From Demequina sp. NBRC 110056 (GTDB lineage Bacteria > Actinomycetota > Actinomycetes > Actinomycetales > Demequinaceae): 64,000 nucleotides of DNA. Positions 1 to 64,000 of this stretch are shown in pieces (the first letter of the stretch is position 1; the number at the start of each line of letters is the position of its first letter). Both the position numbers and the translations under genes were made by a program. Below the pieces are notes generated by a model, which was given only the letters and a program-made list of their open reading frames with translations, did no database searches and was not told the origin of the DNA. Where the stretch lies: NCBI RefSeq assembly GCF_002090155.1, contig NZ_BBRM01000004.1:310001-374000 (forward strand). The letters run 5' to 3'.

Positions 1-9
1 GAGACAACC

Positions 10-837
10 ATGAAGACGAACGAGGTGGCCGTGCTCATCGGCACCGGAAGCATCGGGCTCGCGGCCGCACGCCGCGCGGCGGTGGGCCGACAGCTGCTGC
101 TCGCCGACTACAACGAGGCGCAGCTCGCGGCGACAGCCGAGCTGCTGCAGGGCGAGGGCTACGACGTCCACACGCACGTGACGGACGTATCCGACCCCGA
201 CGCCGTCGCGGCGCTGGCTGACGCCGCAGCCGCTCTGGGCCCGGTCACGCGCCTGGTGCACGCCGCGGGCGTCTCGCCCGTCCAGGCGAGCACCGAGCGC
301 GTCATCGAGGTCGACCTGCTCGGCACGGCCTACGTGCTCGAGGAGTTCGGGCGCGTGGTGTCGGCAGGCGGCTCGGGCATCGTCATCGCGAGCATGGCCG
401 GCCACATGGGCCCGGGGTTCCCCAGCGAGCTCGAGCACGCCCTGGCCTACACGCCGACCGCGGAGCTCGCGGCGCTGCCGCAGCTCGAGGCAGGGGCGGT
501 GGGCGACTCCGGCGCGGCGTACACGCTCGCGAAGCGCGCCAACGCGCTGCGCGTGCTGGCTGCGGCAGTCCCGTGGGGCGCGCGCGGCGCGCGCGTCAAC
601 TGCCTGAGCCCGGGCATCATCTCCACGCCCCTCGCTCGCGACGAGATGAACGGCCCCATGGCCGAGGGATACCAGGCGATGATCGCGACGTCGGCCGCAG
701 GCCGGATGGGCACTCCCTCCGAGGTCGGCGACCTCGCGGCCTTCCTGTTCGACCAGACCGGCGGCTTCATCACCGGTGCCGACATCCTGATGGACGGCGG
801 CGTGATCGCTGCGATGAAGGCCGGCCAGCTGGGCTGA
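10..837 (+). CDS. SDR family NAD(P)-dependent oxidoreductase
   Basis: A 275-residue short-chain dehydrogenase/reductase. The N-terminal Rossmann glycine motif is a variant, GTGSIG (residues 11-16), instead of TGxxxGxG. The catalytic Ser lies in the IASMAG segment (S128) and the YxxxK pair is Y171/K175 (YTLAK). The C-terminal GGFITGADILMDGG stretch is the usual SDR end, so the protein is full length. It should act in the cytosol, oxidising an alcohol or reducing a carbonyl with NAD(P). The substrate cannot be told from sequence. A long loop between the Ser and Tyr (about 40 residues) resembles 3-alpha-hydroxysteroid or carveol dehydrogenase-like subfamilies, but that is weak. The start lies 9 bases into the window, so an upstream partner cannot be excluded. 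Confidence 0.85.
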   Translation: MKTNEVAVLIGTGSIGLAAARRAAVGRQLLLADYNEAQLAATAELLQGEGYDVHTHVTDVSDPDAVAALADAAAALGPVTRLVHAAGVSPVQASTERVIEVDLLGTAYVLEEFGRVVSAGGSGIVIASMAGHMGPGFPSELEHALAYTPTAELAALPQLEAGAVGDSGAAYTLAKRANALRVLAAAVPWGARGARVNCLSPGIISTPLARDEMNGPMAEGYQAMIATSAAGRMGTPSEVGDLAAFLFDQTGGFITGADILMDGGVIAAMKAGQLG

Positions 838-906
838 TGTTGAAGCCACCCCATCCGGCCCGAGCCAGGCACTGACGCTGCCTGTCTCACGCCGGCGGGG
901 CGTGCC

Positions 907-912
907 TACAGT
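907..912 (+). promoter_or_regulatory. -10 hexamer of a leaderless promoter
   Basis: TACAGT ends 6 bases before the ATG at 919, placing the predicted transcription start on the start codon. No Shine-Dalgarno sequence is present and no clear -35 element is seen. Confidence 0.5.
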
Positions 913-918
913 CGACAG

Positions 919-2328
919 ATGGCAGCGACATCAGCGACTGGAACGACCGCACCGCGCCGCGCGAGCATCGCATTCGCCACGGGTGCGATGCTCGCGGGGC
1001 TAACCGCCTGCTCGGGCGAGCCCGAGCCGCCGGACACGGGCCTGGGCGCGACAGCATCGGCACCGACCTCCGCCGCGCCAGCCAGCCCGGAGGCGGCGAC
1101 GCCCTCCCCGAGCGACGAGCCCGCGCCGCCCGCCGGGCCCGGAGAGCTGGCACCGGTCACGCTCACGACCGCCGATGGCACCGATGCCGGTTCCGCCGAG
1201 GGACGCGACGTGAGCATCCCGCAAGGATGGAGCGCGGAGGTCTGGGCCGACGTGCCAAGGGCGCGACTCGCCGCATGGGCGCCGGATGACAGGCTCGTGG
1301 TGTCCTCGGGCCGCGCGGGCGTCGTCACGCTGCTCACACCCACGTCGCCGGGCGCCGCGCCCGATCAGGTGACTCTGCTCGACGGGCTGAGCAACCCCCA
1401 GGGCGTGGAGTTCACCGAGTACGAGGGCGCCGATGTGCTCGTCGTCGGCGAGAGCGACCGCATCGTCATGTGGGACTATGCCGACGGCTCCGTGTCGAAC
1501 GAACGGGTGCTCATCGACGGCCTGCCCACCGACGGCCATGGATCGAAGGGCATCACCGTCCACGACGACGTCGTCTACTACAGCCTCGGCTCGGCCGAGA
1601 ACCGCGATCCCGCCGATCGGGACGCCGACCCCGAGCGGGGCACGGTCTGGAGCGTCGGACTCGATGGCTCCGGCCCTGAGCTCGTCGCCTCCGGTGTGCG
1701 CAACGGCTTCGCCCTCGACATCGCGCCGGACGACACCCTGTTCGTCGCGGTGAATCACGCGGACAACCAGCCGTACCCGTTCCAGGACGACACCGGCCAG
1801 TACGGCGACGTGGTTCGCGACTACGTCAACGAGAACCCCATCGAGCAACTCACCCGCGTGATGCCTGGGATCGACCTCGGCTGGCCCCTGTGCGTGCCCG
1901 ACACTCGCGACAGCGCCGACGGCACCGACCTGCCGTTCGTGCCAGACCCCGAGAACAACCCGGACGAGCAGGAGCTCGACTGCTCGAGCATCCCGAACAC
2001 CATGGTGGGCCTGCCGTCCCACTCCGCTCCGCTCGGACTCGCGTTCACCGCGGGCACGGCCCTCGAGTCGAGCCTGGGCAGCGGCGCGCTCGTCACGGCG
2101 CACGGGTCGTGGAACCGCGAGCCTCCGCGACCGCCGTACGTCGCGTTCAGCGCGTGGAACTCCGAGGCCCAGGCCCTCGAGGCGCCCGTGGAGATGGTCA
2201 CTGGGTTCCAGAGCGACGACGGCTCGCGGTGGGGTCGGGCAGTCACCGCGGTGCCCGGCGGGGACGGATCGCTGTACGTGACGGACGACGAGGCAGGGCT
2301 GGTCTACCGGCTCACGCCCGGCTCCTGA
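919..2328 (+). CDS. PQQ-type sorbosone/sugar dehydrogenase lipoprotein
   Basis: A 469-residue exported protein of the glucose/sorbosone dehydrogenase beta-propeller family. The signal peptide ends in a lipobox (LTAC, Cys31), followed by a Pro/Ser/Ala-rich linker to about residue 95, so it should be anchored to the outer face of the membrane. The propeller follows: a DGHGSKG segment near residue 205 supplies the putative catalytic His, a GVRNGF segment near 260 the conserved Arg, and HGSWNREPP is typical of the sorbosone branch. The family oxidises aldoses or sorbosone using PQQ; no PQQ synthesis genes occur in the window, so cofactor supply is unknown. It converges on a second PQQ-type lipoprotein gene ending at 2733, with a small NTF2-like gene between them. 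Confidence 0.8.
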   Translation: MAATSATGTTAPRRASIAFATGAMLAGLTACSGEPEPPDTGLGATASAPTSAAPASPEAATPSPSDEPAPPAGPGELAPVTLTTADGTDAGSAEGRDVSIPQGWSAEVWADVPRARLAAWAPDDRLVVSSGRAGVVTLLTPTSPGAAPDQVTLLDGLSNPQGVEFTEYEGADVLVVGESDRIVMWDYADGSVSNERVLIDGLPTDGHGSKGITVHDDVVYYSLGSAENRDPADRDADPERGTVWSVGLDGSGPELVASGVRNGFALDIAPDDTLFVAVNHADNQPYPFQDDTGQYGDVVRDYVNENPIEQLTRVMPGIDLGWPLCVPDTRDSADGTDLPFVPDPENNPDEQELDCSSIPNTMVGLPSHSAPLGLAFTAGTALESSLGSGALVTAHGSWNREPPRPPYVAFSAWNSEAQALEAPVEMVTGFQSDDGSRWGRAVTAVPGGDGSLYVTDDEAGLVYRLTPGS

Positions 2329-2340
2329 GCCGCGCCTCGG

Positions 2341-2721
2341 TCAGGACAGGTCGGCGCGCGAGCTCACGATCCGCCACGAATCCGCAGTACGCACGAGCGA
2401 CATCTCGACGCGGAGCGGCCACGTCCCGCGCGACCCCCAGATCGTGGCGGTGACCAGGCTGCGCGCGCGCAGGACCGCGGCGTCGCCGTCGAGCTCGACC
2501 ACCACGGACCGGTCCTCCACCCGGTGGTACTGCATCTGGCCGCCCGCGATCTGGTTGAGCCAGTCCGCCTTGTCCTGACGGGCGCCGCCGATGTGGGTGG
2601 CCACGAAGCCGTCGGCGAGCAGCGACTCGAGCACGTCCACGCGGCGCGCGATCAGCGCCTCGCATTGGCGCTCGTACACGGCGCGCACCGCCGCCTCGTC
2701 GCCCTGCGCCTGCTGGGACAT
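2341..2721 (-). CDS. NTF2-like / SnoaL-fold protein
   Basis: A 126-residue cytosolic protein of the nuclear transport factor 2-like (DUF4440/SnoaL) fold. It has an N-terminal helix pair (AVRAVYERQCEALI), a DGFVATHIGG strand-turn, and a C-terminal sheet with the SLVRTADSWRIVSS ending typical of the group. Members are small enzymes or ligand-binding proteins and no substrate is predictable. The ATG at 2721 follows a purine-rich GAGGTGAGG ribosome-binding site. The gene sits 11 bases after the PQQ-type dehydrogenase gene on the same strand, so the two are probably co-transcribed. Confidence 0.75.
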   Translation of the reverse strand: MSQQAQGDEAAVRAVYERQCEALIARRVDVLESLLADGFVATHIGGARQDKADWLNQIAGGQMQYHRVEDRSVVVELDGDAAVLRARSLVTATIWGSRGTWPLRVEMSLVRTADSWRIVSSRADLS

Positions 2722-2732
2722 GTCCGCTCGCC

Positions 2733-3908
2733 TCACCTCTCGAGCGCGACCGTCGCGACGCGGTCGTCCCCGTCTCGCGGCTCGCCGAAGTACGAGCCCG
2801 TGTTGCCGGTCACCATCCACAGTCGCCCGTCGGGACCCTCGGCCACCGCGCGAAGGCGGCCGACGGCGCCCTGGTAGTGGTCCTCGTGCTCCGCCGGACG
2901 CGCGACCGGGACCGTGCGCAGCACCTCGCCACGAAGATTCGCGATCATGATGGTGCCTCCGACGATGGCGATGCCGCTGGGGCTCGCCTCCGCGGGCGTC
3001 CACTGCTGCACCGGGTCCGTGTACTCGCCCCCGGAGTCCCCCTCGGCGACCGGCCACCCGTAGTTCGCGCCCGGCTCGATGATGTTGAGCTCGTCCCAGG
3101 TGTCCTGCCCGAACTCGCTCGCGAACATGGTCCCGTCTGCCGCCCAGGCGAGTCCCTGGACGTTGCGGTGGCCGTAGCTGTAGACGTACGAGTCGGGGAA
3201 GGGGTTGTCCGCCGGCACCTCTCCGTCAGGCGTCATGCGCAGGATCTTCCCTGCGAGCGAGTCCACTTCCTGGGCCTGCTCGCGGTCGTCGTTGTCGCCC
3301 ACGGCCGCGTACAGCATGCCGTCCGGACCGAAGGCGATGCGCCCACCGTTGTGCGTCCGGCCCGCGGGGATTCCGTCGATCAGCGTCTCCGGCTCGCCCA
3401 GCGACAGCGATCCCGGCCGTCCATCGAGCTCGAAGCGCTGCACGCGGTTGCCGTCCACGCCCGTCGAGAAGGCGTACAGGCGGCCCGCGTCGTCGAGCGC
3501 GAGTCCCAGCAGGCCGCCCTCGGACACGCTCGGGTCGAGACCGCCCACGGTGCCCACCTCGCGCACGGATCCTTCAGCCGTGATCTCGAGCACACGCCCG
3601 GAGTTGCGCTCGCTCACTAACGGCGCCTCGCCGAGGAAGACCACCGACCAGGGATTGGCGAGGCCCGTCACGACGTCGACGGGGTCGCCCGCGGGCGTCA
3701 CCTCGGCGACATCGACTGACGGGGCAGGGCTGGGCAGGGCCGATGCGCTCGCGGACGGCGACGTCGTCGCTGGCGGCGCGGAGGTCGCGGCGCTCGCGAC
3801 GGCGGATGGCGCAGGGTCGTCGCCGTCCCGGCCCGTGCAGCCCGTCGTCACGATGGCCGTGGCCACTGCCGCCGCTGCCCAGGAACTCCCGCGCCGAGAT
3901 CTCACCAT
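2733..3908 (-). CDS. PQQ-dependent aldose sugar dehydrogenase lipoprotein
   Basis: A 391-residue lipoprotein (lipobox TTGC, Cys24) with an Ala/Ser/Pro linker to about residue 75. It is a six-bladed soluble-glucose-dehydrogenase-type propeller of the aldose sugar dehydrogenase branch. The probable general base is H186 (GRTHNGGR) and R248 lies in YGHRNVQGL. The calcium/PQQ-binding region DELNIIEPGANYGWP is well preserved, and the length suits the family. It is expected to oxidise sugars outside the membrane and pass electrons to the respiratory chain. It reads divergently from the flavodoxin-like gene and is followed 11 bases later by the NTF2-like gene. A TAGCGT hexamer 6 bases before the ATG supports this start. 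Confidence 0.85.
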   Translation of the reverse strand: MVRSRRGSSWAAAAVATAIVTTGCTGRDGDDPAPSAVASAATSAPPATTSPSASASALPSPAPSVDVAEVTPAGDPVDVVTGLANPWSVVFLGEAPLVSERNSGRVLEITAEGSVREVGTVGGLDPSVSEGGLLGLALDDAGRLYAFSTGVDGNRVQRFELDGRPGSLSLGEPETLIDGIPAGRTHNGGRIAFGPDGMLYAAVGDNDDREQAQEVDSLAGKILRMTPDGEVPADNPFPDSYVYSYGHRNVQGLAWAADGTMFASEFGQDTWDELNIIEPGANYGWPVAEGDSGGEYTDPVQQWTPAEASPSGIAIVGGTIMIANLRGEVLRTVPVARPAEHEDHYQGAVGRLRAVAEGPDGRLWMVTGNTGSYFGEPRDGDDRVATVALER

Positions 3909-3914
3909 CCCTCG

Positions 3915-3920
3915 ACGCTA
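3915..3920 (-). promoter_or_regulatory. -10 hexamer of a leaderless promoter
   Basis: On the reverse strand TAGCGT lies 6 bases before the ATG at 3908, with no Shine-Dalgarno sequence. Confidence 0.5.
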
Positions 3921-3960
3921 TGTGCCGAGCGCGAGGCTTCGCCAGGCCGCGCCACTACCC

Positions 3961-3983
3961 CCGTGGCCTGAAGGGGGCCACGG
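3961..3983. repeat. inverted repeat in a divergent promoter region
   Basis: CCGTGGCC and GGCCACGG form a perfect 8-base inverted repeat with a 7-base spacer between the divergent genes starting at 3908 and 4077. No coding region ends here, so an operator or 5'-UTR structure is more likely than a terminator. Confidence 0.4.
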
Positions 3984-4076
3984 TGCTGCCTCCCTCGCCC
4001 CGCGGACCGGACGTACCGTCGAGAGGAGAGAGCCGCCGGCGCGAGCGCGCCGTCACGCCAGGCGAAGGGAGGCCCG

Positions 4077-6800
<2,724 letters not shown>

Positions 6801-6811
6801 GACGTCGAACG

Positions 6812-6839
6812 CCCCCGGCCGCGCACGGGCTGCCGGGGG
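6812..6839. terminator. Hairpin between convergent genes
   Basis: CCCCCGGC and GCCGGGGG form a perfect 8-base stem with a 12-base loop, 11 bases after the aldo/keto reductase stop and 28 bases before the stop of the opposing gene. There is no U-tract, as is common in high-GC actinobacteria. It can serve both strands. Confidence 0.6.
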
Positions 6840-6867
6840 AGTCGGGCGTCAAGGTCAGGCGCGCTGA

Positions 6868-7785
6868 TCAGGCCTCGGGGATCTCGAAGCTCACGAAGCG
6901 CTCGTCCATCTCGGCCGATGCCATCCACGCGCTCGCGCCGGTGTCGAGGGCGTCGATCCGGTCGAGCTCGTCGTCCGTGAGCGAGAAGTCGAAGATGTCA
7001 AAGTTCTCCGCGATGCGGCCCGGGTTGACGGACTTGGGGATCGCCGAGCGTCCCTGCTGGACGTGCCAGCGGAGCATGACCTGCGCGGGCGTCTTGCCGT
7101 GCCCTGAGCCGATCTCGCCGATCACCGGGTCCTCCAGGGTGCTGCGCTGGGTGTCATCCGTCTCGCCGGACATGAAGCCGGGGTAGAAGGTGATGCCGCC
7201 GATGGGCGACCAGGCCTGGGTGAGGATGCCGAGCTCCGCGTGGCGCTGCTGCAGCGGCTTCTGCTGGGCGTACGGGTGCAGCTCGATCTGGTTGACGGCC
7301 GGCACGATCTCGGTCGCGTCGGCCAGGTTGTCGAAGTCCTCGAGCTGGAAGTTGGACACGCCGATCGCGCGCACCTTGCCGTCGGCGTAGAGCTGCTCGA
7401 GCGCGCGGTAGGCGCCGATGGTCCGGTCGAACATCGTGGCCAGCGGCTGGTGCAGGATCAGCAGGTCCAGGTAGTCGAGACCCAGCTTCGCGACCGCCTT
7501 GACGTAGGCGTGCAGGGTCTCCTCGTAGCCGAAGTCGCTGACCCAAACCTTGGTCTCGACGAACACGTCCTCGCGGCCGACGCCGGAGGCGCGCAGCCCC
7601 TCGCCGACGCCGGCCTCGTTGAAGTAGGACGCGGCCGTGTCGATGTGCCGGTAGCCGGTCTCGAGCGCGGTCGCGACGACCTTCGCGGTCTCGTGGGGCG
7701 GGGTCTGGAAGACGCCATAGCCGAGCGCGGGCAAGACGACGCCGTTGTTGAGCGTGAGATTCGGGATCGTGTTCTCGGTGGTCAT
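6868..7785 (-). CDS. Aldo/keto reductase, 2,5-diketo-D-gluconate reductase type
   Basis: A 305-residue aldo/keto reductase of the AKR5-like branch, distinct from the tandem pair beyond it. The tetrad is D49 and Y54 (HIDTAASY), K79 (VETKVW) and H112 (ILHQPL). The family signatures IGVSNFQLEDF, NQIELHPYAQQ and AIPKSVNPGRIAEN are all present. It is likely to be a cytosolic NADPH-dependent reductase of small aldehydes or diketo sugars. A TACGGT hexamer 6 bases before the ATG supports this start and a leaderless message. Confidence 0.88.
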   Translation of the reverse strand: MTTENTIPNLTLNNGVVLPALGYGVFQTPPHETAKVVATALETGYRHIDTAASYFNEAGVGEGLRASGVGREDVFVETKVWVSDFGYEETLHAYVKAVAKLGLDYLDLLILHQPLATMFDRTIGAYRALEQLYADGKVRAIGVSNFQLEDFDNLADATEIVPAVNQIELHPYAQQKPLQQRHAELGILTQAWSPIGGITFYPGFMSGETDDTQRSTLEDPVIGEIGSGHGKTPAQVMLRWHVQQGRSAIPKSVNPGRIAENFDIFDFSLTDDELDRIDALDTGASAWMASAEMDERFVSFEIPEA

Positions 7786-7791
7786 GGTTCC

Positions 7792-7797
7792 ACCGTA
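7792..7797 (-). promoter_or_regulatory. -10 hexamer of a leaderless promoter
   Basis: TACGGT on the reverse strand ends 6 bases before the ATG at 7785; no Shine-Dalgarno sequence. Confidence 0.5.
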
Positions 7798-7927
7798 CGA
7801 GTCCCGCCGCGGTCGAGGCAGGGAGCGATGCTCACCCCCTCGCGGGGAACATCCGTCGGCGGGCGGGTCTCCACACGTGATCCGCGATGCGCCTCCGGCG
7901 GCGGCGAAGCGCGAGCCAGGAGCGACG

Positions 7928-7933
7928 TAGTCT
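7928..7933 (+). promoter_or_regulatory. -10 hexamer of a leaderless menF promoter
   Basis: TAGTCT ends 6 bases before the GTG at 7940, predicting transcription from the start codon itself. Confidence 0.5.
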
Positions 7934-7939
7934 TGCCGG

Positions 7940-9205
7940 GTGAGCGTGCAAGCCGCGACCCCCGGGCCGCTGACCGTCCGGACCGTCGCGATCGATCCCC
8001 CCGAGGACCTGCTGGCGACGATGCCGGTGCCAGGGATCTCGTGGATCCGCCGCGGCGAGGGCATGGTCGCCTGGGGAGAGGTCGCACGCTTCGACTCCGC
8101 GGGCGCCGGACGGATCGACCAGGCCGACGCCTGGTGGCGCCGGGTCACCCGGCACGCCGTCGTCCGAGACGACGTCCACCGCGCCGGGACCGGGCTGATC
8201 GCGTTCGGCTCCTTCGCCTTCGCTGACGGCTCGGCGGCGGGCGGCTCCCTCGTGGTGCCCCGCTACGTCGTCGGCCTGCGCGGCGACGAGGCCTGGCTCA
8301 CCGTCATCTCCGAGGACGGCCACGCGGCGATGCCCGCCTTCGGCGACGTGGCCGCCCACGACACCCAGGTTCCGCCCGTCCCCGCGGTGACGATCGACGC
8401 CGGCGACCGCGAGGCCTGGTCGAGCGCGGTCGCCCAGGCCGTCGAGCGCATCGGCGCCGGGGAGCTCGAGAAGGTCGTGCTCGCCCGTGCCGTCGAGGCG
8501 CGTGCCGAGGGCCCGGTGGACGTGCGCTCGCTGCTCACGACGCTCGCCGCCGACTACCCGAGCTGCTGGACCTTCCACGTCGACGGCCTCGTCGGCGCCA
8601 CGCCCGAGCTGCTCGCGCGCGTCGATCACGGACTGGTGACGTCGCGCGTCCTCGCCGGCACCATCCGGCCGACGGGCGACGAGGTCGCGGACCTCGCGCA
8701 CGCCGCCGCCCTCGCACGCTCCTCGAAGGACCGCGAGGAGCACGAGTACGCAGTCCGCTCGGTGACCCAGGTGCTCGAGTCCCACTGCGGATCCGTCAAC
8801 GTCCCCGAGGAGCCGTCCGTCCTGCACCTGCCCAACGTCATGCATCTCGCGACCGACGTGACGGGCGTGCTGAGCCACAACGCCAGCGCGCTCGAGCTGC
8901 TGCGCGAGCTGCACCCGAGCGCCGCGGTGTGCGGGACGCCCACGCTCACGGCAGCGCGCGTCATCGACGAGCTCGAGGGCCTGGACCGTGGCCGCTACGC
9001 CGGCCCGGTCGGATGGATCAACGCGGCGGGCGACGGCGAGTGGTGCATCGGCCTGCGCTCCGCGGAGCTGTCCGCGGAGGACCCCACGCGCCTGCGTCTG
9101 TTCGCCGGCTGCGGCATCGTCGCGGCGAGCGAGCCAGACGCCGAGTGGGCGGAGTCGGAGGCGAAGCTCGAGCCGATGCGCCGGGCCCTGTCCTCCCGCG
9201 TCTGA
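7940..9205 (+). CDS. menF: Isochorismate synthase MenF
   Basis: A 421-residue chorismate-binding enzyme converting chorismate to isochorismate, the first dedicated menaquinone step. The C-terminal half carries the family motifs in order: KVVLARAVE, GATPELLAR, VLAGTIRPTGDE, HPSAAVCGTPT, GRYAGPVGW and LFAGCGIVAASEPDAEW. The N-terminal part is divergent, as usual in MenF/EntC. EntC or DhbC is the alternative, but the men genes nearby and the absence of siderophore genes favour MenF. The GTG start is supported by the TAGTCT promoter hexamer 6 bases upstream. Confidence 0.88.
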   Translation: MSVQAATPGPLTVRTVAIDPPEDLLATMPVPGISWIRRGEGMVAWGEVARFDSAGAGRIDQADAWWRRVTRHAVVRDDVHRAGTGLIAFGSFAFADGSAAGGSLVVPRYVVGLRGDEAWLTVISEDGHAAMPAFGDVAAHDTQVPPVPAVTIDAGDREAWSSAVAQAVERIGAGELEKVVLARAVEARAEGPVDVRSLLTTLAADYPSCWTFHVDGLVGATPELLARVDHGLVTSRVLAGTIRPTGDEVADLAHAAALARSSKDREEHEYAVRSVTQVLESHCGSVNVPEEPSVLHLPNVMHLATDVTGVLSHNASALELLRELHPSAAVCGTPTLTAARVIDELEGLDRGRYAGPVGWINAAGDGEWCIGLRSAELSAEDPTRLRLFAGCGIVAASEPDAEWAESEAKLEPMRRALSSRV

Positions 9206-9297
9206 CGTTGCCCCTCCCCAATGTCGGTGGATGCTGGCACAGTGGGAGATGTCAGGTCGAGCGTCACCAGGCAGCACGTCACCCCGTGGAGGCGAAC

Positions 9298-9951
9298 ATG
9301 TCCCAGTCCCACGCCCACACCGCCGTCGAGCCCATGCACGACTTCAGCCGCTCGTCGTGGGAGGAGCGCTACCAGTCCAGGCCGGCAGTGTGGTCCGGGC
9401 AGCCCAACCAGCCGCTCGTCGACGAGATCGAGCACCTGGCCGAGCCCGGCACAGCTCTCGAGGTGGGCTGCGGCGAGGGCGCCGATGCGGTGTGGCTGGC
9501 CGGGCAGGGGTGGCTCGTCACGGCCGTGGATCTGTCCGCGACGGCGCTCGAGCGCGCCGCCGTGCTGGCGGCCGATGCGGGCGTCGCCCAGCACATCACG
9601 TTCACCGATGCGCCGGTCGAGGACGTCATCGAGGGCGCGGGCGGCTTCAACCTCGTGACCTCGCTCTACACCCACCCCGAGCAGGGCAGCCGGTGGCTCG
9701 TCGAGACGCTGGCGCCCGCGGTGGCGCCGGGCGGGATGCTGCTCGTCATCGGCCACCACCCCACTGACCCCCACGCCGCCGACCATCCCGACCTGCGCGA
9801 CGCAGCCTTCGACGCCGCGACGGTGGCCGACGCCCTCGATCGGGATGCGTGGGAGGTGTCCGCGACCATCCGCGAGCGCACCACGCGCGCCGCCGATGGT
9901 CACGAGCGACTCTGGCGGGACTCGGTGCTCGCGGCTCGGCGCCACGGCTGA
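9298..9951 (+). CDS. Class I SAM-dependent methyltransferase
   Basis: A 217-residue Rossmann-fold methyltransferase. SAM-binding motif I is LEVGCGEGAD (residues 54-63), followed by an acidic residue at the end of strand 2 (TAVDLS, D78) and a TDAPVEDV acidic loop. It resembles the TehB/thiopurine-type group (an N-terminal Trp-Glu-Glu-Arg-Tyr and a WSGQPN segment) more than MenG/UbiE, whose signatures are absent, so it is probably not the menaquinone methyltransferase despite its position. The ATG follows a GGAGG ribosome-binding site about 90 bases after menF. Confidence 0.75.
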   Translation: MSQSHAHTAVEPMHDFSRSSWEERYQSRPAVWSGQPNQPLVDEIEHLAEPGTALEVGCGEGADAVWLAGQGWLVTAVDLSATALERAAVLAADAGVAQHITFTDAPVEDVIEGAGGFNLVTSLYTHPEQGSRWLVETLAPAVAPGGMLLVIGHHPTDPHAADHPDLRDAAFDAATVADALDRDAWEVSATIRERTTRAADGHERLWRDSVLAARRHG

Positions 9952-10063
9952 GCCGCACGGCCGCAGATCTGCGCGGCCGACGTCCGGGCACGAGGCCGGC
10001 TGAGCCGCCGCGTCGCCGAGCCTGCCGTGCCCTGCCACGCCGCGCCCGCGGGTGCCTCGCGTG

Positions 10064-11731
10064 TCAGCGCAGGCGCGCCTCGACGACCTCGATGCCCACC
10101 GGCGGGGCCGCGAGGGCCCGGGAGAGCGCATCGGCGCCGCGGACCACGGTGTGCCCGACGCCGTAGCCGGCGCAGAGCGACCCGAGATCAGCGCCGTGCG
10201 GCGTCGTGAAGACGCGCTCGACGTTGCGGGCGTCAGCCTGCGAGTGCTCGAGTCCGGCGAAGATGGTGCCGCCGCCGTCGTTGACCACGACGATCCGCAG
10301 CCGCGGCCGGTGCTCGCGCGGCCCGACCAGCAGCCCGCCGACGTCATGCAGGAAGGTCACGTCGCCCATGAGCGCCGCGACCGGCTGGCCCGCCGCGAGC
10401 GCGAGCCCCACCGCCGTCGACACGGTGCCGTCGATGCCCGCGAGACCGCGGTTGGCGAGCAGCACCGGAGCTTCCTCCGGGGCCCACGCGGGAGCGATCG
10501 CGTCAACGGCCCGGATGGGCCCGGACGAGCCGAGCAGCGCGATCGACCGCGGGCTCAGCGAAGCGAGGAACGTGCGCGCGATGGCGCGCTTGCCCCACGG
10601 GCGCTCCTCCTCGGTCACCGCGGCGGACGCGGCGTGCCACCGCGCGAGCCACGCCGAGTCTCCGAGCTCCAGCTGGCCATCGTCGCGGGCGGACCAGGAT
10701 GCGGGCACGGATCGCAGCACGCGGTCCGCGTGGCGGGGCGCCTCGCGCCAGCGCGCGCCGTGGGCGGCGACGTAGAGCGCCGGGGCTCGGGCGATGAGCT
10801 GCTGCACCGGCCGCGTCAGGGTAGGGCGTCCGATGACGACCACCTGGTGGACCTGATCCGCGAGGGCCTGCCCCTCGGGCGAGCGCAGCAACGGGAGGTA
10901 GCCCGCGACGCACGCGTCACCGGCCCGGGCGCCGGAGGTCGGCTCCGCGAGCAGCGGCCATCCGTGAGCCTCGGCCACCGCTCGTGCCGCCTCGCCGGCG
11001 CCGTCGCCGGCGATCACGACGCCGCGCTCGACACCCGGGAGCGCAGGCGGCGCGGGCTCGTGCGCGACGGTGCGCGAACCCAGCGACGGCGTCGGGTCGA
11101 CGGCCGGCGGATCGTGCCAGACGCCACCATCAGCGCCGAGGGGGTCGCGGAACTCGAGGTCGAGGTGGACGGGACCGGGGGTGCCCGTCATGTCGTCGCG
11201 CGCGGGGTCGCCCAGCGCGACCGCCACGGCGCGGTAGGCCAGCCCGGCCGCCCTGCCAGGCGCGTCGCCGTCGCGAGGCGCGACCGCATCGGCGCTCCAG
11301 CGCACGAAGGTGCCGAAGATGCCCACCTGGTCCGTGGTCTGGTTGGCACCCACGCCGCGGAGCTCGCCCGGGCGGTCGGCCGTCAGCAGCACCAGCGGTA
11401 CGCCCGCGTGGTGGGCCTCCATGACGGCCGGCATGAGGTTGCCGACCGCGGTGCCTGACGTCGTCACGATCGCGACGGGGCGGGGGGACCCGGTGACCGC
11501 GCGACCGCGGGCGATGCCGAGCGCCAGGAAGGCGGCCGCGCGCTCGTCGATGCGGACGTGGAGGTTCACGCGCGGCGCCCCGAGCGGCGGGCTGTCGCCG
11601 CCGGCGTCCGCGAGCGCGTGCGCGATCGGGCCCGAGCGCGAGCCCGGGCACAGCACGAAGTCCTCGACGCCACGAGCGGCGAGCGACGCGACGAGCTCCC
11701 TCGCGAACGCGGCGGACGGGTTCGCGCTCAC
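10064..11731 (-). CDS. menD: MenD, SEPHCHC synthase
   Basis: A 555-residue thiamin-diphosphate enzyme (2-succinyl-5-enolpyruvyl-6-hydroxy-3-cyclohexene-1-carboxylate synthase) that joins 2-oxoglutarate and isochorismate. The N-terminal domain has the characteristic VLCPGSRSGPIAHAL and VTTSGTAVGNLMPAV segments. The C-terminal ThDP/Mg motif begins at GDVTFLHDVGG and ends at VVVNDGGGTIF. Its length is normal. The start overlaps the stop of menC by four bases (ATGA), so menC and menD are translated as a coupled unit in the order menC-menD. Confidence 0.93.
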   Translation of the reverse strand: MSANPSAAFARELVASLAARGVEDFVLCPGSRSGPIAHALADAGGDSPPLGAPRVNLHVRIDERAAAFLALGIARGRAVTGSPRPVAIVTTSGTAVGNLMPAVMEAHHAGVPLVLLTADRPGELRGVGANQTTDQVGIFGTFVRWSADAVAPRDGDAPGRAAGLAYRAVAVALGDPARDDMTGTPGPVHLDLEFRDPLGADGGVWHDPPAVDPTPSLGSRTVAHEPAPPALPGVERGVVIAGDGAGEAARAVAEAHGWPLLAEPTSGARAGDACVAGYLPLLRSPEGQALADQVHQVVVIGRPTLTRPVQQLIARAPALYVAAHGARWREAPRHADRVLRSVPASWSARDDGQLELGDSAWLARWHAASAAVTEEERPWGKRAIARTFLASLSPRSIALLGSSGPIRAVDAIAPAWAPEEAPVLLANRGLAGIDGTVSTAVGLALAAGQPVAALMGDVTFLHDVGGLLVGPREHRPRLRIVVVNDGGGTIFAGLEHSQADARNVERVFTTPHGADLGSLCAGYGVGHTVVRGADALSRALAAPPVGIEVVEARLR

Positions 11732-12636
11732 GCGATCACCTCCAGGCGGTCAGGGCCCGAGAACGTCACGTGGCCGATGCGCCCGCCGGACGGGACGAGG
11801 GTCTCGCGCACGGTGTCGGTCTCGAGCAGCGCACCGGTGCCCAGGCCGCACGCGAGCGGCTCGATCGGCAGCGCGCACGCGAGCGCGACGCCCGCCGCGA
11901 GGCCCACCGAGGACTCGAGGGCGCTTGCGACGACGATCGGGCGCGGCTCGACCTGATCGGCGATCTCGAGGCAGCGGCGCACGCCGCCGAGCGGCTGCGC
12001 CTTGAGGATGATGACGTCCGCGGCGTCGGCCGCGAGCACCGCGTCGGGGTTGCCGGGGATGCGGATCGCCTCGTCAGCGGCGATCGGGGTGTCGATGCGG
12101 CGACGCAGCTCGGCGAGCTCGTCGACGGTGGCGCACGGCTGCTCGACGTACTCGATTCCGGCGAGGCCGCCGCGTCGGGCGGCGCGCTCGAGGGCCTCGA
12201 TGGCACGCACGGCCTCGTCGACCTCCCAGCCGCCGTTGACGTCGATGCGCAGCGCGCCGAAGGGTCCGAGGGCGTCCGCCACGGCCTCGACACGGGCCTC
12301 GTCCTCCGCGAGCGCCGCGCCTCCCGCAACCTTGACCTTGGCGGTGGTCGCGCCGCCGGCCGTGGCGTAGTCGCGGGCCGCGTCGGGGTCGACCTGAGGC
12401 ACGATGCTGTTGACGGCGACGTCCTCGCGCACCGGCTCGGGCCAGCCACCGCGGGCGGCCTCCATCGCCGCCGTCCACCAACGGCCGGCGCGCTCGGCGT
12501 CGTAGTCGGCGAAGGGGCTGTGCTCGCCCCAGTGCTCGGCTCCGTCGGGGCCGGTGCCACGGATCAGCACGCCGGACCTGCTGGTCAGGCCGCGGAAGCG
12601 GGTGCGGAGCTCGACGGTGAAGGGCCGGAACTCCAT
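11728..12636 (-). CDS. menC: MenC, o-succinylbenzoate synthase
   Basis: A 302-residue enolase-superfamily enzyme that dehydrates SHCHC to o-succinylbenzoate. The catalytic base pair and metal ligands are recognisable: the K-x-K motif in TAKVKVAGG, the metal Asp in RIDVNGGW, the Glu in YVEQPC, an acidic residue in AADEAI, and the second-side Lys in IILKAQPLGG. It is about the length of actinobacterial MenC proteins. It is the first gene of the menC-menD pair. A TAGGCT hexamer lies 6 bases before the ATG, supporting the start. Confidence 0.92.
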   Translation of the reverse strand: MEFRPFTVELRTRFRGLTSRSGVLIRGTGPDGAEHWGEHSPFADYDAERAGRWWTAAMEAARGGWPEPVREDVAVNSIVPQVDPDAARDYATAGGATTAKVKVAGGAALAEDEARVEAVADALGPFGALRIDVNGGWEVDEAVRAIEALERAARRGGLAGIEYVEQPCATVDELAELRRRIDTPIAADEAIRIPGNPDAVLAADAADVIILKAQPLGGVRRCLEIADQVEPRPIVVASALESSVGLAAGVALACALPIEPLACGLGTGALLETDTVRETLVPSGGRIGHVTFSGPDRLEVIA

Positions 12637-12642
12637 GGCCTC

Positions 12643-12648
12643 AGCCTA
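12643..12648 (-). promoter_or_regulatory. -10 hexamer of a leaderless menC promoter
   Basis: TAGGCT on the reverse strand ends 6 bases before the menC ATG at 12636. Confidence 0.5.
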
Positions 12649-12730
12649 CGACCCCACGCGGGGTCGCGAAGGCGCGCCTGCTCGCCGCAGGGCCGCGCCC
12701 TGCGTGCCCGCACCCGCACGCGCCTGCCGC

Positions 12731-12834
12731 ACCCGCCAGCTCCACGCGTGCCCGTACTCCGCACGCTGCGCCACCCGCCAGCTCCACGCACCTCCGCTCG
12801 CTGCGTGCCCGCGTTCCACCCGCCAGCCCCACCT
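12731..12834. repeat. Three degenerate direct repeats, period about 43 bases
   Basis: ACCCGCCAGCTCCACGC occurs at 12731 and 12773 and, with changes, at 12818. The intervals are 42 and 45 bases. A GCTGCGTGCCCGC-like segment recurs between copies. The number of copies is too small and the sequence too degenerate for a CRISPR array. Confidence 0.6.
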
Positions 12835-12842
12835 GAGCGCGG

Positions 12843-12903
12843 TGATGGTGCGTGAGCGTCGTTTCTGCGCGGCTCGCGTCACCCGATGGTGGATGGCAGT
12901 CGC
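12843..12903 (+). repeat. 61-base dispersed repeat, copy 1 (upstream of menB)
   Basis: Aligned without gaps to the reverse complement of 13895-13955, about 46 of 61 positions are identical. The conserved core includes ATGGTGCGTG and CGCGTCACC. The two copies lie in opposite orientation on either side of menB. Confidence 0.7.
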
Positions 12904-12928
12904 ACCCTTCCGCCGACCGCTCCCCGGT

Positions 12929-12934
12929 TACGCT
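12929..12934 (+). promoter_or_regulatory. -10 hexamer of a leaderless menB promoter
   Basis: TACGCT ends 6 bases before the ATG at 12941; no Shine-Dalgarno sequence. Confidence 0.5.
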
Positions 12935-12940
12935 GACGCC

Positions 12941-13873
12941 ATGAGCGAGATTCCGGCCCAGGTCTCCGACACGTTCGACGCGCGACAGTGGCGCGCGATC
13001 GACGGCTTCGCCGACGGCGACATCACCTATCACCGGTGGGTGTCGCGCGATTCAGGTGAGGAGCGAGACCTCCCTGCCGTGCGCATCGGCTTCAACCGCC
13101 CCGAGGTCCGCAACGCCTTCCGTCCGCAGACCGTCGACGAGCTCTACCGCGCGCTCGACCACGCGCGTCAGACGCCCGACGTCGCCGCGGTGATCCTCAC
13201 CGGCAACGGCCCGGCCGACAAGGACGGAGTCTGGGCGTTCTGCTCGGGCGGCGACCAGCGCATCCGGGGCAAGGACGGGTACCTGTACGAGGGCTCCGCC
13301 GAGGACGCCCCGGCTTACGGCGGGCGCCTGCACATCCTCGAGGTGCAGCGCCTCATGCGCACCATGCCCAAGGTGACGATCGCGGCCGTCAACGGCTGGG
13401 CGGCCGGTGGCGGCCACAGCCTGCACGTGGTCGCGGACCTGTCCCTGGCCTCGATCGAGCACGCGCGCTTCAAGCAGACCGACGCGAACGTCGGATCGTT
13501 CGACGCGGGCTACGGCTCGGCGCTGCTCGCGCGCCAGGTGGGCGACAAGCGCGCGCGGGAGATCTTCTTCCTGGCCCGCGAGTACTCGGCCGAGGACGCT
13601 GAGCGCTGGGGCGCGGTCAACCAGGCTGTCCCGCACGACCGCCTCGAGCCCACCGCGCTCGAGTACGCGCGGCTGGTCGCGGCGAAGTCGCCGCAGGCGA
13701 TCCGCATGCTGAAGTTCGCCTTCAACCTGGCCGACGACGGGCTCGCCGGCCAGCAGGTGTTCGCAGGCGAGGCCACGCGCATGGCGTACATGACGGACGA
13801 GGCGCAGGAGGGTCGCGACGCGTTCCTCGCCAAGCGCGACCCGGACTGGACGCGCTTCCCGTACGCCTACTGA
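12941..13873 (+). CDS. menB: MenB, 1,4-dihydroxy-2-naphthoyl-CoA synthase
   Basis: A 310-residue crotonase-fold enzyme that closes the second ring of the naphthoquinone from o-succinylbenzoyl-CoA. Characteristic MenB segments are FNRPEVRNAFRPQTVDEL, FCSGGDQRIRGKDGY, the oxyanion-hole stretch VNGWAAGGGHSLH and the C-terminal EAQEGRDAFLAKRDPDW. The reading frame is open further upstream through the 61-base repeat, but the ATG at 12941 is chosen because of the TACGCT hexamer 6 bases before it and the normal length. It stands alone, facing away from menC. Confidence 0.93.
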   Translation: MSEIPAQVSDTFDARQWRAIDGFADGDITYHRWVSRDSGEERDLPAVRIGFNRPEVRNAFRPQTVDELYRALDHARQTPDVAAVILTGNGPADKDGVWAFCSGGDQRIRGKDGYLYEGSAEDAPAYGGRLHILEVQRLMRTMPKVTIAAVNGWAAGGGHSLHVVADLSLASIEHARFKQTDANVGSFDAGYGSALLARQVGDKRAREIFFLAREYSAEDAERWGAVNQAVPHDRLEPTALEYARLVAAKSPQAIRMLKFAFNLADDGLAGQQVFAGEATRMAYMTDEAQEGRDAFLAKRDPDWTRFPYAY

Positions 13874-13894
13874 GCAGCGCCCTCGCGGGGCCGG

Positions 13895-13955
13895 GCGACG
13901 CTCAGCCACCAGTAGGTGACGCGCGCCACCCAGAAGCGACAGCCACGCACCATTA
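13895..13955 (-). repeat. 61-base dispersed repeat, copy 2 (downstream of menB)
   Basis: The inverted partner of 12843-12903. Read on the reverse strand it opens an ATG-started frame of 28 codons (13953 to 13867). Changes between the copies are not concentrated at third codon positions, so a DNA or RNA element is likelier than a conserved peptide. Confidence 0.65.
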
Positions 13956-13994
13956 GGACGCTAAGGTGCGGGAGAAGTGGTGCCAGCGCTGCTG

Positions 13995-15077
13995 CTAGGA
14001 GAAGCTGACCGTGCCCTTGCCTGCTCCGCCGGACTGCGGCACCAGCTCGACCCAGGTCTTGCCCGGGGTCAGCTCGACGGCCTCGCCGGACTCGGTCTCC
14101 AGGATGTAGGGGTCGAACTGCCCGGCCTTCGACCAGGTGATGGGGATGTACTTGTCGCCGACGGCCACGTAGCCGGTGCCCTCGTCCGTCACGACGATCG
14201 TCTCGGGCACGGCCGAGCCGCCGCCCGAGGAGTTGTTGCGCAGGTCGGTCCACAGAACCACGATGTTGCTCGCGTACAGCTGGGTGCCGTCGGCGGTCAC
14301 GTGCGCCGATCCCGACTCGGTGCGCTCCCACACGCCATCGCCGGCATTCCACTCCCAGCCGGGCTGCATGCGCGGCGAGGCGTTGATGTCGATCGCCGTG
14401 GTGGTCGTGCCCTCCTCGACGACGTTCGACTCGTCCGGCGGGTACGCGTAGGTGAACTGCGTCGCGGGCGCCGTCGCGTCGGTCTGCTCGTAGAAGTCCG
14501 CCATGGTGCCGTGGAGGTTGTGCGGCGCCGGCTTGGTGTTGACGCGGAAGAAACCGTAGCCGCCCGTGTCCTGGGCGATGAGCTGCTGGCCCGAGGACGC
14601 GGCGTCGTTGATGAAGCCGCGCTGCGCGCCCGAGAAGATCAGGGGCCCACCCATCGACCCCATGATGTTCTTGTCCATCGGACGCATCGAGCGGATGGGC
14701 CCGACCGTCTCGGGGATGTCCGACTGGAACACGGCGACGAAGCGGGAGATGCCGTACTCGACCTGCTCCTCGAACACGATGTCCGCGTACTGCAGGTTGG
14801 ACTGAGGTCGCGCCTGCGGGGTGTTCTCGATCTTGATCGACAGCGCGGCTCGCTCGAGGTCGGCCGGGTCGGCCCCCTCGGCGTCGACGCCGGTGAGCGG
14901 CCAGACCACGTCGGGCATCGGGTCGTCGGGCGGCGCCGGAGCCGCGGAGCGCGACGGGGTGGGGTCGACGCTCTGCGTCGTCGCGGGGCCGGACTCGACG
15001 TCGGGCGACGCGCACGCGGCGAGCGCCAGAGTGAGAGCGGCGAGGGCGGACACAGACGCGACGCGCTGGGTTCTCAT
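13995..15077 (-). CDS. DUF3048 (YerB-like) lipoprotein
   Basis: A 360-residue lipoprotein with a lipobox LAAC about 22 residues from the start and an Asp/Pro/Ser-rich linker. The DUF3048 N-terminal domain follows (IKIENTPQARPQ, EEQVEYGISRFVAVF, GPIRSMRPMDKN) and then the C-terminal domain (GDKYIPITWSKAG). The biochemical role of the family is not established. An ATG at 15086 is also in frame, but a TAGAAT hexamer lies 7 bases before the ATG at 15077, so the shorter form (MRTQR...) is preferred. It reads divergently from menE across a 32-base gap. Confidence 0.8.
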   Translation of the reverse strand: MRTQRVASVSALAALTLALAACASPDVESGPATTQSVDPTPSRSAAPAPPDDPMPDVVWPLTGVDAEGADPADLERAALSIKIENTPQARPQSNLQYADIVFEEQVEYGISRFVAVFQSDIPETVGPIRSMRPMDKNIMGSMGGPLIFSGAQRGFINDAASSGQQLIAQDTGGYGFFRVNTKPAPHNLHGTMADFYEQTDATAPATQFTYAYPPDESNVVEEGTTTTAIDINASPRMQPGWEWNAGDGVWERTESGSAHVTADGTQLYASNIVVLWTDLRNNSSGGGSAVPETIVVTDEGTGYVAVGDKYIPITWSKAGQFDPYILETESGEAVELTPGKTWVELVPQSGGAGKGTVSFS

Positions 15078-15084
15078 GCGCGCC

Positions 15085-15103
15085 ATTCTAGGCGTCCTAG
15101 GCT
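15085..15103. promoter_or_regulatory. Head-to-head leaderless promoters for DUF3048 gene and menE
   Basis: TAGAAT (reverse strand, 15085-15090) lies 7 bases before the ATG at 15077, and TAGGCT (forward, 15098-15103) lies 6 bases before the menE ATG at 15110. Only 32 bases separate the start codons, so each promoter's upstream part lies inside the other gene. Confidence 0.55.
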
Positions 15104-15109
15104 GAGTCC

Positions 15110-16141
15110 ATGGAGTACGCGCGGCTCGCCGGCGGACCGGCCGCCGCCGTCGACGCGGCGCTCGCCGGTCGCGCCGCGGGCATCACCGCCCCGACCTCGG
15201 GATCGACGGGCGATCCCCGCGAGGTGCTGCTGCCCCGGGAGGCGCTCATCGCCTCCGCCGATGCCACGCTCGGCCGCCTCGGCGGCCCCGGCCATTGGCT
15301 GCTCGCGCTGCCCGACTCGCGCGTCGCCGGGGCGATGGTGCGAGTGAGGGCGGCGAGGGCCGATGCGCACCTCGCCGCGGTGCCCCACGGCCCCTTCACG
15401 ACGGAACGGTTCGCGGCCGCGGCGGCGGCGATGCCGCCCGGCAGGCGGTACGTGTCGCTCGTGCCCACCCAGGTGCGTCGCCTGCTCGCCGACGCTCGGG
15501 GCGCCGATGCGCTCGCCGGCTTCGACGCGGTGCTCGTCGGGGGCGCGCCTCCCGGCATGACGCTTCCGAGCAACGCGGTCGAGACGTACGGCATGACGGA
15601 GACGTGCGGGGGGTGCGTCTACGACGGGGTGCCGCTCGACGGGGTAGGCGTGGGCGTCGACGGCGACGGCCGCATCGTGCTCGCGGGGCCGACCCTCGCG
15701 GCGGGCTACGCCGACGGCGACGACTCCGCCTTCGTCGACCGCGAGCGCGAGAGATGGTTCCGCACCTCGGACCTCGGCCGCTGGGACGGCGAGCGGCTGA
15801 CGGTGCTGGGCCGCGCGGACGACGTCATCATCACGGGCGGGTTCAACGTCCACCCCGCGGCCGTCGAGCGCGCCCTGCTCTCCCACGCGGGGATCGCCGA
15901 TGCGGTCGTCGTCGGGGTGCCGGACGGGGAGTGGGGCGAGCGGGTCGCCGCCCTCGTGGTCGCCGCGACCGCCCCGGGCGAGGTCGAGGACGCGGTGGCG
16001 GCCGCTTCGGCGTCCGTACCGGCGCACGAGCGACCGCGGTTCGTCCTCGCGGTGGATGCCGTGCCACGCACCGCGGCTGGCAAGATCGATCGCAGCACCG
16101 CGCGCGCGATCGCCGCGCGCGCCGCCGAGGAGGCACCATGA
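15110..16141 (+). CDS. menE: MenE, o-succinylbenzoate-CoA ligase
   Basis: A 343-residue acyl-adenylate-forming ligase. The phosphate-binding loop is TSGSTGDPREV (near residue 30), then VETYGMTETCGG, the RTSDLGRWDGERLTVLGR hinge region with the conserved Asp, and the C-terminal catalytic Lys in TAAGKIDR. It is much shorter than Bacillus MenE because the N-terminal subdomain before the P-loop is reduced, which is usual for actinobacterial MenE. Its TGA overlaps the menA ATG (ATGA), so menE-menA are coupled. Start supported by TAGGCT 6 bases upstream. Confidence 0.88.
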   Translation: MEYARLAGGPAAAVDAALAGRAAGITAPTSGSTGDPREVLLPREALIASADATLGRLGGPGHWLLALPDSRVAGAMVRVRAARADAHLAAVPHGPFTTERFAAAAAAMPPGRRYVSLVPTQVRRLLADARGADALAGFDAVLVGGAPPGMTLPSNAVETYGMTETCGGCVYDGVPLDGVGVGVDGDGRIVLAGPTLAAGYADGDDSAFVDRERERWFRTSDLGRWDGERLTVLGRADDVIITGGFNVHPAAVERALLSHAGIADAVVVGVPDGEWGERVAALVVAATAPGEVEDAVAAASASVPAHERPRFVLAVDAVPRTAAGKIDRSTARAIAARAAEEAP

Positions 16142-17034
16142 CAACGTCCGCGTCCGACTGGATCGCCGGCGCCCGCCCGCGCACGCTGTGGACCGCGATC
16201 TCGCCGGTCGCCGTCGGCACCGCGAGCGCTGCGGCGCTCGGCTCCGTCGAGGTGAGCTTCGCGCTCATCGCGCTGGTCGTGGCGCTGTCCCTGCAGATCG
16301 GCTCGAACTACGCGAACGACTACTCCGACGGCGTCCGCGGCACCGACGTCGACCGCATCGGCCCCGACCGCCTCGTGGCGACGGGCAAGGCCACGCCGTC
16401 GGCCGTCAAGGCAGCGGCGATCGTGAGCTTCGCCGTCGGCGCCCTCGCCGGCCTCTTCCTCGTGGTCGCCACCGGCACCTACTGGCTCCTCGCGGTCGGA
16501 GCGCTCGCCATCGCGGCGGCGTGGACCTACACCGGCTCGAACCGTCCCTACGGATACGACGGCTGGGGCGAGGTGAGCGTGTTCGTGTTCTTCGGGCTCG
16601 TCGCGACGCTCGGCACCATGTACGTGCTGTCGGGCACGATCACGTGGTGGGCGGTGCCGGCGGCGACGGGCGTCGGGCTCTACGCGGTCGCGATGCTCAT
16701 GGTCAACAACATCCGCGACCTCGAGACGGACACCGCGGCCGGCAAGCGCACGCTCGCGGTGAAGCTCGGGTCGTTCCGCGTGCGCCAGCTGTTCGCGGCC
16801 GTCGTGCTGCTGCCGGTGCTGTGCTCGATCCTCGTGTCGTTCGCGCACCCGTGGGCGCTGCTGTCCACCGTCGTCGCGCTGCCGAGCCTGTACTTCGCCA
16901 TCGCGGTGCGCGTCGACGGCGCGATGCAGGAGAAGGCCGGCGCGCCTCCGGCGACGCTCAAGACCGTGTTCGCCGGGCTCTCCGCCGTGGGCCTCGTCTA
17001 CGGCCTGCTGCTGGCCCTCGGGATCGCGATCTAG
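16138..17034 (+). CDS. menA: MenA, 1,4-dihydroxy-2-naphthoate polyprenyltransferase
   Basis: A 298-residue integral membrane prenyltransferase of the UbiA superfamily that attaches the isoprenoid chain to DHNA. The first Asp-rich site is the NYANDYSDGVRGTD segment (near residues 58-71), and the second is NNIRDLETDTAAGKRTLAV. Eight to nine membrane segments can be seen. The start overlaps the menE stop. Its TAG stop shares a CTAG tetranucleotide with the stop of the convergent DUF4229 gene. Confidence 0.93.
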   Translation: MTTSASDWIAGARPRTLWTAISPVAVGTASAAALGSVEVSFALIALVVALSLQIGSNYANDYSDGVRGTDVDRIGPDRLVATGKATPSAVKAAAIVSFAVGALAGLFLVVATGTYWLLAVGALAIAAAWTYTGSNRPYGYDGWGEVSVFVFFGLVATLGTMYVLSGTITWWAVPAATGVGLYAVAMLMVNNIRDLETDTAAGKRTLAVKLGSFRVRQLFAAVVLLPVLCSILVSFAHPWALLSTVVALPSLYFAIAVRVDGAMQEKAGAPPATLKTVFAGLSAVGLVYGLLLALGIAI

Positions 17035-17303
17035 CGGGACGTCTCGCCGCGGCTGTCCGCGGAGATCTCCGCGTCCTCCTCGGCGTCGGCGGCCTTGATG
17101 CCGCGCTGCGACGCGTCCATCGCCCGCGCCATCTGGCCCTGCGCGTCTCGGCGCAGCCCGGGCAGCGCGAGATAGGACACGAGCCACGCGATGACGAGCG
17201 CGGCGATCACGGCGATGATGTCGAACCACCCGACCAGGGCCAGCGCGGCGAGCACGGCAAGGAAGATGCCGGTGCGGGCGGCCCAGTAGGCGACGATCTT
17301 CAT
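17031..17303 (-). CDS. DUF4229 small membrane protein
   Basis: A 90-residue protein with two membrane segments (about residues 7-25 and 27-45) and a charged cytosolic tail rich in Asp, Glu and Arg. It matches the DUF4229 pattern found near menaquinone genes in actinobacteria; the function is unknown. The gene ends tail to tail with menA by a shared CTAG and starts head to head with the PLDc_N gene. A TACCCT hexamer lies 6 bases before the ATG. Confidence 0.75.
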   Translation of the reverse strand: MKIVAYWAARTGIFLAVLAALALVGWFDIIAVIAALVIAWLVSYLALPGLRRDAQGQMARAMDASQRGIKAADAEEDAEISADSRGETSR

Positions 17304-17309
17304 GGCACC

Positions 17310-17329
17310 AGGGTACGCGGCGTTAGAGT
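17310..17329. promoter_or_regulatory. Head-to-head leaderless promoters for DUF4229 and PLDc_N genes
   Basis: TACCCT (reverse, 17310-17315) and TAGAGT (forward, 17324-17329) each end 6 bases before the start codons at 17303 and 17336. The start codons are 32 bases apart, the same distance as at the DUF3048/menE pair. Confidence 0.55.
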
Positions 17330-17335
17330 GAAGCC

Positions 17336-17629
17336 ATGCTCCGGGTCCTGTTCATTGGCGCCTACATCGCCGTCACCGTCTACTGCATCGCCGACGCCGT
17401 CCAGCACCCCGACCAGGACCCCTACGGCCTGCCCCGCTGGGCGTGGGTCGCGATCATCCTGCTGTTCCCGTACCTCGGCGCGGGCGTGTGGCTGTTCTTG
17501 AAGTTCTCGCGCCGCTCGGGCGGCACGCGACCGCGCAGCGCCGGGCCGATCGCCCCCGATGACGACCCCGACTACCTGCGGTGGCTACGGGAGCAGGAGC
17601 GGCGCCGCAAGAGCAGCGGCGAGGCCTGA
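17336..17629 (+). CDS. PLDc_N-domain membrane protein
   Basis: A 97-residue protein with two membrane helices (about 3-20 and 33-55) and the PLDc_N pattern: an Asp-Ala motif after the first helix, LPRWAWVAIILLFPYLGAGVW, then a basic/acidic tail. The domain is named from phospholipase D N-termini but here stands alone without any HKD catalytic domain. Its role is unknown. It is often found near menA in actinobacteria. Start supported by TAGAGT 6 bases upstream. Confidence 0.75.
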   Translation: MLRVLFIGAYIAVTVYCIADAVQHPDQDPYGLPRWAWVAIILLFPYLGAGVWLFLKFSRRSGGTRPRSAGPIAPDDDPDYLRWLREQERRRKSSGEA

Positions 17630-17696
17630 GACTCCCTCGAGCAAGGCTCTCCGCGCGCGTGGCGACCCCGGCGCACGCCGGAGGTTGACCGACGCG

Positions 17697-18824
17697 TCAG
17701 GCGCCGTAGAGCGTCAGCACCTGCTCGCCGACGGCGGCGACGTCGAAGCGGCGCACCCGCGCGGCCTGCTCGGCGTGCAGCTCGGCCCGCAGTGAGGCGT
17801 CCTCGATGAGCCGCGTCAGCGCGGCCCCGAACGCGGCAGTGTCGCGCGCGTCGACGCTGACCTCAGGCAGGTCGCCGATCACGGACAGGTAGCCCGGGTT
17901 GGCCCCCGCGAGCACCACGCCGGCGCCGGAGGCCATCGCCTCCACCAGCACGATCCCGAAGCTCTCGCCGCCCGTCGCCGGGAACACCGCGATGTCGGCA
18001 TCGGCGTAGAACGCGGCCTTGTCCTCCTCCGCGACGAACCCGAGCAGCTCGACCCGGTCCCCCAGGCCCAGCCGGGAGATGTCCCCAGCGAGCGCATCGG
18101 CGAGGGGTCCCTTGCCGCCGATCCTCACCTCGATGCGTGACAGCGCGTCGGGAGCGACCGCCGCGCCGAGCGCTCGGACGAGCTCGACGGCGCCCTTGCG
18201 CTCGACGAGCCGCCCCAGGAAGGACACGACGAGCCGGCCGTCGGCGCCGCGCACGCGCGGCCGCGCCGCGGCCTCGGCAGCGAAGCGGTCCACGTCCACG
18301 GGACACGGGATCACCTCTGCGGAGATCCCGAACGCCCGCGCGGCGAACTCCCGGGCGGGCGGCGACACCGCGCAGAACGCGTCGAACTTCGCGAGGTTGC
18401 GCCGCTGCCAGCGGCCCAGCAGCCGGGTGCCGTACTCGCTCACCGCGCCGTCGGGGAGGATGTGGAAGGTGCCGACGATCCGCACGGTGCGGGCCTGGAC
18501 GCGGCGGGCCTCGTCGACCACGCGCGAGGCGAACAGCGGCGAGTGCGGGATCTGGACGTGGATGACGTCGTAGCGCTCGCGCTCGAGAAAGTCCCGCAGC
18601 ATCGCGCGCGAGGTCGGCAGCGGGATGCGCAGGCCGTTGCCGTTGAAGGTGACGCCGACGTTGCGCGCGAGGGAGTGGACGGTGACGTCGTCGCGGGTGG
18701 CCGACGAGCACACGTAGTGCACCTCGTGGCCCGCGCGCGACAGGAACGCGCCGAGCGTCAGGACGTACTGCTGCACCCCGTCCGGACGGTCGATCGAGTC
18801 GTCCAGCACCATCGCGATCTTCAT
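17697..18824 (-). CDS. Glycosyltransferase family 4 (GT-B fold)
   Basis: A 375-residue cytosolic glycosyltransferase resembling phosphatidylinositol-mannoside-type GT4 enzymes. It has the N-terminal DGVQQYVLTLG loop, an FLGRLVERKG nucleotide-binding segment (about 202-211) and the E-x7-E pair E287/E295 (ESFGIVLVE). The donor and acceptor are not predictable beyond a nucleotide-sugar and a lipid or glycan. It follows ccsB after 19 bases on the same strand, so it may be at the end of the cytochrome assembly operon, although its function seems unrelated. Confidence 0.82.
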   Translation of the reverse strand: MKIAMVLDDSIDRPDGVQQYVLTLGAFLSRAGHEVHYVCSSATRDDVTVHSLARNVGVTFNGNGLRIPLPTSRAMLRDFLERERYDVIHVQIPHSPLFASRVVDEARRVQARTVRIVGTFHILPDGAVSEYGTRLLGRWQRRNLAKFDAFCAVSPPAREFAARAFGISAEVIPCPVDVDRFAAEAAARPRVRGADGRLVVSFLGRLVERKGAVELVRALGAAVAPDALSRIEVRIGGKGPLADALAGDISRLGLGDRVELLGFVAEEDKAAFYADADIAVFPATGGESFGIVLVEAMASGAGVVLAGANPGYLSVIGDLPEVSVDARDTAAFGAALTRLIEDASLRAELHAEQAARVRRFDVAAVGEQVLTLYGA

Positions 18825-18843
18825 GCAGGCAACTGACCGGGCG

Positions 18844-19809
18844 TCACGCGTACGTGTGCATGCCCTGGAAGAAGATGTTCACCACGGTGAAGTTCATGAT
18901 GAGCGCGACAAAGCCGATGAGCGCGAGCACGGCGCTGCGGCGCCCCGCCCACCCCTGGGTGGTGCGCGCGTGCAGGTATGCGGCGTAGATCACCCAGATG
19001 ACGAAGGACCAGACCTCCTTGGGGTCCCAGCCCCAGTACCGGCCCCACGAGTGCTCGGCCCAGACCGCGCCGGCCATGACCGTGAAGGTCCACAGCACGA
19101 AGCCCACGGCGTGCAGGCGGAAGGCGAGCGCCTCGAGCTTCGCGGGCTCGGGCACGGCCTCGATCCAGCGGAAGCGCTGGAGCCACGCGGTGCCGGAGTC
19201 GCGGTAGTCGCGCATGAGCTGCAGGACGGTCGCGACCGCGCCGACGATCAGGACGCCCGTGGCGATGATCGCGATCGAGACGTGGACGACGAGCCAGAAG
19301 CTCTGCAGCGCGGGGCGCAGGCCCGTCGAGGCCTCGTACAGCACGGTCATGCCGATGCCGAGCGCGATGGTCGCGAACCCCGTGACGCCCGGCGCGAGGT
19401 AGGACACGTCGCGCCGACTCTGCACGATGAGGAACACCACCACGGCGACGAAGGTGCCGGTGATCGTGTACTCGTACATGGTCGACCACGGCGCGTGGCC
19501 GGCCTCGATGCCGCGCGCGACAACGCCGATGCCGTTGAGGATGGCCCCCACGAGGGTCGTCGACTTGGCGATGCCGGCGGCTCGGGAGCGGACGCGCACC
19601 TCGGGCTCGGAGCCAGCACGGAGCGCCGATGCGGGTGCCGGCCTCTCGTCCGCGACTCCCCCGGCCGCGACGGCGGCCTTGGCCCGGGTCTTGGCGGCGA
19701 CCTTGGCGTCCGCGACGCGTGCGAGGTGGATCGAGGAGGCGACCATCGCGATCGCGTACAGCGCGACGGCGCCCCACAGCGCGAGCCAGCTGAGCTCCTG
19801 GGCGTTCAT
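18844..19809 (-). CDS. ccsB: CcsB/CcsA-type cytochrome c synthetase subunit
   Basis: A 321-residue polytopic membrane protein of the haem-handling CcmF/CcsA family. The tryptophan-rich haem-binding WWD-like signature HSWGRYWGWDPKEVWSF is intact in the C-terminal half, and conserved histidines flank it. With ResB it forms the System II synthetase that attaches haem to CxxCH apocytochromes outside the membrane. An insertion of about 45 residues rich in Ala and Lys follows the first helix. The start overlaps the resB stop (ATGA), indicating coupling. Confidence 0.92.
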   Translation of the reverse strand: MNAQELSWLALWGAVALYAIAMVASSIHLARVADAKVAAKTRAKAAVAAGGVADERPAPASALRAGSEPEVRVRSRAAGIAKSTTLVGAILNGIGVVARGIEAGHAPWSTMYEYTITGTFVAVVVFLIVQSRRDVSYLAPGVTGFATIALGIGMTVLYEASTGLRPALQSFWLVVHVSIAIIATGVLIVGAVATVLQLMRDYRDSGTAWLQRFRWIEAVPEPAKLEALAFRLHAVGFVLWTFTVMAGAVWAEHSWGRYWGWDPKEVWSFVIWVIYAAYLHARTTQGWAGRRSAVLALIGFVALIMNFTVVNIFFQGMHTYA

Positions 19810-21497
19810 CGTTCCTCCGGGGTGGGGGCGGCTTCCGTGAGTCGTCCGGTGGCCGCGACGAGCACGCGCTCGAGCTCCTCGCGGACGGCCGTGTCGTGGG
19901 CGGGGGCCCACGCCGCAGCCTCCACCACTGTAGTCTTCCGGCCCGCGTGCGGCTTCAGCGGTGCGACCAGCCAGATGCGCCGACGCGGCGCGAAAAGGCT
20001 CATGGACAGGCCCACGAGCGCGGCGATGGCCGAGCCGAGAAGCCACGGCAGCGTAGGGTCGCGGCGCAGGTCGAACGCCGCGAAGCGCGGCAGCTCCTCC
20101 CACGTCACGGTGCCGAGGCCGTCCGGCAGCTCGATGGTGTCCCCCAGCTGCATCTCGACCACGAGGGGCTGGCCGTCGTCGCCGCGGACGGGGCTGAGCT
20201 GGGACTCGTCGAGCTCGTACACGTTCTGCGGGACGCCGTCGTCGAGCCCCAGGTCGCCCGTGTAGGCCTGCAGGTAGATGACGGGGTTGGCCGGCGAGGG
20301 GTGCAGCGACTGGGCGGTGTCGCCGTCGACCACGGCCGTGGGCAGGAGCGTCGCGGTGAAGCCCAGCTGCTCGCCGCTCGTGACGTCCGGCACCTTGATG
20401 ACGCCGGTCGACGTGTAGACGTCGTCCTGCGGCAGGAACGGCACGGCGCCTTCGAAGGCGACGTTGCCGTCGGCGTCCGTGATGGTGAACACCGGGGCGT
20501 ACCCGTTGCCCTGGAGGTAGATCTTCGCGCCCTCGACCTGGATGGGGCGGTTCACCTGGGTCTCGACCTGCCGAGGCTCCTGGCCGGGCTCCGTGAGCGT
20601 CGCGTACGCGGTGAACTCGGTGGGCAGGCCCACGAGGTCGAACTCGGCCTCGAAGTCGTCGAGCGTCAGGGTCCACGGCTCGAGCTGGTCCTCGCTGAAC
20701 AGCGCGCCCGACTCGTACGAGTCGTACGCCACCACGGCGTTGGTGAAGGTGTCGCCCACGACGATGAGGGCCTGGCCGCGGTACGTCAGCATCGAGCCCG
20801 TCGCCATCGCGATGAGGATCGCGACGAGCGAGACGTGGAAGATGAGGTTGCCGAGCTCGCGGACGTGGCCCTTGTGGGCGGACAGCGCGAGCTCGCTGTC
20901 AGCGTCGTCGCCGCGGCGCTCGCGCTCGTCGACGCGGATGAGGTAGTCCGCGAACCAGCGCCAGAGGCGAGGGCGGTGCACCAGGCGCCGCGACTGGCGG
21001 CCGCCGCGCTCCCCCGACCGCGGGGACACTTCGGGGCTCAGGGCGAACTCGGCGTTCCGCATGACCACCCGGGCACCCTGGGGGGCCGATGCGGTCACGG
21101 GCTCGTAGCGGTCGAGCCGGGTCGGGGCGGGGGGCACGGGGGCCCGCAGCTCGCGCCAGTACACGAGGCAGCGGGGGATGATGCAGCCGATGAGGGAGGC
21201 GAACAGCAGCAGGTAGATGGCCGTGAACCACGCCGACCCGAAGACGTCGAGGAAGCCCAGGCGGTCGAGCAGCGGCCCCCAGAAGGGGTTCTCGTCGATG
21301 AAGCCCTGGGTGTTCGCCGCGTCCTGCGGCCACTGCGGCAGCACCGAGCCGGGGATCGACGCGAGCGCCAGCAGGATCAGCAGGATCAGCGCGACGCGCA
21401 TCGACGTGACCTGGCGCCAGATCCATCGCAGCCATCCCACGAACCCCAGCCGCGGGACGTTCGCGTACGCGTAGTTGTCGATCTTCACGCGCGCCAT
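19806..21497 (-). CDS. resB: ResB, cytochrome c biogenesis protein
   Basis: A 563-residue membrane protein, the second subunit of the System II haem ligation complex. It has N-terminal helices (about 32-52 and 91-115), a third helix near 222 (NLIFHVSLVAILIAMATG, with the conserved His), a large extracytoplasmic domain (about 240-500) and a final helix (PWLLGSAIAALVGLSMSLF). The start overlaps the ccdA stop and its own stop overlaps the ccsB start, so ccdA-resB-ccsB are coupled in series. Confidence 0.92.
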   Translation of the reverse strand: MARVKIDNYAYANVPRLGFVGWLRWIWRQVTSMRVALILLILLALASIPGSVLPQWPQDAANTQGFIDENPFWGPLLDRLGFLDVFGSAWFTAIYLLLFASLIGCIIPRCLVYWRELRAPVPPAPTRLDRYEPVTASAPQGARVVMRNAEFALSPEVSPRSGERGGRQSRRLVHRPRLWRWFADYLIRVDERERRGDDADSELALSAHKGHVRELGNLIFHVSLVAILIAMATGSMLTYRGQALIVVGDTFTNAVVAYDSYESGALFSEDQLEPWTLTLDDFEAEFDLVGLPTEFTAYATLTEPGQEPRQVETQVNRPIQVEGAKIYLQGNGYAPVFTITDADGNVAFEGAVPFLPQDDVYTSTGVIKVPDVTSGEQLGFTATLLPTAVVDGDTAQSLHPSPANPVIYLQAYTGDLGLDDGVPQNVYELDESQLSPVRGDDGQPLVVEMQLGDTIELPDGLGTVTWEELPRFAAFDLRRDPTLPWLLGSAIAALVGLSMSLFAPRRRIWLVAPLKPHAGRKTTVVEAAAWAPAHDTAVREELERVLVAATGRLTEAAPTPEER

Positions 21498-22270
21498 CAG
21501 ACGGCCACCCAGAACCCGTCGATCCAGCCCTGCAGGTGGTTCGTCAGCTCGGACCACAGGCCGGTCACGAGCAGCATGCCGAGCACGATGAGCATGGCGC
21601 CGCCGAACAGCTGCAGGCCGCGGCGGTGCTTGCGCAGCCACGCGAGCACCGGCTTCGAGCGCTCGAACCAGACCGCGAGCGCGAGGAACGGCAGGCCCAG
21701 CCCCAGGCAGTACATGACGGCGAGCAGAGACCCGCGGGCCACGGTGCCCTCGTTGAGGCCCAGCGTGAGGACCGCGCCCAGAGTCGGGCCCAGGCACGGC
21801 GCCCACCCCAGACCGAAGACGATGCCCAGCAGCGGCGCGCCCGCGAGGCCGGCCTTGGGGCTGACGTGGAGCCGGCGCTCGTTCTGCAGGAACGGCACCG
21901 CGCCCATGAAGGCGAGGCCGAGCAGGATCACCAGCACGCCCAGCACGCGGGTGACGATGTCGAGCTGCTCGCGGTACTGCGCGCCGGCCGCCGTCACGAC
22001 GATGCTGAGGGTGACGAACACCGCGGAGAAGCCCAGGATGAACAGGAGCACCCCCAGGACCAGGCGAGGCCGCGAGGCCTTGCCCCCCGCATCGGCGCCG
22101 GCCATCCCCGAGACGTAGCCGAGGTAGCCGGGCACGAGCGGCACGACGCACGGCGACGCGAAGCTCACCAGGCCGGCGAGCAGCGCGATCGGGATCGCGG
22201 CCAGCAGCGAGCCGGTGAGGATCTGGGAGGCGAAGTCGGAGCCGAGGCCGGTCGCGAGCGCGCCGGGCAT
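21497..22270 (-). CDS. ccdA: CcdA thiol-disulfide transmembrane carrier
   Basis: A 257-residue membrane protein with six helices that moves reducing equivalents from cytosolic thioredoxin to extracytoplasmic thioredoxin-like proteins. The redox pair is C41 (SFASPCVVPLVPGYL) and C159 (GLGWAPCLGPTLG). It works with the neighbouring ResA to keep apocytochrome cysteines reduced for haem attachment. It overlaps resA and resB by single bases or ATGA junctions. Confidence 0.93.
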   Translation of the reverse strand: MPGALATGLGSDFASQILTGSLLAAIPIALLAGLVSFASPCVVPLVPGYLGYVSGMAGADAGGKASRPRLVLGVLLFILGFSAVFVTLSIVVTAAGAQYREQLDIVTRVLGVLVILLGLAFMGAVPFLQNERRLHVSPKAGLAGAPLLGIVFGLGWAPCLGPTLGAVLTLGLNEGTVARGSLLAVMYCLGLGLPFLALAVWFERSKPVLAWLRKHRRGLQLFGGAMLIVLGMLLVTGLWSELTNHLQGWIDGFWVAV

Positions 22271-22878
22271 CAGCCGGCGGCCTCGGCGTCAGGCGCGGCG
22301 CCCCCGGAGGCCACAGCACTCGAAGCTGCCGCGTCGAGCAGCGCGGTGAGCGTCGACGGCTCGACAGAGCCGACGATGCGCGCCGCGACCCGGCCCTCGG
22401 CGTCGAGGATGAGCGAGGTGGGGACCGCGTTGATCGACACGAGGCCCTGCAGCTGCGCGGTCGCCTTGCCGTCGCCGTCGTCGATGCTCGGGTAGCCCAC
22501 GGAGAAGGTGCGGTCGAAGGCCAGAGCGGTGGCCGCATCGTCCCGGCTGTTGATGCCGATGACCTGGACGTCGTCGCGCTCGTCGGCGGCGACGAGGTCC
22601 GGCGCCTCGGCGCGGCAGGGAGGGCAGGCGGCGTACCAGGTGTTGAGCAGCACGGCCTGGCCGCGGAAGTCGGCGACGTCGACCGGCTCGTCCTCGAACG
22701 AGGTCCCGGTCAGCTCGACGGGCTCGCCACGCTCTCCCACCGCCCACTCGGTGACCGTGCCGTCGCCGGAGACGTACCCCGGGGACTGGGCGGCGTCGCC
22801 GGGCGCGCACGCCACGAGCCACAGCACGACGGCGATGACGATGGCGGCGAACACCACCAGCCGGGCACCTCGCCTCAC
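22270..22878 (-). CDS. resA: ResA/TlpA-like thioredoxin lipoprotein
   Basis: A 202-residue lipoprotein (lipobox LVAC, Cys24) with a thioredoxin fold. The active site is C85-P-P-C88 (WYAACPPCRAEAP), and the cis-Pro loop is NAVPTS. It should reduce the CxxCH disulfide of apocytochromes outside the membrane, fed by CcdA. The GTG at 22878 is chosen because it overlaps the upstream phosphatase stop (GTGA) and gives a proper short signal peptide. A start further upstream would add an Arg-rich stretch before the signal. Confidence 0.88.
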   Translation of the reverse strand: MRRGARLVVFAAIVIAVVLWLVACAPGDAAQSPGYVSGDGTVTEWAVGERGEPVELTGTSFEDEPVDVADFRGQAVLLNTWYAACPPCRAEAPDLVAADERDDVQVIGINSRDDAATALAFDRTFSVGYPSIDDGDGKATAQLQGLVSINAVPTSLILDAEGRVAARIVGSVEPSTLTALLDAAASSAVASGGAAPDAEAAG

Positions 22879-23495
22879 GCGGGCACCTCGATGTGCGCGG
22901 CGGGCTCGCGGTAGGTCATGGCGACGGGCTCTCCGCCCTCGAAGCGGAAACTCGTGAGCGAGGCGAGTCCACACTCGCGCGAACGCGGGTCGTGAAGGTA
23001 GCGGCGCTGCTCGTACGACAACCGCGCGACCCAGATGGGGAGCTGGTGGCTCACCATCACGGTGTCCGCGTCAGGGGTCGCCGCCGCAGCCTCGCCGATC
23101 GCGGCCCACATGCGCTCGCGCTGCTCGACGTACGGCTCGCCCCACGAGGGCTTCCACGGGTTGCGCATGCGCCACAGGTCGCGCGGTCGCAGCAGGTCCT
23201 TGGCGCCCGAGGGCAGCGGCTCGCCCTCGAACACGTTGCCCGCCTCGATGATGCGGTCCTCGGTGTCGATGTCGAGGCCGAACGCCGCGGCGATGGGGGC
23301 GGCGGTCTGCTGCGCGCGCAGCAGCGGCGACGCGATCACGCGCCCGATGGGCACGTCTCGGGCCACCAGGTCGTCGGCGACGGCCTGCGCCATCGCCTGG
23401 CCGGCATCGGACAACCGGAACTCAGGCAGGCGCCCGTACAGCACCTTGTCCGGGTTGTGGACATGGCCGTGACGCAGCAGGTGGACCGTGGGCAT
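22875..23495 (-). CDS. Histidine phosphatase family protein
   Basis: A 206-residue phosphoglycerate-mutase-like phosphatase. The catalytic RHG is at residues 8-10 (LLRHGHV), with a second His in the VSHQLPIW motif. The substrate cannot be assigned. It is the first gene of the resA-ccdA-resB-ccsB run and its stop overlaps the resA start. A GACAAT hexamer 7 bases before the ATG could be its promoter. Confidence 0.85.
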   Translation of the reverse strand: MPTVHLLRHGHVHNPDKVLYGRLPEFRLSDAGQAMAQAVADDLVARDVPIGRVIASPLLRAQQTAAPIAAAFGLDIDTEDRIIEAGNVFEGEPLPSGAKDLLRPRDLWRMRNPWKPSWGEPYVEQRERMWAAIGEAAAATPDADTVMVSHQLPIWVARLSYEQRRYLHDPRSRECGLASLTSFRFEGGEPVAMTYREPAAHIEVPA

Positions 23496-23516
23496 GGCGT
23501 CTATTGTCGCCCAGGC

Positions 23517-23753
23517 TCACGCGAGAGCGGAACGGAGCCTGTCCGGGTCGATGGTCCAGAAGCCCACGACCTGGTCGTCGACGATGACGACGGGCACCTC
23601 CTCGCCGAACCGCTCGAGCAGCCGAGCGTTCGCCTCCACGTCGACCTCCCGCCACTCGACCACCGCATCGGCGCACACCGAGGTGACCACGGCGCGCGCA
23701 TCGGCGCACAGGTGGCAGCCCTCGCGGGTGATGAGGGAGACGCGGGCCGGCAT
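23517..23753 (-). CDS. Glutaredoxin-like (DUF836) protein
   Basis: A 78-residue thioredoxin-fold protein with a C13-H-L-C16 active site (REGCHLC) and the cis-Pro segment EVPVVIVDDQVV. It is probably a cytosolic disulfide reductase. It stands directly upstream of the histidine phosphatase gene (21-base gap), and so may feed the same cytochrome-assembly message. Start supported by TATCCT 6 bases upstream. Confidence 0.85.
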   Translation of the reverse strand: MPARVSLITREGCHLCADARAVVTSVCADAVVEWREVDVEANARLLERFGEEVPVVIVDDQVVGFWTIDPDRLRSALA

Positions 23754-23759
23754 GCGGCC

Positions 23760-23797
23760 AGGATACGTGCGGAGCTCTCAGCCGAGGTCGCTAGGCT
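23760..23797. promoter_or_regulatory. Divergent leaderless promoters, glutaredoxin-like and HAD genes
   Basis: TATCCT (reverse, 23760-23765) ends 6 bases before the ATG at 23753, and TAGGCT (forward, 23792-23797) ends 6 bases before the GTG at 23804. The start codons are 50 bases apart. Confidence 0.55.
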
Positions 23798-23803
23798 GGC
23801 CAG

Positions 23804-24631
23804 GTGACAGGCCCCGACAACGCCGGCGGCGCGACGCGCATCGCCGCGTTCTTCGACGTGGACAACACGATCGTCCGCGGCGCGTCGGCGTACCACATCG
23901 CGCGCGGCCTGCATCAGCGCGGCTACCTGCGCAAGCGGGACATCCTGCGCTTCGGCTGGGAGCAGGCGAAGTACACGATGTTCGGCGAGTCGAAGGAGCA
24001 GATCGACGACCTGCGCAGCGAGGGCCTGTCGATCATCAAGGGCTGGTCGGCGGCGGAGATGAACGCGGTCGGCGAGGAGGTCTACGACGAGGTCCTGGCG
24101 CTGCGGATCTTCCCGGGCACCAAGGCGATCATCGATGAGCACCTCGCGGATGGGCACGAGGTGTGGCTCGTCACCGCGACGCCGGTGGAGGTCGGTCGGG
24201 TCATCGCGCGTCGCCTGGGCGTCACGGGCGCGTTGGGGACCGTCGCCGAGCAGGAGGGCGGCTACTACACCGGCCGCCTCGTGGGCGACATGCTGCACCG
24301 CGAGGCCAAGGCCGCGGCGGTAGAGAAGCTCGCCGAGGAGCGCGGCCTCGACCTGTCGAGGTCCTACGCCTACGGCGACTCGATGAACGACGGACCCATG
24401 CTCGAGTCCGTCGGCAACCCCTGCGCGATCAATCCCGACACCCGGCTGCGCCGCCACGCCGCGCACGCCGGTTGGCCCGTCCGCGAGTTCCGCAAGCGCC
24501 GCAAGTCCGGCCGCCGCGGAGTGGTCAAGGCATCCGTCACCGGCACGGTCTGGGCCGTGCTCGCGGTGTTCCGCGGGCTGCGCGCGTGCGGCAGGTCGAT
24601 CTGGCGCACCCTGCTGCGCCGCGACGCCTGA
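23804..24631 (+). CDS. HAD-IB family phosphatase (SerB-like)
   Basis: A 275-residue haloacid-dehalogenase-like hydrolase. Motif I is DVDNT (D18, D20) in AAFFDVDNTIV, motif II is VTATPVEVG, and motif IV is YGDSMNDGPML. The C-terminal 60 residues are basic and contain a hydrophobic stretch, resembling the CicA/PlsC-associated HAD-IB proteins with a membrane-associated tail. The GTG start is supported by TAGGCT 6 bases upstream. The substrate may be phosphoserine or a lipid phosphate; it is not resolved. Confidence 0.85.
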   Translation: MTGPDNAGGATRIAAFFDVDNTIVRGASAYHIARGLHQRGYLRKRDILRFGWEQAKYTMFGESKEQIDDLRSEGLSIIKGWSAAEMNAVGEEVYDEVLALRIFPGTKAIIDEHLADGHEVWLVTATPVEVGRVIARRLGVTGALGTVAEQEGGYYTGRLVGDMLHREAKAAAVEKLAEERGLDLSRSYAYGDSMNDGPMLESVGNPCAINPDTRLRRHAAHAGWPVREFRKRRKSGRRGVVKASVTGTVWAVLAVFRGLRACGRSIWRTLLRRDA

Positions 24632-24646
24632 CCGCTGACCCTGCGA

Positions 24647-24666
24647 GCGCATCGGCGCCGATGCGC
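24647..24666. repeat. Perfect 20-base palindrome GCGCATCGGCGCCGATGCGC
   Basis: Two inverted copies of the window's over-represented GCATCGGC motif meet exactly, 15 bases after the HAD gene stop. It could act as a terminator stem or as a protein site. Confidence 0.6.
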
Positions 24667-24693
24667 GGGCTCGGCACTCCCCCAGACGCGACG

Positions 24694-24725
24694 ACGCCCG
24701 CGCCACCATCAGGTGACACGGGCGT
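24694..24725. terminator. Bidirectional hairpin between HAD and bS22 genes
   Basis: ACGCCCGCGCCACC pairs with GGTGACACGGGCGT (12 of 14 Watson-Crick) around an ATCA loop. It lies 34 bases before the bS22 stop and 62 bases after the HAD stop. Confidence 0.55.
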
Positions 24726-24758
24726 GTGCGTGCGTGCGGCCGGGAACCCGGCGGGACG

Positions 24759-24857
24759 CTACTTCTTGTTGCGGCGCTGGTGGCGCGTCTTGCGAAGGAG
24801 CTTGCGGTGCTTCTTCTTCGACATACGCTTGCGACGCTTCTTGATGACGGAACCCAC
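24759..24857 (-). CDS. Small ribosomal subunit protein bS22 (AURKAIP1/COX24 domain)
   Basis: A 32-residue, extremely basic peptide starting [20 protein letters not shown] and ending in RRNKK, with a GTG start at 24857 after a CCGAGGTAGG ribosome-binding site. It closely matches the short actinobacterial protein once annotated only as an AURKAIP1/COX24-domain protein and found in mycobacterial small ribosomal subunits as bS22. It sits directly downstream of a helix-turn-helix gene, the arrangement common in actinobacteria. Confidence 0.9.
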
Positions 24858-24924
24858 GGAACCTACCTCGGATAGACGATGGTGCTACGGCGTCCAGTGC
24901 GCGCTGGACGCGACAGACAGCGAC

Positions 24925-25164
24925 CTATCCTACCGTGCCGGAGCGCCGGTCGTCATCCTGAGCCGGGAAACCACCCTGGAGCTCGGCCTGCTCCATGAAC
25001 GTCTCGACCGCCGCGGCGGGGACGCGGAAGGAGCGACCGAAGCGCACGGCGGGCATGTCGCCAGCGTGAACCCAGCGGTACACGGTCATGCGGGAGACAC
25101 GCAGCATCTGCGCCACCTCAGCCACGGTGAGAAACGTGGTGCGCGACGCGCCGTTGTCTGCCAT
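24925..25164 (-). CDS. Helix-turn-helix (MerR/excisionase-like) DNA-binding protein
   Basis: A 79-residue protein whose core is a winged helix-turn-helix of the excisionase type: LTVAEVAQMLRVSRMTVYRW, then GDMPAVRFGRSFRVP (wing) and a short helix. Such small DNA-binding proteins commonly precede the bS22 gene in actinobacteria. There is no effector domain. The ATG at 25164 has only a distant GGAGAA upstream, so translation initiation may be weak. An inverted repeat in the upstream region (25220-25250) is a candidate binding site for this or another regulator. Confidence 0.8.
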   Translation of the reverse strand: MADNGASRTTFLTVAEVAQMLRVSRMTVYRWVHAGDMPAVRFGRSFRVPAAAVETFMEQAELQGGFPAQDDDRRSGTVG

Positions 25165-25219
25165 GTGGTGTCCGTTCTCCCTCAGTGTGCGTTCGGCAGA
25201 ACTATCGGCCGTCCGCTTC

Positions 25220-25250
25220 CACAACTGTAGTGGCAGAAGTGACAGTTGTG
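25220..25250. promoter_or_regulatory. Candidate operator: 9-base inverted repeat
   Basis: CACAACTGT and ACAGTTGTG are perfect inverted repeats with a 13-base spacer, between the divergent helix-turn-helix and potassium-transporter genes. The right arm overlaps the proposed -35 element of the transporter promoter. Confidence 0.5.
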
Positions 25251-25274
25251 AAGTGTGGGAAACCTGCCGATGAT
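25246..25274 (+). promoter_or_regulatory. Candidate promoter of the Ktr/Trk operon
   Basis: TTGTGA and GATGAT are separated by exactly 17 bases, each matching the sigma-70 consensus at four of six positions. The -35 overlaps the right arm of the inverted repeat at 25220-25250. Confidence 0.4.
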
Positions 25275-25339
25275 GAGAGAAGGCGGACCCGTTCGCCCCC
25301 CACGGCCTGCCCGGGAAGCGGCAGAGGATGAGGAGTCGC

Positions 25340-26713
25340 ATGGACACGCTGCGCGAGGCGCGAGCCGCCGCCGGCGACTGGTTCGACCGCACCGTCCTGC
25401 TGTCCCCCGCGCGCCTCGCGCTCGGCAGCTTCGCCCTGGTGATCCTGCTGTTCACCGGCCTGCTGTCGCTGCCCGCGGCGACCACCGAGGGCGTCCGCGC
25501 GCCCTTCATCGACGCGCTCTTCACCGCCACCTCCGCGGTCTGCGTGACCGGCCTCGTCACGGTCGACACGGGCACGTACTGGTCGCCGTGGGGGCTCACG
25601 ATCATCGCCACCGGCATCAAGGTGGGCGGCCTCGGGATCATGACGCTCGCCTCCCTCGTGGGGCTGGCCGTGTCGCGCCGTCTGGGGCTCACCCAGCGCC
25701 TGCTCGCCGCCGGCGAGGCCCGCGCGGCCGGGCTCGGCGACCTGCGGTCGCTCCTCAAGACGGTCGTCGTCGTGTCCTTCACGGTCGAGATCGTCATCTT
25801 CCTCGTGCTGCTGCCGCGCTTCCTGACCCTGGACTACGGCGTCCCCAAGTCGTTCGGCTACTCCGCGTTCTATGCCATCTCGGCGTTCAACAACGCGGGC
25901 TTCACCCCCGACCCCGTGGGCCTCATCCCCTACGCCGGCGACTTCTGGATGCTCGTCCCCATCGGCCTCGGCGTCTTCATCGGCGGCCTCGGCTACCCGG
26001 TCTACCTCAACCTCGTGCGCGGCTGGCGCAAGCCGCGCACCTGGTCGCTGCACACCAAGCTGACGCTCGTCATGGTGTCGATCCTCGCCGTGATCTCCGC
26101 CGGGCTGCTCGCGATCTTCGAGTGGTCCAACCCCGCGACCCTCGGCGACCACTCGTCCGCCAAGACCATCGGCAACATCTTCTTCCAGTCCATCAACCAG
26201 CGCTCCGGCGGCTTCAACACCTTCGACCTGAGCCAGGCACGCGAGCAGACCTGGCTGCTCGAAGACGTGCTGATGTTCATCGGTGGCGGCTCCGGGTCGA
26301 CCGCGGGCGGCATCCGCGTCACGACCCTCGCCGTGCTGCTCCTCGCCATCTGGGCGGAGGCGCGCGGCCGGCGCGACATGGAGGCCTTCGGCAAGCGCAT
26401 CGGCACCGAGGTGCTGCGCGGCGCCGTCGCCATCACCCTCATCTCGCTGTTCATCATCATCATCGGCACCGGCATCTTCATGGCGCAGACCAACATCCCG
26501 CTGGACCGCTCTCTCTACGAGGTGGTGTCCGCCTACGCCACCTGCGGCCTGTCGACCGGCATCACGGGATCGCTGCCCGCCGACGCGAAGACCACCCTCA
26601 TCGTCATGATGTACCTGGGCCGCGTCGGCTCGCTCACGATCGCGGCGGCGCTAGCGTTGAACAAGCAGCGGCGCGTCATCCGCTACCCGTCAGAAAGGCC
26701 GATCATTGGCTAA
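25340..26713 (+). CDS. KtrB/TrkH-type potassium transporter
   Basis: A 457-residue membrane protein of the SKT superfamily. The four pore loops with their selectivity glycines are visible: TSAVCVTGLVTVDTG, AFNNAGFTPD, NQRSGGFNTFD and ATCGLSTGI. It mediates K+ uptake, gated by the cytosolic RCK partner encoded next. An ATG at 25328 is also in frame, but AGGAG lies correctly before the ATG at 25340. The stop falls 7 bases inside the following gene, implying coupling. Confidence 0.9.
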   Translation: MDTLREARAAAGDWFDRTVLLSPARLALGSFALVILLFTGLLSLPAATTEGVRAPFIDALFTATSAVCVTGLVTVDTGTYWSPWGLTIIATGIKVGGLGIMTLASLVGLAVSRRLGLTQRLLAAGEARAAGLGDLRSLLKTVVVVSFTVEIVIFLVLLPRFLTLDYGVPKSFGYSAFYAISAFNNAGFTPDPVGLIPYAGDFWMLVPIGLGVFIGGLGYPVYLNLVRGWRKPRTWSLHTKLTLVMVSILAVISAGLLAIFEWSNPATLGDHSSAKTIGNIFFQSINQRSGGFNTFDLSQAREQTWLLEDVLMFIGGGSGSTAGGIRVTTLAVLLLAIWAEARGRRDMEAFGKRIGTEVLRGAVAITLISLFIIIIGTGIFMAQTNIPLDRSLYEVVSAYATCGLSTGITGSLPADAKTTLIVMMYLGRVGSLTIAAALALNKQRRVIRYPSERPIIG

Positions 26714-27365
26714 CTCCACCGCCACGGGCGTCCTCGTCGTCGGACTCGGGCGCTTCGGCTCCGCCCTGGCCAACTCCCTCGACGGCATGGACCAGGAGGT
26801 CCTCGCGATCGAGCGCGACCCCGCGCTCGTCGAGCGGTACTCGAAGCTGTTCCCCGTGGTCGAGGCCGACGCGTCGGACCCGCTCGCGCTCGAGCAGGCC
26901 GGCGTCCAGGACTTCTCCGCCGCCGTCGTCGGCGTCGGCACCTCGCTCGAGGCGTCGGTGCTCATCACCGCCAACCTCGTCGACGCGCAGGTCCCCGAGA
27001 TCTGGGCCAAGGCCATCTCCGAGGAGCACGGCAAGATCCTCAAGCGCATCGGCGCGCACCACGTGGTGCTGCCCGAGTCCGAGTCCGGCTACCGCGTCGC
27101 CCACCAGGTTGGCGGCCGGATGCTCGACTACATCGAGATCGACGAGTCGTTCTCGATCATCAAGATGCGCCCACCCAAGGAGACCCACAACTTCTCCCTC
27201 GCGGACCTGCAGCTGCGCGACAAGTACGGCGTCCAGGTGATCGGCGTCATGTCGCCCGACGGCGAGTTCGAGTACGGCCGCAAGGCGACGGTCATCCACC
27301 CCGACGACGTACTGGTCATCGGCGGCGACGAGGACCTCGTCATGAGGTTCGCCAACCGGCCGTAG
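26706..27365 (+). CDS. KtrA/TrkA-type RCK gating subunit
   Basis: A 219-residue cytosolic regulator with an N-terminal Rossmann RCK_N domain (VVGLGRFGSALA, then an acidic residue in AIERDPAL) and a C-terminal RCK_C domain (about 140-215, ending VLVIGGDEDLVMRF). It binds nucleotides and gates the KtrB-like channel. The start is a TTG at 26706 preceded by AAAGG, overlapping the transporter stop by 8 bases. Confidence 0.9.
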   Translation: MANSTATGVLVVGLGRFGSALANSLDGMDQEVLAIERDPALVERYSKLFPVVEADASDPLALEQAGVQDFSAAVVGVGTSLEASVLITANLVDAQVPEIWAKAISEEHGKILKRIGAHHVVLPESESGYRVAHQVGGRMLDYIEIDESFSIIKMRPPKETHNFSLADLQLRDKYGVQVIGVMSPDGEFEYGRKATVIHPDDVLVIGGDEDLVMRFANRP

Positions 27366-27386
27366 CTCTGCTCTCGACGGCGGCCG

Positions 27387-30059
27387 TCAGCCGCGAGCCT
27401 CCACCGCCCGACGCGTCGCCTCGAACCGCTCCTTGAACGGCACGTAGTGGTCGTTCCAGGGCTTGGCCGGCCCCGCCCAGTGGATGATCCACGGCTCCGG
27501 CTCGAAGTCCTGGCTCGGCACCGTGTTCCAGCGCGTGTCGAGCTCGACGACCCTGTCGCGCGAGTAGATGTTGAACACGTCCTGATCGTTCATGGCGCAC
27601 GACTCGACGAGGAACAGGTGCGTCGCGGTGAAGTCCTCGGCGCGCATCAGGGCGAGGTTGATGACGAGGATGCCCGCGTTGAACGTCCGTGCGGTCAGCA
27701 CCGACTCGTCGTGGATCCTGCGCCGCACGTCCCACGCCTTCTCCGGCTCGAACCGCAGGGACGCGCGCGTGATGGGCTTCACCAGGTTCGCCCACGTCCG
27801 CAGGCGGGTGCGCTTGGCCGCGAACGCGTTGTCGCCCAGTTCGGCGTCCCACAGCTCGCCCACATCGGCCTGCACCAGGATGTCGATGTCGAGGTAGACG
27901 ACGCGATCGACGTCCGCGAGGATCTCCGGCAGGAACAGCCGGTCCATCGTGGACACCGAGATGTGCTTGAGCAGGTTGACGTCCGCGCCGTAGTCGATCG
28001 CGTCGAAGTCGTAGAACTCGAACGCGAGGGCCGGGAAGAGGCCGGCGAGACGGTCGCGGTACGGCTGCCCGAGCCCTCGGGTCATGACATGGCACGTCAC
28101 GTCGCGGTCGGTGTGGTCGAGGACCGACTGGAGCACGACCGGCAGCTCGTGCTCGAGGTTTTGGTCGAGCGCGAGCGCCACGTGCACCTCCGTGGCTGGG
28201 TCAGCTGGCACGCGGCCGATGCGCACTCGAGTGTCTCGCAGGCGCGCCACGGCGGCGGGCACGTCGATGGACGACGCCGGGGCGGGCTCGTAGGTCGTGC
28301 AGTAGCGCTCGGCTCGGGCCACCTCGTCCGCCGTGAGCTCGACCCAGAGGCGGCGCACCTCGTCGCGGGAGGCGCCGGACAGGATGGAGCGCAGCAGGAC
28401 CTCGAGGAGCCCTTCGATCCTGCCGCGGATGGCCGCGAGCTCGTCGTCGCTGAGGTCGAGCAAGCCCTCGAACCGCACGTCCGCACGGTTCTTGGGGCGG
28501 AAGTCGACGGGCAGGCCCATCGAGCGGGCGGGCAGGTAGCAGTGCAGCCGCGAGGTCGCGACGGCGTCGTACGGCGCGTAGCCCGCGAGCATGGTCCGGG
28601 CGTCCTCGAGGCCCTCCACGAGAGAGAAGTCGCGCACCTGCGGGCCCACCTGGGTGAACTCGTCGACCTTCCACCCCGCGTACCTGTCGGCGTCCAGCGC
28701 TGTCTCGACGAGCGCGAGGCGGTTCGCGCCGCGCCCGGCCGCCGGCGGGATGACCTGGCCGACCGTGGTCGTCACGCAGCCCGAGAAGAAGGCGCTGACG
28801 CCCACGTCTCGCAGGCGGTACACGGTGGTCCAGTCGCGGCAGCCGATGGGCTCGTGGCGGCGCAGGTGCTCGACCGTCTCCGCGGTGAGCACGTCCGGGT
28901 CCTGCACGTGGAACGAGATCATGATCGGGTTGACCTCGTCGGGGAACGGGAAGTCCAGCTGACCCTTGAAGCTGCGGTGCATGAACCAGCCGTTGCAGAT
29001 GAGCCAGGTGTCGTCGGGATACGCGCGCCCGCTCGCGAAGTCGCGGTCGAGCTCGACCGGCTGGACGCGGGCGGCGACGCCGTGGATCCGGCGGTCGACG
29101 TGCACGTCGGCCTTGAGGTCCTGCAGGTAGTGCGCGAGCTCGGTGTCGCCGACGAACTCGACGTCCTGGAAGCGGAGCACGTGCGACAGCGCCGCGAGGG
29201 TCTGCACGTAGTCCCCGCGGTTGCTCGAGGTTCGTCGCTTGTCGAGCAGGGTGTAGTCCATCACCGCGAGGTTCACGACGCCTGGGGCGTCCACGTACGA
29301 CGGCTCGTCGCGGGTGCGCAGCCGCTCGAACCACCCGAGCTGCTCGGCGTCGTCGTCCTCCAGGGAGGGCGCGAGCTCCTCCTGGGCTGCGACCTGCGCC
29401 ACGCGGGGCCACAGGTCGTCGAGCGCGCGATGCTTCGCGAGCACCTGCAGCAGATGCAGGCGCGTGAGGCGAGTGATCGGCTCGGCGTCCCAGTGCGCGC
29501 GGAAGGCCTCGAGGCCGGCCTCGCGGTCCTGCGCGATCCACACGTCGAGGTACTCGACGGCCGCGAGGCGCCGCGCCAAAGCGTCACCCGCCTCACGGAA
29601 GTAGGCGAGCGACGCCTCGACGAGCCCGTCGCCGGCAAGGAAGATCCCGAGCCCGACGGCTCCGATCTCCCGCTGGCCGTCGGACCCGTACAGGCGCTGG
29701 AGGATGGCGCGGCTCTCGACGCGCTCGAGCTCGCCGTGCGAGGCTCGCGCGAACGTGACGATCGCCGTCTCCAGGTCGAGGCCCTGTGCCAGCATCGCCG
29801 CGAGGCTTGCCTGATGGCCCAGCGTCTTGCGCGTGCGGATGACCTCGATCGACTTGCGGTCGGCACGCTCGCGCACGGCCTCGAGGCGCTGCTCGAGGCG
29901 GGTCGAGCGCGCCCGCTCGCGGCGCAGCGCCTGAGCTGGCGAGTCCCCGCTGGCGGGGGCGGGGGTCGCCCGTGCGCTCAGCTCGTGCATGCGCTCCCAC
30001 ACGGGGATCGTCACGCGGTTGACGGTCGCCTTCCTGACGACGCTCGGCACCTTGGTCAT
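27387..30059 (-). CDS. Polysaccharide pyruvyl transferase-like / GT8 glycosyltransferase fusion
   Basis: An 890-residue cytosolic protein with three parts. Residues 1-250 are helical with a short basic coiled coil (45-75) and no recognised domain. Residues about 265-530 resemble the polysaccharide pyruvyl transferase fold: TSSNRGDYVQTLA, then EPIGCRDWTTVYRLRDVGV and FFSGCVTTT. Residues about 620-890 are a family 8 glycosyltransferase with the D724-I-D726 metal motif (VVYLDIDILVQ), NAGILVINL and the C-terminal HWAGPAKPW. It probably modifies a surface polysaccharide. The start follows GAGGGAG. It converges with the potassium genes and stands alone. Confidence 0.78.
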   Translation of the reverse strand: MTKVPSVVRKATVNRVTIPVWERMHELSARATPAPASGDSPAQALRRERARSTRLEQRLEAVRERADRKSIEVIRTRKTLGHQASLAAMLAQGLDLETAIVTFARASHGELERVESRAILQRLYGSDGQREIGAVGLGIFLAGDGLVEASLAYFREAGDALARRLAAVEYLDVWIAQDREAGLEAFRAHWDAEPITRLTRLHLLQVLAKHRALDDLWPRVAQVAAQEELAPSLEDDDAEQLGWFERLRTRDEPSYVDAPGVVNLAVMDYTLLDKRRTSSNRGDYVQTLAALSHVLRFQDVEFVGDTELAHYLQDLKADVHVDRRIHGVAARVQPVELDRDFASGRAYPDDTWLICNGWFMHRSFKGQLDFPFPDEVNPIMISFHVQDPDVLTAETVEHLRRHEPIGCRDWTTVYRLRDVGVSAFFSGCVTTTVGQVIPPAAGRGANRLALVETALDADRYAGWKVDEFTQVGPQVRDFSLVEGLEDARTMLAGYAPYDAVATSRLHCYLPARSMGLPVDFRPKNRADVRFEGLLDLSDDELAAIRGRIEGLLEVLLRSILSGASRDEVRRLWVELTADEVARAERYCTTYEPAPASSIDVPAAVARLRDTRVRIGRVPADPATEVHVALALDQNLEHELPVVLQSVLDHTDRDVTCHVMTRGLGQPYRDRLAGLFPALAFEFYDFDAIDYGADVNLLKHISVSTMDRLFLPEILADVDRVVYLDIDILVQADVGELWDAELGDNAFAAKRTRLRTWANLVKPITRASLRFEPEKAWDVRRRIHDESVLTARTFNAGILVINLALMRAEDFTATHLFLVESCAMNDQDVFNIYSRDRVVELDTRWNTVPSQDFEPEPWIIHWAGPAKPWNDHYVPFKERFEATRRAVEARG

Positions 30060-30190
30060 GGGACTCCCTCACAGCTCGTGGAGCCACGGTAGGCGCGTCC
30101 ACCACCCGTGAAGGTGGAGTTCGTCCGTCCGTCACCGAAACGTCTCCGAGCCTTCACCTGGAACGCTCAGGGGCACCTCGAGGGCCGATC

Positions 30191-30213
30191 CGCGGGCTGG
30201 GCTCGCGCCCGCG
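30191..30213 (-). terminator. Possible terminator after the anti-sigma gene
   Basis: CGCGGGC and GCCCGCG form a 7-base stem with a 9-base loop, 32 bases after the anti-sigma stop. No U-tract. The rest of 30060-30244 shows no other clear feature. Confidence 0.35.
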
Positions 30214-30244
30214 CGTCAGCGCCGTACGGGTCCGCGTCGGCCGC

Positions 30245-31084
30245 TCAGAGCTCGAGGACGCCGCGGGTGACGGAGTCGCCGCTGTGGGTCGGGACGCCGT
30301 CGAGAGGCTCCACGGAGATGTCGACGATGGGGAACGCCGCGACGTCGAACCCGGCGGGAATCTCGAACTCGGTGCTGTCGCTCGTGAGGTGGCCGAGGCT
30401 CACCATGCCCTCGATCGACTCGTCGATGAGCCACACCTCGAGGTAGGCGTCGTCGAGCTCGGCGACGTCGGTGTCGATCACCAGCACCTGGGTGCCGTCT
30501 TCGCGCGTCTCGAGGATCGCCTCGCCGGCGGAAGCCTCGGTGGCGAGGTCCGTGAGGCCGGTCTGGGCGACCACCTGGAGGTCGCCGCCGCCGTCGTTCG
30601 CGAGCATGGTGGCGCCCACGCCGACGCCGCCGATCACGAGGCCTGCGGCGGCAGCGGCACCGATCGCCCACCAGGAGGTCCGGCGCTCGCGTCGCGACGC
30701 GAGGTCGTCGGCGCCGGGCGCTGACTCCGCAGCGCCCGAGCCTGCGGTGGGTGCGGGCCGCTCCTCCTCGGACCCGTCGCCGGCAGGGGGAACGGACCTC
30801 AGTGGTGCGGGTGCGGCAGGTGCGGTGGTGGGAGGTGCAGCGGCCGGAGGCGCAGATGCCGCCTCGTCCGCGTCGAGCTCCGCGACGATCGCGTTCCACA
30901 CGCTCGCGGGCGGGGTCAGCAGCGGCTGGTCCACCGGGCCCGTGCCCTCGAGTCGCGCGATCGTGTCGCGCAGTGCCTCGAGCTCGGCGCGGCAGTCGGC
31001 GCACGCCTCGGTGTGGGCGGCGCCGGCGGGGTCGCCGCCGCCGAGGGCGAGCTCCGCGAGGGACTCGTCGTCAAGATGCGACAT
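30245..31084 (-). CDS. Anti-sigma factor, RskA-like with zinc-finger (ZAS) domain
   Basis: A 279-residue single-pass membrane protein. The N-terminal zinc-binding anti-sigma motif is H24-x3-C28-x2-C31. A Pro/Ala-rich linker follows, then one membrane helix (about 138-160, WWAIGAAAAAGLVIGG) and an extracytoplasmic RskA-type C-terminal domain (about 170-279, including AYLEVWLID). It should hold the neighbouring sigma factor at the membrane until released, probably by proteolysis. Its start lies 14 bases inside the sigma gene, so the two are made together. Confidence 0.88.
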   Translation of the reverse strand: MSHLDDESLAELALGGGDPAGAAHTEACADCRAELEALRDTIARLEGTGPVDQPLLTPPASVWNAIVAELDADEAASAPPAAAPPTTAPAAPAPLRSVPPAGDGSEEERPAPTAGSGAAESAPGADDLASRRERRTSWWAIGAAAAAGLVIGGVGVGATMLANDGGGDLQVVAQTGLTDLATEASAGEAILETREDGTQVLVIDTDVAELDDAYLEVWLIDESIEGMVSLGHLTSDSTEFEIPAGFDVAAFPIVDISVEPLDGVPTHSGDSVTRGVLEL

Positions 31085-31661
31085 CGGACACCTCCCATCG
31101 GTCGCGCAGCTGGATCAGGGCTCGCCTGATGTGGCTCTTCACGGTGCCGAGCGGCATGTCGAGACGCTCGGCGATCTGCTCGTGGGTCGCGCCCTGGAAG
31201 TAGGCGAGCGCGACGATGGTCTTGCGGGGGTCGCCCAGGGCCTCCACCTCGTAGGCGAGGAGCACCGAGTCGACGTCGTCGGGTCGAGCCTCCTGGACGG
31301 GCGCGACGTCGGCGACCGCCTCGAGGCGGCGACGCTCGCGGCTCCTGGCCTCCAGCGCATCGGCGATCCGGCGCCGGGCGATGCCGACCACCCAGCCGCG
31401 CAGCTCGCCCTTGTCTGGATCGAAGCCCTCCCGCGAGCGCCACGCGCTCACGAACGTCTGCTGGGTCACGTCCTCCGCGTCCGCGGTGTCGCCGAGGGCT
31501 CGCACCGCCATGGAGTACACCAGGGGCGAGACGTCGCGGTAGAGCTCCTCGAGCGCACCGTCCGCACCGGCCACGAACTCGCGCGCGAGCGCCGCGCCTG
31601 AGCGCGCGTCCGGGGGAGGTGCCATCAGCGTGCGCTCCTCCTCGACCCTCACCGCGGTCAT
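31071..31661 (-). CDS. ECF RNA polymerase sigma factor (SigK-like)
   Basis: A 196-residue ECF sigma factor. Region 2 contains YSMAVRALGDTADAEDVTQQ and TFVSAWRS; region 4 contains FQGATHEQIAERL and LGTVKSHIRRAL. The pairing with an RskA-like anti-sigma resembles the SigK/RskA system. The ATG at 31661 is chosen because it overlaps the sortase stop codon (ATGA). An alternative ATG at 31625 (MAPPP...) would give a shorter N-terminus. Confidence 0.9.
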   Translation of the reverse strand: MTAVRVEEERTLMAPPPDARSGAALAREFVAGADGALEELYRDVSPLVYSMAVRALGDTADAEDVTQQTFVSAWRSREGFDPDKGELRGWVVGIARRRIADALEARSRERRRLEAVADVAPVQEARPDDVDSVLLAYEVEALGDPRKTIVALAYFQGATHEQIAERLDMPLGTVKSHIRRALIQLRDRWEVSDVAS

Positions 31662-32326
31662 CGCGATGGTTCCTCGACCGGCGTCGCGTAGACCACGACG
31701 TTGTCCTCGTAGTGTCGCGCATCCCAGTCGAAGCGTCCACCACATGTCACCAGCACGAGCTGCCCGGGCGTGTCGCGGTCGAACACGAGGTCCATGTCCA
31801 CCTCGCGCTTGCTGGTCTGCTCGACGCGGTCCACGACGAACCCGTGCGCCTCGCCCGACGCGTCCACCACCGTGACCGCATCTCCGGCGTCGAGGTCGCG
31901 CAGGCTCGCGAACGGCCCGACACCTCGCGCATCGTCGACGTGGGCGGCGAGCACCGCGTTGCCAGCGTCCGAGCCCGGTGCCGGACCGAACCGGTACCAG
32001 CCTGCGACGTCGGCGTCCGCCGGGATCTCCATCGAGCCGTCCTCGGCCAGGCCCACGTCCACGACGGACATGTCGAGCTCGAGGCCGTCGATGACGAGCC
32101 GCTGCGGAGGCTCGGACCTCAGCGCCGCGACCGTGTCCGGATCGGTCGAGGCGATCGGCACGTCGCCCAGGACCGTGGGCGCCCTCACGGTGCCCACCTG
32201 GTCCGCATCCGCCGGCCGCGGCGTGGGCGACGACTCACGCGGCGCGGAGCCGGGGGTCGCGTCACCTCCGACGGCTGCGCACCCGCTCACGAGGAGCAGG
32301 ACGGTGGCGGCGATCAGCGCTCGCAT
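31658..32326 (-). CDS. Class F-like sortase with lipoprotein signal
   Basis: A 222-residue sortase domain protein. The catalytic triad is visible as H129 (NAVLAAHVDD), C195 (LVLVTCGGRFD) and R204 (DWDARHY). The N-terminus has a lipobox (VSGC, Cys16) instead of the usual uncleaved membrane anchor. The family cleaves a sorting signal in secreted proteins and joins them to another molecule. Its stop overlaps the sigma factor start. The upstream DUF4397 protein has a C-terminal hydrophobic/basic tail and may be a substrate, though no LPxTG is visible. Confidence 0.82.
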   Translation of the reverse strand: MRALIAATVLLLVSGCAAVGGDATPGSAPRESSPTPRPADADQVGTVRAPTVLGDVPIASTDPDTVAALRSEPPQRLVIDGLELDMSVVDVGLAEDGSMEIPADADVAGWYRFGPAPGSDAGNAVLAAHVDDARGVGPFASLRDLDAGDAVTVVDASGEAHGFVVDRVEQTSKREVDMDLVFDRDTPGQLVLVTCGGRFDWDARHYEDNVVVYATPVEEPSR

Positions 32327-32364
32327 GTCGGACTCCTCTCGCGCTGGCTGGGACGGGGGAAGGC

Positions 32365-32396
32365 GGCGGGGCCCGGGGTGCGACCCGGGCCCCGCC
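32365..32396 (-). terminator. Strong hairpin between DUF4397 and sortase genes
   Basis: GGCGGGGCCCGGG and CCCGGGCCCCGCC form a perfect 13-base stem with the loop GTGCGA, 19 bases after the DUF4397 stop. It should end or strongly reduce transcription before the sortase-sigma-anti-sigma genes. Confidence 0.75.
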
Positions 32397-32414
32397 TGGT
32401 GGGGGGTCAGAGGG

Positions 32415-33227
32415 TCAGCGGCGTCGCACCGCGAGCACGGTGCCCGTGGCGACGACGAGGCCGAGCGCGGCGAGCACCGAGGCGATCGCGAGGGTCGAGG
32501 GGCCCTCGTCGGCCGCGAATCCTGCGGTGCCTGCCTGCACGCCCGACGGGCTCGAGGAGTGCGTGTCGACGGTCTGGACGGCGAGCGCCAGGTTGCCGGC
32601 CTCGGCCGAGCCCCAGGCGTAGACGATGGTGTTCACGCCGTCGGCGATCTCGACGTCTGTCGGCCCGAGCACCGGGTCGGTCTCGCCGGTCAGCGACACC
32701 GCCGCCTCGTAGGTGTCCGCGGGGACGTCGCCCATGACCTCGTCCGGGTTCGCGAGGTTCGAGAACAGCACCTCGCCATTTGCCCACACGTCGACCGCCG
32801 GTGCGGCCGCGGTGTGGCGGACGGTGAGGCGTCCCTCGCCTGCGGCGGTCTCGGAGATGTCGTTGGTGAAGAGGTTCGCGGTGGGGTTGCCGTCAGCGTC
32901 GAGGTGGGCGACGGCCGTGTAGCTCATGCCCTCCTCGAGCGTGAGGTCGATGGGGCCGAGCACCGGCGCGGAGTCGTCCTCGGCATCGGCGGCCGTCAGC
33001 GCCACGGAGTAGGTGCCGGGCTCGAGGTCGAGCGGGCCGGCGAGATCTCCGGGCTGGAAGTCGTCGATGGTGTTGTCGCCGTTGACGTACACGTCGACCG
33101 GGGTATCGGGGATGCCGTGCAGGACCGACAGCTCGGCCATGCCGTCCTCGACGGCGAGGGCGGGAGCCGCGAGCCCCGCGGCGATGAGGGTTCCGGCTGC
33201 GGCGCCGGCGATTGCTGACTTGCGCAT
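32415..33227 (-). CDS. DUF4397 surface protein with C-terminal membrane tail
   Basis: A 270-residue secreted protein. A signal peptide (cleavage near residue 25 after APALA) is followed by two tandem DUF4397-like repeats: AELSVLHGIPDTPVDVYVNG...VLGPIDLTLEEG and LTVRHTAAAPAVDVWANGE...VLGPTDVEIADG. A hydrophobic helix (about 245-265) and an RRR end complete it. The C-terminus looks like a sorting signal without an LPxTG pentapeptide. It precedes the sortase gene, and a hairpin separates them. The ATG follows AGGAGAAGG. Confidence 0.82.
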   Translation of the reverse strand: MRKSAIAGAAAGTLIAAGLAAPALAVEDGMAELSVLHGIPDTPVDVYVNGDNTIDDFQPGDLAGPLDLEPGTYSVALTAADAEDDSAPVLGPIDLTLEEGMSYTAVAHLDADGNPTANLFTNDISETAAGEGRLTVRHTAAAPAVDVWANGEVLFSNLANPDEVMGDVPADTYEAAVSLTGETDPVLGPTDVEIADGVNTIVYAWGSAEAGNLALAVQTVDTHSSSPSGVQAGTAGFAADEGPSTLAIASVLAALGLVVATGTVLAVRRR

Positions 33228-33279
33228 GATCCTTCTCCTGAGGTTCGGGGCTCGCTGGCTGCGATGCCCTTCACCCCTA

Positions 33280-33307
33280 CTTCCGGGCGACTCATGCGTT
33301 TGGATGC
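33280..33307 (-). promoter_or_regulatory. Possible SigK-type promoter upstream of DUF4397 gene
   Basis: On the reverse strand GCATCC and CGGAAG are separated by 16 bases, similar to the mycobacterial SigK pattern CCATCC-N16/17-CCGAAT. It lies 53 bases before the DUF4397 start and would link that gene to the nearby sigma factor. The match is partial. Confidence 0.25.
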
Positions 33308-33330
33308 ACCCGCCTCAAGAACTTCCTGGG

Positions 33331-33390
33331 GAAGGTGGGCCCATCTTCATCGTCGAGGCCGTCTTCGTGACGAAGGTGGGCCCACTTTCG
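33331..33390. repeat. Paired palindromes, locus A
   Basis: GAAGGTGGGCCCATCTTC (33331-33348) and CGAAGGTGGGCCCACTTTCG (33371-33390) are near-palindromes with centres 41 bases apart. The same pattern recurs at 34571-34634 and 45791-45851. No gene is visible elsewhere in the 295-base region 33228-33522. Confidence 0.7.
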
Positions 33391-33509
33391 TGGTGCGGAA
33401 GGCCGATGCGCTTGCTGGGTGGATCTGCGCTGTCACCAGGCATGACGCCGAGACCGAACCGTGACCGATCCGCAACCGACCAACGCTTTTCGCGCGCCAG
33501 CCGTCTCCC

Positions 33510-33515
33510 TAGCAT
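33510..33515 (+). promoter_or_regulatory. -10 hexamer of a leaderless promoter
   Basis: TAGCAT ends 7 bases before the ATG at 33523. The upstream in-frame ATG at 33514 falls inside this hexamer and is therefore an unlikely start. Confidence 0.45.
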
Positions 33516-33522
33516 GAGCGAC

Positions 33523-34491
33523 ATGACGACACGCACCGCCGCGACCGACTCCGCTCGTCGCTGGGCCCGCACCGCAGCGGTGGCCGCCGCCGCAGCCGTG
33601 ATCCTCGCTGGGTGTTCCGCGAGCGACTACGAGGCCGTGGACTACTCGGGCGCCGATGCGGCCCTCGCCAGCGAGGACTCCGGCGGCGGTGAGGCGCTGG
33701 CGGAGGCGTACGCGGCCGAGGACGGCGACGCCGCGCCAGCCGAGGCGGACCGGTCGGTGATCGTCACTGGCTCGATGTACATGACCGTGGAGGACCCCAT
33801 CGCCGCGGCGGAGGAGGCGACGAGCATCGTGCGGAGCGCGGGCGGGCGCATCGACGCCCGCAGCGAGACGGCGCCGGAGGAAGGAGACGGCGGCGCGGCA
33901 TGGATGACTCTGCGGATCCCGTCCGACGACCTCGAGGATGTCGTCGACGACCTGCGCGGGCTGGGCACGGTGGACGAGTTCACCACCGAGTCCTACGACG
34001 TCACGACCCAGGTCACGGACCTCGAGTCGCAGATCTCGACGCTGCGCGCGTCGACGGAGCGCATCCAGATGCTGCTCGTCGAGGCCGAGGACATCGGCGA
34101 CATCATCGCCCTCGAGAACGAGCTCGACGGCCGCCAGGCGGAGCTCGAGAGCCTCGAGGCGCGCCAGCGCGGGCTCGACGACCAGGTGTCGATGTCGACC
34201 CTGGACCTGTCGCTCACCACCGAGCCCGTCGTGATCGTCGACGACGACCCGAAGAGCTTCTGGGACGGCCTGGTCGCCGGCTGGGAGGGACTCACGGCCT
34301 TCGTCGCCGGCACGCTGGTCGTCGTCGGGGTGCTGCTGCCCTGGCTCGCGCTGATGACCGTGATCGCGCTGGTGGTGCTCGTCGTGGTGCGCGCCCTGCG
34401 TGCGCGCAAGGCGCGGCGCGCGGCGCCCGCTGCCCAGCCCGTCGGCGCGACGGCGTCGGGCACCGGGACCACGCCCACCGACCAGTCCTGA
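33523..34491 (+). CDS. DUF4349 lipoprotein
   Basis: A 322-residue membrane protein. The N-terminal lipobox is LAGC (Cys31). An acidic linker follows, then the DUF4349 domain (about 80-245) with a long coiled coil (VTDLESQISTLRASTERIQ, later ENELDGRQAELESLEARQRG). A C-terminal membrane region (about 252-300) ends in a basic tail. It is thus held at both ends. DUF4349 proteins are of unknown function, found at the cell envelope. The start at 33523 rests on the promoter hexamer. Confidence 0.8.
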   Translation: MTTRTAATDSARRWARTAAVAAAAAVILAGCSASDYEAVDYSGADAALASEDSGGGEALAEAYAAEDGDAAPAEADRSVIVTGSMYMTVEDPIAAAEEATSIVRSAGGRIDARSETAPEEGDGGAAWMTLRIPSDDLEDVVDDLRGLGTVDEFTTESYDVTTQVTDLESQISTLRASTERIQMLLVEAEDIGDIIALENELDGRQAELESLEARQRGLDDQVSMSTLDLSLTTEPVVIVDDDPKSFWDGLVAGWEGLTAFVAGTLVVVGVLLPWLALMTVIALVVLVVVRALRARKARRAAPAAQPVGATASGTGTTPTDQS

Positions 34492-34570
34492 CGCCCCGCG
34501 ACGGACACGTCCGTCACGGGGCCAGCGCGCGCATCGGCCCCACCGACCACGTCGAGACCCCACCCAAGAA

Positions 34571-34634
34571 CCGCGAAATGGATCCATCTCGCTGGCCTCT
34601 GGCCCTACAGCAACGAGATGGATCCATTTCGCGG
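34571..34634. repeat. Paired palindromes, locus B (perfect 21-base inverted repeat)
   Basis: Arms 34571-34591 and 34614-34634 are exact reverse complements with a 22-base spacer. Each arm is itself a near-palindrome around GGATCC (AATGGATCCAT), with centres 40 bases apart. It lies between the convergent DUF4349 and cellobiose phosphorylase genes, 24 bases before the latter's stop, so it could also end transcription. Confidence 0.75.
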
Positions 34635-34657
34635 AGTACGAATGCAGGGCACGGGTG

Positions 34658-37081
34658 TCAGACGGTCGCGGTGACCTCGACCACCGAGCCGGGCGCCGCG
34701 TAGGGCACGAGCGACCCGTCGATAGCCTCGCCATCGACCGTGAGCGAGGCGCCCTTGCCGCCGGAGTTGGCGACGCGGATCACGTACTCCGCGCCGCGGA
34801 TCTGGCGGCGCACGGTGTACTCGGCGATCTCGGCGCCGATGCACGGGTCGACCACCAGGCCGTCATAGTCCGCGCGCACACCGAGCAGGTGCTGCGAGAC
34901 GGTCACGAAGTTCCAGGACGCGGTGCCCGTCAGCCACGAGTTCTTGGCCTCGCCGTGGCGCTCCGCGTCCTTGCCCGCGATCATCTGCGCGTACACGTAG
35001 GGCTCGAGGCGGTGCACCTCCGAGATCTCCTCGCGATACGCGGGAGCGATCTGCTTGTAGTACTCCCAGGCGTTCTCGGCGCGGCCGACGATGGTCTCGG
35101 CGATGATGACCCACGGGTTGTTGTGGCAGAAGATGCCCGCGTTCTCCTTGTACCCCGGCGGGTAGCTCGTGACCTCGCCCAGCTCGACGTGGTACTCGGT
35201 GTAGGCCGGGTTGAGCAGCACGATGCCGTGGGGGGTGTTGAGGCGCTCGCGCACCGAGTCGAGGGCCTGGACGGCCTTGCCGTCCTCGAGGCCGATGCCG
35301 CCCATGATGCAGTAGCCCTGGGGCTCGATCCAGATCTGGCCGTCCTGGGTCTCGTGGGTGCCGACCTTGTTGCCGTAGTAGTCGTAGGCGCGCAGGAACC
35401 ACTCGCCGTCCCAGCCGTGCTCGGTGACGGCCTGGCGCATCTGCGCGACGGCCGCCTCGGCGCGGTCGGCCTCGGTGTCGTCCCCGCGGCGGCGGGCCAG
35501 CGCGGCGTACTCCGGTCCGATCGCGCAGAACATGCCCGCGATGAAGATCGACTCCGCGACGCCGCCGGTCTTGTTGCCGGTGGTCTGGAAGGACTCGCCC
35601 GGCTCGGTCGAGAAGCAGTTGAGGTTGAGACAGTCGTTCCAGTCCGCGCGGCCGATGAGCGGCAGGCCGTGCGGGCCGGCCTTGTCGAGCGGGTGGTCGA
35701 ACGAGCGGCGCAGGTGCTCCATGAGGCTCGCCGCCTTGGACTCGTCGTTGTCGAAAGGCACCATCTCGTCGAGGATCGCGAAGTCGCCGGTCTCCTTGAC
35801 GTAGGCCGCGACGCCGAGGATCAGCCACAGCGGGTCGTCGTTGAAGCCCGAGCCCAGCGTGTGATTGCCGCGCTTCGTGAGCGGCTGGTACTGGTGGTAG
35901 GCGCTGCCGTCCTCGAACTGCGTCGACGCGATGTCGATGATGCGCTCGCGCGCACGCTCGGGCACGAGGTGCACGAAGCCCAGCAGGTCCTGCGACGAGT
36001 CGCGGAACCCCATGCCGCGTCCCATGCCGGTCTCGAAGTAGGAGGCCGAGCGCGACATGTTGTACGTGACCATGCACTGATACTGGTTCCAGATGTTGAC
36101 CATCCGGTCGAGCCGCTGGTCGCCGGACTCGACGGTGTACGAGCCGAGCAGGTTGTCCCAGTACTCGTTGAGGCGAGCGAACTCGGCGTCGGTCTTGGCG
36201 TTGTCGTCGAAGCGGGCGAGCAGCTCGCGCGCGCCAGACTTGTTGATGACGCCGGGGGCCTCCCACTTGTCGTCGCGGTCGTTCTCGAGGTAGCCGAGCA
36301 CGAACGTGAACTGCTTCGCCTCGCCGGGAGCGAGCTCGACCTTGAGGTGGTGCGAGCCGACCGGGTACCAGCCGGAGGCGATCGAGTTGGTGGACTCGCC
36401 GGCGTGCGGCACGGCCGCCTCGTCGAAGCGGTTGCCGAAGCCCAGGTAGGCGTCGCGGTCCGTGTCGAAGCCCGCGATGGGCGCGTTCACCCCGTAGACC
36501 GCGTAGTGGTCGCGGCGCTCGCGGTACTCGGTCTTGTGGAAGATCGCTCCGTCCTCGACCTCGACCTCGCCGATGGACAGGTTGCGCTGGTAGTTGGTCT
36601 GGTCGTCCTCGGCGTTCCACAGGCAGAACTCGATGAAGCTGAACAGGTCCACCTGCTTGGGCGCGTCGGTGCGGTTGGTCAGCGTGACCTGGTGGATCTC
36701 CGCGTTGACGTCGACGGGCACGAACAGCAGCACCGACGCCTCGAGGCCGCCGCGCTCGCCGGTGATCCGGGTGTAGCCCATGCCATGGCGGGTCTCGAAG
36801 CGATCGAGGTCCGTCTTGTAGGGGCGGTACGACGGGCTCCACACGTCGCCGCCGTCGTTGATCGAGAAGTAGCGACCGCCGTCGTCGACGGGGATGTTGT
36901 TGTAGCGGTAGCGCGTCAGGCGGCGCATCTTCGCGTCGCGGTAGAAGCAGTAGCCGCCGGCCGTGTGGGACACGAGCCCGAAGAACTCCTGGGACCCCAG
37001 GTAGTTGATCCAGGGGTAGGGCGTGTGAGGCGTCGTGATGACGTACTCACGGGCTTCGTCGTCGAAGTGACCGAACTGCAT
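34658..37081 (-). CDS. Cellobiose phosphorylase (GH94)
   Basis: An 807-residue cytosolic enzyme that splits cellobiose with phosphate into glucose 1-phosphate and glucose. The sequence opens [14 protein letters not shown] and contains [10 protein letters not shown], very close to the Cellulomonas/Cellvibrio gilvus enzyme. The N-terminal beta-sandwich is followed by the (alpha/alpha)6 barrel with the likely general acid D483 in ADWNDCLN, and a GFNDDPLWL loop near 413-420. The start follows GGAAGG. The upstream region has a LacI-type palindrome over the presumed promoter, suggesting sugar control. Confidence 0.92.
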
Positions 37082-37121
37082 GGGGTGCTGCCTTCCAGGG
37101 AATTGGGCTGAGCCGCGACTC

Positions 37122-37161
37122 ACTCTAGCCGAGATCGAAACGTTCTGACGTAACGATTCGA
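37122..37161 (-). promoter_or_regulatory. Promoter/operator region of cellobiose phosphorylase
   Basis: On the reverse strand TAGAGT (37122-37127) could be a -10. Just upstream, TCGAAACGTTCTGA (37135-37148, forward strand) matches the perfect palindrome TCGAAACGTTTCGA at 12 of 14 bases, a form typical of LacI-family operators. TCGAAACGTT also pairs, with one mismatch, with AACGATTCGA at 37152-37161. Confidence 0.5.
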
Positions 37162-37218
37162 CTACGGCTTTCGCTCCTGATGTCCCGCTCTCCCATGCAA
37201 CCACGTTCGGCGAGCCGG

Positions 37219-37224
37219 TAGCGT
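37219..37224 (+). promoter_or_regulatory. -10 hexamer of a leaderless dcd promoter
   Basis: TAGCGT ends 6 bases before the ATG at 37231; no Shine-Dalgarno sequence. Confidence 0.5.
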
Positions 37225-37230
37225 GGCGTC

Positions 37231-37806
37231 ATGCTGCTCTCCGACAGGGACATCCGCGCAGAGATCGAGTCCGGCCGCGTCACGCTCGACCCGTACGAGC
37301 CGGAGATGATCCAGCCGTCCTCCATCGACGTGCGACTCGACAAGTACTTCCGCGTCTTCGACAACCACAAGTACGCGGCGATCGACCCGAGCGCCGAGCA
37401 GCCCGAGCTCACCCGCCTCGTCGAGGTCAAGGGCGACGGGCCCTTCGTGCTGCACCCGGGCGAGTTCGTCCTGGGATCGACCTACGAGTCGGTCGAGCTG
37501 CCCGACGACATCGCGGCGCGACTCGAGGGCAAGTCGTCGCTCGGCCGCCTCGGCCTGCTCACCCACTCGACCGCCGGCTTCATCGACCCCGGCTTCGAGG
37601 GCAACGTCACCCTTGAGCTGTCGAACATGGCGACGCTGCCCATCAACCTGTGGCCCGGCATGAAGATCGGCCAGCTGTGCTTCTTCCGGCTGTCGTCCGC
37701 GGCCGAGCACCCCTACGGCTCGTCCGCGTACGGCTCCCACTACCGCGGCCAGCGCGGTCCGACCGCGAGCCGGAGCTTCCAGAACTTCCACCGCACGGAC
37801 GTGTAG
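37231..37806 (+). CDS. dcd: dCTP deaminase, probably dUMP-forming
   Basis: A 191-residue enzyme of the dCTP deaminase/dUTPase family acting in dTTP precursor supply. The active-site block is [19 protein letters not shown], followed by [15 protein letters not shown] with the catalytic Glu. This form of the block resembles the bifunctional (dCTP to dUMP) enzymes of mycobacteria and Methanocaldococcus, which remove both the amino group and pyrophosphate. The bifunctional call is inference. It is divergent from cellobiose phosphorylase. Confidence 0.92.
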
Positions 37807-37852
37807 TCACCGGGCGGCCTCACGGCGCGCGGTGAGACACGCCGCACGCCTC

Positions 37853-37881
37853 TTGACCCGGGGGTCTGCTGCCCCGATGAT
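37853..37881 (+). promoter_or_regulatory. Candidate sigma-70 promoter for the LRR surface protein
   Basis: TTGACC and GATGAT are separated by exactly 17 bases, followed by a leader of about 60 bases before the GTG at 37948. Confidence 0.45.
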
Positions 37882-37947
37882 GTGGTCACGCGAAGCACGA
37901 TGCCGCACCGAGCCAGGCGACGCGACTGAGGTCGTTCGGGGGTTCTC

Positions 37948-40428
37948 GTGGTGCTGTCGTCCCTGCTCGCTCGCGCGCTCGCGAGCGCATCCGCCGCGCT
38001 CATCGCGGCCACCGCAGCGTCGACGCCCGCCACGGCGGACACCCCCGCGATCGCCTTCGGATCCGGCAACGCCTTGGAGAGCTGCGTGCGCTGGGCGATC
38101 GGCATCCCCGCCCCGACGCCCGTGCCCGTCACCGCTCTGGACGGTCTCACGCGCCTCGTCTGCGAGGACCTGCCCTCCTCCGCACGCGTCGACCTCACGC
38201 CGATCGCGGCGGCTCCAGCCCTCACCACCCTGCAGCTGTCGAGGTACGAGGGAAGCCCCGGCACCCTGACGATCCCCGCGAGCGGCCTCGATGCCGTGAC
38301 TGACCTCAGCGTCGACGGTCTCTCCGTGTCGGGAGGCGCGACCGCGGCCTTGCCATCGCTGGAAGCGCTCGGGCTCTTCCGCGTCTCGGCGCCGGACCTT
38401 TCCTCGATCACCGCCTCGACGGGGCTGCGATCGGTGAATTTGGGCACCCTCTCGCTCGCGACCTGGTCGGGACTCACGAGGCAGACGTCGCTCGAATACG
38501 CGGCGATCGGCGACATCGCGCCCTTCGACCTCCGGGTCCTTCCCCAGACCACTGCTCTCGAGCAGCTGCACCTCTACCGCACGCCAGCGACGGGCTTCGC
38601 CGCTCTCGCGACGCTCGAGGGCCTCACCAGCCTCTCCATGACTGACTCCGGGCTCACCAGCATCGCCGGCCCCGTGCAGGCGGCAACCGTGCGCCACCTC
38701 GACCTGAGCTCGAACGCGATCACCGACATCACCGGGATCGCCGCGCTCGAGTCGCTCGAGCACCTCGAGCTCTCCGGCAACCGCATCGCCGATCCGTCCC
38801 CGCTGCACGCGCTGCCGTCCTCCGTGTTCGTGCGGCTCGTCGGCAACCGCATCGTCGACCAGTCGCTCCTGGTGGGCGACGGGCCGCAGCTCTCCGCGCA
38901 CTCGCAGCGGCTCCCGGAGCAGACGATGGGGCGCTGCCGCGCCTTGACCCTGCCTGCCGTGCACCTGCTCGACGGCGCCGAGCCCGAGTACTCCGTGTCC
39001 CTCGCCGGGTGGGAGGGCGACGGCGCACCGCCATGGCCGGTGGGCGAGGTCGTGGGCGGCACCCTGACCGTGCTGGATGCACCGCAGCTGCGCTCGGTGG
39101 CGGTGTCGTGGAACGCCCCGGGGCCGTCGTACCCGCCGCTGTCCGGCTCAGTCCTCGTCGGCGTGACGGACTGCGTCGCGGACGCCGCCACCGTGACGGT
39201 CGCGGGGTCCGGGGTGGCGGGGTCGACGCTCACGGCCTCACCCAGCGGGTTCCCCGCGTTGACCGAGCTCACCTACCAGTGGCGCCGGGACGGCGGCCCG
39301 ATCGCCGGTGCGACCCGATCGACCTACACCCCCACCGCGACGGATGCGGGCCGCGCCATCAGCGTGACCGCATCGACCGCGAGCGCATGGGTCGAGGCCG
39401 CCTCACGGACGAGCAAGCCCGTCACCATCTCGCTGCCGGGCCTCACGCAATCCAAGGCCGGGACCGTGACGGGCACCCGGATGGTGGGGCAGACCCTCAC
39501 CGCCGCCGCTCCCACCTACGCACCCGCTTCCGCGGGGCGCGCCTACCAGTGGCTCCGCGACGGCGTCGCGATCTCCGGCGCTACCGCGTCGACCTATCGC
39601 CTCGCGACCGCCGATGCGGGCCGCACCGTCGCCGTCCGCATCACGAGCACACGGACGGGCCATCGGTCCGCTGTCGTCACCGTCGGCGCCGCCAAGGTCG
39701 CGCCGATGTTCACCTCGCGCCCGGCACCGAAGATCTCCGGCACCCCCACGGTGGGATACACGCTGACGGCCAACGCCGGCACGTTCTCGCCCGCAGCGTC
39801 GACCGTGACCTACCGGTGGTACCGCGACGGCAAGGCCATCTCCGGCGGGACCGCGCGCACCTACCGCGCGACCACCACCGACATCGGGCACCGGATCACC
39901 GTGGCGACGACCGCCTCCCGCAGCGGCTACTCGACCTCCACCCAGTCGTCCACCGCCGTCACGATCGGCCGCAAGCTGACCGCGGTCACGCCCTCGATCA
40001 GCGGCACGGCGAAGGCCGGCAGCACGCTGACCGTCAAGCGCGGAACCTGGGGTCCGGGCACGGTCTCGACCAAGGTCCAGTGGTACGTCAGCGGCAAGGC
40101 GGTGTCCGGCGCGACGGGTTCCTCGTTCAAGGTCCGCCCCACGGACGCGTACAAGTCCATCACGGTCAAGGTCACCGGCTCACGATCGGGCTACACCACC
40201 ACCTCGCGCAACTCCTCTGCGAAGAAGGTCGCGGGCATCGACTACTCGTCGTGCGCCACGCTGCGCAAGCACTATCCGTACGGCATCGCGAAGTCCTCGA
40301 CCACCGTGAATCGCGTGAACGGCAAGGTGGCGGGGCCCCTGCCGAAGGGGACGTTCATCTCCGCGTCGTTGTACGCGTTGAACGACGAGTCCGACGCCGA
40401 CAAGGACGGGTGGGCCTGCGAGTCCTGA
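37948..40428 (+). CDS. Secreted LRR / Ig-like repeat / excalibur-domain protein
   Basis: An 826-residue secreted protein. A signal peptide (about 1-31) is followed by degenerate leucine-rich repeats of internalin type (about 60-300; ATVRHLDLSSNAITDITGIA, LEHLELSGNRIAD). Four Ig-like repeats follow (about 410-770), each with YQWxRDGxxIxGAT...TYxxTxxDxG. The end is an excalibur-type calcium-binding domain with the DxDxDGxxCE pattern (DESDADKDGWACES). It has no membrane anchor, so it is free or held non-covalently to the wall. It is likely to bind a protein or glycan; no enzymatic domain is visible. The GTG start has weak ribosome-binding support. Confidence 0.8.
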   Translation: MVLSSLLARALASASAALIAATAASTPATADTPAIAFGSGNALESCVRWAIGIPAPTPVPVTALDGLTRLVCEDLPSSARVDLTPIAAAPALTTLQLSRYEGSPGTLTIPASGLDAVTDLSVDGLSVSGGATAALPSLEALGLFRVSAPDLSSITASTGLRSVNLGTLSLATWSGLTRQTSLEYAAIGDIAPFDLRVLPQTTALEQLHLYRTPATGFAALATLEGLTSLSMTDSGLTSIAGPVQAATVRHLDLSSNAITDITGIAALESLEHLELSGNRIADPSPLHALPSSVFVRLVGNRIVDQSLLVGDGPQLSAHSQRLPEQTMGRCRALTLPAVHLLDGAEPEYSVSLAGWEGDGAPPWPVGEVVGGTLTVLDAPQLRSVAVSWNAPGPSYPPLSGSVLVGVTDCVADAATVTVAGSGVAGSTLTASPSGFPALTELTYQWRRDGGPIAGATRSTYTPTATDAGRAISVTASTASAWVEAASRTSKPVTISLPGLTQSKAGTVTGTRMVGQTLTAAAPTYAPASAGRAYQWLRDGVAISGATASTYRLATADAGRTVAVRITSTRTGHRSAVVTVGAAKVAPMFTSRPAPKISGTPTVGYTLTANAGTFSPAASTVTYRWYRDGKAISGGTARTYRATTTDIGHRITVATTASRSGYSTSTQSSTAVTIGRKLTAVTPSISGTAKAGSTLTVKRGTWGPGTVSTKVQWYVSGKAVSGATGSSFKVRPTDAYKSITVKVTGSRSGYTTTSRNSSAKKVAGIDYSSCATLRKHYPYGIAKSSTTVNRVNGKVAGPLPKGTFISASLYALNDESDADKDGWACES

Positions 40429-40541
40429 CGCCGCTGCACGTCCCCCGGCTGCTGGTGCCCCTGTCGGTCTCCTCACATCCGCCCCCTTTCCAGCGCCGAT
40501 GCGGCTAGGTTCGGGTTCGTCAGCGACGAGGGGGCATGACC

Positions 40542-41441
40542 ATGACGGACGAGCGCGACCACAGCGCAGGCGGCGCGTACCCGAGCGGAGCGACCCAGTG
40601 GTCGCCCGGCGCCGAGAGCGGCCCCGGTTCCGAGCCCGTCGCGCAGGCCGCAGCCCCGACCGCCACCCTGTCCCCTGCCGCGTGGCATCCGGACCCGGAG
40701 CACCCCGGCTACCTGCGCTGGTGGGACGGCCAGGCGTGGACGGAGCACCGGACGCCCTCACAGGCGCAGCCGGCGCCGGCGGACAAGCGACGCTTCCGGC
40801 CGGCCATCGTGATCGGCGTGATCGCCGTGGTGCTGGTCGCGCTGTTCGTGCTCGCTGGCGTGCTGCGCGTGCTCGCGGCCGCCACGGAGCCGAGCCCGCT
40901 CGGCGAGGTCGCCTTCGAGATCGCGGAGCCCGTGCCCGACTCGTGGGCGACGGCCTCGACGCTCAACGGCGCGGGCAGCGTCGCCTACGACCCGGCGTGG
41001 GAGGACGCGACCGACGTCCTCAAGCTGACGATGGTCACCGAGGAGGCGAACGCAGAGTCCGGACTCACGATGATCAACGACGGCGCCTGGATCACCGGCG
41101 GCGACTACCTGAACGGCGCGGAGACGATCATCGTCACGAGCCTCGACGTCGAGGGCGACCCCGCCGGCGTGCGCGACTTCGCCGAGGGCACGCTCGAGAC
41201 GCGCGCGCTGCAGTTCGACTCGCTCGTGCGGACGGAGGAGGGCGTGTTCGCCACGCCGTCCGGCCAGGAGGGCTACCTCATCCGCTTCGTCGCGACCCTC
41301 GCAGGCCTCGAGCTCGACGGCGCCGTGGGCGTCGTGTCGAGCCCCGCCGGGTTCACGGCCGTCCAGTACACGGGCGGCGAGCACATCGAGCCCGGGCAGG
41401 CGGACTTCGACGCCATGATCGCGTCCCTCGTCCTGCGGTAG
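40542..41441 (+). CDS. DUF2510-domain membrane protein
   Basis: A 299-residue protein with an N-terminal disordered region, a DUF2510 motif (AAWHPDPEHPGYLRWWDGQA, a short Trp-rich unit common in actinobacterial membrane proteins), a single membrane helix (about 90-115, IVIGVIAVVLVALFVLAGVL) and an extracytoplasmic domain of about 180 residues without a known family. The orientation would be N-in. An ATG at 40536 is also in frame, but the GAGGGG site is better spaced for 40542. Function unknown. Confidence 0.75.
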   Translation: MTDERDHSAGGAYPSGATQWSPGAESGPGSEPVAQAAAPTATLSPAAWHPDPEHPGYLRWWDGQAWTEHRTPSQAQPAPADKRRFRPAIVIGVIAVVLVALFVLAGVLRVLAAATEPSPLGEVAFEIAEPVPDSWATASTLNGAGSVAYDPAWEDATDVLKLTMVTEEANAESGLTMINDGAWITGGDYLNGAETIIVTSLDVEGDPAGVRDFAEGTLETRALQFDSLVRTEEGVFATPSGQEGYLIRFVATLAGLELDGAVGVVSSPAGFTAVQYTGGEHIEPGQADFDAMIASLVLR

Positions 41442-41546
41442 GCGCACGGCGCGGCGAGCCGAGCACGCGCATCGGCGCTGTGGAAGCCCCCGGCGCCCCA
41501 GCTCCGGCGTCGCCGAGGGCATGAAGGCCGTCCCGCGCATCGGCGC

Positions 41547-41552
41547 TATGCT
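41547..41552 (+). promoter_or_regulatory. -10 hexamer of the thi operon
   Basis: TATGCT lies 7 bases before the predicted transcription start near 41559, immediately upstream of the TPP riboswitch. No -35 is clear. Confidence 0.4.
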
Positions 41553-41562
41553 GGCCGGACAC

Positions 41563-41662
41563 GACAGGGGAGCGCTTCCCGCGAGGGAGTCAGAGCGCTG
41601 AGAGTGCGGACCAGCCGCAGACCCTCGAACCTGATCCGGGTGATACCGGCGTAGGGAGTCGA
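41563..41662 (+). promoter_or_regulatory. TPP (THI-box) riboswitch
   Basis: The conserved parts of the thiamin pyrophosphate aptamer are present in order: GGGGAGC (P1 side), CGCTGAGAG (41596-41604), ACCCTCGAACCTGATCC (41621-41637), GGGTGATACCGGCGTAGGGA (41638-41657). It controls the thiBPQ genes that follow. Downstream, CCTCC (41672-41676) can pair with GGAGG (41685-41689), the thiB ribosome-binding site, so control is probably at translation initiation. Confidence 0.95.
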
Positions 41663-41671
41663 GTCTCGTCC

Positions 41672-41689
41672 CCTCCTAGCAATGGGAGG
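41672..41689 (+). promoter_or_regulatory. SD-sequestering hairpin (riboswitch expression platform)
   Basis: CCTCC pairs with the GGAGG of the thiB ribosome-binding site around an 8-base loop, 6 bases before the ATG at 41696. Confidence 0.6.
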
Positions 41690-41695
41690 CAACAC

Positions 41696-42808
41696 ATGCG
41701 CATCGCGCGTGCCACCACCGCGGGGGCCATCGCCCTCGCCACCCTGACCCTGGCCGCCTGCTCCTCGGGCTCCGAGCCCGAGGCCGAGCCCACGGATGGA
41801 GCCACCGGCGCCACCGCATCGGCCACCCCGACCGCGCCGGAGGAGGTCGACCTCAGCGGCCAGTCCGTCACGGTCGTCACCCATGACTCGTTCGGTGTGC
41901 CCGACGAGGTCCTCGCCGCGTTCGAGGAGGAGACCGGCCTGACGGTCGAGTTCGCCGCGCCCGGCGACGCCGGCGCCCTGGTCAACCAGCTGATCCTCAC
42001 CCAGGACGCTCCGATCGGGGACGTCGTCTACGGGATCGACAACACCTTCGCCTCGCGCGCGATCGACGAGGGCGTCTTCGCGGACTACGTGTCCCAGGCG
42101 CCCGCCGCGGCCGACGCCGCGGAGTACGCCATCGCGGGCTCGGACGCTCTCACCGCGATCGACTACTCGGACGTGTGCCTCAACTACGACCTCGCGTGGT
42201 TCGAGGACAACGGCGTGCCCGTGCCGCAGGCGATCGGCGACCTCACGGACCCGCAGTACAGCGGCCTGCTGTCCGTGACGAACCCCGCGACGTCGTCGCC
42301 CGGACTGGCATTCCTGCTCGCCACGGTCGCGGACCAGGGCGACGACTGGACCACCTACTGGGAGACGCTGCGCGAGAACGACCTCCGCGTCACCCCCAGC
42401 TGGTCGGACACCTACTTCGTGGACTTCTCGGTGCCCAACTACGGCGGCGACTACCCGCTCGTCCTGTCCTACGCCTCGTCCCCGCCATCCGAGGTGATCG
42501 ACGGTAAGCCGACGTCGGCGGCGCTGCTCGACACCTGCTTCCGCCAGGTCGAGTACGCGGGCATCCTCGAGGGCGCCGAGAACCCGGCGGCGGCCCAGGC
42601 GGTCATCGACTGGATGCTGTCGGACGACTTCCAGGCGTCCCTCCCGGGGACCATGTACGTCTACCCGGTGTCGTCCTCGGTCGACGTGCCCGCCGAGTGG
42701 GCCGAGTTCGCGCCCCTGTCCGACGCGCCGCTGACGATGGACCCCGCGGAGATCACCGCGAACCGCGACGCGTACATCGCCGAGTGGACGTCGATCGTCC
42801 TCGACTAG
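41696..42808 (+). CDS. thiB: Thiamine ABC transporter substrate-binding lipoprotein
   Basis: A 370-residue lipoprotein (LAAC, Cys22) of the ThiB/TbpA family. After an acidic linker comes the mature domain (about 55-370): VTVVTHDSFGVPDEVLAAFEEE, then GDVVYGIDNTFASRA, SDVCLNYDLAWFEDN and YVYPVSSSVDVP, all characteristic of thiamine/TPP-binding proteins. It delivers thiamine or its phosphates to the ThiP/ThiQ permease. The gene is directly under the TPP riboswitch. Confidence 0.93.
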   Translation: MRIARATTAGAIALATLTLAACSSGSEPEAEPTDGATGATASATPTAPEEVDLSGQSVTVVTHDSFGVPDEVLAAFEEETGLTVEFAAPGDAGALVNQLILTQDAPIGDVVYGIDNTFASRAIDEGVFADYVSQAPAAADAAEYAIAGSDALTAIDYSDVCLNYDLAWFEDNGVPVPQAIGDLTDPQYSGLLSVTNPATSSPGLAFLLATVADQGDDWTTYWETLRENDLRVTPSWSDTYFVDFSVPNYGGDYPLVLSYASSPPSEVIDGKPTSAALLDTCFRQVEYAGILEGAENPAAAQAVIDWMLSDDFQASLPGTMYVYPVSSSVDVPAEWAEFAPLSDAPLTMDPAEITANRDAYIAEWTSIVLD

Positions 42809-42841
42809 CGGGGCACCCATGATCCCAGGCCGAGGACCGCG

Positions 42842-44479
42842 ATGAGGAGCGCCGCCCACCATTCCCTCAGCTGGTGGCTGCTGGCGCTGATCCCTCTCGC
42901 GTTCCTCGGCCTGTTCTTCCTGTGGCCGCTCTGCTCCGTGCTGGTGCACGGCCTCTTCGACGGCGGCTTCGACCTCGCCGGCACCTGGGCGATCGTCACC
43001 TCGCCGCGCACGGCCGATGCGCTCGTCACCACCCTCCTGCTCGCCACCGCGGGGACGGCCGGCTCGGTCCTCTTGGGGGTGCCCGGGGCGTACGTGCTCT
43101 ACCGCCTGCGCTGGCGAGGTCAGCGCGCCGTGCGCGCGGTGGTCGCCGTCCCGTTCGTGCTGCCGACCGTCGTCGTGGCCGCCGCCTTCTCCGCGCTGCT
43201 GGGCCGGTCCGGCCCGCTGGGCTTCCTCGGGCTCGATCAGTCGGTGCTCGCGATCGTGCTCGCGCTGGTGTTCTACAACGCGTCGGTCGTGGTGCGCGTC
43301 GTCGGCGGAGCGTGGGCAGGGCTCGACCCGTCGACCGCCTCTGCCGCCGCCACGCTGGGCGCCTCACGGCGGCGCGTGCTCGCCCACGTGACGCTCCCCG
43401 CGCTCGTGCCAGCGATCGCGTCGGCCGCATCGGTCGTGTTCCTGTTCTGCGCGACGGCCTTCGGCGTCGTGCTCGTGCTCGGCGGCACCCGGGTGCGCAC
43501 CCTCGAGACCGAGATCTATCTGCAGGTGAACCAGTTCCTCGACCTGCGTGCCGCTGCCGTGCTGTCGATCCTGCAGATCCTCTTCGTGGGGCTCGCGCTG
43601 TGGCTGTCAGCCGCCGCCCGGCGACGCCGGGAGCGGGTCCTGGGCGGGCGTGCCCTCGACGGCACCCGGGCCTTCCTCAGCGCCGATGCGTGGGTCGCCG
43701 TGCCCACGATCCTCACCTTGGGCGTGCTGCTGGCCGCGCCGATGTACGCGCTCGTGGAGCGGTCGCTGCGCACGATCGATGGGCACGGCCTCGACCATTA
43801 CGTCGCCCTGTTCGGCCAGCCCGGGCGGACGGTGCTGCCCGTCTCGGTCGCCCAGGCGGTGATGAACTCGCTCGTGACCGCCGCGATCGCGGCCGCCCTC
43901 GCGTGCGTGGTCGGGCAGATCGTCGCGGCCCTGCTGACCCGCCGCTCCCGGCGCTCCGGGGCCCTCGACGCCGTGGTGATGCTGCCGCTCGGGGTCTCCG
44001 CCGTCGTGGTCGGGCTCGGCATGCTGCTGACTCTCAACCGGCCGGTGCTGGGCATCGACCTGCGCGGCTCGTGGTGGCTCGTGCCGATCGCCCAGGCCGT
44101 CGTCGCGTTGCCGCTGGTGGTGCGCACCCTGGTGCCCCCGGCGCGGGCGATCGATCCTCGACTGCGCCTGGCCGCCGCGACCCTGGGCGCCTCGCCGTGG
44201 AGGGTCTGGTCGAGCGTCGACTGGCCCCTGCTGCGCCGCGCCTTCGGCCTCGCCGTCGGCTTCGCCTTCGCGATCGCCCTGGGCGAGTTCGGCGCGACCA
44301 GCTTCCTCGCGAGGCCCGACCGGCCCACCTTGCCGACCGCGATCTATCGGCTGCTGGGGCGGCCGGGGATCGAGAGCATCGGCATGGCGTTCGCGGCCGC
44401 GGTGGTGCTGGCCGTGATGACGGCCGCGATCATGATGGTGTCCGAGCGCATGCGCACGCAGGTGGGAGCTGATCTATGA
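42842..44479 (+). CDS. thiP: Thiamine ABC transporter permease ThiP
   Basis: A 545-residue membrane protein made of two fused permease halves, the usual ThiP form. About twelve helices are visible. Each half has an EAA-like coupling loop (TASAAATLGASRRRVLAHVTLP, shared half 1; LAAATLGASPWRVWSSVDWP in half 2). It forms the thiamine channel with ThiQ on the inside. Its stop overlaps the thiQ start by four bases. Confidence 0.92.
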   Translation: MRSAAHHSLSWWLLALIPLAFLGLFFLWPLCSVLVHGLFDGGFDLAGTWAIVTSPRTADALVTTLLLATAGTAGSVLLGVPGAYVLYRLRWRGQRAVRAVVAVPFVLPTVVVAAAFSALLGRSGPLGFLGLDQSVLAIVLALVFYNASVVVRVVGGAWAGLDPSTASAAATLGASRRRVLAHVTLPALVPAIASAASVVFLFCATAFGVVLVLGGTRVRTLETEIYLQVNQFLDLRAAAVLSILQILFVGLALWLSAAARRRRERVLGGRALDGTRAFLSADAWVAVPTILTLGVLLAAPMYALVERSLRTIDGHGLDHYVALFGQPGRTVLPVSVAQAVMNSLVTAAIAAALACVVGQIVAALLTRRSRRSGALDAVVMLPLGVSAVVVGLGMLLTLNRPVLGIDLRGSWWLVPIAQAVVALPLVVRTLVPPARAIDPRLRLAAATLGASPWRVWSSVDWPLLRRAFGLAVGFAFAIALGEFGATSFLARPDRPTLPTAIYRLLGRPGIESIGMAFAAAVVLAVMTAAIMMVSERMRTQVGADL

Positions 44480-45141
44480 GTGGCCAGGGCGCCATGGGGC
44501 TGCAGGTCGAGGGGCTCCGGGTCGAGTACCCCGGCAAGCCTCCGGTGGTCGCCGTGGAGGGCGCGTCGCTGGCGGTGGCGCCGGGCGAGACCGTGGCGCT
44601 GCTGGGCCCGTCCGGGTGCGGCAAGTCCTCGCTGCTGGGCGCGATCGTCGGGATCGTGCCGCCCTCCGATGGGCGGGTCCTGTGGGACGGCTTGGACGTC
44701 ACCTCGGTCCCCGTGCACCGCCGCGGGTTCGGGCTGGTGTTCCAGGACGGCCAGCTGTTCCCGCATCGGTCGGTCGCTCGCAACGTCGCGTTCGGGCTGG
44801 AGATGGCGGGCGTGCCGCGCGAGGAGCGCCGCGCGCGGGTCGAGGAGCTGCTCGCGCTCGTGGGGCTCGACGGCTACGGCTCGCGCGCCGTCACCGAGCT
44901 GTCCGGCGGGCAGCGCCAGCGCGTCGCGCTCGCCAGGTCGCTGGCGCCGCGGCCCCGCCTGCTCGCGCTCGACGAGCCGCTGTCCTCGCTCGACGCGGAC
45001 CTGCGCGCGCGGCTCGCGGTCGAGGTGCGCGACATCCTGGCAGCGGCGGGGACCGCGGCGATCGTCGTGACGCATGACCCCGCCGAGGCCGAGGTCATGG
45101 CGTCGCGCGTGCTGCGCATGGAGGAAGGCGAGCTGCTGTAG
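44476..45141 (+). CDS. thiQ: Thiamine ABC transporter ATPase ThiQ
   Basis: A 221-residue ABC ATPase. Walker A is LLGPSGCGKSS, the Q-loop is FQDGQLFPH, the signature LSGGQRQRVALARSL, Walker B LLALDEPLSSLD, and the switch His in VTHDPAEAE. The start overlaps thiP (ATGA). It completes thiBPQ. Confidence 0.92.
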   Translation: MSGQGAMGLQVEGLRVEYPGKPPVVAVEGASLAVAPGETVALLGPSGCGKSSLLGAIVGIVPPSDGRVLWDGLDVTSVPVHRRGFGLVFQDGQLFPHRSVARNVAFGLEMAGVPREERRARVEELLALVGLDGYGSRAVTELSGGQRQRVALARSLAPRPRLLALDEPLSSLDADLRARLAVEVRDILAAAGTAAIVVTHDPAEAEVMASRVLRMEEGELL

Positions 45142-45170
45142 GCGCCGTCCCACTCACGCGTCCCAGCGGG

Positions 45171-45209
45171 ACATGAGCGTCACAATCTCAGCGAGAGTGA
45201 CCCTCATGT
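45171..45209. repeat. Inverted repeat downstream of thiQ
   Basis: ACATGAGCGTCAC and GTGACCCTCATGT are inverted repeats (12 of 13) with a 13-base spacer. It lies between convergent thiQ and the rhodanese gene and may serve as a terminator; the arms are less GC-rich than other terminators here. Confidence 0.5.
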
Positions 45210-45246
45210 TCTGCCAGCGCGCACCGGGCCGGACGCCTGGCGCGGG

Positions 45247-45714
45247 TCAGCAGTCGCAGGCGATGCGGCTGCCGTTGACGAGCGCCGGCGCGGTGAGCGG
45301 GTCAGGGGCGCGTGTCGCGTCGACCTCGGCGCCGCCGATCACGGCGTCCACGGGCATGCCCTCGCGCGCCCAGTACTCGAAGCCGCCGATCATCTCCTTC
45401 ACCGCGTAGCCGAGCTCGGAGATGATGAGGCCCGCCCGCGTGGCCCCGTTGCAGCCGGGACCCCAGCAGTAGACGACGAAGGTGGTGCCCGCCGCGTACT
45501 CGGGAATGCGCGCCAGCATCTCTGGCTTGGGCATGTGGACGGCGCCGCGGGCGTGGCCCTGGTCCCACGCCGTCTGGTCGCGCGTGTCGATCAGCACGAA
45601 GCCCGGTTCGCCGGACTCGAGCGCGGCGTGCACGTCGGAGGGGTCGGTCTCGAAGGCGAGCCTCGCGGCGAAGTGCGCCGCCGCTGCGGAGGTGTCCAGC
45701 GCGTGGGTGTCCAT
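45247..45714 (-). CDS. Rhodanese-like domain protein
   Basis: A 155-residue single rhodanese domain. The substrate-entry [20 protein letters not shown] block and active-site loop [16 protein letters not shown] are clear, with the catalytic Cys in YCWGPGC. It moves sulfane sulfur or acts as a sulfurtransferase; no substrate is suggested by the neighbours, although sulfur transfer is relevant to thiamine synthesis. A C-terminal extension of about 30 residues ends in CDC. Start supported by TAGGTT 6 bases upstream. Confidence 0.85.
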
Positions 45715-45720
45715 GCGGCA

Positions 45721-45726
45721 AACCTA
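45721..45726 (-). promoter_or_regulatory. -10 hexamer of a leaderless promoter
   Basis: TAGGTT on the reverse strand ends 6 bases before the ATG at 45714. Confidence 0.5.
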
Positions 45727-45790
45727 GGCCCCGACCGCGGTGCCTGTCAGCCCTCGCCCGGCACCAGCATCGGCCCTCCTCACCCTTCCC

Positions 45791-45851
45791 CGAAAGTGGA
45801 CCCACTCTCATCGCGAAGCGGGTCCTCACGAGGAAGGTGGGCACACTTTCG
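45791..45851. repeat. Paired palindromes, locus C
   Basis: CGAAAGTGGACCCACTCTC (from 45791) and GAAGGTGGGCACACTTTCG (45833-45851) are near-palindromes with centres about 40 bases apart. The pattern matches the loci at 33331 and 34571. It lies just upstream of the dnaK control region. Confidence 0.65.
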
Positions 45852-45866
45852 CCAAACGGGGGCGGG

Positions 45867-45887
45867 GTTGAGCGTCATTCACTCAAC
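45867..45887. promoter_or_regulatory. HAIR element 1 (HspR operator)
   Basis: GTTGAGC-N7-ACTCAAC fits the HspR-associated inverted repeat CTTGAGT-N7-ACTCAAG. It lies upstream of the dnaK -35. Confidence 0.85.
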
Positions 45888-45902
45888 TTTCACTCGCTCG
45901 AC

Positions 45903-45930
45903 TTGACATCACGAGCCACGCGAGGATACT
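45903..45930 (+). promoter_or_regulatory. dnaK operon promoter
   Basis: TTGACA (45903-45908) and GATACT (45925-45930) with a 16-base spacer. The -10 overlaps the second HAIR element, so HspR binding should block it. Confidence 0.75.
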
Positions 45931-45949
45931 TGAGCGTAGGCGGCTCAAC
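45929..45949. promoter_or_regulatory. HAIR element 2 (HspR operator)
   Basis: CTTGAGC-N7-GCTCAAC overlaps the -10 and start region of the dnaK promoter. Two HAIR elements 62 bases apart bracket the promoter. Confidence 0.85.
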
Positions 45950-46004
45950 TTCGGAGCCGGCAGTTTCCGCGGCTCGACAAGCCGCATCAGAAGGAGGACA
46001 CCTC

Positions 46005-47873
<1,869 letters not shown>

Positions 47874-47880
47874 CGCAGCC

Positions 47881-47916
47881 GCGGCGGCGGGCGGGCATGG
47901 CCCGTCCCGCCGCCGC
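47881..47916 (+). other. RNA hairpin between dnaK and grpE
   Basis: A near-perfect GC stem (GCGGCGGCGGG-CGGGC with GCCCGTCCCGCCGCCGC, one bulge) starts 8 bases after the dnaK stop. It may partly terminate transcription or protect the dnaK mRNA end, giving more DnaK than the other chaperones. Confidence 0.55.
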
Positions 47917-47939
47917 GCTCCGCATACGGAAGGCTCACC

Positions 47940-48518
47940 ATGACCGACCAGAACCCGAACCCCGAGCCGCAGGACGGCGACGACCCCCTCGCCGACGCTG
48001 AGCGCATCGTGAACGAGGCCGCCGCAGGACTGGGCGACGCCGCGACCGATGGCGTGAACGCCGACGAGCAGGGCGCCGACGACGCGCTCAACGCGGCGTA
48101 CGCGACGGCCGCCGAGCACCTCGCGGACCTGCAGCGCCTGCAGGCCGAGTACGTCAACTACCGCAAGCGCGTGGATCGCGACCGCGAGGCTGCCGGAGAC
48201 CTGGCCGTCGGCAAGGTCATCGAGACCCTGCTGCCGGTGCTCGACGACATCGCCGGCGCGCGCGAGCACGGCGACCTCGAGGCCGACGGCCCCTTCAAGT
48301 CGATCACCACCAAGCTCGAGGACGCCCTCGGCCGGCTGGGCTGGTCGAGCTTCGGGGCTGCGGGCGAGCAGTTCGACCCGCAGGTGCACGAGGCGCTGAT
48401 GTCGCAGCCCTCGACAGAGGTCACCGAGCCCACGATCCAGCACGTCGCCCAGCCGGGCCACCGCATCGGCGAGCGTGTGATCCGCCCCGCGCGCGTGATC
48501 GTCGCGCAGCCCGAGTAG
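47940..48518 (+). CDS. grpE: GrpE nucleotide-exchange factor
   Basis: A 192-residue GrpE. An acidic disordered N-terminus precedes the long coiled coil (LADLQRLQAEYVNYRKRVDRD) and the C-terminal beta domain (FDPQVHEALMSQPS, GHRIGERVIRPARVIVAQPE). It releases ADP from DnaK. GGAAGG lies before the ATG. Confidence 0.95.
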   Translation: MTDQNPNPEPQDGDDPLADAERIVNEAAAGLGDAATDGVNADEQGADDALNAAYATAAEHLADLQRLQAEYVNYRKRVDRDREAAGDLAVGKVIETLLPVLDDIAGAREHGDLEADGPFKSITTKLEDALGRLGWSSFGAAGEQFDPQVHEALMSQPSTEVTEPTIQHVAQPGHRIGERVIRPARVIVAQPE

Positions 48519-48555
48519 CCACCACCCCACCGACACCGCCGAGAGGAGACGCACC

Positions 48556-49527
48556 ATGACGAGCCAGGACTGGTTCAGCAAGGACTTCTACGCCACGCTG
48601 GGCGTCTCCAAGGACGCGAGCGCGGAGGACATCAAGAAGGCCTACCGCAAGCTCGCGCGCGACCTCCACCCGGACCGCAACCCCGGCGACAAGGCCTCCG
48701 AGTCCCGCTTCAAGGAGGTGGGCGAGGCGTACGGCGTGCTGTCCGACAAGGAGCAGCGCCAGCAGTACGACGCGATCCGCACCATGGGCGGCGGCGGCCC
48801 GCGCTTCCAGGCGGGAGGGCCCGGCGGCGCCGGCTTCGAGGACGTGTTCTCGAACATGTTCGGCGGAGCGGCACGACCGGGTGCGGGCCAGGCGGGAGCC
48901 GGTCAGCAGTACCGGGCGCAAGGCTTCGAGGACATGCTGGGCAACCTCTTCGGAGGTGGCGGCTTCCAGCGCGGCCCCCAGAAGGGCACGGACATCGCAG
49001 CAGCCACCGAGGTGAGCTTCCGCCAGGCCGCGGCGGGCGACACCATCACGCTGCGCACCGCGACCGGCGACGTGACGACCCGGCTGCCCGTCGGCGTCAA
49101 GGACGGCCAGAAGATCCGCATCCGCGGCAAGGGCCGCGCGGGCGCCAACGGCGGACCGGCGGGCGACCTGCTCCTCACGGTGCGCGTCGCGGCGCATCCG
49201 GTGTTCTCGACGGACGGACGCAACCTGCTGGTGAAGCTGCCCGTGAGCTTCGACGAGGCGGCGCTCGGCGCCACGGTCGAGGTCCCGACGCTGGACGGCG
49301 AGCGCGTCCGCGTCAAGATCCCGGAGGGCACCCCGTCGGGCAAGGTCCTGCGCGTCAAGGGCCGCGGCCTCGCGACCAAGGATGGGCCGGGCGACCTGCT
49401 GGTCACCATCACGGTCAACGTGCCGTCCAAGCTCGCGCGCAAGGCCAAGGAGGCGCTGCAGGCCTTCGCCCTGCACACCGCCAAGGACGACCCGCGCAAG
49501 GACTTCTACAAGGACGCGGCCCGGTAG
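48556..49527 (+). CDS. dnaJ: DnaJ-type co-chaperone without zinc finger
   Basis: A 323-residue J-protein. The J domain has the HPD motif at 38-40 (ARDLHPDRNPGD), followed by a Gly/Phe-rich segment (about 80-150) and the two C-terminal substrate-binding domains (about 155-310). The CxxCxGxG zinc-finger repeats of a classic DnaJ are absent, so it is a CbpA/type II-like protein at the usual dnaJ position. It stimulates DnaK ATP hydrolysis. Confidence 0.9.
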   Translation: MTSQDWFSKDFYATLGVSKDASAEDIKKAYRKLARDLHPDRNPGDKASESRFKEVGEAYGVLSDKEQRQQYDAIRTMGGGGPRFQAGGPGGAGFEDVFSNMFGGAARPGAGQAGAGQQYRAQGFEDMLGNLFGGGGFQRGPQKGTDIAAATEVSFRQAAAGDTITLRTATGDVTTRLPVGVKDGQKIRIRGKGRAGANGGPAGDLLLTVRVAAHPVFSTDGRNLLVKLPVSFDEAALGATVEVPTLDGERVRVKIPEGTPSGKVLRVKGRGLATKDGPGDLLVTITVNVPSKLARKAKEALQAFALHTAKDDPRKDFYKDAAR

Positions 49528-49582
49528 AGCCGATGCGGTGGCCGCCGGGGCTACGGTGACCACCAAGGGAAGGAGGACGGTC

Positions 49583-50011
49583 GTGGAGCAGCCAGACGTC
49601 GACGAGCCCGTCTTCCTCATCTCCGCCGCGGCCGAGCTCGCTGGGATGCACGCCCAGACCCTGCGCCAGTACGACCGGCTCGGCCTGGTCGTCCCGCGCC
49701 GCCGCCCCGGCGGCGGGCGGCGCTACTCGCTGCGCGACGTCGCGACGCTGCGCGAGATCCAGCGCATGAGCCAGGACGAGGGCATCAACCTCGCGGGCAT
49801 CGCCCGGATCCTCACGCTCCAGAAGCAGGTGGACCGCCTGCAGGACGAGGTGCGCAAGCTCCGCCCCCGCGCCGACACCGGCTCACGCGTCTTCACGTCC
49901 GGCCCCTCGGGCTCGGTCGTGATCGTCGAGCGCGGCCGCCGCGTCAGCCGTGACGAGGGCCGGGCCCTGGTGCTGTGGAGCGCACGACGCGAGAGCCCCG
50001 CCGAGGACTGA
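49583..50011 (+). CDS. hspR: HspR, MerR-family heat-shock repressor
   Basis: A 142-residue MerR-type repressor. The winged helix-turn-helix begins VFLISAAAELAGMHAQTLRQ with YDRLGLVVPRR and RRYSLRDVATLREI; a coiled coil follows (LTLQKQVDRLQDEVRKL), and the C-terminus contains a hydrophobic end. It binds HAIR elements together with DnaK and so represses its own operon until DnaK is titrated by unfolded proteins. The GTG at 49583 follows AAGGAGG. Confidence 0.95.
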   Translation: MEQPDVDEPVFLISAAAELAGMHAQTLRQYDRLGLVVPRRRPGGGRRYSLRDVATLREIQRMSQDEGINLAGIARILTLQKQVDRLQDEVRKLRPRADTGSRVFTSGPSGSVVIVERGRRVSRDEGRALVLWSARRESPAED

Positions 50012-50060
50012 CCGGCGCGGCCGCACCCTCCCCGCCAGCGCACCGGCGCTGCTCAGAACC

Positions 50061-50089
50061 TTGACGGCCCGACGCCACCAAGCCAGCAT
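50061..50089 (+). promoter_or_regulatory. Leaderless promoter with -35 for the VOC gene
   Basis: TTGACG (50061-50066) and CAGCAT (50084-50089) have a 17-base spacer, and the hexamer ends 6 bases before the ATG at 50096. Confidence 0.55.
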
Positions 50090-50095
50090 GGCCCC

Positions 50096-50464
50096 ATGGC
50101 CGATGCGGACAGCCCCCACGCGCACCACGCACCCGACTACATCGAGATCCCCGCGCTCGACGCGGAGGCGGCGACGAGGTTCTACGGCGACGCCTTCGGG
50201 TGGCGCTTCACGTCCTACGGCCCGGCGTACCACGGGATCGTCGCGGGCGACGGCCGCGAGGTCGGCGGGATCTCGGAGGTGGGCGAGGTGACGCGCGGCG
50301 ACCTGCTCGTGGTGCTGTTCTCCCGCGACCTCCAGTCGAGCCGCGACAGCGTCGTGAAGGCGGGCGGCACGATCACGCGCGACATCTTCGACTTCCCTGG
50401 TGGGCGACGCTTCCACTTCGCCGACCCCTCGGGCAACGAGCTCGCCGTCTGGGCCTTCGCCTAG
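50096..50464 (+). CDS. VOC superfamily (glyoxalase-like) protein
   Basis: A 122-residue single-module vicinal oxygen chelate protein: PDYIEIPALDAEAATRFYGD and FGWRFTSYGPAYHGIV, then a second beta-alpha-beta unit and the RFHFADPSGNELAVW ending. Two metal-ligand positions (the early Glu and the late Glu) are in place. Small members act as lyases, isomerases or bleomycin-type resistance proteins; the substrate is open. Confidence 0.82.
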   Translation: MADADSPHAHHAPDYIEIPALDAEAATRFYGDAFGWRFTSYGPAYHGIVAGDGREVGGISEVGEVTRGDLLVVLFSRDLQSSRDSVVKAGGTITRDIFDFPGGRRFHFADPSGNELAVWAFA

Positions 50465-50490
50465 CGACCGCGACCCGCAGGGTGCACGGC

Positions 50491-50533
50491 GAAGGGGCCT
50501 GACACCGCCCTCAGCTCGGTGCCAGACCCCTTC
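50491..50533. terminator. Strong bidirectional terminator
   Basis: GAAGGGGCCTGACACCG pairs with CGGTGCCAGACCCCTTC through a 17-base stem (two wobble-type pairs) around a 9-base loop. It lies between the convergent VOC gene and the gene ending at 50554. Confidence 0.8.
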
Positions 50534-50553
50534 TCCCCCCGGGCACGCCCGGT

Positions 50554-51324
50554 CTATCGCTGCAACGACTCCACAAGGTCGCTCGCGAAAGCATGTGTGG
50601 TGGGCAGCGACTCGATCCACACGCGCGGAGGCTGGCGCATGAGGTTGCCACCCTTCATCGCCTGCGCGCGGTCGGAGATGTGGTCGCGCAGAGACGCGAT
50701 GCCCTGCCCCAGGGACGCGCCGCGCTCAACGAGCACGGCGTAGAGACCATCGCCCATGCGGGCCATCGGGTGGCCCACGCCGTAGGCGCCACGCAGGGCC
50801 TCACCGGCGGCGGCGTTGCGCGCGATGCGCTGCCACGGGTCCGTCGCCTCGACGGACACGTCGACCATGACGAGGGCGTGCGTGGAGGTGACCTCGACGC
50901 CGCCGCGGCTGGCCATCCCGTACACCTCCGCGAGGCGCTGCACCAGGTACTCCGGCGTTCCCAGACCCGACTCCGCGTCGGTCATCGTGGGCGCCTCGAG
51001 GATGGGCTCGGACCCCGCGGTCCACCCCTCGCACAGCGCACGGATGGAACGGATGGGCGCCGACTCGAAGCCGGCGGCCTTGAACAGCACAGCCATGTCG
51101 TCGATCGCCTCGGTGATGCCGACGCCGGCGCCCGAGCGCGCCTGGCCCAGGCGGTAGGCGGCTGGCGCCGTGTCGAGGCGAGCGTCGAGGGCCTCCGCGA
51201 GGGCCTCAGCCGCCGGTGTGTACCAGTCGCCAGGACGCAGCCAGACCGTGTCGATGCTCGCGCTCTCCCATCGCTGGAGGAGCGCGGCCGACCCGTTCCC
51301 GGGGACCTGCGTGTGGCTGCTCAT
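50554..51324 (-). CDS. Protein with degenerate GGDEF-like domain
   Basis: A 256-residue soluble protein of no family that I recognise with certainty. The C-terminal half has the spacing of a diguanylate cyclase fold: STHALVMVDVSVEATDPWQR, GAYGVGHPMARMGDGLYAVL at the GGDEF loop position, and a helix DHISDRAQAM. The signature loop reads MGDGLY instead of GGDEF, so cyclase activity is not expected. An AGSGAG-type loop occurs near residue 65. It is divergent from the fused sigma factor gene 172 bases away, suggesting a functional link. Confidence 0.45.
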   Translation of the reverse strand: MSSHTQVPGNGSAALLQRWESASIDTVWLRPGDWYTPAAEALAEALDARLDTAPAAYRLGQARSGAGVGITEAIDDMAVLFKAAGFESAPIRSIRALCEGWTAGSEPILEAPTMTDAESGLGTPEYLVQRLAEVYGMASRGGVEVTSTHALVMVDVSVEATDPWQRIARNAAAGEALRGAYGVGHPMARMGDGLYAVLVERGASLGQGIASLRDHISDRAQAMKGGNLMRQPPRVWIESLPTTHAFASDLVESLQR

Positions 51325-51390
51325 GACAGATGAGACGGCCGCGGTCCGCGACTATGACGCCGTTATCCGGGAAAATCTGCCGCGCAGGCG

Positions 51391-51405
51391 CACACTCGGA
51401 GTGTG
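51391..51405. promoter_or_regulatory. Candidate operator: 15-base palindrome
   Basis: CACACTCGGAGTGTG is a perfect palindrome with a single central base, between the divergent genes starting at 51324 and 51498. Confidence 0.45.
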
Positions 51406-51443
51406 ACCAATTCCCCAGGTCGCTCTCTTTCGCCCGGGCCTCG

Positions 51444-51471
51444 CACCAGGAAAGATGGAGGAACCCTGGTG
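51444..51471 (+). other. Inverted repeat in the leader of the fused sigma gene
   Basis: CACCAGG and CCTGGTG form a 7-base stem with a 14-base loop, just before the GGAGGAGGAG ribosome-binding site (51481-51490). It could affect translation. Confidence 0.3.
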
Positions 51472-51497
51472 GCGAGCGCGGGAGGAGGAGTGTGCCC

Positions 51498-54400
51498 ATG
51501 AGCTCGGAGGCGATCGCGCTGTGGACGGAGACGTCCAGCGATCCTGAGCTCATCGCCGGCGTGCGTGCCGGTGATGCGGCCGCCTTTGGCGTGCTCTACG
51601 AGCGCCACGTGGGCGCCGCCCGCAAGGTCGCCGCCCAGTACACGAACTCCGCGAGCGACGTCGACGACGTCGTGTCCGAGTCGTTCTCGCGCGTCCTGCG
51701 CGCCCTGCAGCGCGGCGACGGCCCCGACCTCGCCTTCCGCGCGTACCTCTTCACGATCGTCCGCCGCACCGGCATGGACGTCATCGACAAGGGCATCCGC
51801 ACCAAGCCGCGCGAGGACATGTCGCCCTACGAGTCGTCGATCGGCTACGAGGCTGCCTCCGACGAGCCCGCGCTCGACGGGTTCGAGCACGGCATGGTCG
51901 CCGATGCGTTCAAGTCGCTTCCCGAGCGGTGGCAGGCCGTCCTCTGGTACACCGAGGTCGAGAAGAAGTCCGCGAAGGAGATCGCCCCTCTGCTTGGCCT
52001 CACCGCCAACGGCGTCGCGGCCCTGTCGTACCGCGCGCGCGAGGCCCTGCGCCAGGCCTACCTGCAGCAGCACCTCAACACCTCCGAGGAGATCGGCTGC
52101 CTCGAGGCCAACGCCCAGCTGGGCGCCTACGTCCGCGGCGGGCTGTCCAAGCGCGAGCACGGCAAGGTCGACGACCACGTCAGGACCTGCGAACGCTGCA
52201 CCGCGCTCGTCGCCGAGCTCGAGGACGTCAACCGCGGCATGCGCGGCATCATCGCGCCCCTGTTCATGGGGCTGCTCGGCGTCGGCGCCCTCGAGGGCGG
52301 CCTGCCCATCGGCGGTGCGCTCGGTCCGCAGGGCGCCGCGTCCAGCGCGGGGGCAGGCGCGGGCGGTGCAGGCACGAGCGGGACGGCGCTCGGCGCTGGC
52401 GCGGCCGGTGTCGCCGCCGGCGCAGGCGCCGCCGGCATCGCGGGGGCGCTCGGCGCTCTCGCCAACGTCGCCATGCCCGCCGCCGCAGTCGTCGGAGTGG
52501 TCGCCCTCGCCATCAACGGCGCGAGCGCGCTGGGACTGTTCGAGTCGGACGAGCCCGTCGACGGCGTCGCCGGCCCGGTGGTCGTGAGCCCGTCGCCTTC
52601 TCCCGACGCGTCCGACGCAGACGACGACGCCACCGAGCCGACCCCTTCCCCCGTGCCGTCCGTCTCGCCCTCGGCGAGCGTCGACGAGGAGGACGACGCG
52701 GTCGCCGATGCATCCGACGACCCGTCCGACGAGCCCGCCGAGGCTCGTCCCCGCACCGTGATCTACGGGCTGGGCAGCACTGGCGCCGGTTCCGGTTCCA
52801 GTGGCGCGGGCTCCTCTGGTGCGGGCTCGGGCTCCGGTGGCGGCTCCGGCGACGGTGCTGGTTCCGGAGGGGACTCGGGCACTGGTGCAGGCGCCGGGAC
52901 GGGTGCGGGCAACGGGTCCGGCTCGGGCTCCGGTGACGGATCGGGCGCGGGCGCAGGTTCCGGCTCTGGCTCGGGGAATGGCTCAGGCGACGGGACGGGA
53001 TCGGGCGACGGTTCGGGCTCCGGCGATGGCACGGGTTCCGGCGATGGGTCTGGCTCGGGCTCTGGTGACGGTTCGGGTTCGGGTGACGGTTCCGGTGACG
53101 GAAGCGGCGACGGGTCGGGCTCCGGCGATGGCACAGGCTCCGGTGATGGATCCGGTGACGGCGATGGGTCCGGCTCGGGCGACGGCTCTGGCTCTGGCGA
53201 CGGCGAGGGCGACGACAGCGGTTCCGGTTCTCCCGGCGGCACCGTGCTGCTGTCGATCGGCGCAGCCCCGCTGAACGTCCTCGAGATCTCCCGCTCGACG
53301 CCGCTCGTGGGCATGAGCATCTCGAACGATGGCGACGGCGACGCCGCCGACGTGAGCGCGACCATCACGCTGCCGGACGGATTGACGTTCGCACCGCCGT
53401 CCTCGGGCGCAGGTGCCTTCGCGATCCCCGAGGCGCAGTCGCTCGGCATGCTCCTCGCAGCATCGACCGACGCGACCTTCGACGCCGGCGACTGGACCTG
53501 CTCGCTCAGCGGTGAGTCGAACGTCGCATCGTGCACGCTCGAGGCCCTCGTGGGCGGCCATGGCGCCGATCTCGAGCTCTCCGTCGCGCTGCCCGACGGC
53601 GACCTCGCGGCGGACGCCACGACCACCTTCGCGGTGAGCGCCGGCGACGTCTCGGCGTTCTACTCCGTGCGTACCGCGATCGCCGCCGGCGACGACGACC
53701 TCGACCCGGTCGTGACCGAGGGCGGCGGGCTCGGCGTCGTGCAGTTCGGAGCACCGGTGCTCGGCTGCGACATCAGCGAGAAGGGCTGCGTGGAGGCGCG
53801 CCAGTCGCTGTTCACCACCGGCACGGGCCAGTACAAGTCGGACAACAACGACTACACCATGGTGGCGCTCAAGGACGCCGGGGGCGAGCGCCTGTCGGGT
53901 GTGACGACGGTCGAGATCCCCGAGGGCGCGACCGTCAAGCGTGCATCGCTCGAGTGGTCCGCGAACCGGGCGCTCGGTCGCTCGGGCCAAGGCGGCGCCG
54001 ACGTATGGGAGGGCAAGGTGCGCGAGGCGCGTCTGCAGATCCCGGGCGGCTCCTACGAGGATGTGGTCGCAGACGTCAGCGACCTCGTGACTAAGGACAA
54101 CCGTCAGTACTACGTGTCGCGGACGGACATCACGGAGCAGGTGAAGTCCGCGGGCTCGGGCGCCTACTCGCTTGCCGACATCGCCGTCAGCGAGTCTCGC
54201 AAGGACAACGACCGCACGTACTACGGCGGCTTCACGCTGACGATCATCTACGAGGACCCCGAGCTCGACGAGAGCTCGCGCGTCGTCCTGTTCGAGGGCG
54301 CCCACTGGGTCTCCTCCGACGCGCCGGTGGTCAAGCGCGTCGAGCTGCTCAAGCGCTCCGACGTCGGCCTGTCGTGGACCGCGTACGAGACCGATCGCTC

Positions 54401-54653
54401 GCTCTCCGGCGACACCGTCGACCTCGACGGCGACCTGTTCACGCCGCAGCGCCAGCGCGGCAACGGCGCCTCCGAGAACGCGGGAGACGCGCACGCGTTC
54501 GGGTCGCTCTACGCGAACACCATGGGCATCGACGCGAAGCCGTTCGTCGCCAAGAGCTCGCGCCAGGAGGGCAGCCACGTCCTGACGGCGAAGACCTCAG
54601 GCGACAACTTCCTCATCGGAACCATCGCGGTGACGATCTCCGACACGCAGTAG
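51498..54653 (+). CDS. Membrane-tethered ECF sigma factor fused to anti-sigma and surface domains
   Basis: A 1051-residue single chain. Residues 10-190 are an ECF sigma factor (region 2 [19 protein letters not shown]; region 4 [20 protein letters not shown]). Residues 195-245 hold a zinc-finger anti-sigma motif: C201-x25-H227-x3-C231-x2-C234. A Gly/Ala-rich stretch and a membrane helix follow (about 323-348). Outside are an acidic Pro/Ser segment, about 150 residues of Gly-Ser-Asp repeats (about 426-579), a DUF11/CARDB-like domain (about 582-740) and a C-terminal domain of about 300 residues. The ATG is 7 bases after GGAGGAGGAG. The architecture resembles actinobacterial ECF groups with C-terminal sensory extensions (ECF52/53 type). 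It should link a surface signal directly to transcription. Confidence 0.85.
52774..53236 (+). repeat. Gly-Ser-Asp coding repeats
   Basis: Short tandem units encoding GSGDGS and variants ([12 protein letters not shown]) run for about 150 codons. Units are mostly 12-18 bases with synonymous changes, so they are old or under codon-level drift, and copy number may vary between strains. Confidence 0.85.
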
Positions 54654-54658
54654 CGCGG

Positions 54659-55261
54659 TCAGCGCGCGGGCTCGGCGCTCCAGTCCATGTCGAGCTGGCG
54701 CGCAGTGCGGTGAGCCATCTCCTCCCCCGCGACGCGAGCGACCACGTGCAGAGCCATGTGCATGCCCGACGTGAGGCCACCGCTGGTGATCACCGCACCC
54801 GCATCGGCCCATCGCACGCCGTTGACGGCGCCCGTGACGCCTGACGCACGCAGGGCATCGACGTCCTCCCAGTGGGTGGTCGCGGGAAGGCCATCGAGCA
54901 GACCGCCCTGCGCGAGGAGGAACGCGCCCGTGCACACGGACGTGGTGAGCGAGGCGCCGCCCACGAGGTGCGCCACGGCGCTCTCGATCGCGGGATCCGC
55001 CAGCGCGGCCTCGACGTCGATCGTGCCGGGCACCACGACCACGTCGAACGGGGTGGCCGCCTGCGCATCGGCAAGCGCGGTGAGCGTCATCCCCCCAAAG
55101 GCCACCACGTCCGCACCCCCGGGGCTCACGAGCTCCACGGTGAAGGACGGCGCCTCGCCATCGCGCTCAGCGAGTCGCGACGCCGTGAGGAAGACCTCGT
55201 ATGGCCCCCCTGCGTCGATGAGGTCGAAGCCGTCGAAGACCAGGATGCCGATGCGCGTCAT
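54659..55261 (-). CDS. DJ-1/PfpI family protein
   Basis: A 200-residue class I glutamine-amidotransferase-like protein. The nucleophile elbow is TTSVCTGAFLLAQ with C110, an acidic residue occurs in the N-terminal DAGGPYEVF, and the later TTHWEDVDAL and GVRWADAG match the isonitrile hydratase/AraC-associated branch. There is no helix-turn-helix, so it is not a regulator. It may be a hydratase or glyoxalase-like stress enzyme. Start supported by TAGCCT 6 bases upstream. Confidence 0.82.
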   Translation of the reverse strand: MTRIGILVFDGFDLIDAGGPYEVFLTASRLAERDGEAPSFTVELVSPGGADVVAFGGMTLTALADAQAATPFDVVVVPGTIDVEAALADPAIESAVAHLVGGASLTTSVCTGAFLLAQGGLLDGLPATTHWEDVDALRASGVTGAVNGVRWADAGAVITSGGLTSGMHMALHVVARVAGEEMAHRTARQLDMDWSAEPAR

Positions 55262-55267
55262 GGCGCC

Positions 55268-55273
55268 AGGCTA
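55268..55273 (-). promoter_or_regulatory. -10 hexamer of a leaderless promoter
   Basis: TAGCCT on the reverse strand ends 6 bases before the ATG at 55261. It lies inside the stop region of the exporter gene. Confidence 0.5.
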
Positions 55274-56545
55274 GGCCACGACCTCGTTCGAGGCCCGGCG
55301 GCGCACGACGAGCCACAGCGACGCGTTGGCGATCGCGAGCGAGCCGATCATCACTACCGCCATCGACGTCACGGACATGCCGCCCGCGCCGATCAGCGGG
55401 GTAGCCAGGCCGGCCACGCCCATGTTGAGCGCACCGATGAGCGACGCGGCGGTGCCGGCCTCTCCGGCGTGCCCGGCGAGCGCCGTCACTTGCACGGTGG
55501 GCATGATCAGGCCGACCGGCGCCACGACGAAGAACAGCGAGATGAGCACCGGCACCACGCCCGTGTCGAGCAGTCCGCAGGTCAGCAGCGCGAGCGCACC
55601 GCCGGCCTGGATGCTGAGTCCCGCTGTGGTCACGGCGCGCGGAGGCAGCACGCGCATGAGGCGCGCGGACACCTGGTTGCCGATGACGAGTCCGACCGAG
55701 TTGATGCCGAAGACCAGGCCGTACTGCTGCGGGCTGAGGCCGAACAGATCCTGCAGGATGAAGGACGAGGCGGACAGGTACGCGAACAGTGCGGTGAAGG
55801 ACATGGCGCCGACGACGGCGATGCCGACGAACGCGGTGTCGCGGAAGAGGTGGCGGTAGCGGCGTGCGACCGTCGAGACCTCGAAGCGACCGCGGCGCGA
55901 GGCAGGCATGGTCTCCACCATGAGGAACGCGGCGACCACGATCATCACGAGCCCGTAGGCGGCGAGCACCGCGAAGATCCCGCGCCACTCCATCACGGAC
56001 AGCAGCTGCGACCCGATCACGGGCGCGACCACGGGCGCGAGGCCCGTCACGAGCGCCATGCGAGCGAGCATCCGGATGAGCTGCTGGCCGCCGAAGAGGT
56101 CGCGCACCATCGCCATCGCGACCACGCCCGCGCCCGCGGCGCCGATGCCCTGGAGGACTCGGCCCGCCATGACGAGCTCAACCGTCGGCGCGAACACCAC
56201 GGCGATGCTCGCGCCGATGTGCACCGCGGTGGCGATGAGCAGCGGCTTGCGGCGTCCGAGGGCGTCCGAGAGCGGGCCCACGATGAGCTGACCCAGGGCG
56301 AAGCCCACCATGGTCGCGGTCAGCGTGAGCTGGATCGCGGCGTCGCTGACGCTGAGGTCGGCGGCGACATCCGGGAACGCCGGGAGGTAGAGGTCCACCG
56401 TGAAGGGTCCGAGCGCGACGAGGGCGCCGAGCACGAGGATGTACTTCAGCTTGTCGCGGCGGCTCAGGGTACGGCCGTATGCCTGTGCGACGGTCGCGTC
56501 GGGCGCGGTGGTGCTGGACGCACGGGCGTGAAGATCGGAAGACAC
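55271..56545 (-). CDS. MFS drug exporter, Bcr/CflA type
   Basis: A 424-residue, twelve-helix major facilitator. Motif A is GPLSDALGRRKPLL between helices 2 and 3, and the first helix carries FTVDLYLPAFPDVA typical of Bcr/CflA (bicyclomycin/chloramphenicol/sulfonamide) proton antiporters. Motif C-like AVVAPVIGSQLL is in helix 5. The GTG at 56545 (VSSDL...) gives a normal N-terminus; an upstream start would add an unrelated 53 residues. A promoter with an overlapping inverted repeat lies about 100 bases upstream, suggesting local repression. Confidence 0.85.
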   Translation of the reverse strand: MSSDLHARASSTTAPDATVAQAYGRTLSRRDKLKYILVLGALVALGPFTVDLYLPAFPDVAADLSVSDAAIQLTLTATMVGFALGQLIVGPLSDALGRRKPLLIATAVHIGASIAVVFAPTVELVMAGRVLQGIGAAGAGVVAMAMVRDLFGGQQLIRMLARMALVTGLAPVVAPVIGSQLLSVMEWRGIFAVLAAYGLVMIVVAAFLMVETMPASRRGRFEVSTVARRYRHLFRDTAFVGIAVVGAMSFTALFAYLSASSFILQDLFGLSPQQYGLVFGINSVGLVIGNQVSARLMRVLPPRAVTTAGLSIQAGGALALLTCGLLDTGVVPVLISLFFVVAPVGLIMPTVQVTALAGHAGEAGTAASLIGALNMGVAGLATPLIGAGGMSVTSMAVVMIGSLAIANASLWLVVRRRASNEVVA

Positions 56546-56644
56546 AGGGGTGCACTCTCTGGACGTAGGGGTGGCGGCGCCAGGAACAGGAACGGCCGCG
56601 CTACCTGGGAGTGCGTCGGCGGAACCTGTCAACGCCGACAGAAC

Positions 56645-56674
56645 GATGGTATTCCCGACCATCTGGTAAGTAAA
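56645..56674 (-). promoter_or_regulatory. Promoter/operator of the MFS exporter
   Basis: On the reverse strand TTTACT (56669-56674) and TACCAT (56646-56651) are 17 bases apart. The inverted repeat GATGGT-N7-ACCATC (56645-56663) covers the -10 and spacer, a typical repressor position. ACCATCTGGT is a further near-palindrome within it. Confidence 0.45.
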
Positions 56675-56703
56675 GCCCGATCCGGGTCGGATTGGACACA
56701 GCA

Positions 56704-56741
56704 CCAGGGGCTCCGCGGCGAGATCGCCGCGGAGCCCCTGG
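56704..56741 (-). terminator. Terminator of the nrdA-nrdB operon
   Basis: An 18-base perfect stem (CCAGGGGCTCCGCGGCGA with its complement) with a very short loop lies 16 bases after the small-subunit stop. Confidence 0.8.
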
Positions 56742-56756
56742 GGGTGGGCTCTCGCC

Positions 56757-57743
56757 CTACTTCTTGGTGGCCTGCGCGTTGACCTCGTACGAGGTGTTGG
56801 TCGCCTCGAAGAAGTTCACGAGCTGCAGGGTGTCGTTGGCGGTCGCCATCCACTTGGCCGGGTTCGACACGTTGTAGTGCGCGTCGAAGCCGAGCTCCTC
56901 GAGACGACGGTCCGCGAGGTAGCGCACGTACTGGTTCACGTAGTCGGCGTTCAGCCCGAGGATGCCCTTGGGGAGCAGGTCGCGGTTGTACGCCTCCTCC
57001 ATGTCCACGGCGTCGAGGATCATCTGACGGATCTCGTCGGCGAAGTCGGGGTCCTGCAGGTCCTCGTTCTCCTCGAGGACGGTGAGGATGAGGTTGATCC
57101 CGAACTGCAGGTGCAGCGACTCGTCGCGGATCACCCAGTCCATGAGCGAGCCGAAGTTGCGCAGCAGGTTGCGCTGGCGGAAGCTGAGCGCGACCATGAA
57201 GCCCGAGTAGAACCAGATGCCCTCGAGGATGATGTTGTAGGCCACGAGGTTGCGGACGAAGTCCTTCTTGCCCTCGGTGGTCGAGATGTCGAGGGTCTCC
57301 TCGGTCATCCGCTTGATGAACTTGACCTCGAAGGCCTCCTTGGCGGCCATCGACGGCACCGTCACGTGCGACTCGTACGCCTCGTCGCGGTCCAGCGGGA
57401 ACGTCTCGAGGACGTACTCGAAGGACATGCAGTGGTTGGCCTCCTCCCACATCTGCTTCGCGAGGTACAGGTGGCACTCGGGAGCGTTGATGTAGGGGTA
57501 GACGCCGAACGCGAGCGCCTTGTTCACGAGCAGCTCGTTGGGGTTGAAGTACGACATCAGGAACGTGACGGCGTGCTTCTCCTCGTCCGTCATCTTCTTG
57601 AAGTCCGCGAGGTCCTCACCCAGCTGGATCTCGTTGGGGAACCACGTGTTCGCCACGGCCTGGTTGTAGAGGTCGTACGCCCACGGGTACGTGATGGGCT
57701 TGAGCAGGAGACCGTCCTGGATGCCGGTTCCGAGAATTGCCAT
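56757..57743 (-). CDS. nrdB: Ribonucleotide reductase small subunit, R2c (Mn/Fe) type
   Basis: A 328-residue class I R2 protein. The metal ligands are E70, E101, H104, E174, E208 and H211, and the spacing between them is the same as in Chlamydia trachomatis R2. The radical-tyrosine position is F108 (EEANHCMSF), and the first ligand is Glu instead of Asp. Both changes mark subclass Ic, which uses a Mn(IV)/Fe(III) centre in place of a tyrosyl radical. It makes the radical for NrdA and ends with an interaction tail. It lies 30 bases after nrdA. Calling it Mn/Fe is inference from residues. Confidence 0.9.
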   Translation of the reverse strand: MAILGTGIQDGLLLKPITYPWAYDLYNQAVANTWFPNEIQLGEDLADFKKMTDEEKHAVTFLMSYFNPNELLVNKALAFGVYPYINAPECHLYLAKQMWEEANHCMSFEYVLETFPLDRDEAYESHVTVPSMAAKEAFEVKFIKRMTEETLDISTTEGKKDFVRNLVAYNIILEGIWFYSGFMVALSFRQRNLLRNFGSLMDWVIRDESLHLQFGINLILTVLEENEDLQDPDFADEIRQMILDAVDMEEAYNRDLLPKGILGLNADYVNQYVRYLADRRLEELGFDAHYNVSNPAKWMATANDTLQLVNFFEATNTSYEVNAQATKK

Positions 57744-57773
57744 GATTGCTTGATTCCTATCCTGGTGTGCCTG

Positions 57774-60758
57774 CTACTGGCAGGACTCGCACTGGAGACG
57801 CTCCATCGGGTCCACGGGGCAGGCGACACCGTCGACCAGCTCCGTGTCGCCGTCGGGCGACGAGAACGTGCTCTCCACCACATCTAGCACCGTCGACCCC
57901 TGGGGCGCGACCGCTGCGGCGGTCTCGATGGACCCCGTCGCGGCGGGCTGCTCGGTGGGCTCGGGCAGGGCGGCCGGCGGCACGTCCGGCTTGACCTCGG
58001 GAGCGGTGGCGAACGCCTGGGCGGCCACGCCGCTGAGGACCGACGCCGGTGCCGTCGCGATGGCGCCGGTCGTGGCCGGGGCCTCCGAGGCGGGAGCCTC
58101 GGTGGCGGGTGCGGCGGCCTTGGACGCTGCGGCGCCGAAGCCCTTCTTGGCGGGTGCCGACGCGGTCTCGACGACGGCCTCGGCCTCGACTGCCGCGACC
58201 GACTCCACGACCTCGGCGGTCTCGACCGCCGCCGTGGCGGTGGTCGCCTTGGCCGCACCGAAGCCCTTGCGGGCGCCGAAGCCACGGCGCGAGGGGCCTC
58301 CAGCCGAGCCGCCGGACGCACCGGACGACGCCTTGTTGAGCTTCTCCGTCTTGTTGACGCGCACCGTGGACTGCTCCGCGGTGTGGCGCGGCTTCATGTG
58401 GAGGTAGTACGTGGTCTTCACGCCGCGCTTCCACGCCGCGGAGTACAGGTCCATCATGTTCTCCACGTCGCGGTCGGCGAGGTAGATGTTGCGGCTGATG
58501 GCCTGGTCGATCCACTTCTGGGCGCGAGCGGCGACCTCGATGAACGCGTACGGCGACAGCTGGAACGACGTCTTGTACACGTCCTGCAGGTGCTGCGGCA
58601 CGTCCTCGATCTGCGACAGGTCGCCCTGCACCTCGAGGAGGCGGTCCTTGAGGTCCTCCCACAGGCCCAGCTCCTGGAGGTCGCGGACCAGGTTGCGGTT
58701 GACCTCGAGGAACTTGCCCGACGAGGTGGCACGGGAGAAGATCTGCGAGAACTGCGGGTCGAAGCCGGGCGTCGTGCCGGCCACGAGACCGATCGAGGCG
58801 GTGGGCGCCACGGCCATCAGGGTCGCGTTGCGGATGCCGCCCGCGACCTTCTCGCGCAGGGTGTCCCAGTCCTGACGGGTGGTGCGGTTGACCTCGACGG
58901 GCACGCCGCGGTCGGCCTCGGTCTCGGCGATGGTGTCGAACGGCACCTTGCCCTGCGACCAGCCGGAGCCCTCGAAGTTGGTGTAGGCGCCGCGCTCACG
59001 GGCGAGGTCGGCCGACGCGTCGATCGCGTGGAAGGAGACGAACTCCATGACCTCGTCGATCAGGTCGTACGCCTCCTCCGACTCGTAGGCGAGGCCCAGA
59101 CGCTCGGTGAGGTCGGTGAAGCCCATGACGCCGAGGCCGATGGCACGGTTCTCGGAGTTGGAGTGCTCCGACTCGGGCACCGAGGACAGCGTGATGTCGA
59201 TGAGGTTGTCGAGCTGGCGCACCGCGAGACGCGTGGACTTCTCCATGCGCTCCCAGTCGATCTTGCCGTCGACGAGGTGCTCCGAGAGGTTCACCGAGGC
59301 CAGGTTGCAGACCGAGATGTTCTCGCGGTCCTGCGGCAGGCAGATCTCGGTGCACAGGTTCGACAGGTGGATGGTGCCGGTGTTGGTGTTGAGGGCACGG
59401 TTGTTGATCGTGTCCTTCCACGTCAGCCAGGGGTGCGACGTGGTCTGCAGCATCACCAGGATCGACTTGTACTGCTCGCGGGCGCGCATCTTCTTGAAGG
59501 TGCGCATGCGCCCGGTCTCGGCGAGCGCCACGTACTCGGCGTAGCGCGCGGAGAAGGCGGAGCCGGTGAGCTCGACGAGGTCGGGGGTCTCGGCCGGGTC
59601 GAACAGGTACCAGTCCTGGTCGTTCTCGACACGCTTCATGAACTCGTCCGAGATCCACACCGCGGTGTTGGCGGTGCGGGTGCGGCGGTAGGGGTCACCG
59701 GAGTTCTGGCGCAGGTCGAGGAACTGCGCGAAGTCCATGTGCCAGTTCTCCATGTAGAAGCACAGGGCGCCGAACTTCTTGCCACCGCGGGACACGGCGC
59801 GCAGCGTCGAGTCGATGGTGTGCATGAACGGGATGGGGCCGGTCGAGGTCGTGTTGTTCGACTTGATGGGCGAGCCCTCGGAGCGCAGCTTGGTCACGGA
59901 CAGGCCGATGCCGCCGGTGCCCTTGGTGAGCCACATGACGTCGCGCACGCTCTTGGCGATGTGCTCGATGTCGTCCTCCATCTGCATCACGAAGCAGTTG
60001 GACAGCTGCGGGTACGAGGTTCCCGCGTTGACGAGGGTGGAGCCGGCGGGCAGGTAGTCGAGGCGCGAGATCTTCTCGTAGAACTGGATCGCCATCTCGG
60101 TGGGGTTGGCCTCGTTGAGCGCCAGGCCCATCGACACGCGCATCCAGAAGTACTGGGGAACCTCGAGCGCCTTGCCGTGACGGTCCGTGATCATGTAGCG
60201 GTTGCGCATCGTGACCGTGCCGATGTACTTCAGCAGGTCGTCGCGCTCGTGGTCGAGGGCGGCGGCGAGAGCGTCGAGGTCGAACAGCGACTCGAGGCGG
60301 CTGTCGAGCAGGCCCTCCTCGACGGCGTCGCGGACGTAGCCCGGGAAGCGCGCCTGGTGCAGCAGCGCGAGCTCGAGGTTGGACTCGTAGCCGCCGAGGA
60401 CGCGCTTGTAGATCACCTTGCGCAGCAGACGAGCCGCGACGGTGTCGAAGTTGGGGTCTTCCTTGACGTTCTGGACCGCGACGCCGATGGCCGCCTCGTC
60501 CAGCTGCTCGGTGGTGATCCCGTCGAACAGGGTGATCGCGAGCTCGGTCGCGATCTGCGTCGTGATGGAGATCTGGTCGGGCAGGCCCTCGGCCGCGCGC
60601 TCGATCGCCTTGTTGATGCGGTCCGCGTTGTACGGCTCGTGGGTGCCGTCACGCTTGGTGACGTGGATGCCCGTGCGGGACGGGTTGGCCTCTGCGACAG
60701 CCTCCGCGACAGCGGCTCCGTTGACGCTGTCCTGTGCGGTGTTCTCCGTGATCGTCAC
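57774..60758 (-). CDS. nrdA: Ribonucleotide reductase large subunit with extended C-terminal linker
   Basis: A 994-residue class I NrdA that reduces ribonucleoside diphosphates. It opens with an ATP-cone (about 30-120, HVTKRDGTHEPYN) for allosteric control. The active site has C255 (QLSNCFVMQM), N467-C469-E471 (LSNLCTEICLP) and C484 (SVCNLASVNL), with the radical-transfer pair Y784/Y785 (TTYYLHMKPR). The chain ends in C990-x2-C993, the thioredoxin-exchanging pair. Between about 806 and 975 there is a long Ala/Pro/Val-rich linker with repeated GFGA-K units. Two NrdR-box-like sites precede the gene. Confidence 0.95.
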   Translation of the reverse strand: MTITENTAQDSVNGAAVAEAVAEANPSRTGIHVTKRDGTHEPYNADRINKAIERAAEGLPDQISITTQIATELAITLFDGITTEQLDEAAIGVAVQNVKEDPNFDTVAARLLRKVIYKRVLGGYESNLELALLHQARFPGYVRDAVEEGLLDSRLESLFDLDALAAALDHERDDLLKYIGTVTMRNRYMITDRHGKALEVPQYFWMRVSMGLALNEANPTEMAIQFYEKISRLDYLPAGSTLVNAGTSYPQLSNCFVMQMEDDIEHIAKSVRDVMWLTKGTGGIGLSVTKLRSEGSPIKSNNTTSTGPIPFMHTIDSTLRAVSRGGKKFGALCFYMENWHMDFAQFLDLRQNSGDPYRRTRTANTAVWISDEFMKRVENDQDWYLFDPAETPDLVELTGSAFSARYAEYVALAETGRMRTFKKMRAREQYKSILVMLQTTSHPWLTWKDTINNRALNTNTGTIHLSNLCTEICLPQDRENISVCNLASVNLSEHLVDGKIDWERMEKSTRLAVRQLDNLIDITLSSVPESEHSNSENRAIGLGVMGFTDLTERLGLAYESEEAYDLIDEVMEFVSFHAIDASADLARERGAYTNFEGSGWSQGKVPFDTIAETEADRGVPVEVNRTTRQDWDTLREKVAGGIRNATLMAVAPTASIGLVAGTTPGFDPQFSQIFSRATSSGKFLEVNRNLVRDLQELGLWEDLKDRLLEVQGDLSQIEDVPQHLQDVYKTSFQLSPYAFIEVAARAQKWIDQAISRNIYLADRDVENMMDLYSAAWKRGVKTTYYLHMKPRHTAEQSTVRVNKTEKLNKASSGASGGSAGGPSRRGFGARKGFGAAKATTATAAVETAEVVESVAAVEAEAVVETASAPAKKGFGAAASKAAAPATEAPASEAPATTGAIATAPASVLSGVAAQAFATAPEVKPDVPPAALPEPTEQPAATGSIETAAAVAPQGSTVLDVVESTFSSPDGDTELVDGVACPVDPMERLQCESCQ

Positions 60759-60889
60759 GATTCTCCCCTCGCAAAAGTGCGATGAAACATGGCCCTGCCG
60801 GGCTGATGGTCGATGTACTGCTGATGTCCGCTGGGACCAGGGCGTCCGCCCCTCGTGGAGGCGACGTCGGGGACGCGAAGCGTGTACCG

Positions 60890-60918
60890 ACAGTAACCTG
60901 AATTACACCGGTGTGCAA
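60890..60918 (-). promoter_or_regulatory. Candidate nrdA promoter
   Basis: On the reverse strand TTGCAC (60913-60918) and TACTGT (60890-60895) have a 17-base spacer. The upstream NrdR-type site overlaps the -35. Confidence 0.4.
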
Positions 60919-60963
60919 CAAGATATGGGGGTCGTTTCGCGGTACTGACCCCACATCTTGTGG
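60916..60963. promoter_or_regulatory. Pair of NrdR boxes
   Basis: ACAAGATATGGGG (60918-60930, forward) and ACAAGATGTGGGG (60949-60961, reverse) are near-identical sites. Taken as 16-mers they match the core of the NrdR consensus acaCwAtATaTwGtgt, and their centres are 31-32 bases apart, the usual NrdR spacing. NrdR represses ribonucleotide reductase genes. Confidence 0.7.
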
Positions 60964-61151
60964 TCATGTGGACAACTCTGTGTAAACGCTGTGGACAACA
61001 CGGCGTGTCCTCCACAGCAGGCACGCTGGCCTGGGGAACACTTGTCGACCGCCTTCTCAGGGACACCACACCAGCGTCTCACCGGGGTCTGACATCGCCG
61101 CGAGACCCAGCCCGCGCATCGGCCCTCAGCAAGGACCCCGGGACACGACGA

Positions 61152-61195
61152 ACCCCTCCCCCAAGCCCGACCACGGTCGAGCCCGAGAGAGGGGT
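61152..61195 (-). terminator. Terminator of the sugar ABC transporter genes
   Basis: An outer ACCCCTC/GAGGGGT stem encloses an inner GCCCGACC/GGTCGAGC stem, 12 bases after the permease stop. Confidence 0.55.
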
Positions 61196-61206
61196 GCGGA
61201 CCGGAC

Positions 61207-62211
61207 TCAGCCCTTGACGGCGCCTCCGAGGCCGGCCGAGCGCAGGAACACCCGCTGGAAGATGAGGAACATCGCGATCGGGATGATGGTCGCGATGGCG
61301 AGCGCCGCGAGGAACACGTCCAGCTCGGTCTGCGACTGCACCGCAGGCAGGCGCACCGACAGTGGCTGGACGGCCGGGTCGGGCAGCACCAGCAGCGGCC
61401 AGAGGAAGTCCTTCCACGCCGCGATGATCGCGAACACGGACACCACGCCGAGGATGGGCTTGGACATCGGCAGCACGATCGACCAGAACAGCCGGAACGG
61501 GCCCGCACCGTCGGTCTTGGCGGCCTCGATCACCTCGCGCGGAAGATTGTCGAAGAAGCGCTTCACCAGCAGGATGTTGAACGCGTTCGCCGCCATGGGC
61601 AGCCACACCGCGAGGTAGTTGTTGAGCAGCGAGAAGTCGCGGCCGAGCAGCGGCGGGTCCACGATCGTCAGGTACAGCGGCACCAGCAGCACGACGGACG
61701 GGATGAACAGCGTCGCGAGCACCAGCGACCCCAGCACCTTCGCGTAGCGCGGCCGCAGCACCGACAGGGTGTACGCGCCCGTGGTGGCGACCAACAGCTG
61801 GAACGCCCACGCGCCCGCCGCGATGACGATGGTGTTGAAGAAGTACTGGTCGATGTGGATGTCGTTCCACGCGGTCGACAGGTTCTCCCAGTCGATGCCG
61901 TTCGGCCACAGCGCGAACGGCTGGCGCAGCGTGTCCTGCGTGGGCGTCACGGCCGCCTTCGCGAGCCACAGGATCGGGCCCAGCCCCGCGAGCACCAGCG
62001 TCACCGACAGGAAGACGTGCACGCCCCGCATCGACCACCGCACGCGACGCTGGCGCAGGTCGGCGTCCGACACGATGCCGCGACTGTCCTCGACGAGGGG
62101 GCGACGGCGGCGCTTGGTCGCCCGCGCATCGGCGCTGCCCGAGGGGGCCGATGCGCCCGTCGCCGCGAGCGCGGCGCGCTGGCTCGCGCGGGTCGAGACT
62201 TCCGTGGTCAT
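61207..62211 (-). CDS. Carbohydrate ABC transporter permease (MalG-like)
   Basis: A 334-residue permease with six helices. The coupling EAA loop is EVIEAAKTDGAGPFRLFWSI. An unusually long hydrophilic N-terminus (about 60 residues, with a KRRRR cluster) precedes the first helix. The start overlaps the stop of the second permease gene (ATGA). It should import a sugar with the partner genes; the ATPase is not in the window and may be a shared MsmK-type protein. Confidence 0.9.
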   Translation of the reverse strand: MTTEVSTRASQRAALAATGASAPSGSADARATKRRRRPLVEDSRGIVSDADLRQRRVRWSMRGVHVFLSVTLVLAGLGPILWLAKAAVTPTQDTLRQPFALWPNGIDWENLSTAWNDIHIDQYFFNTIVIAAGAWAFQLLVATTGAYTLSVLRPRYAKVLGSLVLATLFIPSVVLLVPLYLTIVDPPLLGRDFSLLNNYLAVWLPMAANAFNILLVKRFFDNLPREVIEAAKTDGAGPFRLFWSIVLPMSKPILGVVSVFAIIAAWKDFLWPLLVLPDPAVQPLSVRLPAVQSQTELDVFLAALAIATIIPIAMFLIFQRVFLRSAGLGGAVKG

Positions 62212-63173
62212 GACGTGCTCCAGCGGTTGGTGAGGCGGAAGTAGGCCCAGCTGAGCAGGGCGAGGAAGACGGCGAGCATCACGGACAGCGCGGTCGCCAT
62301 GCCGTAGTTGCCGCCGAGCGAGTTCTGGAACGCGTACCGGTAGATCAGCAGCAGCACCGTCACCGTCGCGTTGTTGGGCCCGCCGCCGGTGAACAGGAAC
62401 GGCTCGAGGAAGATCTGCGCGGTCGCGAGGATCTGCAGGATGAGCATGACGAAGATGACGCCGCGCAGCTGCGGCAGGGTGACGTGCCACGCCTTGCGCC
62501 AGATGCTCGCGCCGTCCACCTCGGCCGCGTCGTAGAGCTCGGCCGGGACCGCGAGGAGCGCCGCGAGGTAGATGATGATCGACCCGCCGGCCGCCGCCCA
62601 GGTCGCCTCGATCACGAGCGACGGCATCGCCATGTCGGGGCTCTGCAGCCACGGCTGCGGCGCGATCCCGAACCAGCCGAGCACCGTGTTGAAGACGCCA
62701 TTGGGCGACGCGTCGTAGAAGACCTTCCACAGCAGGACCGCGACCACGGGCGGCACCACGACCGGAAGGTACGCGAGCGCCGAGTAGATGCCCTTGCCCC
62801 GGCGCACCTCGCTCATCAGGACCGCCATGAGGATCGGGATGGGGAAGCCCAGCACCAGGGCGAGGGCCGCGAAGTACAGCGTGTTGACGACTGCCGTGCC
62901 CAGCAGGGGGTCGTTCAGCACCGCGATGAAGTTGTCGAGCCCGACGAACGTCGGCGGGTCGATGAGGTTGGTCTCCTGGACGCTCATCACCACCGAGCGG
63001 ACGATCGGCCACCAGCTGAAGATCGTGAAGATCAGGATCATCGGCAGCGCGAACGCGAGCGTGGTCAGGCCTCCGCCGCGCACCCAGGTGCGAGGGCTGC
63101 GCCTGCGGCGCCCGGTCGTGCGACTCTCGGCATCCGGAGGGGCCGATGCGCGTGCTGGGGTGGTCGTCATCAC
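62208..63173 (-). CDS. Carbohydrate ABC transporter permease (MalF-like)
   Basis: A 321-residue permease with six helices, family CUT1. The EAA loop is LYDAAEVDGASIWRKAWHVT. A Pro/Arg-rich N-terminus precedes helix 1 (about 34-55). The ATG follows AAGGACAG. Its stop overlaps the next permease start, and the solute-binding protein gene lies 100 bases upstream, giving the order binding protein-MalF-MalG. Confidence 0.9.
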   Translation of the reverse strand: MMTTTPARASAPPDAESRTTGRRRRSPRTWVRGGGLTTLAFALPMILIFTIFSWWPIVRSVVMSVQETNLIDPPTFVGLDNFIAVLNDPLLGTAVVNTLYFAALALVLGFPIPILMAVLMSEVRRGKGIYSALAYLPVVVPPVVAVLLWKVFYDASPNGVFNTVLGWFGIAPQPWLQSPDMAMPSLVIEATWAAAGGSIIIYLAALLAVPAELYDAAEVDGASIWRKAWHVTLPQLRGVIFVMLILQILATAQIFLEPFLFTGGGPNNATVTVLLLIYRYAFQNSLGGNYGMATALSVMLAVFLALLSWAYFRLTNRWSTS

Positions 63174-63273
63174 TGTCCTTGGTCAGGGGTGCGGGGATGC
63201 AGCGGGGGTGCCGGCGTGGCCGGCGCGGGGGAAGGACCCGCGCCGGCCACGCCTGACGGCGCCCGGTGAGGTG

Positions 63274-64000
63274 CTACTGGTCGAGCAGCGCCTGGGCGTC
63301 GACGTCCGCCTGGGTGAGGAGGGCATCGATGTCGGCGTTCTCGTCCGTGAGGACCGCCTGGACGATGGGGTCGAGCAGGGCGTAGATCTCCTGCGTCTTG
63401 CCCTTGGGCTCGCCCACCGGGGTCTGGTCCCAGATCCGGTCGGTGAACGGCGCCATCTGGTCCACCGGGACGTTGACGTAGTCAGCGATCCACACGAGCG
63501 ACTCCTCGTAGAGCTCGCGGCTCAGGACCGGGAGGACGGGAGTGCCGACGGCCTGACCCGAGTCGGCAAGCACCTGGGCGTCCGACACGGCGGCGTCCTC
63601 GTTGAGGAGCTTCTGCATGTAGTACCAGTCGATCCACTTCACGGCAGCGGCCTTGGTGGCGTCGTCGACGGTCGGGCTGACGACGGCGATGTCGCCGCCA
63701 CCGAGCGTGCCCGGGTCGTCACCCTCGAGCGGCATGACCGTGAGGCCGTACTGCGCGGGGTCCATGCCGAAGTCGCGGACCAGCGCCGTGTACACGTCCG
63801 ATCCCGAGGTGAACATGCCGACGTTGCCCGCGGCGAACTCCTGGTTGATGGTGCCCCAGTCGAGGTCGACCTTGAAGCCGAACGCGTCGTCCTCCCAGCG
63901 CACGTCGTGCAGGAACTCGAGGGTCGCCTTGGTGCCCGGGTTGTTGATGGTCGACGTGTACGTGCCGTCGCCGTCCTCGGTCTGGGTGCGGCCGCCGCGT
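63274..64000 (-). CDS. Sugar-binding protein of ABC transporter (partial, 5' end beyond window)
   Basis: The C-terminal 242 residues of an extracellular solute-binding protein of family 1. The open frame runs to the window edge without a start codon that fits: RWEDDAFGFKVDLDWGTINQ, then FAAGNVGMFTSGSDVY, MPLEGDDPGTLGGGDIAVVS, and a helical C-terminus. It lacks the N-terminal lobe and signal, which lie outside. Segments such as GMFTSGSD and GGDIAVVSP suit an oligosaccharide binder. It supplies substrate to the two permeases downstream. Confidence 0.88.
   Translation of the reverse strand, partial: RGGRTQTEDGDGTYTSTINNPGTKATLEFLHDVRWEDDAFGFKVDLDWGTINQEFAAGNVGMFTSGSDVYTALVRDFGMDPAQYGLTVMPLEGDDPGTLGGGDIAVVSPTVDDATKAAAVKWIDWYYMQKLLNEDAAVSDAQVLADSGQAVGTPVLPVLSRELYEESLVWIADYVNVPVDQMAPFTDRIWDQTPVGEPKGKTQEIYALLDPIVQAVLTDENADIDALLTQADVDAQALLDQ

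Follow-up and report, generated by a model that had tools for sequence, protein, structure and literature searches.

Within the window, the 64,000-nucleotide stretch of Demequina DNA that was analysed, a single open frame encodes a one-chain transmembrane ECF sigma factor, and a conserved partner gene lies head-to-head with it behind a conserved two-box motif, GCGTCATR-N16-STCTCA. The architecture and conservation of the protein, the pairing of the two genes, the motif and the genes that lie behind it were all directly observed. We consider it rather probable that the protein is a membrane-held sigma switch, which carries its anti-sigma domain in cis, as well as a surface sensor, and which acts on promoters with this motif, including that of the partner gene and those of a wider regulon. 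The original prediction had recognized the sigma protein but had missed the partner gene and the promoter adjacent to it.

Domain order, conservation and probable topology of the sigma protein

The sigma gene and the features encoded in it are the following.

51498..54653, + strand: one-chain transmembrane ECF sigma factor gene (single open frame, 1051 aa plus stop)
51594..51779, + strand: sigma region 2, residues 33-94 (Pfam; fold)
51897..52049, + strand: sigma region 4, residues 134-184 (Pfam; fold)
52098..52199, + strand: zinc-finger anti-sigma domain, residues 201-234 (C201, H227, C231 and C234 invariant)
52233..52295, + strand: conserved hydrophobic helix, residues 246-266, running on from the zinc-finger helix (alignment, model)
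52320..52457, + strand: Gly/Ala-rich low-confidence linker, about residues 275-320 (alignment, model)
52458..52529, + strand: membrane helix, about residues 321-344 (hydrophobicity, model)
52773..53231, + strand: Gly/Ser/Asp stalk, 153 residues, 426-578 (composition)
53235..53717, + strand: DUF11-like domain with conserved C668 and C679 (weak Pfam match)
53724..54650, + strand: C-terminal DUF3344-like domain, 309 residues, 743-1051, with conserved C757 and C764 (alignment, profile, Pfam on relatives)

Sigma regions 2 and 4, the zf-HC2 domain and the membrane helix were all present in one frame. The order along the chain was sigma regions 2 and 4, zinc finger, Gly/Ala linker, membrane helix, stalk, DUF11-like domain and C-terminal domain, and the frame, Pfam, the sigma fold and conservation bore out the domain order that had been noted from the sequence. 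Foldseek matches identified the sigma fold in the N-terminal model. The VIA check of this model was a second look at the same Foldseek matches and was barely informative beyond residue 195, and the placement of the domains relative to one another in the structure model was weak (pTM 0.34).

Relatives of the sigma gene were found in 44 of 44 Demequina genomes searched. In 39 of the 44 a single frame spanned both ends, which rules out a frameshift or two separate genes joined by artefact. Among the other genomes, G652, G659 and G667 had a break inside the sigma gene, due to sequencing error or decay, and in G664 and G666 the gene was split over contigs. Two of the broken genes have named copies, those of Demequina litorisediminis (G652, locus L345) and Demequina sediminis (G659, locus L340).

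When residues 1-270 served as the query, 2344 of the 8000 candidates scored reached E 0.001 or better; Demequina, Cellulomonas, Actinotalea, Oerskovia, Cellulosimicrobium and Isoptericola are among the genera named in the 120 matches listed. As the outer domains are of kinds common to secreted surface proteins, we considered whether the protein is mainly a surface adhesin with a vestigial sigma part. This is so improbable that we give it almost no weight: the invariant columns in the 14- and 45-sequence alignments are mostly sigma and zinc-finger residues, residues 1-270 are 80-89% identical across the named Demequina proteins among the matches listed, and the partner gene and motif are conserved alongside.

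Concerning topology, four of the seven cysteines (668, 679, 757 and 764) lie in the ectodomain, and these were invariant in 14 of 14 sequences. An N-inside/C-outside orientation is supported indirectly, by the conservation of these outer cysteines and by the occurrence elsewhere of the same C-terminal domain behind starts that, by eye, resemble signal peptides. A second hydrophobic stretch, near residues 251-269, is hydrophobic in 14 of 14 sequences, with P254 and G258 invariant in 45 of 45, and would formally allow a second membrane crossing. It is nevertheless very unlikely that both stretches cross the membrane and leave the C-terminal domain in the cytoplasm. In the model the first stretch continues the zinc-finger helix, the conserved cysteine pairs are confined to the outer part, an acidic stretch follows the second helix, and the same C-terminal domain is found in exported proteins.

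With the N-inside/C-outside orientation, the sigma factor and zinc finger would be cytoplasmic, the helix at about residues 321-344 would cross the membrane, and the two outer domains, DUF11-like and DUF3344-like, would be borne on the Gly/Ser/Asp stalk into the cell wall or through it. The protein's own zinc finger would keep the membrane-held sigma factor silent. When the outer domains are engaged or stressed, cleavage or rearrangement at the membrane or linker may then free the sigma part. Between the hydrophobic helix and the membrane helix, the linker varied from 40 to 206 residues in 45 aligned rows and was Gly/Ala-rich where read. Gly/Ala-rich stretches can stop processive proteases, and the linker might in this way shield a sigma fragment once released.

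For ECF52 proteins, proteolytic release has already been proposed (PMC5826349, PMC8999054). Activation could instead proceed without proteolysis: binding of a ligand outside the cell would move the membrane helix together with the zinc finger, and the sigma factor, though still tethered, could then bind polymerase. We regard this as a real if minority possibility. Conformational changes are named as an alternative in PMC5826349, and with the anti-sigma domain in cis, cutting the membrane helix alone would leave the anti-sigma domain attached. On the other hand, Pro327, Gly333, Gly341 and Gly346 of the membrane helix were at least 90% conserved in the 14-sequence alignment (only G346 in the 45-sequence alignment) and would suit intramembrane cleavage. 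There is also a precedent in IutY (ECF243) of Pseudomonas putida, likewise a fused sigma factor and membrane anti-sigma factor, which according to PMC8999054 is cut and freed by Prc and RseP. IutY differs from the window protein in that it acts in iron-siderophore signalling and is not an actinobacterial protein with such an outer part.

Outer domains and their apparent exchange

The DUF11-like domain of the window protein scored 13.6 bits for DUF11 (PF01345), below the cut-off of 24.6, and a relative, L110, scored 25.1 bits. A Pfam search with the window's own C-terminal domain gave no match, DUF3344 (PF11824) included, and a sequence comparison of this domain with the PDB gave one row, whose E value of 0.59 is meaningless. 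A standalone frame of 402 residues that carries the domain (L014) scored 29.1 for DUF3344, above the cut-off of 27.2, and two of the nine sigma-linked profile members also matched DUF3344 (best 1.3e-4). Taken together, these matches identify the C-terminal domain as a divergent DUF3344, a domain that is extracytoplasmic elsewhere. DUF3344 also appears in the precomputed domain list of P0093, a sigma relative.

The profile of the C-terminal domain was found in 63 of 394 genomes of the class and in 65 of 297 genomes of the order. After two weak rows were dropped, the class sample held 66 places with the domain. It lay downstream of one of the listed sigma-ZAS matches on the same strand at 27 of these and did not at 39, some of the latter perhaps being cut by contig ends. 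At L009, L011 and L015, the domain stood near the N-terminus of a DUF11-repeat protein, behind what looked by eye like a signal peptide; the DUF11 score of L011 was just below the cut-off.

Ten related sigma proteins from other families or genera in the class sample were also inspected. Pfam recognized an outer domain in seven of them and none in three. The seven were NPCBM, DUF642, F5/8C, fn3, Ig plus ricin-type lectin, ricin-type lectin and DUF11, four of which we take to be sugar-binding types. This variety among related sigma proteins makes the outer domain look like an exchangeable sensor. On a quick tree of 53 rows, the C-terminal domain underwent five changes of state, at least three by the starred branches. 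It had been suggested from the sequence that the long stalk and an unfamiliar C-terminal domain were unusual for a receptor. Neither point was supported: the C-terminal domain is a divergent relative of DUF3344 that is present in other exported-looking proteins, and outer domains vary within this sigma family.

The partner gene, its predicted promoter and the predicted regulon

Upstream of the sigma gene, the following features were found.

50554..51324, - strand: partner gene ('DIV') for a GGDEF-like protein of 256 aa that lacks the GGDEF signature; head-to-head with the sigma gene
51331..51360, - strand: predicted ECF promoter of the partner gene, GCGTCATA-N16-GTCTCA, ending 6 nt before the partner ATG
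51361..51382, - strand: A/T-richer element upstream of the promoter, GAAA-type in many related loci and degenerate here
51400..51408, + strand: AGTGTGACC block between the promoter and the sigma gene, conserved among Demequina

The genes that flank the pair lie at 45837-50464 and 54659-60758 of the window. One side has dnaK-grpE-dnaJ together with a MerR-type gene and a glyoxalase-like gene, the other DJ-1/PfpI, MFS and ribonucleotide reductase genes. Five other Demequina loci keep most of this flanking gene order.

The partner protein alone gave no match against Pfam. Its C-terminal half resembled GGDEF weakly, with GGDEF_2 at 7e-4 in one of seven members, and the best rows against solved structures, a GGDEF protein (E 0.015) and FimX (0.064), were likewise weak. 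None of the seven aligned partner rows carried the GGDEF active-site signature at what we presume to be the corresponding place in the alignment; they read GDGLY, GGGVF and the like.

Partner matches numbered 60 in the 394 class genomes. A sigma-ZAS gene adjoined 56 of them, in 39 cases head-to-head and in 17 cases in tandem; the other four were unpaired, three of these being partial matches in frames of 839-994 aa. The 17 tandem partners were placed directly upstream of the sigma gene and were weak matches (4.8e-12 to 2.7e-7). Among the named loci with enough upstream DNA, taken from the best 80 of 555 loci, the partner was head-to-head in 77 of 79.

In upstream alignments, nearly every Demequina locus had GCGTCAT ahead of the partner. 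GCGTCAYR was present within 420 nt in 64 of the 77 named loci with a partner, again from the best 80 of 555. Outside the genus, all 20 head-to-head loci had the box directed at the partner, and 4 of the 23 sigma loci that have no partner contained it; the shuffled expectations were 1.0 and 0.8, and Fisher's test, with relatedness left uncorrected, gave 1.7e-8. The box likewise preceded the partner in three of four tandem loci, the exception being L090, a locus whose partner match is weak and which begins inside the partner. Most loci had a second box 16 nt after the first, with the sequence STCTCA or a variant (GTGATTA or GTCCTCA, for example). As the promoter ends 6 nt before the partner ATG, the message is likely to be leaderless.

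The exact motif occurred at 118 sites in 42 of 44 Demequina genomes, and a reversed-pattern control gave 0. Thirty-eight of these sites were at the partner, where six genomes lacked the exact motif. No site among the 118 was assigned to the sigma gene, and within the window no exact motif faced it. Further blocks common to Demequina, namely AGTGTGACC, CTTGC and GGGAACATAGGG, occur at 51400-51480 of the window and resemble an operator or a promoter belonging to the sigma gene itself. The AGTGTGACC block had been considered as a sigma target and was set aside; it was seen in Demequina, other genera being compared by eye only. GAAA-N-GCGTCAT had also been tried as a -35/-10 pair and was dropped once the second box appeared at a fixed 16 nt. 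The GAAA pattern gave 51 sites against 6 controls in the 44 genomes and none in the window's genome, and we thus read its GAAA part as an upstream A/T-rich element.

The remaining 80 genus sites preceded bldC (20), genes for LRV-repeat proteins (25; 17 + 7 + 1), a NIT-HAMP-HATPase kinase (15), TasA-like exported proteins (7), Tat-type exported proteins (5) and others (8, one a PilT gene). The domain names were taken from single examples, BldC being identified by NCBIfam (1e-29), the kinase, LRV, EAL and PilT proteins by Pfam, and 'TasA-like' and 'Tat-type' by eye. In the window's genome, three exact sites preceded the genes for the partner and for two exported proteins. Four sites with one mismatch preceded bldC, the genes for two LRV proteins and a small frame of unknown identity; the kinase gene was preceded by a site with two mismatches. 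With up to two mismatches this genome gave 62 sites against 25 controls, indicating that many of them are due to chance.

Outside the genus, 31 genomes with both sigma gene and partner (including G627, where the partner is presumed) contained 43 sites against 3 controls, and 8 of the 43 were the partner site itself. Fourteen sigma-only genomes gave 4 sites against 2 controls, 20 genomes without a close sigma match gave 7 against 2, and G510, of the same family, gave 2 against 0, the outer domain not being found there. The association of motif and sigma gene is thus weaker outside Demequina. In Cellulomonas-type genomes, sites lay in front of EAL-like proteins (Pfam for one, L270). At three other Cellulomonas-type loci (L273, L274 and L275), a site is followed by a gene for a small LuxR-type regulator and then a Nudix-like gene, as judged by eye. 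In family f35, two sites about 3.4 kb apart (L268, 779 and 4187; L269, 687 and 4099) stand before the genes for a protein of 193 aa and an ATPase-like protein of 556 aa, and G228 and G279 show the same spacing of two motif sites.

We infer that the sigma factor reads the motif because the motif keeps its place before the partner in two gene arrangements. Alternatively, the motif may belong to another sigma factor or an activator, with the partner adjoining the sigma gene for some other reason. In favour of this, sites were present in some of the 20 genomes without a close sigma match and in G510, and the first box was also found in four of the sigma loci without a partner. We nevertheless think this alternative unlikely, since the motif faces the partner in both arrangements, the first box was absent from 19 of the 23 partnerless sigma loci, and two conserved boxes 16 nt apart resemble an ECF promoter.

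If the sigma factor does read the motif, the freed sigma part would direct RNA polymerase to GCGTCATR-N16-STCTCA promoters, as their position and co-occurrence suggest. The divergent partner gene would be the first target, its GGDEF-like product probably serving as an adapter or feedback factor. Further targets in Demequina would be bldC, the NIT-HAMP-HATPase kinase, LRV-repeat proteins and small exported proteins, which would make up a cell-surface and differentiation programme. A search of a library that lacks most subscription papers, the ECF re-classification among them, turned up no paper on the partner gene, the motif or the regulon, as judged from titles and the beginnings of abstracts. 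Within that scope, the conserved partner gene beside the sigma gene, the promoter in front of it and the predicted regulon (partner, bldC, kinase, LRV-repeat and small exported proteins) all appear to be new, on the evidence of sequence comparison.

Known systems and meaning

The one-chain design of sigma factor, anti-sigma domain, membrane helix and outer domain is already known from SCO4117 (ECF52) and from groups ECF48, ECF52 and ECF53, and as a statement about the kind of protein, the comparison with ECF52/53-type proteins in the original prediction was sound. ECF52/53-type sigma factors have attracted notice for years. According to PMC5826349, SCO4117 of Streptomyces coelicolor likewise combines an ECF sigma factor, zf-HC2, a membrane region, a disordered stretch and an outer domain on one chain, and is linked to differentiation genes. 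The same paper leaves its promoter and post-translational control unsettled, and PMC8999054 calls it the best understood of the ECF52/53-type sigma factors. ECF48 and ECF53 proteins, compared here by their description in PMC8999054, are predicted to contain one or two membrane helices in addition to a zinc finger fused to the sigma factor, and proteolysis has been proposed for them.

SCO4117 has an NPCBM outer domain (smart00776) and a Pro-rich stretch, whereas the window protein has the Gly/Ser/Asp stalk and gave no Pfam match to NPCBM up to E 1. NPCBM is present in L073, from whose architecture we took family f27 to be Streptomyces-type and to stand in for SCO4117. The eight f27 loci formed a separate branch, with no partner match and no GCGTCAYR pointing away from the sigma gene. 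On the 53-row quick tree, the Demequina proteins belonged to a branch of 32 rows, drawn open and with a support of 93, that is separate from the SCO4117-like branch with NPCBM; this tree therefore gives no support for filing them as ECF52.

Two further systems resemble parts of this one. In SigI/RsgI of Clostridium thermocellum, a sigma factor is controlled by a membrane anti-sigma factor with outer polysaccharide-binding domains; unlike the one-chain protein, this system consists of two proteins and belongs to another sigma family. In WhiG-RsiG, which was among the sigma-fold rows for the N-terminal model, a developmental sigma factor is tied to cyclic-di-GMP through binding of the ligand to the anti-sigma factor. 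Here, the GGDEF-like protein is instead a neighbour and predicted target.

A broader reading, to which we give about an even chance, is that these proteins form an actinobacterial family of single-protein transmembrane sigma switches with plug-in outer sensors that lineages swap, an unusual promoter, a regulon for surface and differentiation functions that includes bldC, and a dedicated, catalytically dead GGDEF-type partner as leaderless first target. The promoter, the predicted regulon and the conserved partner would make the mechanism testable in a system conserved throughout the genus. The general model that it offers is one cytoplasmic switch with many interchangeable outer sensors, and the link to bldC would tie a surface sensor directly to a developmental regulator.
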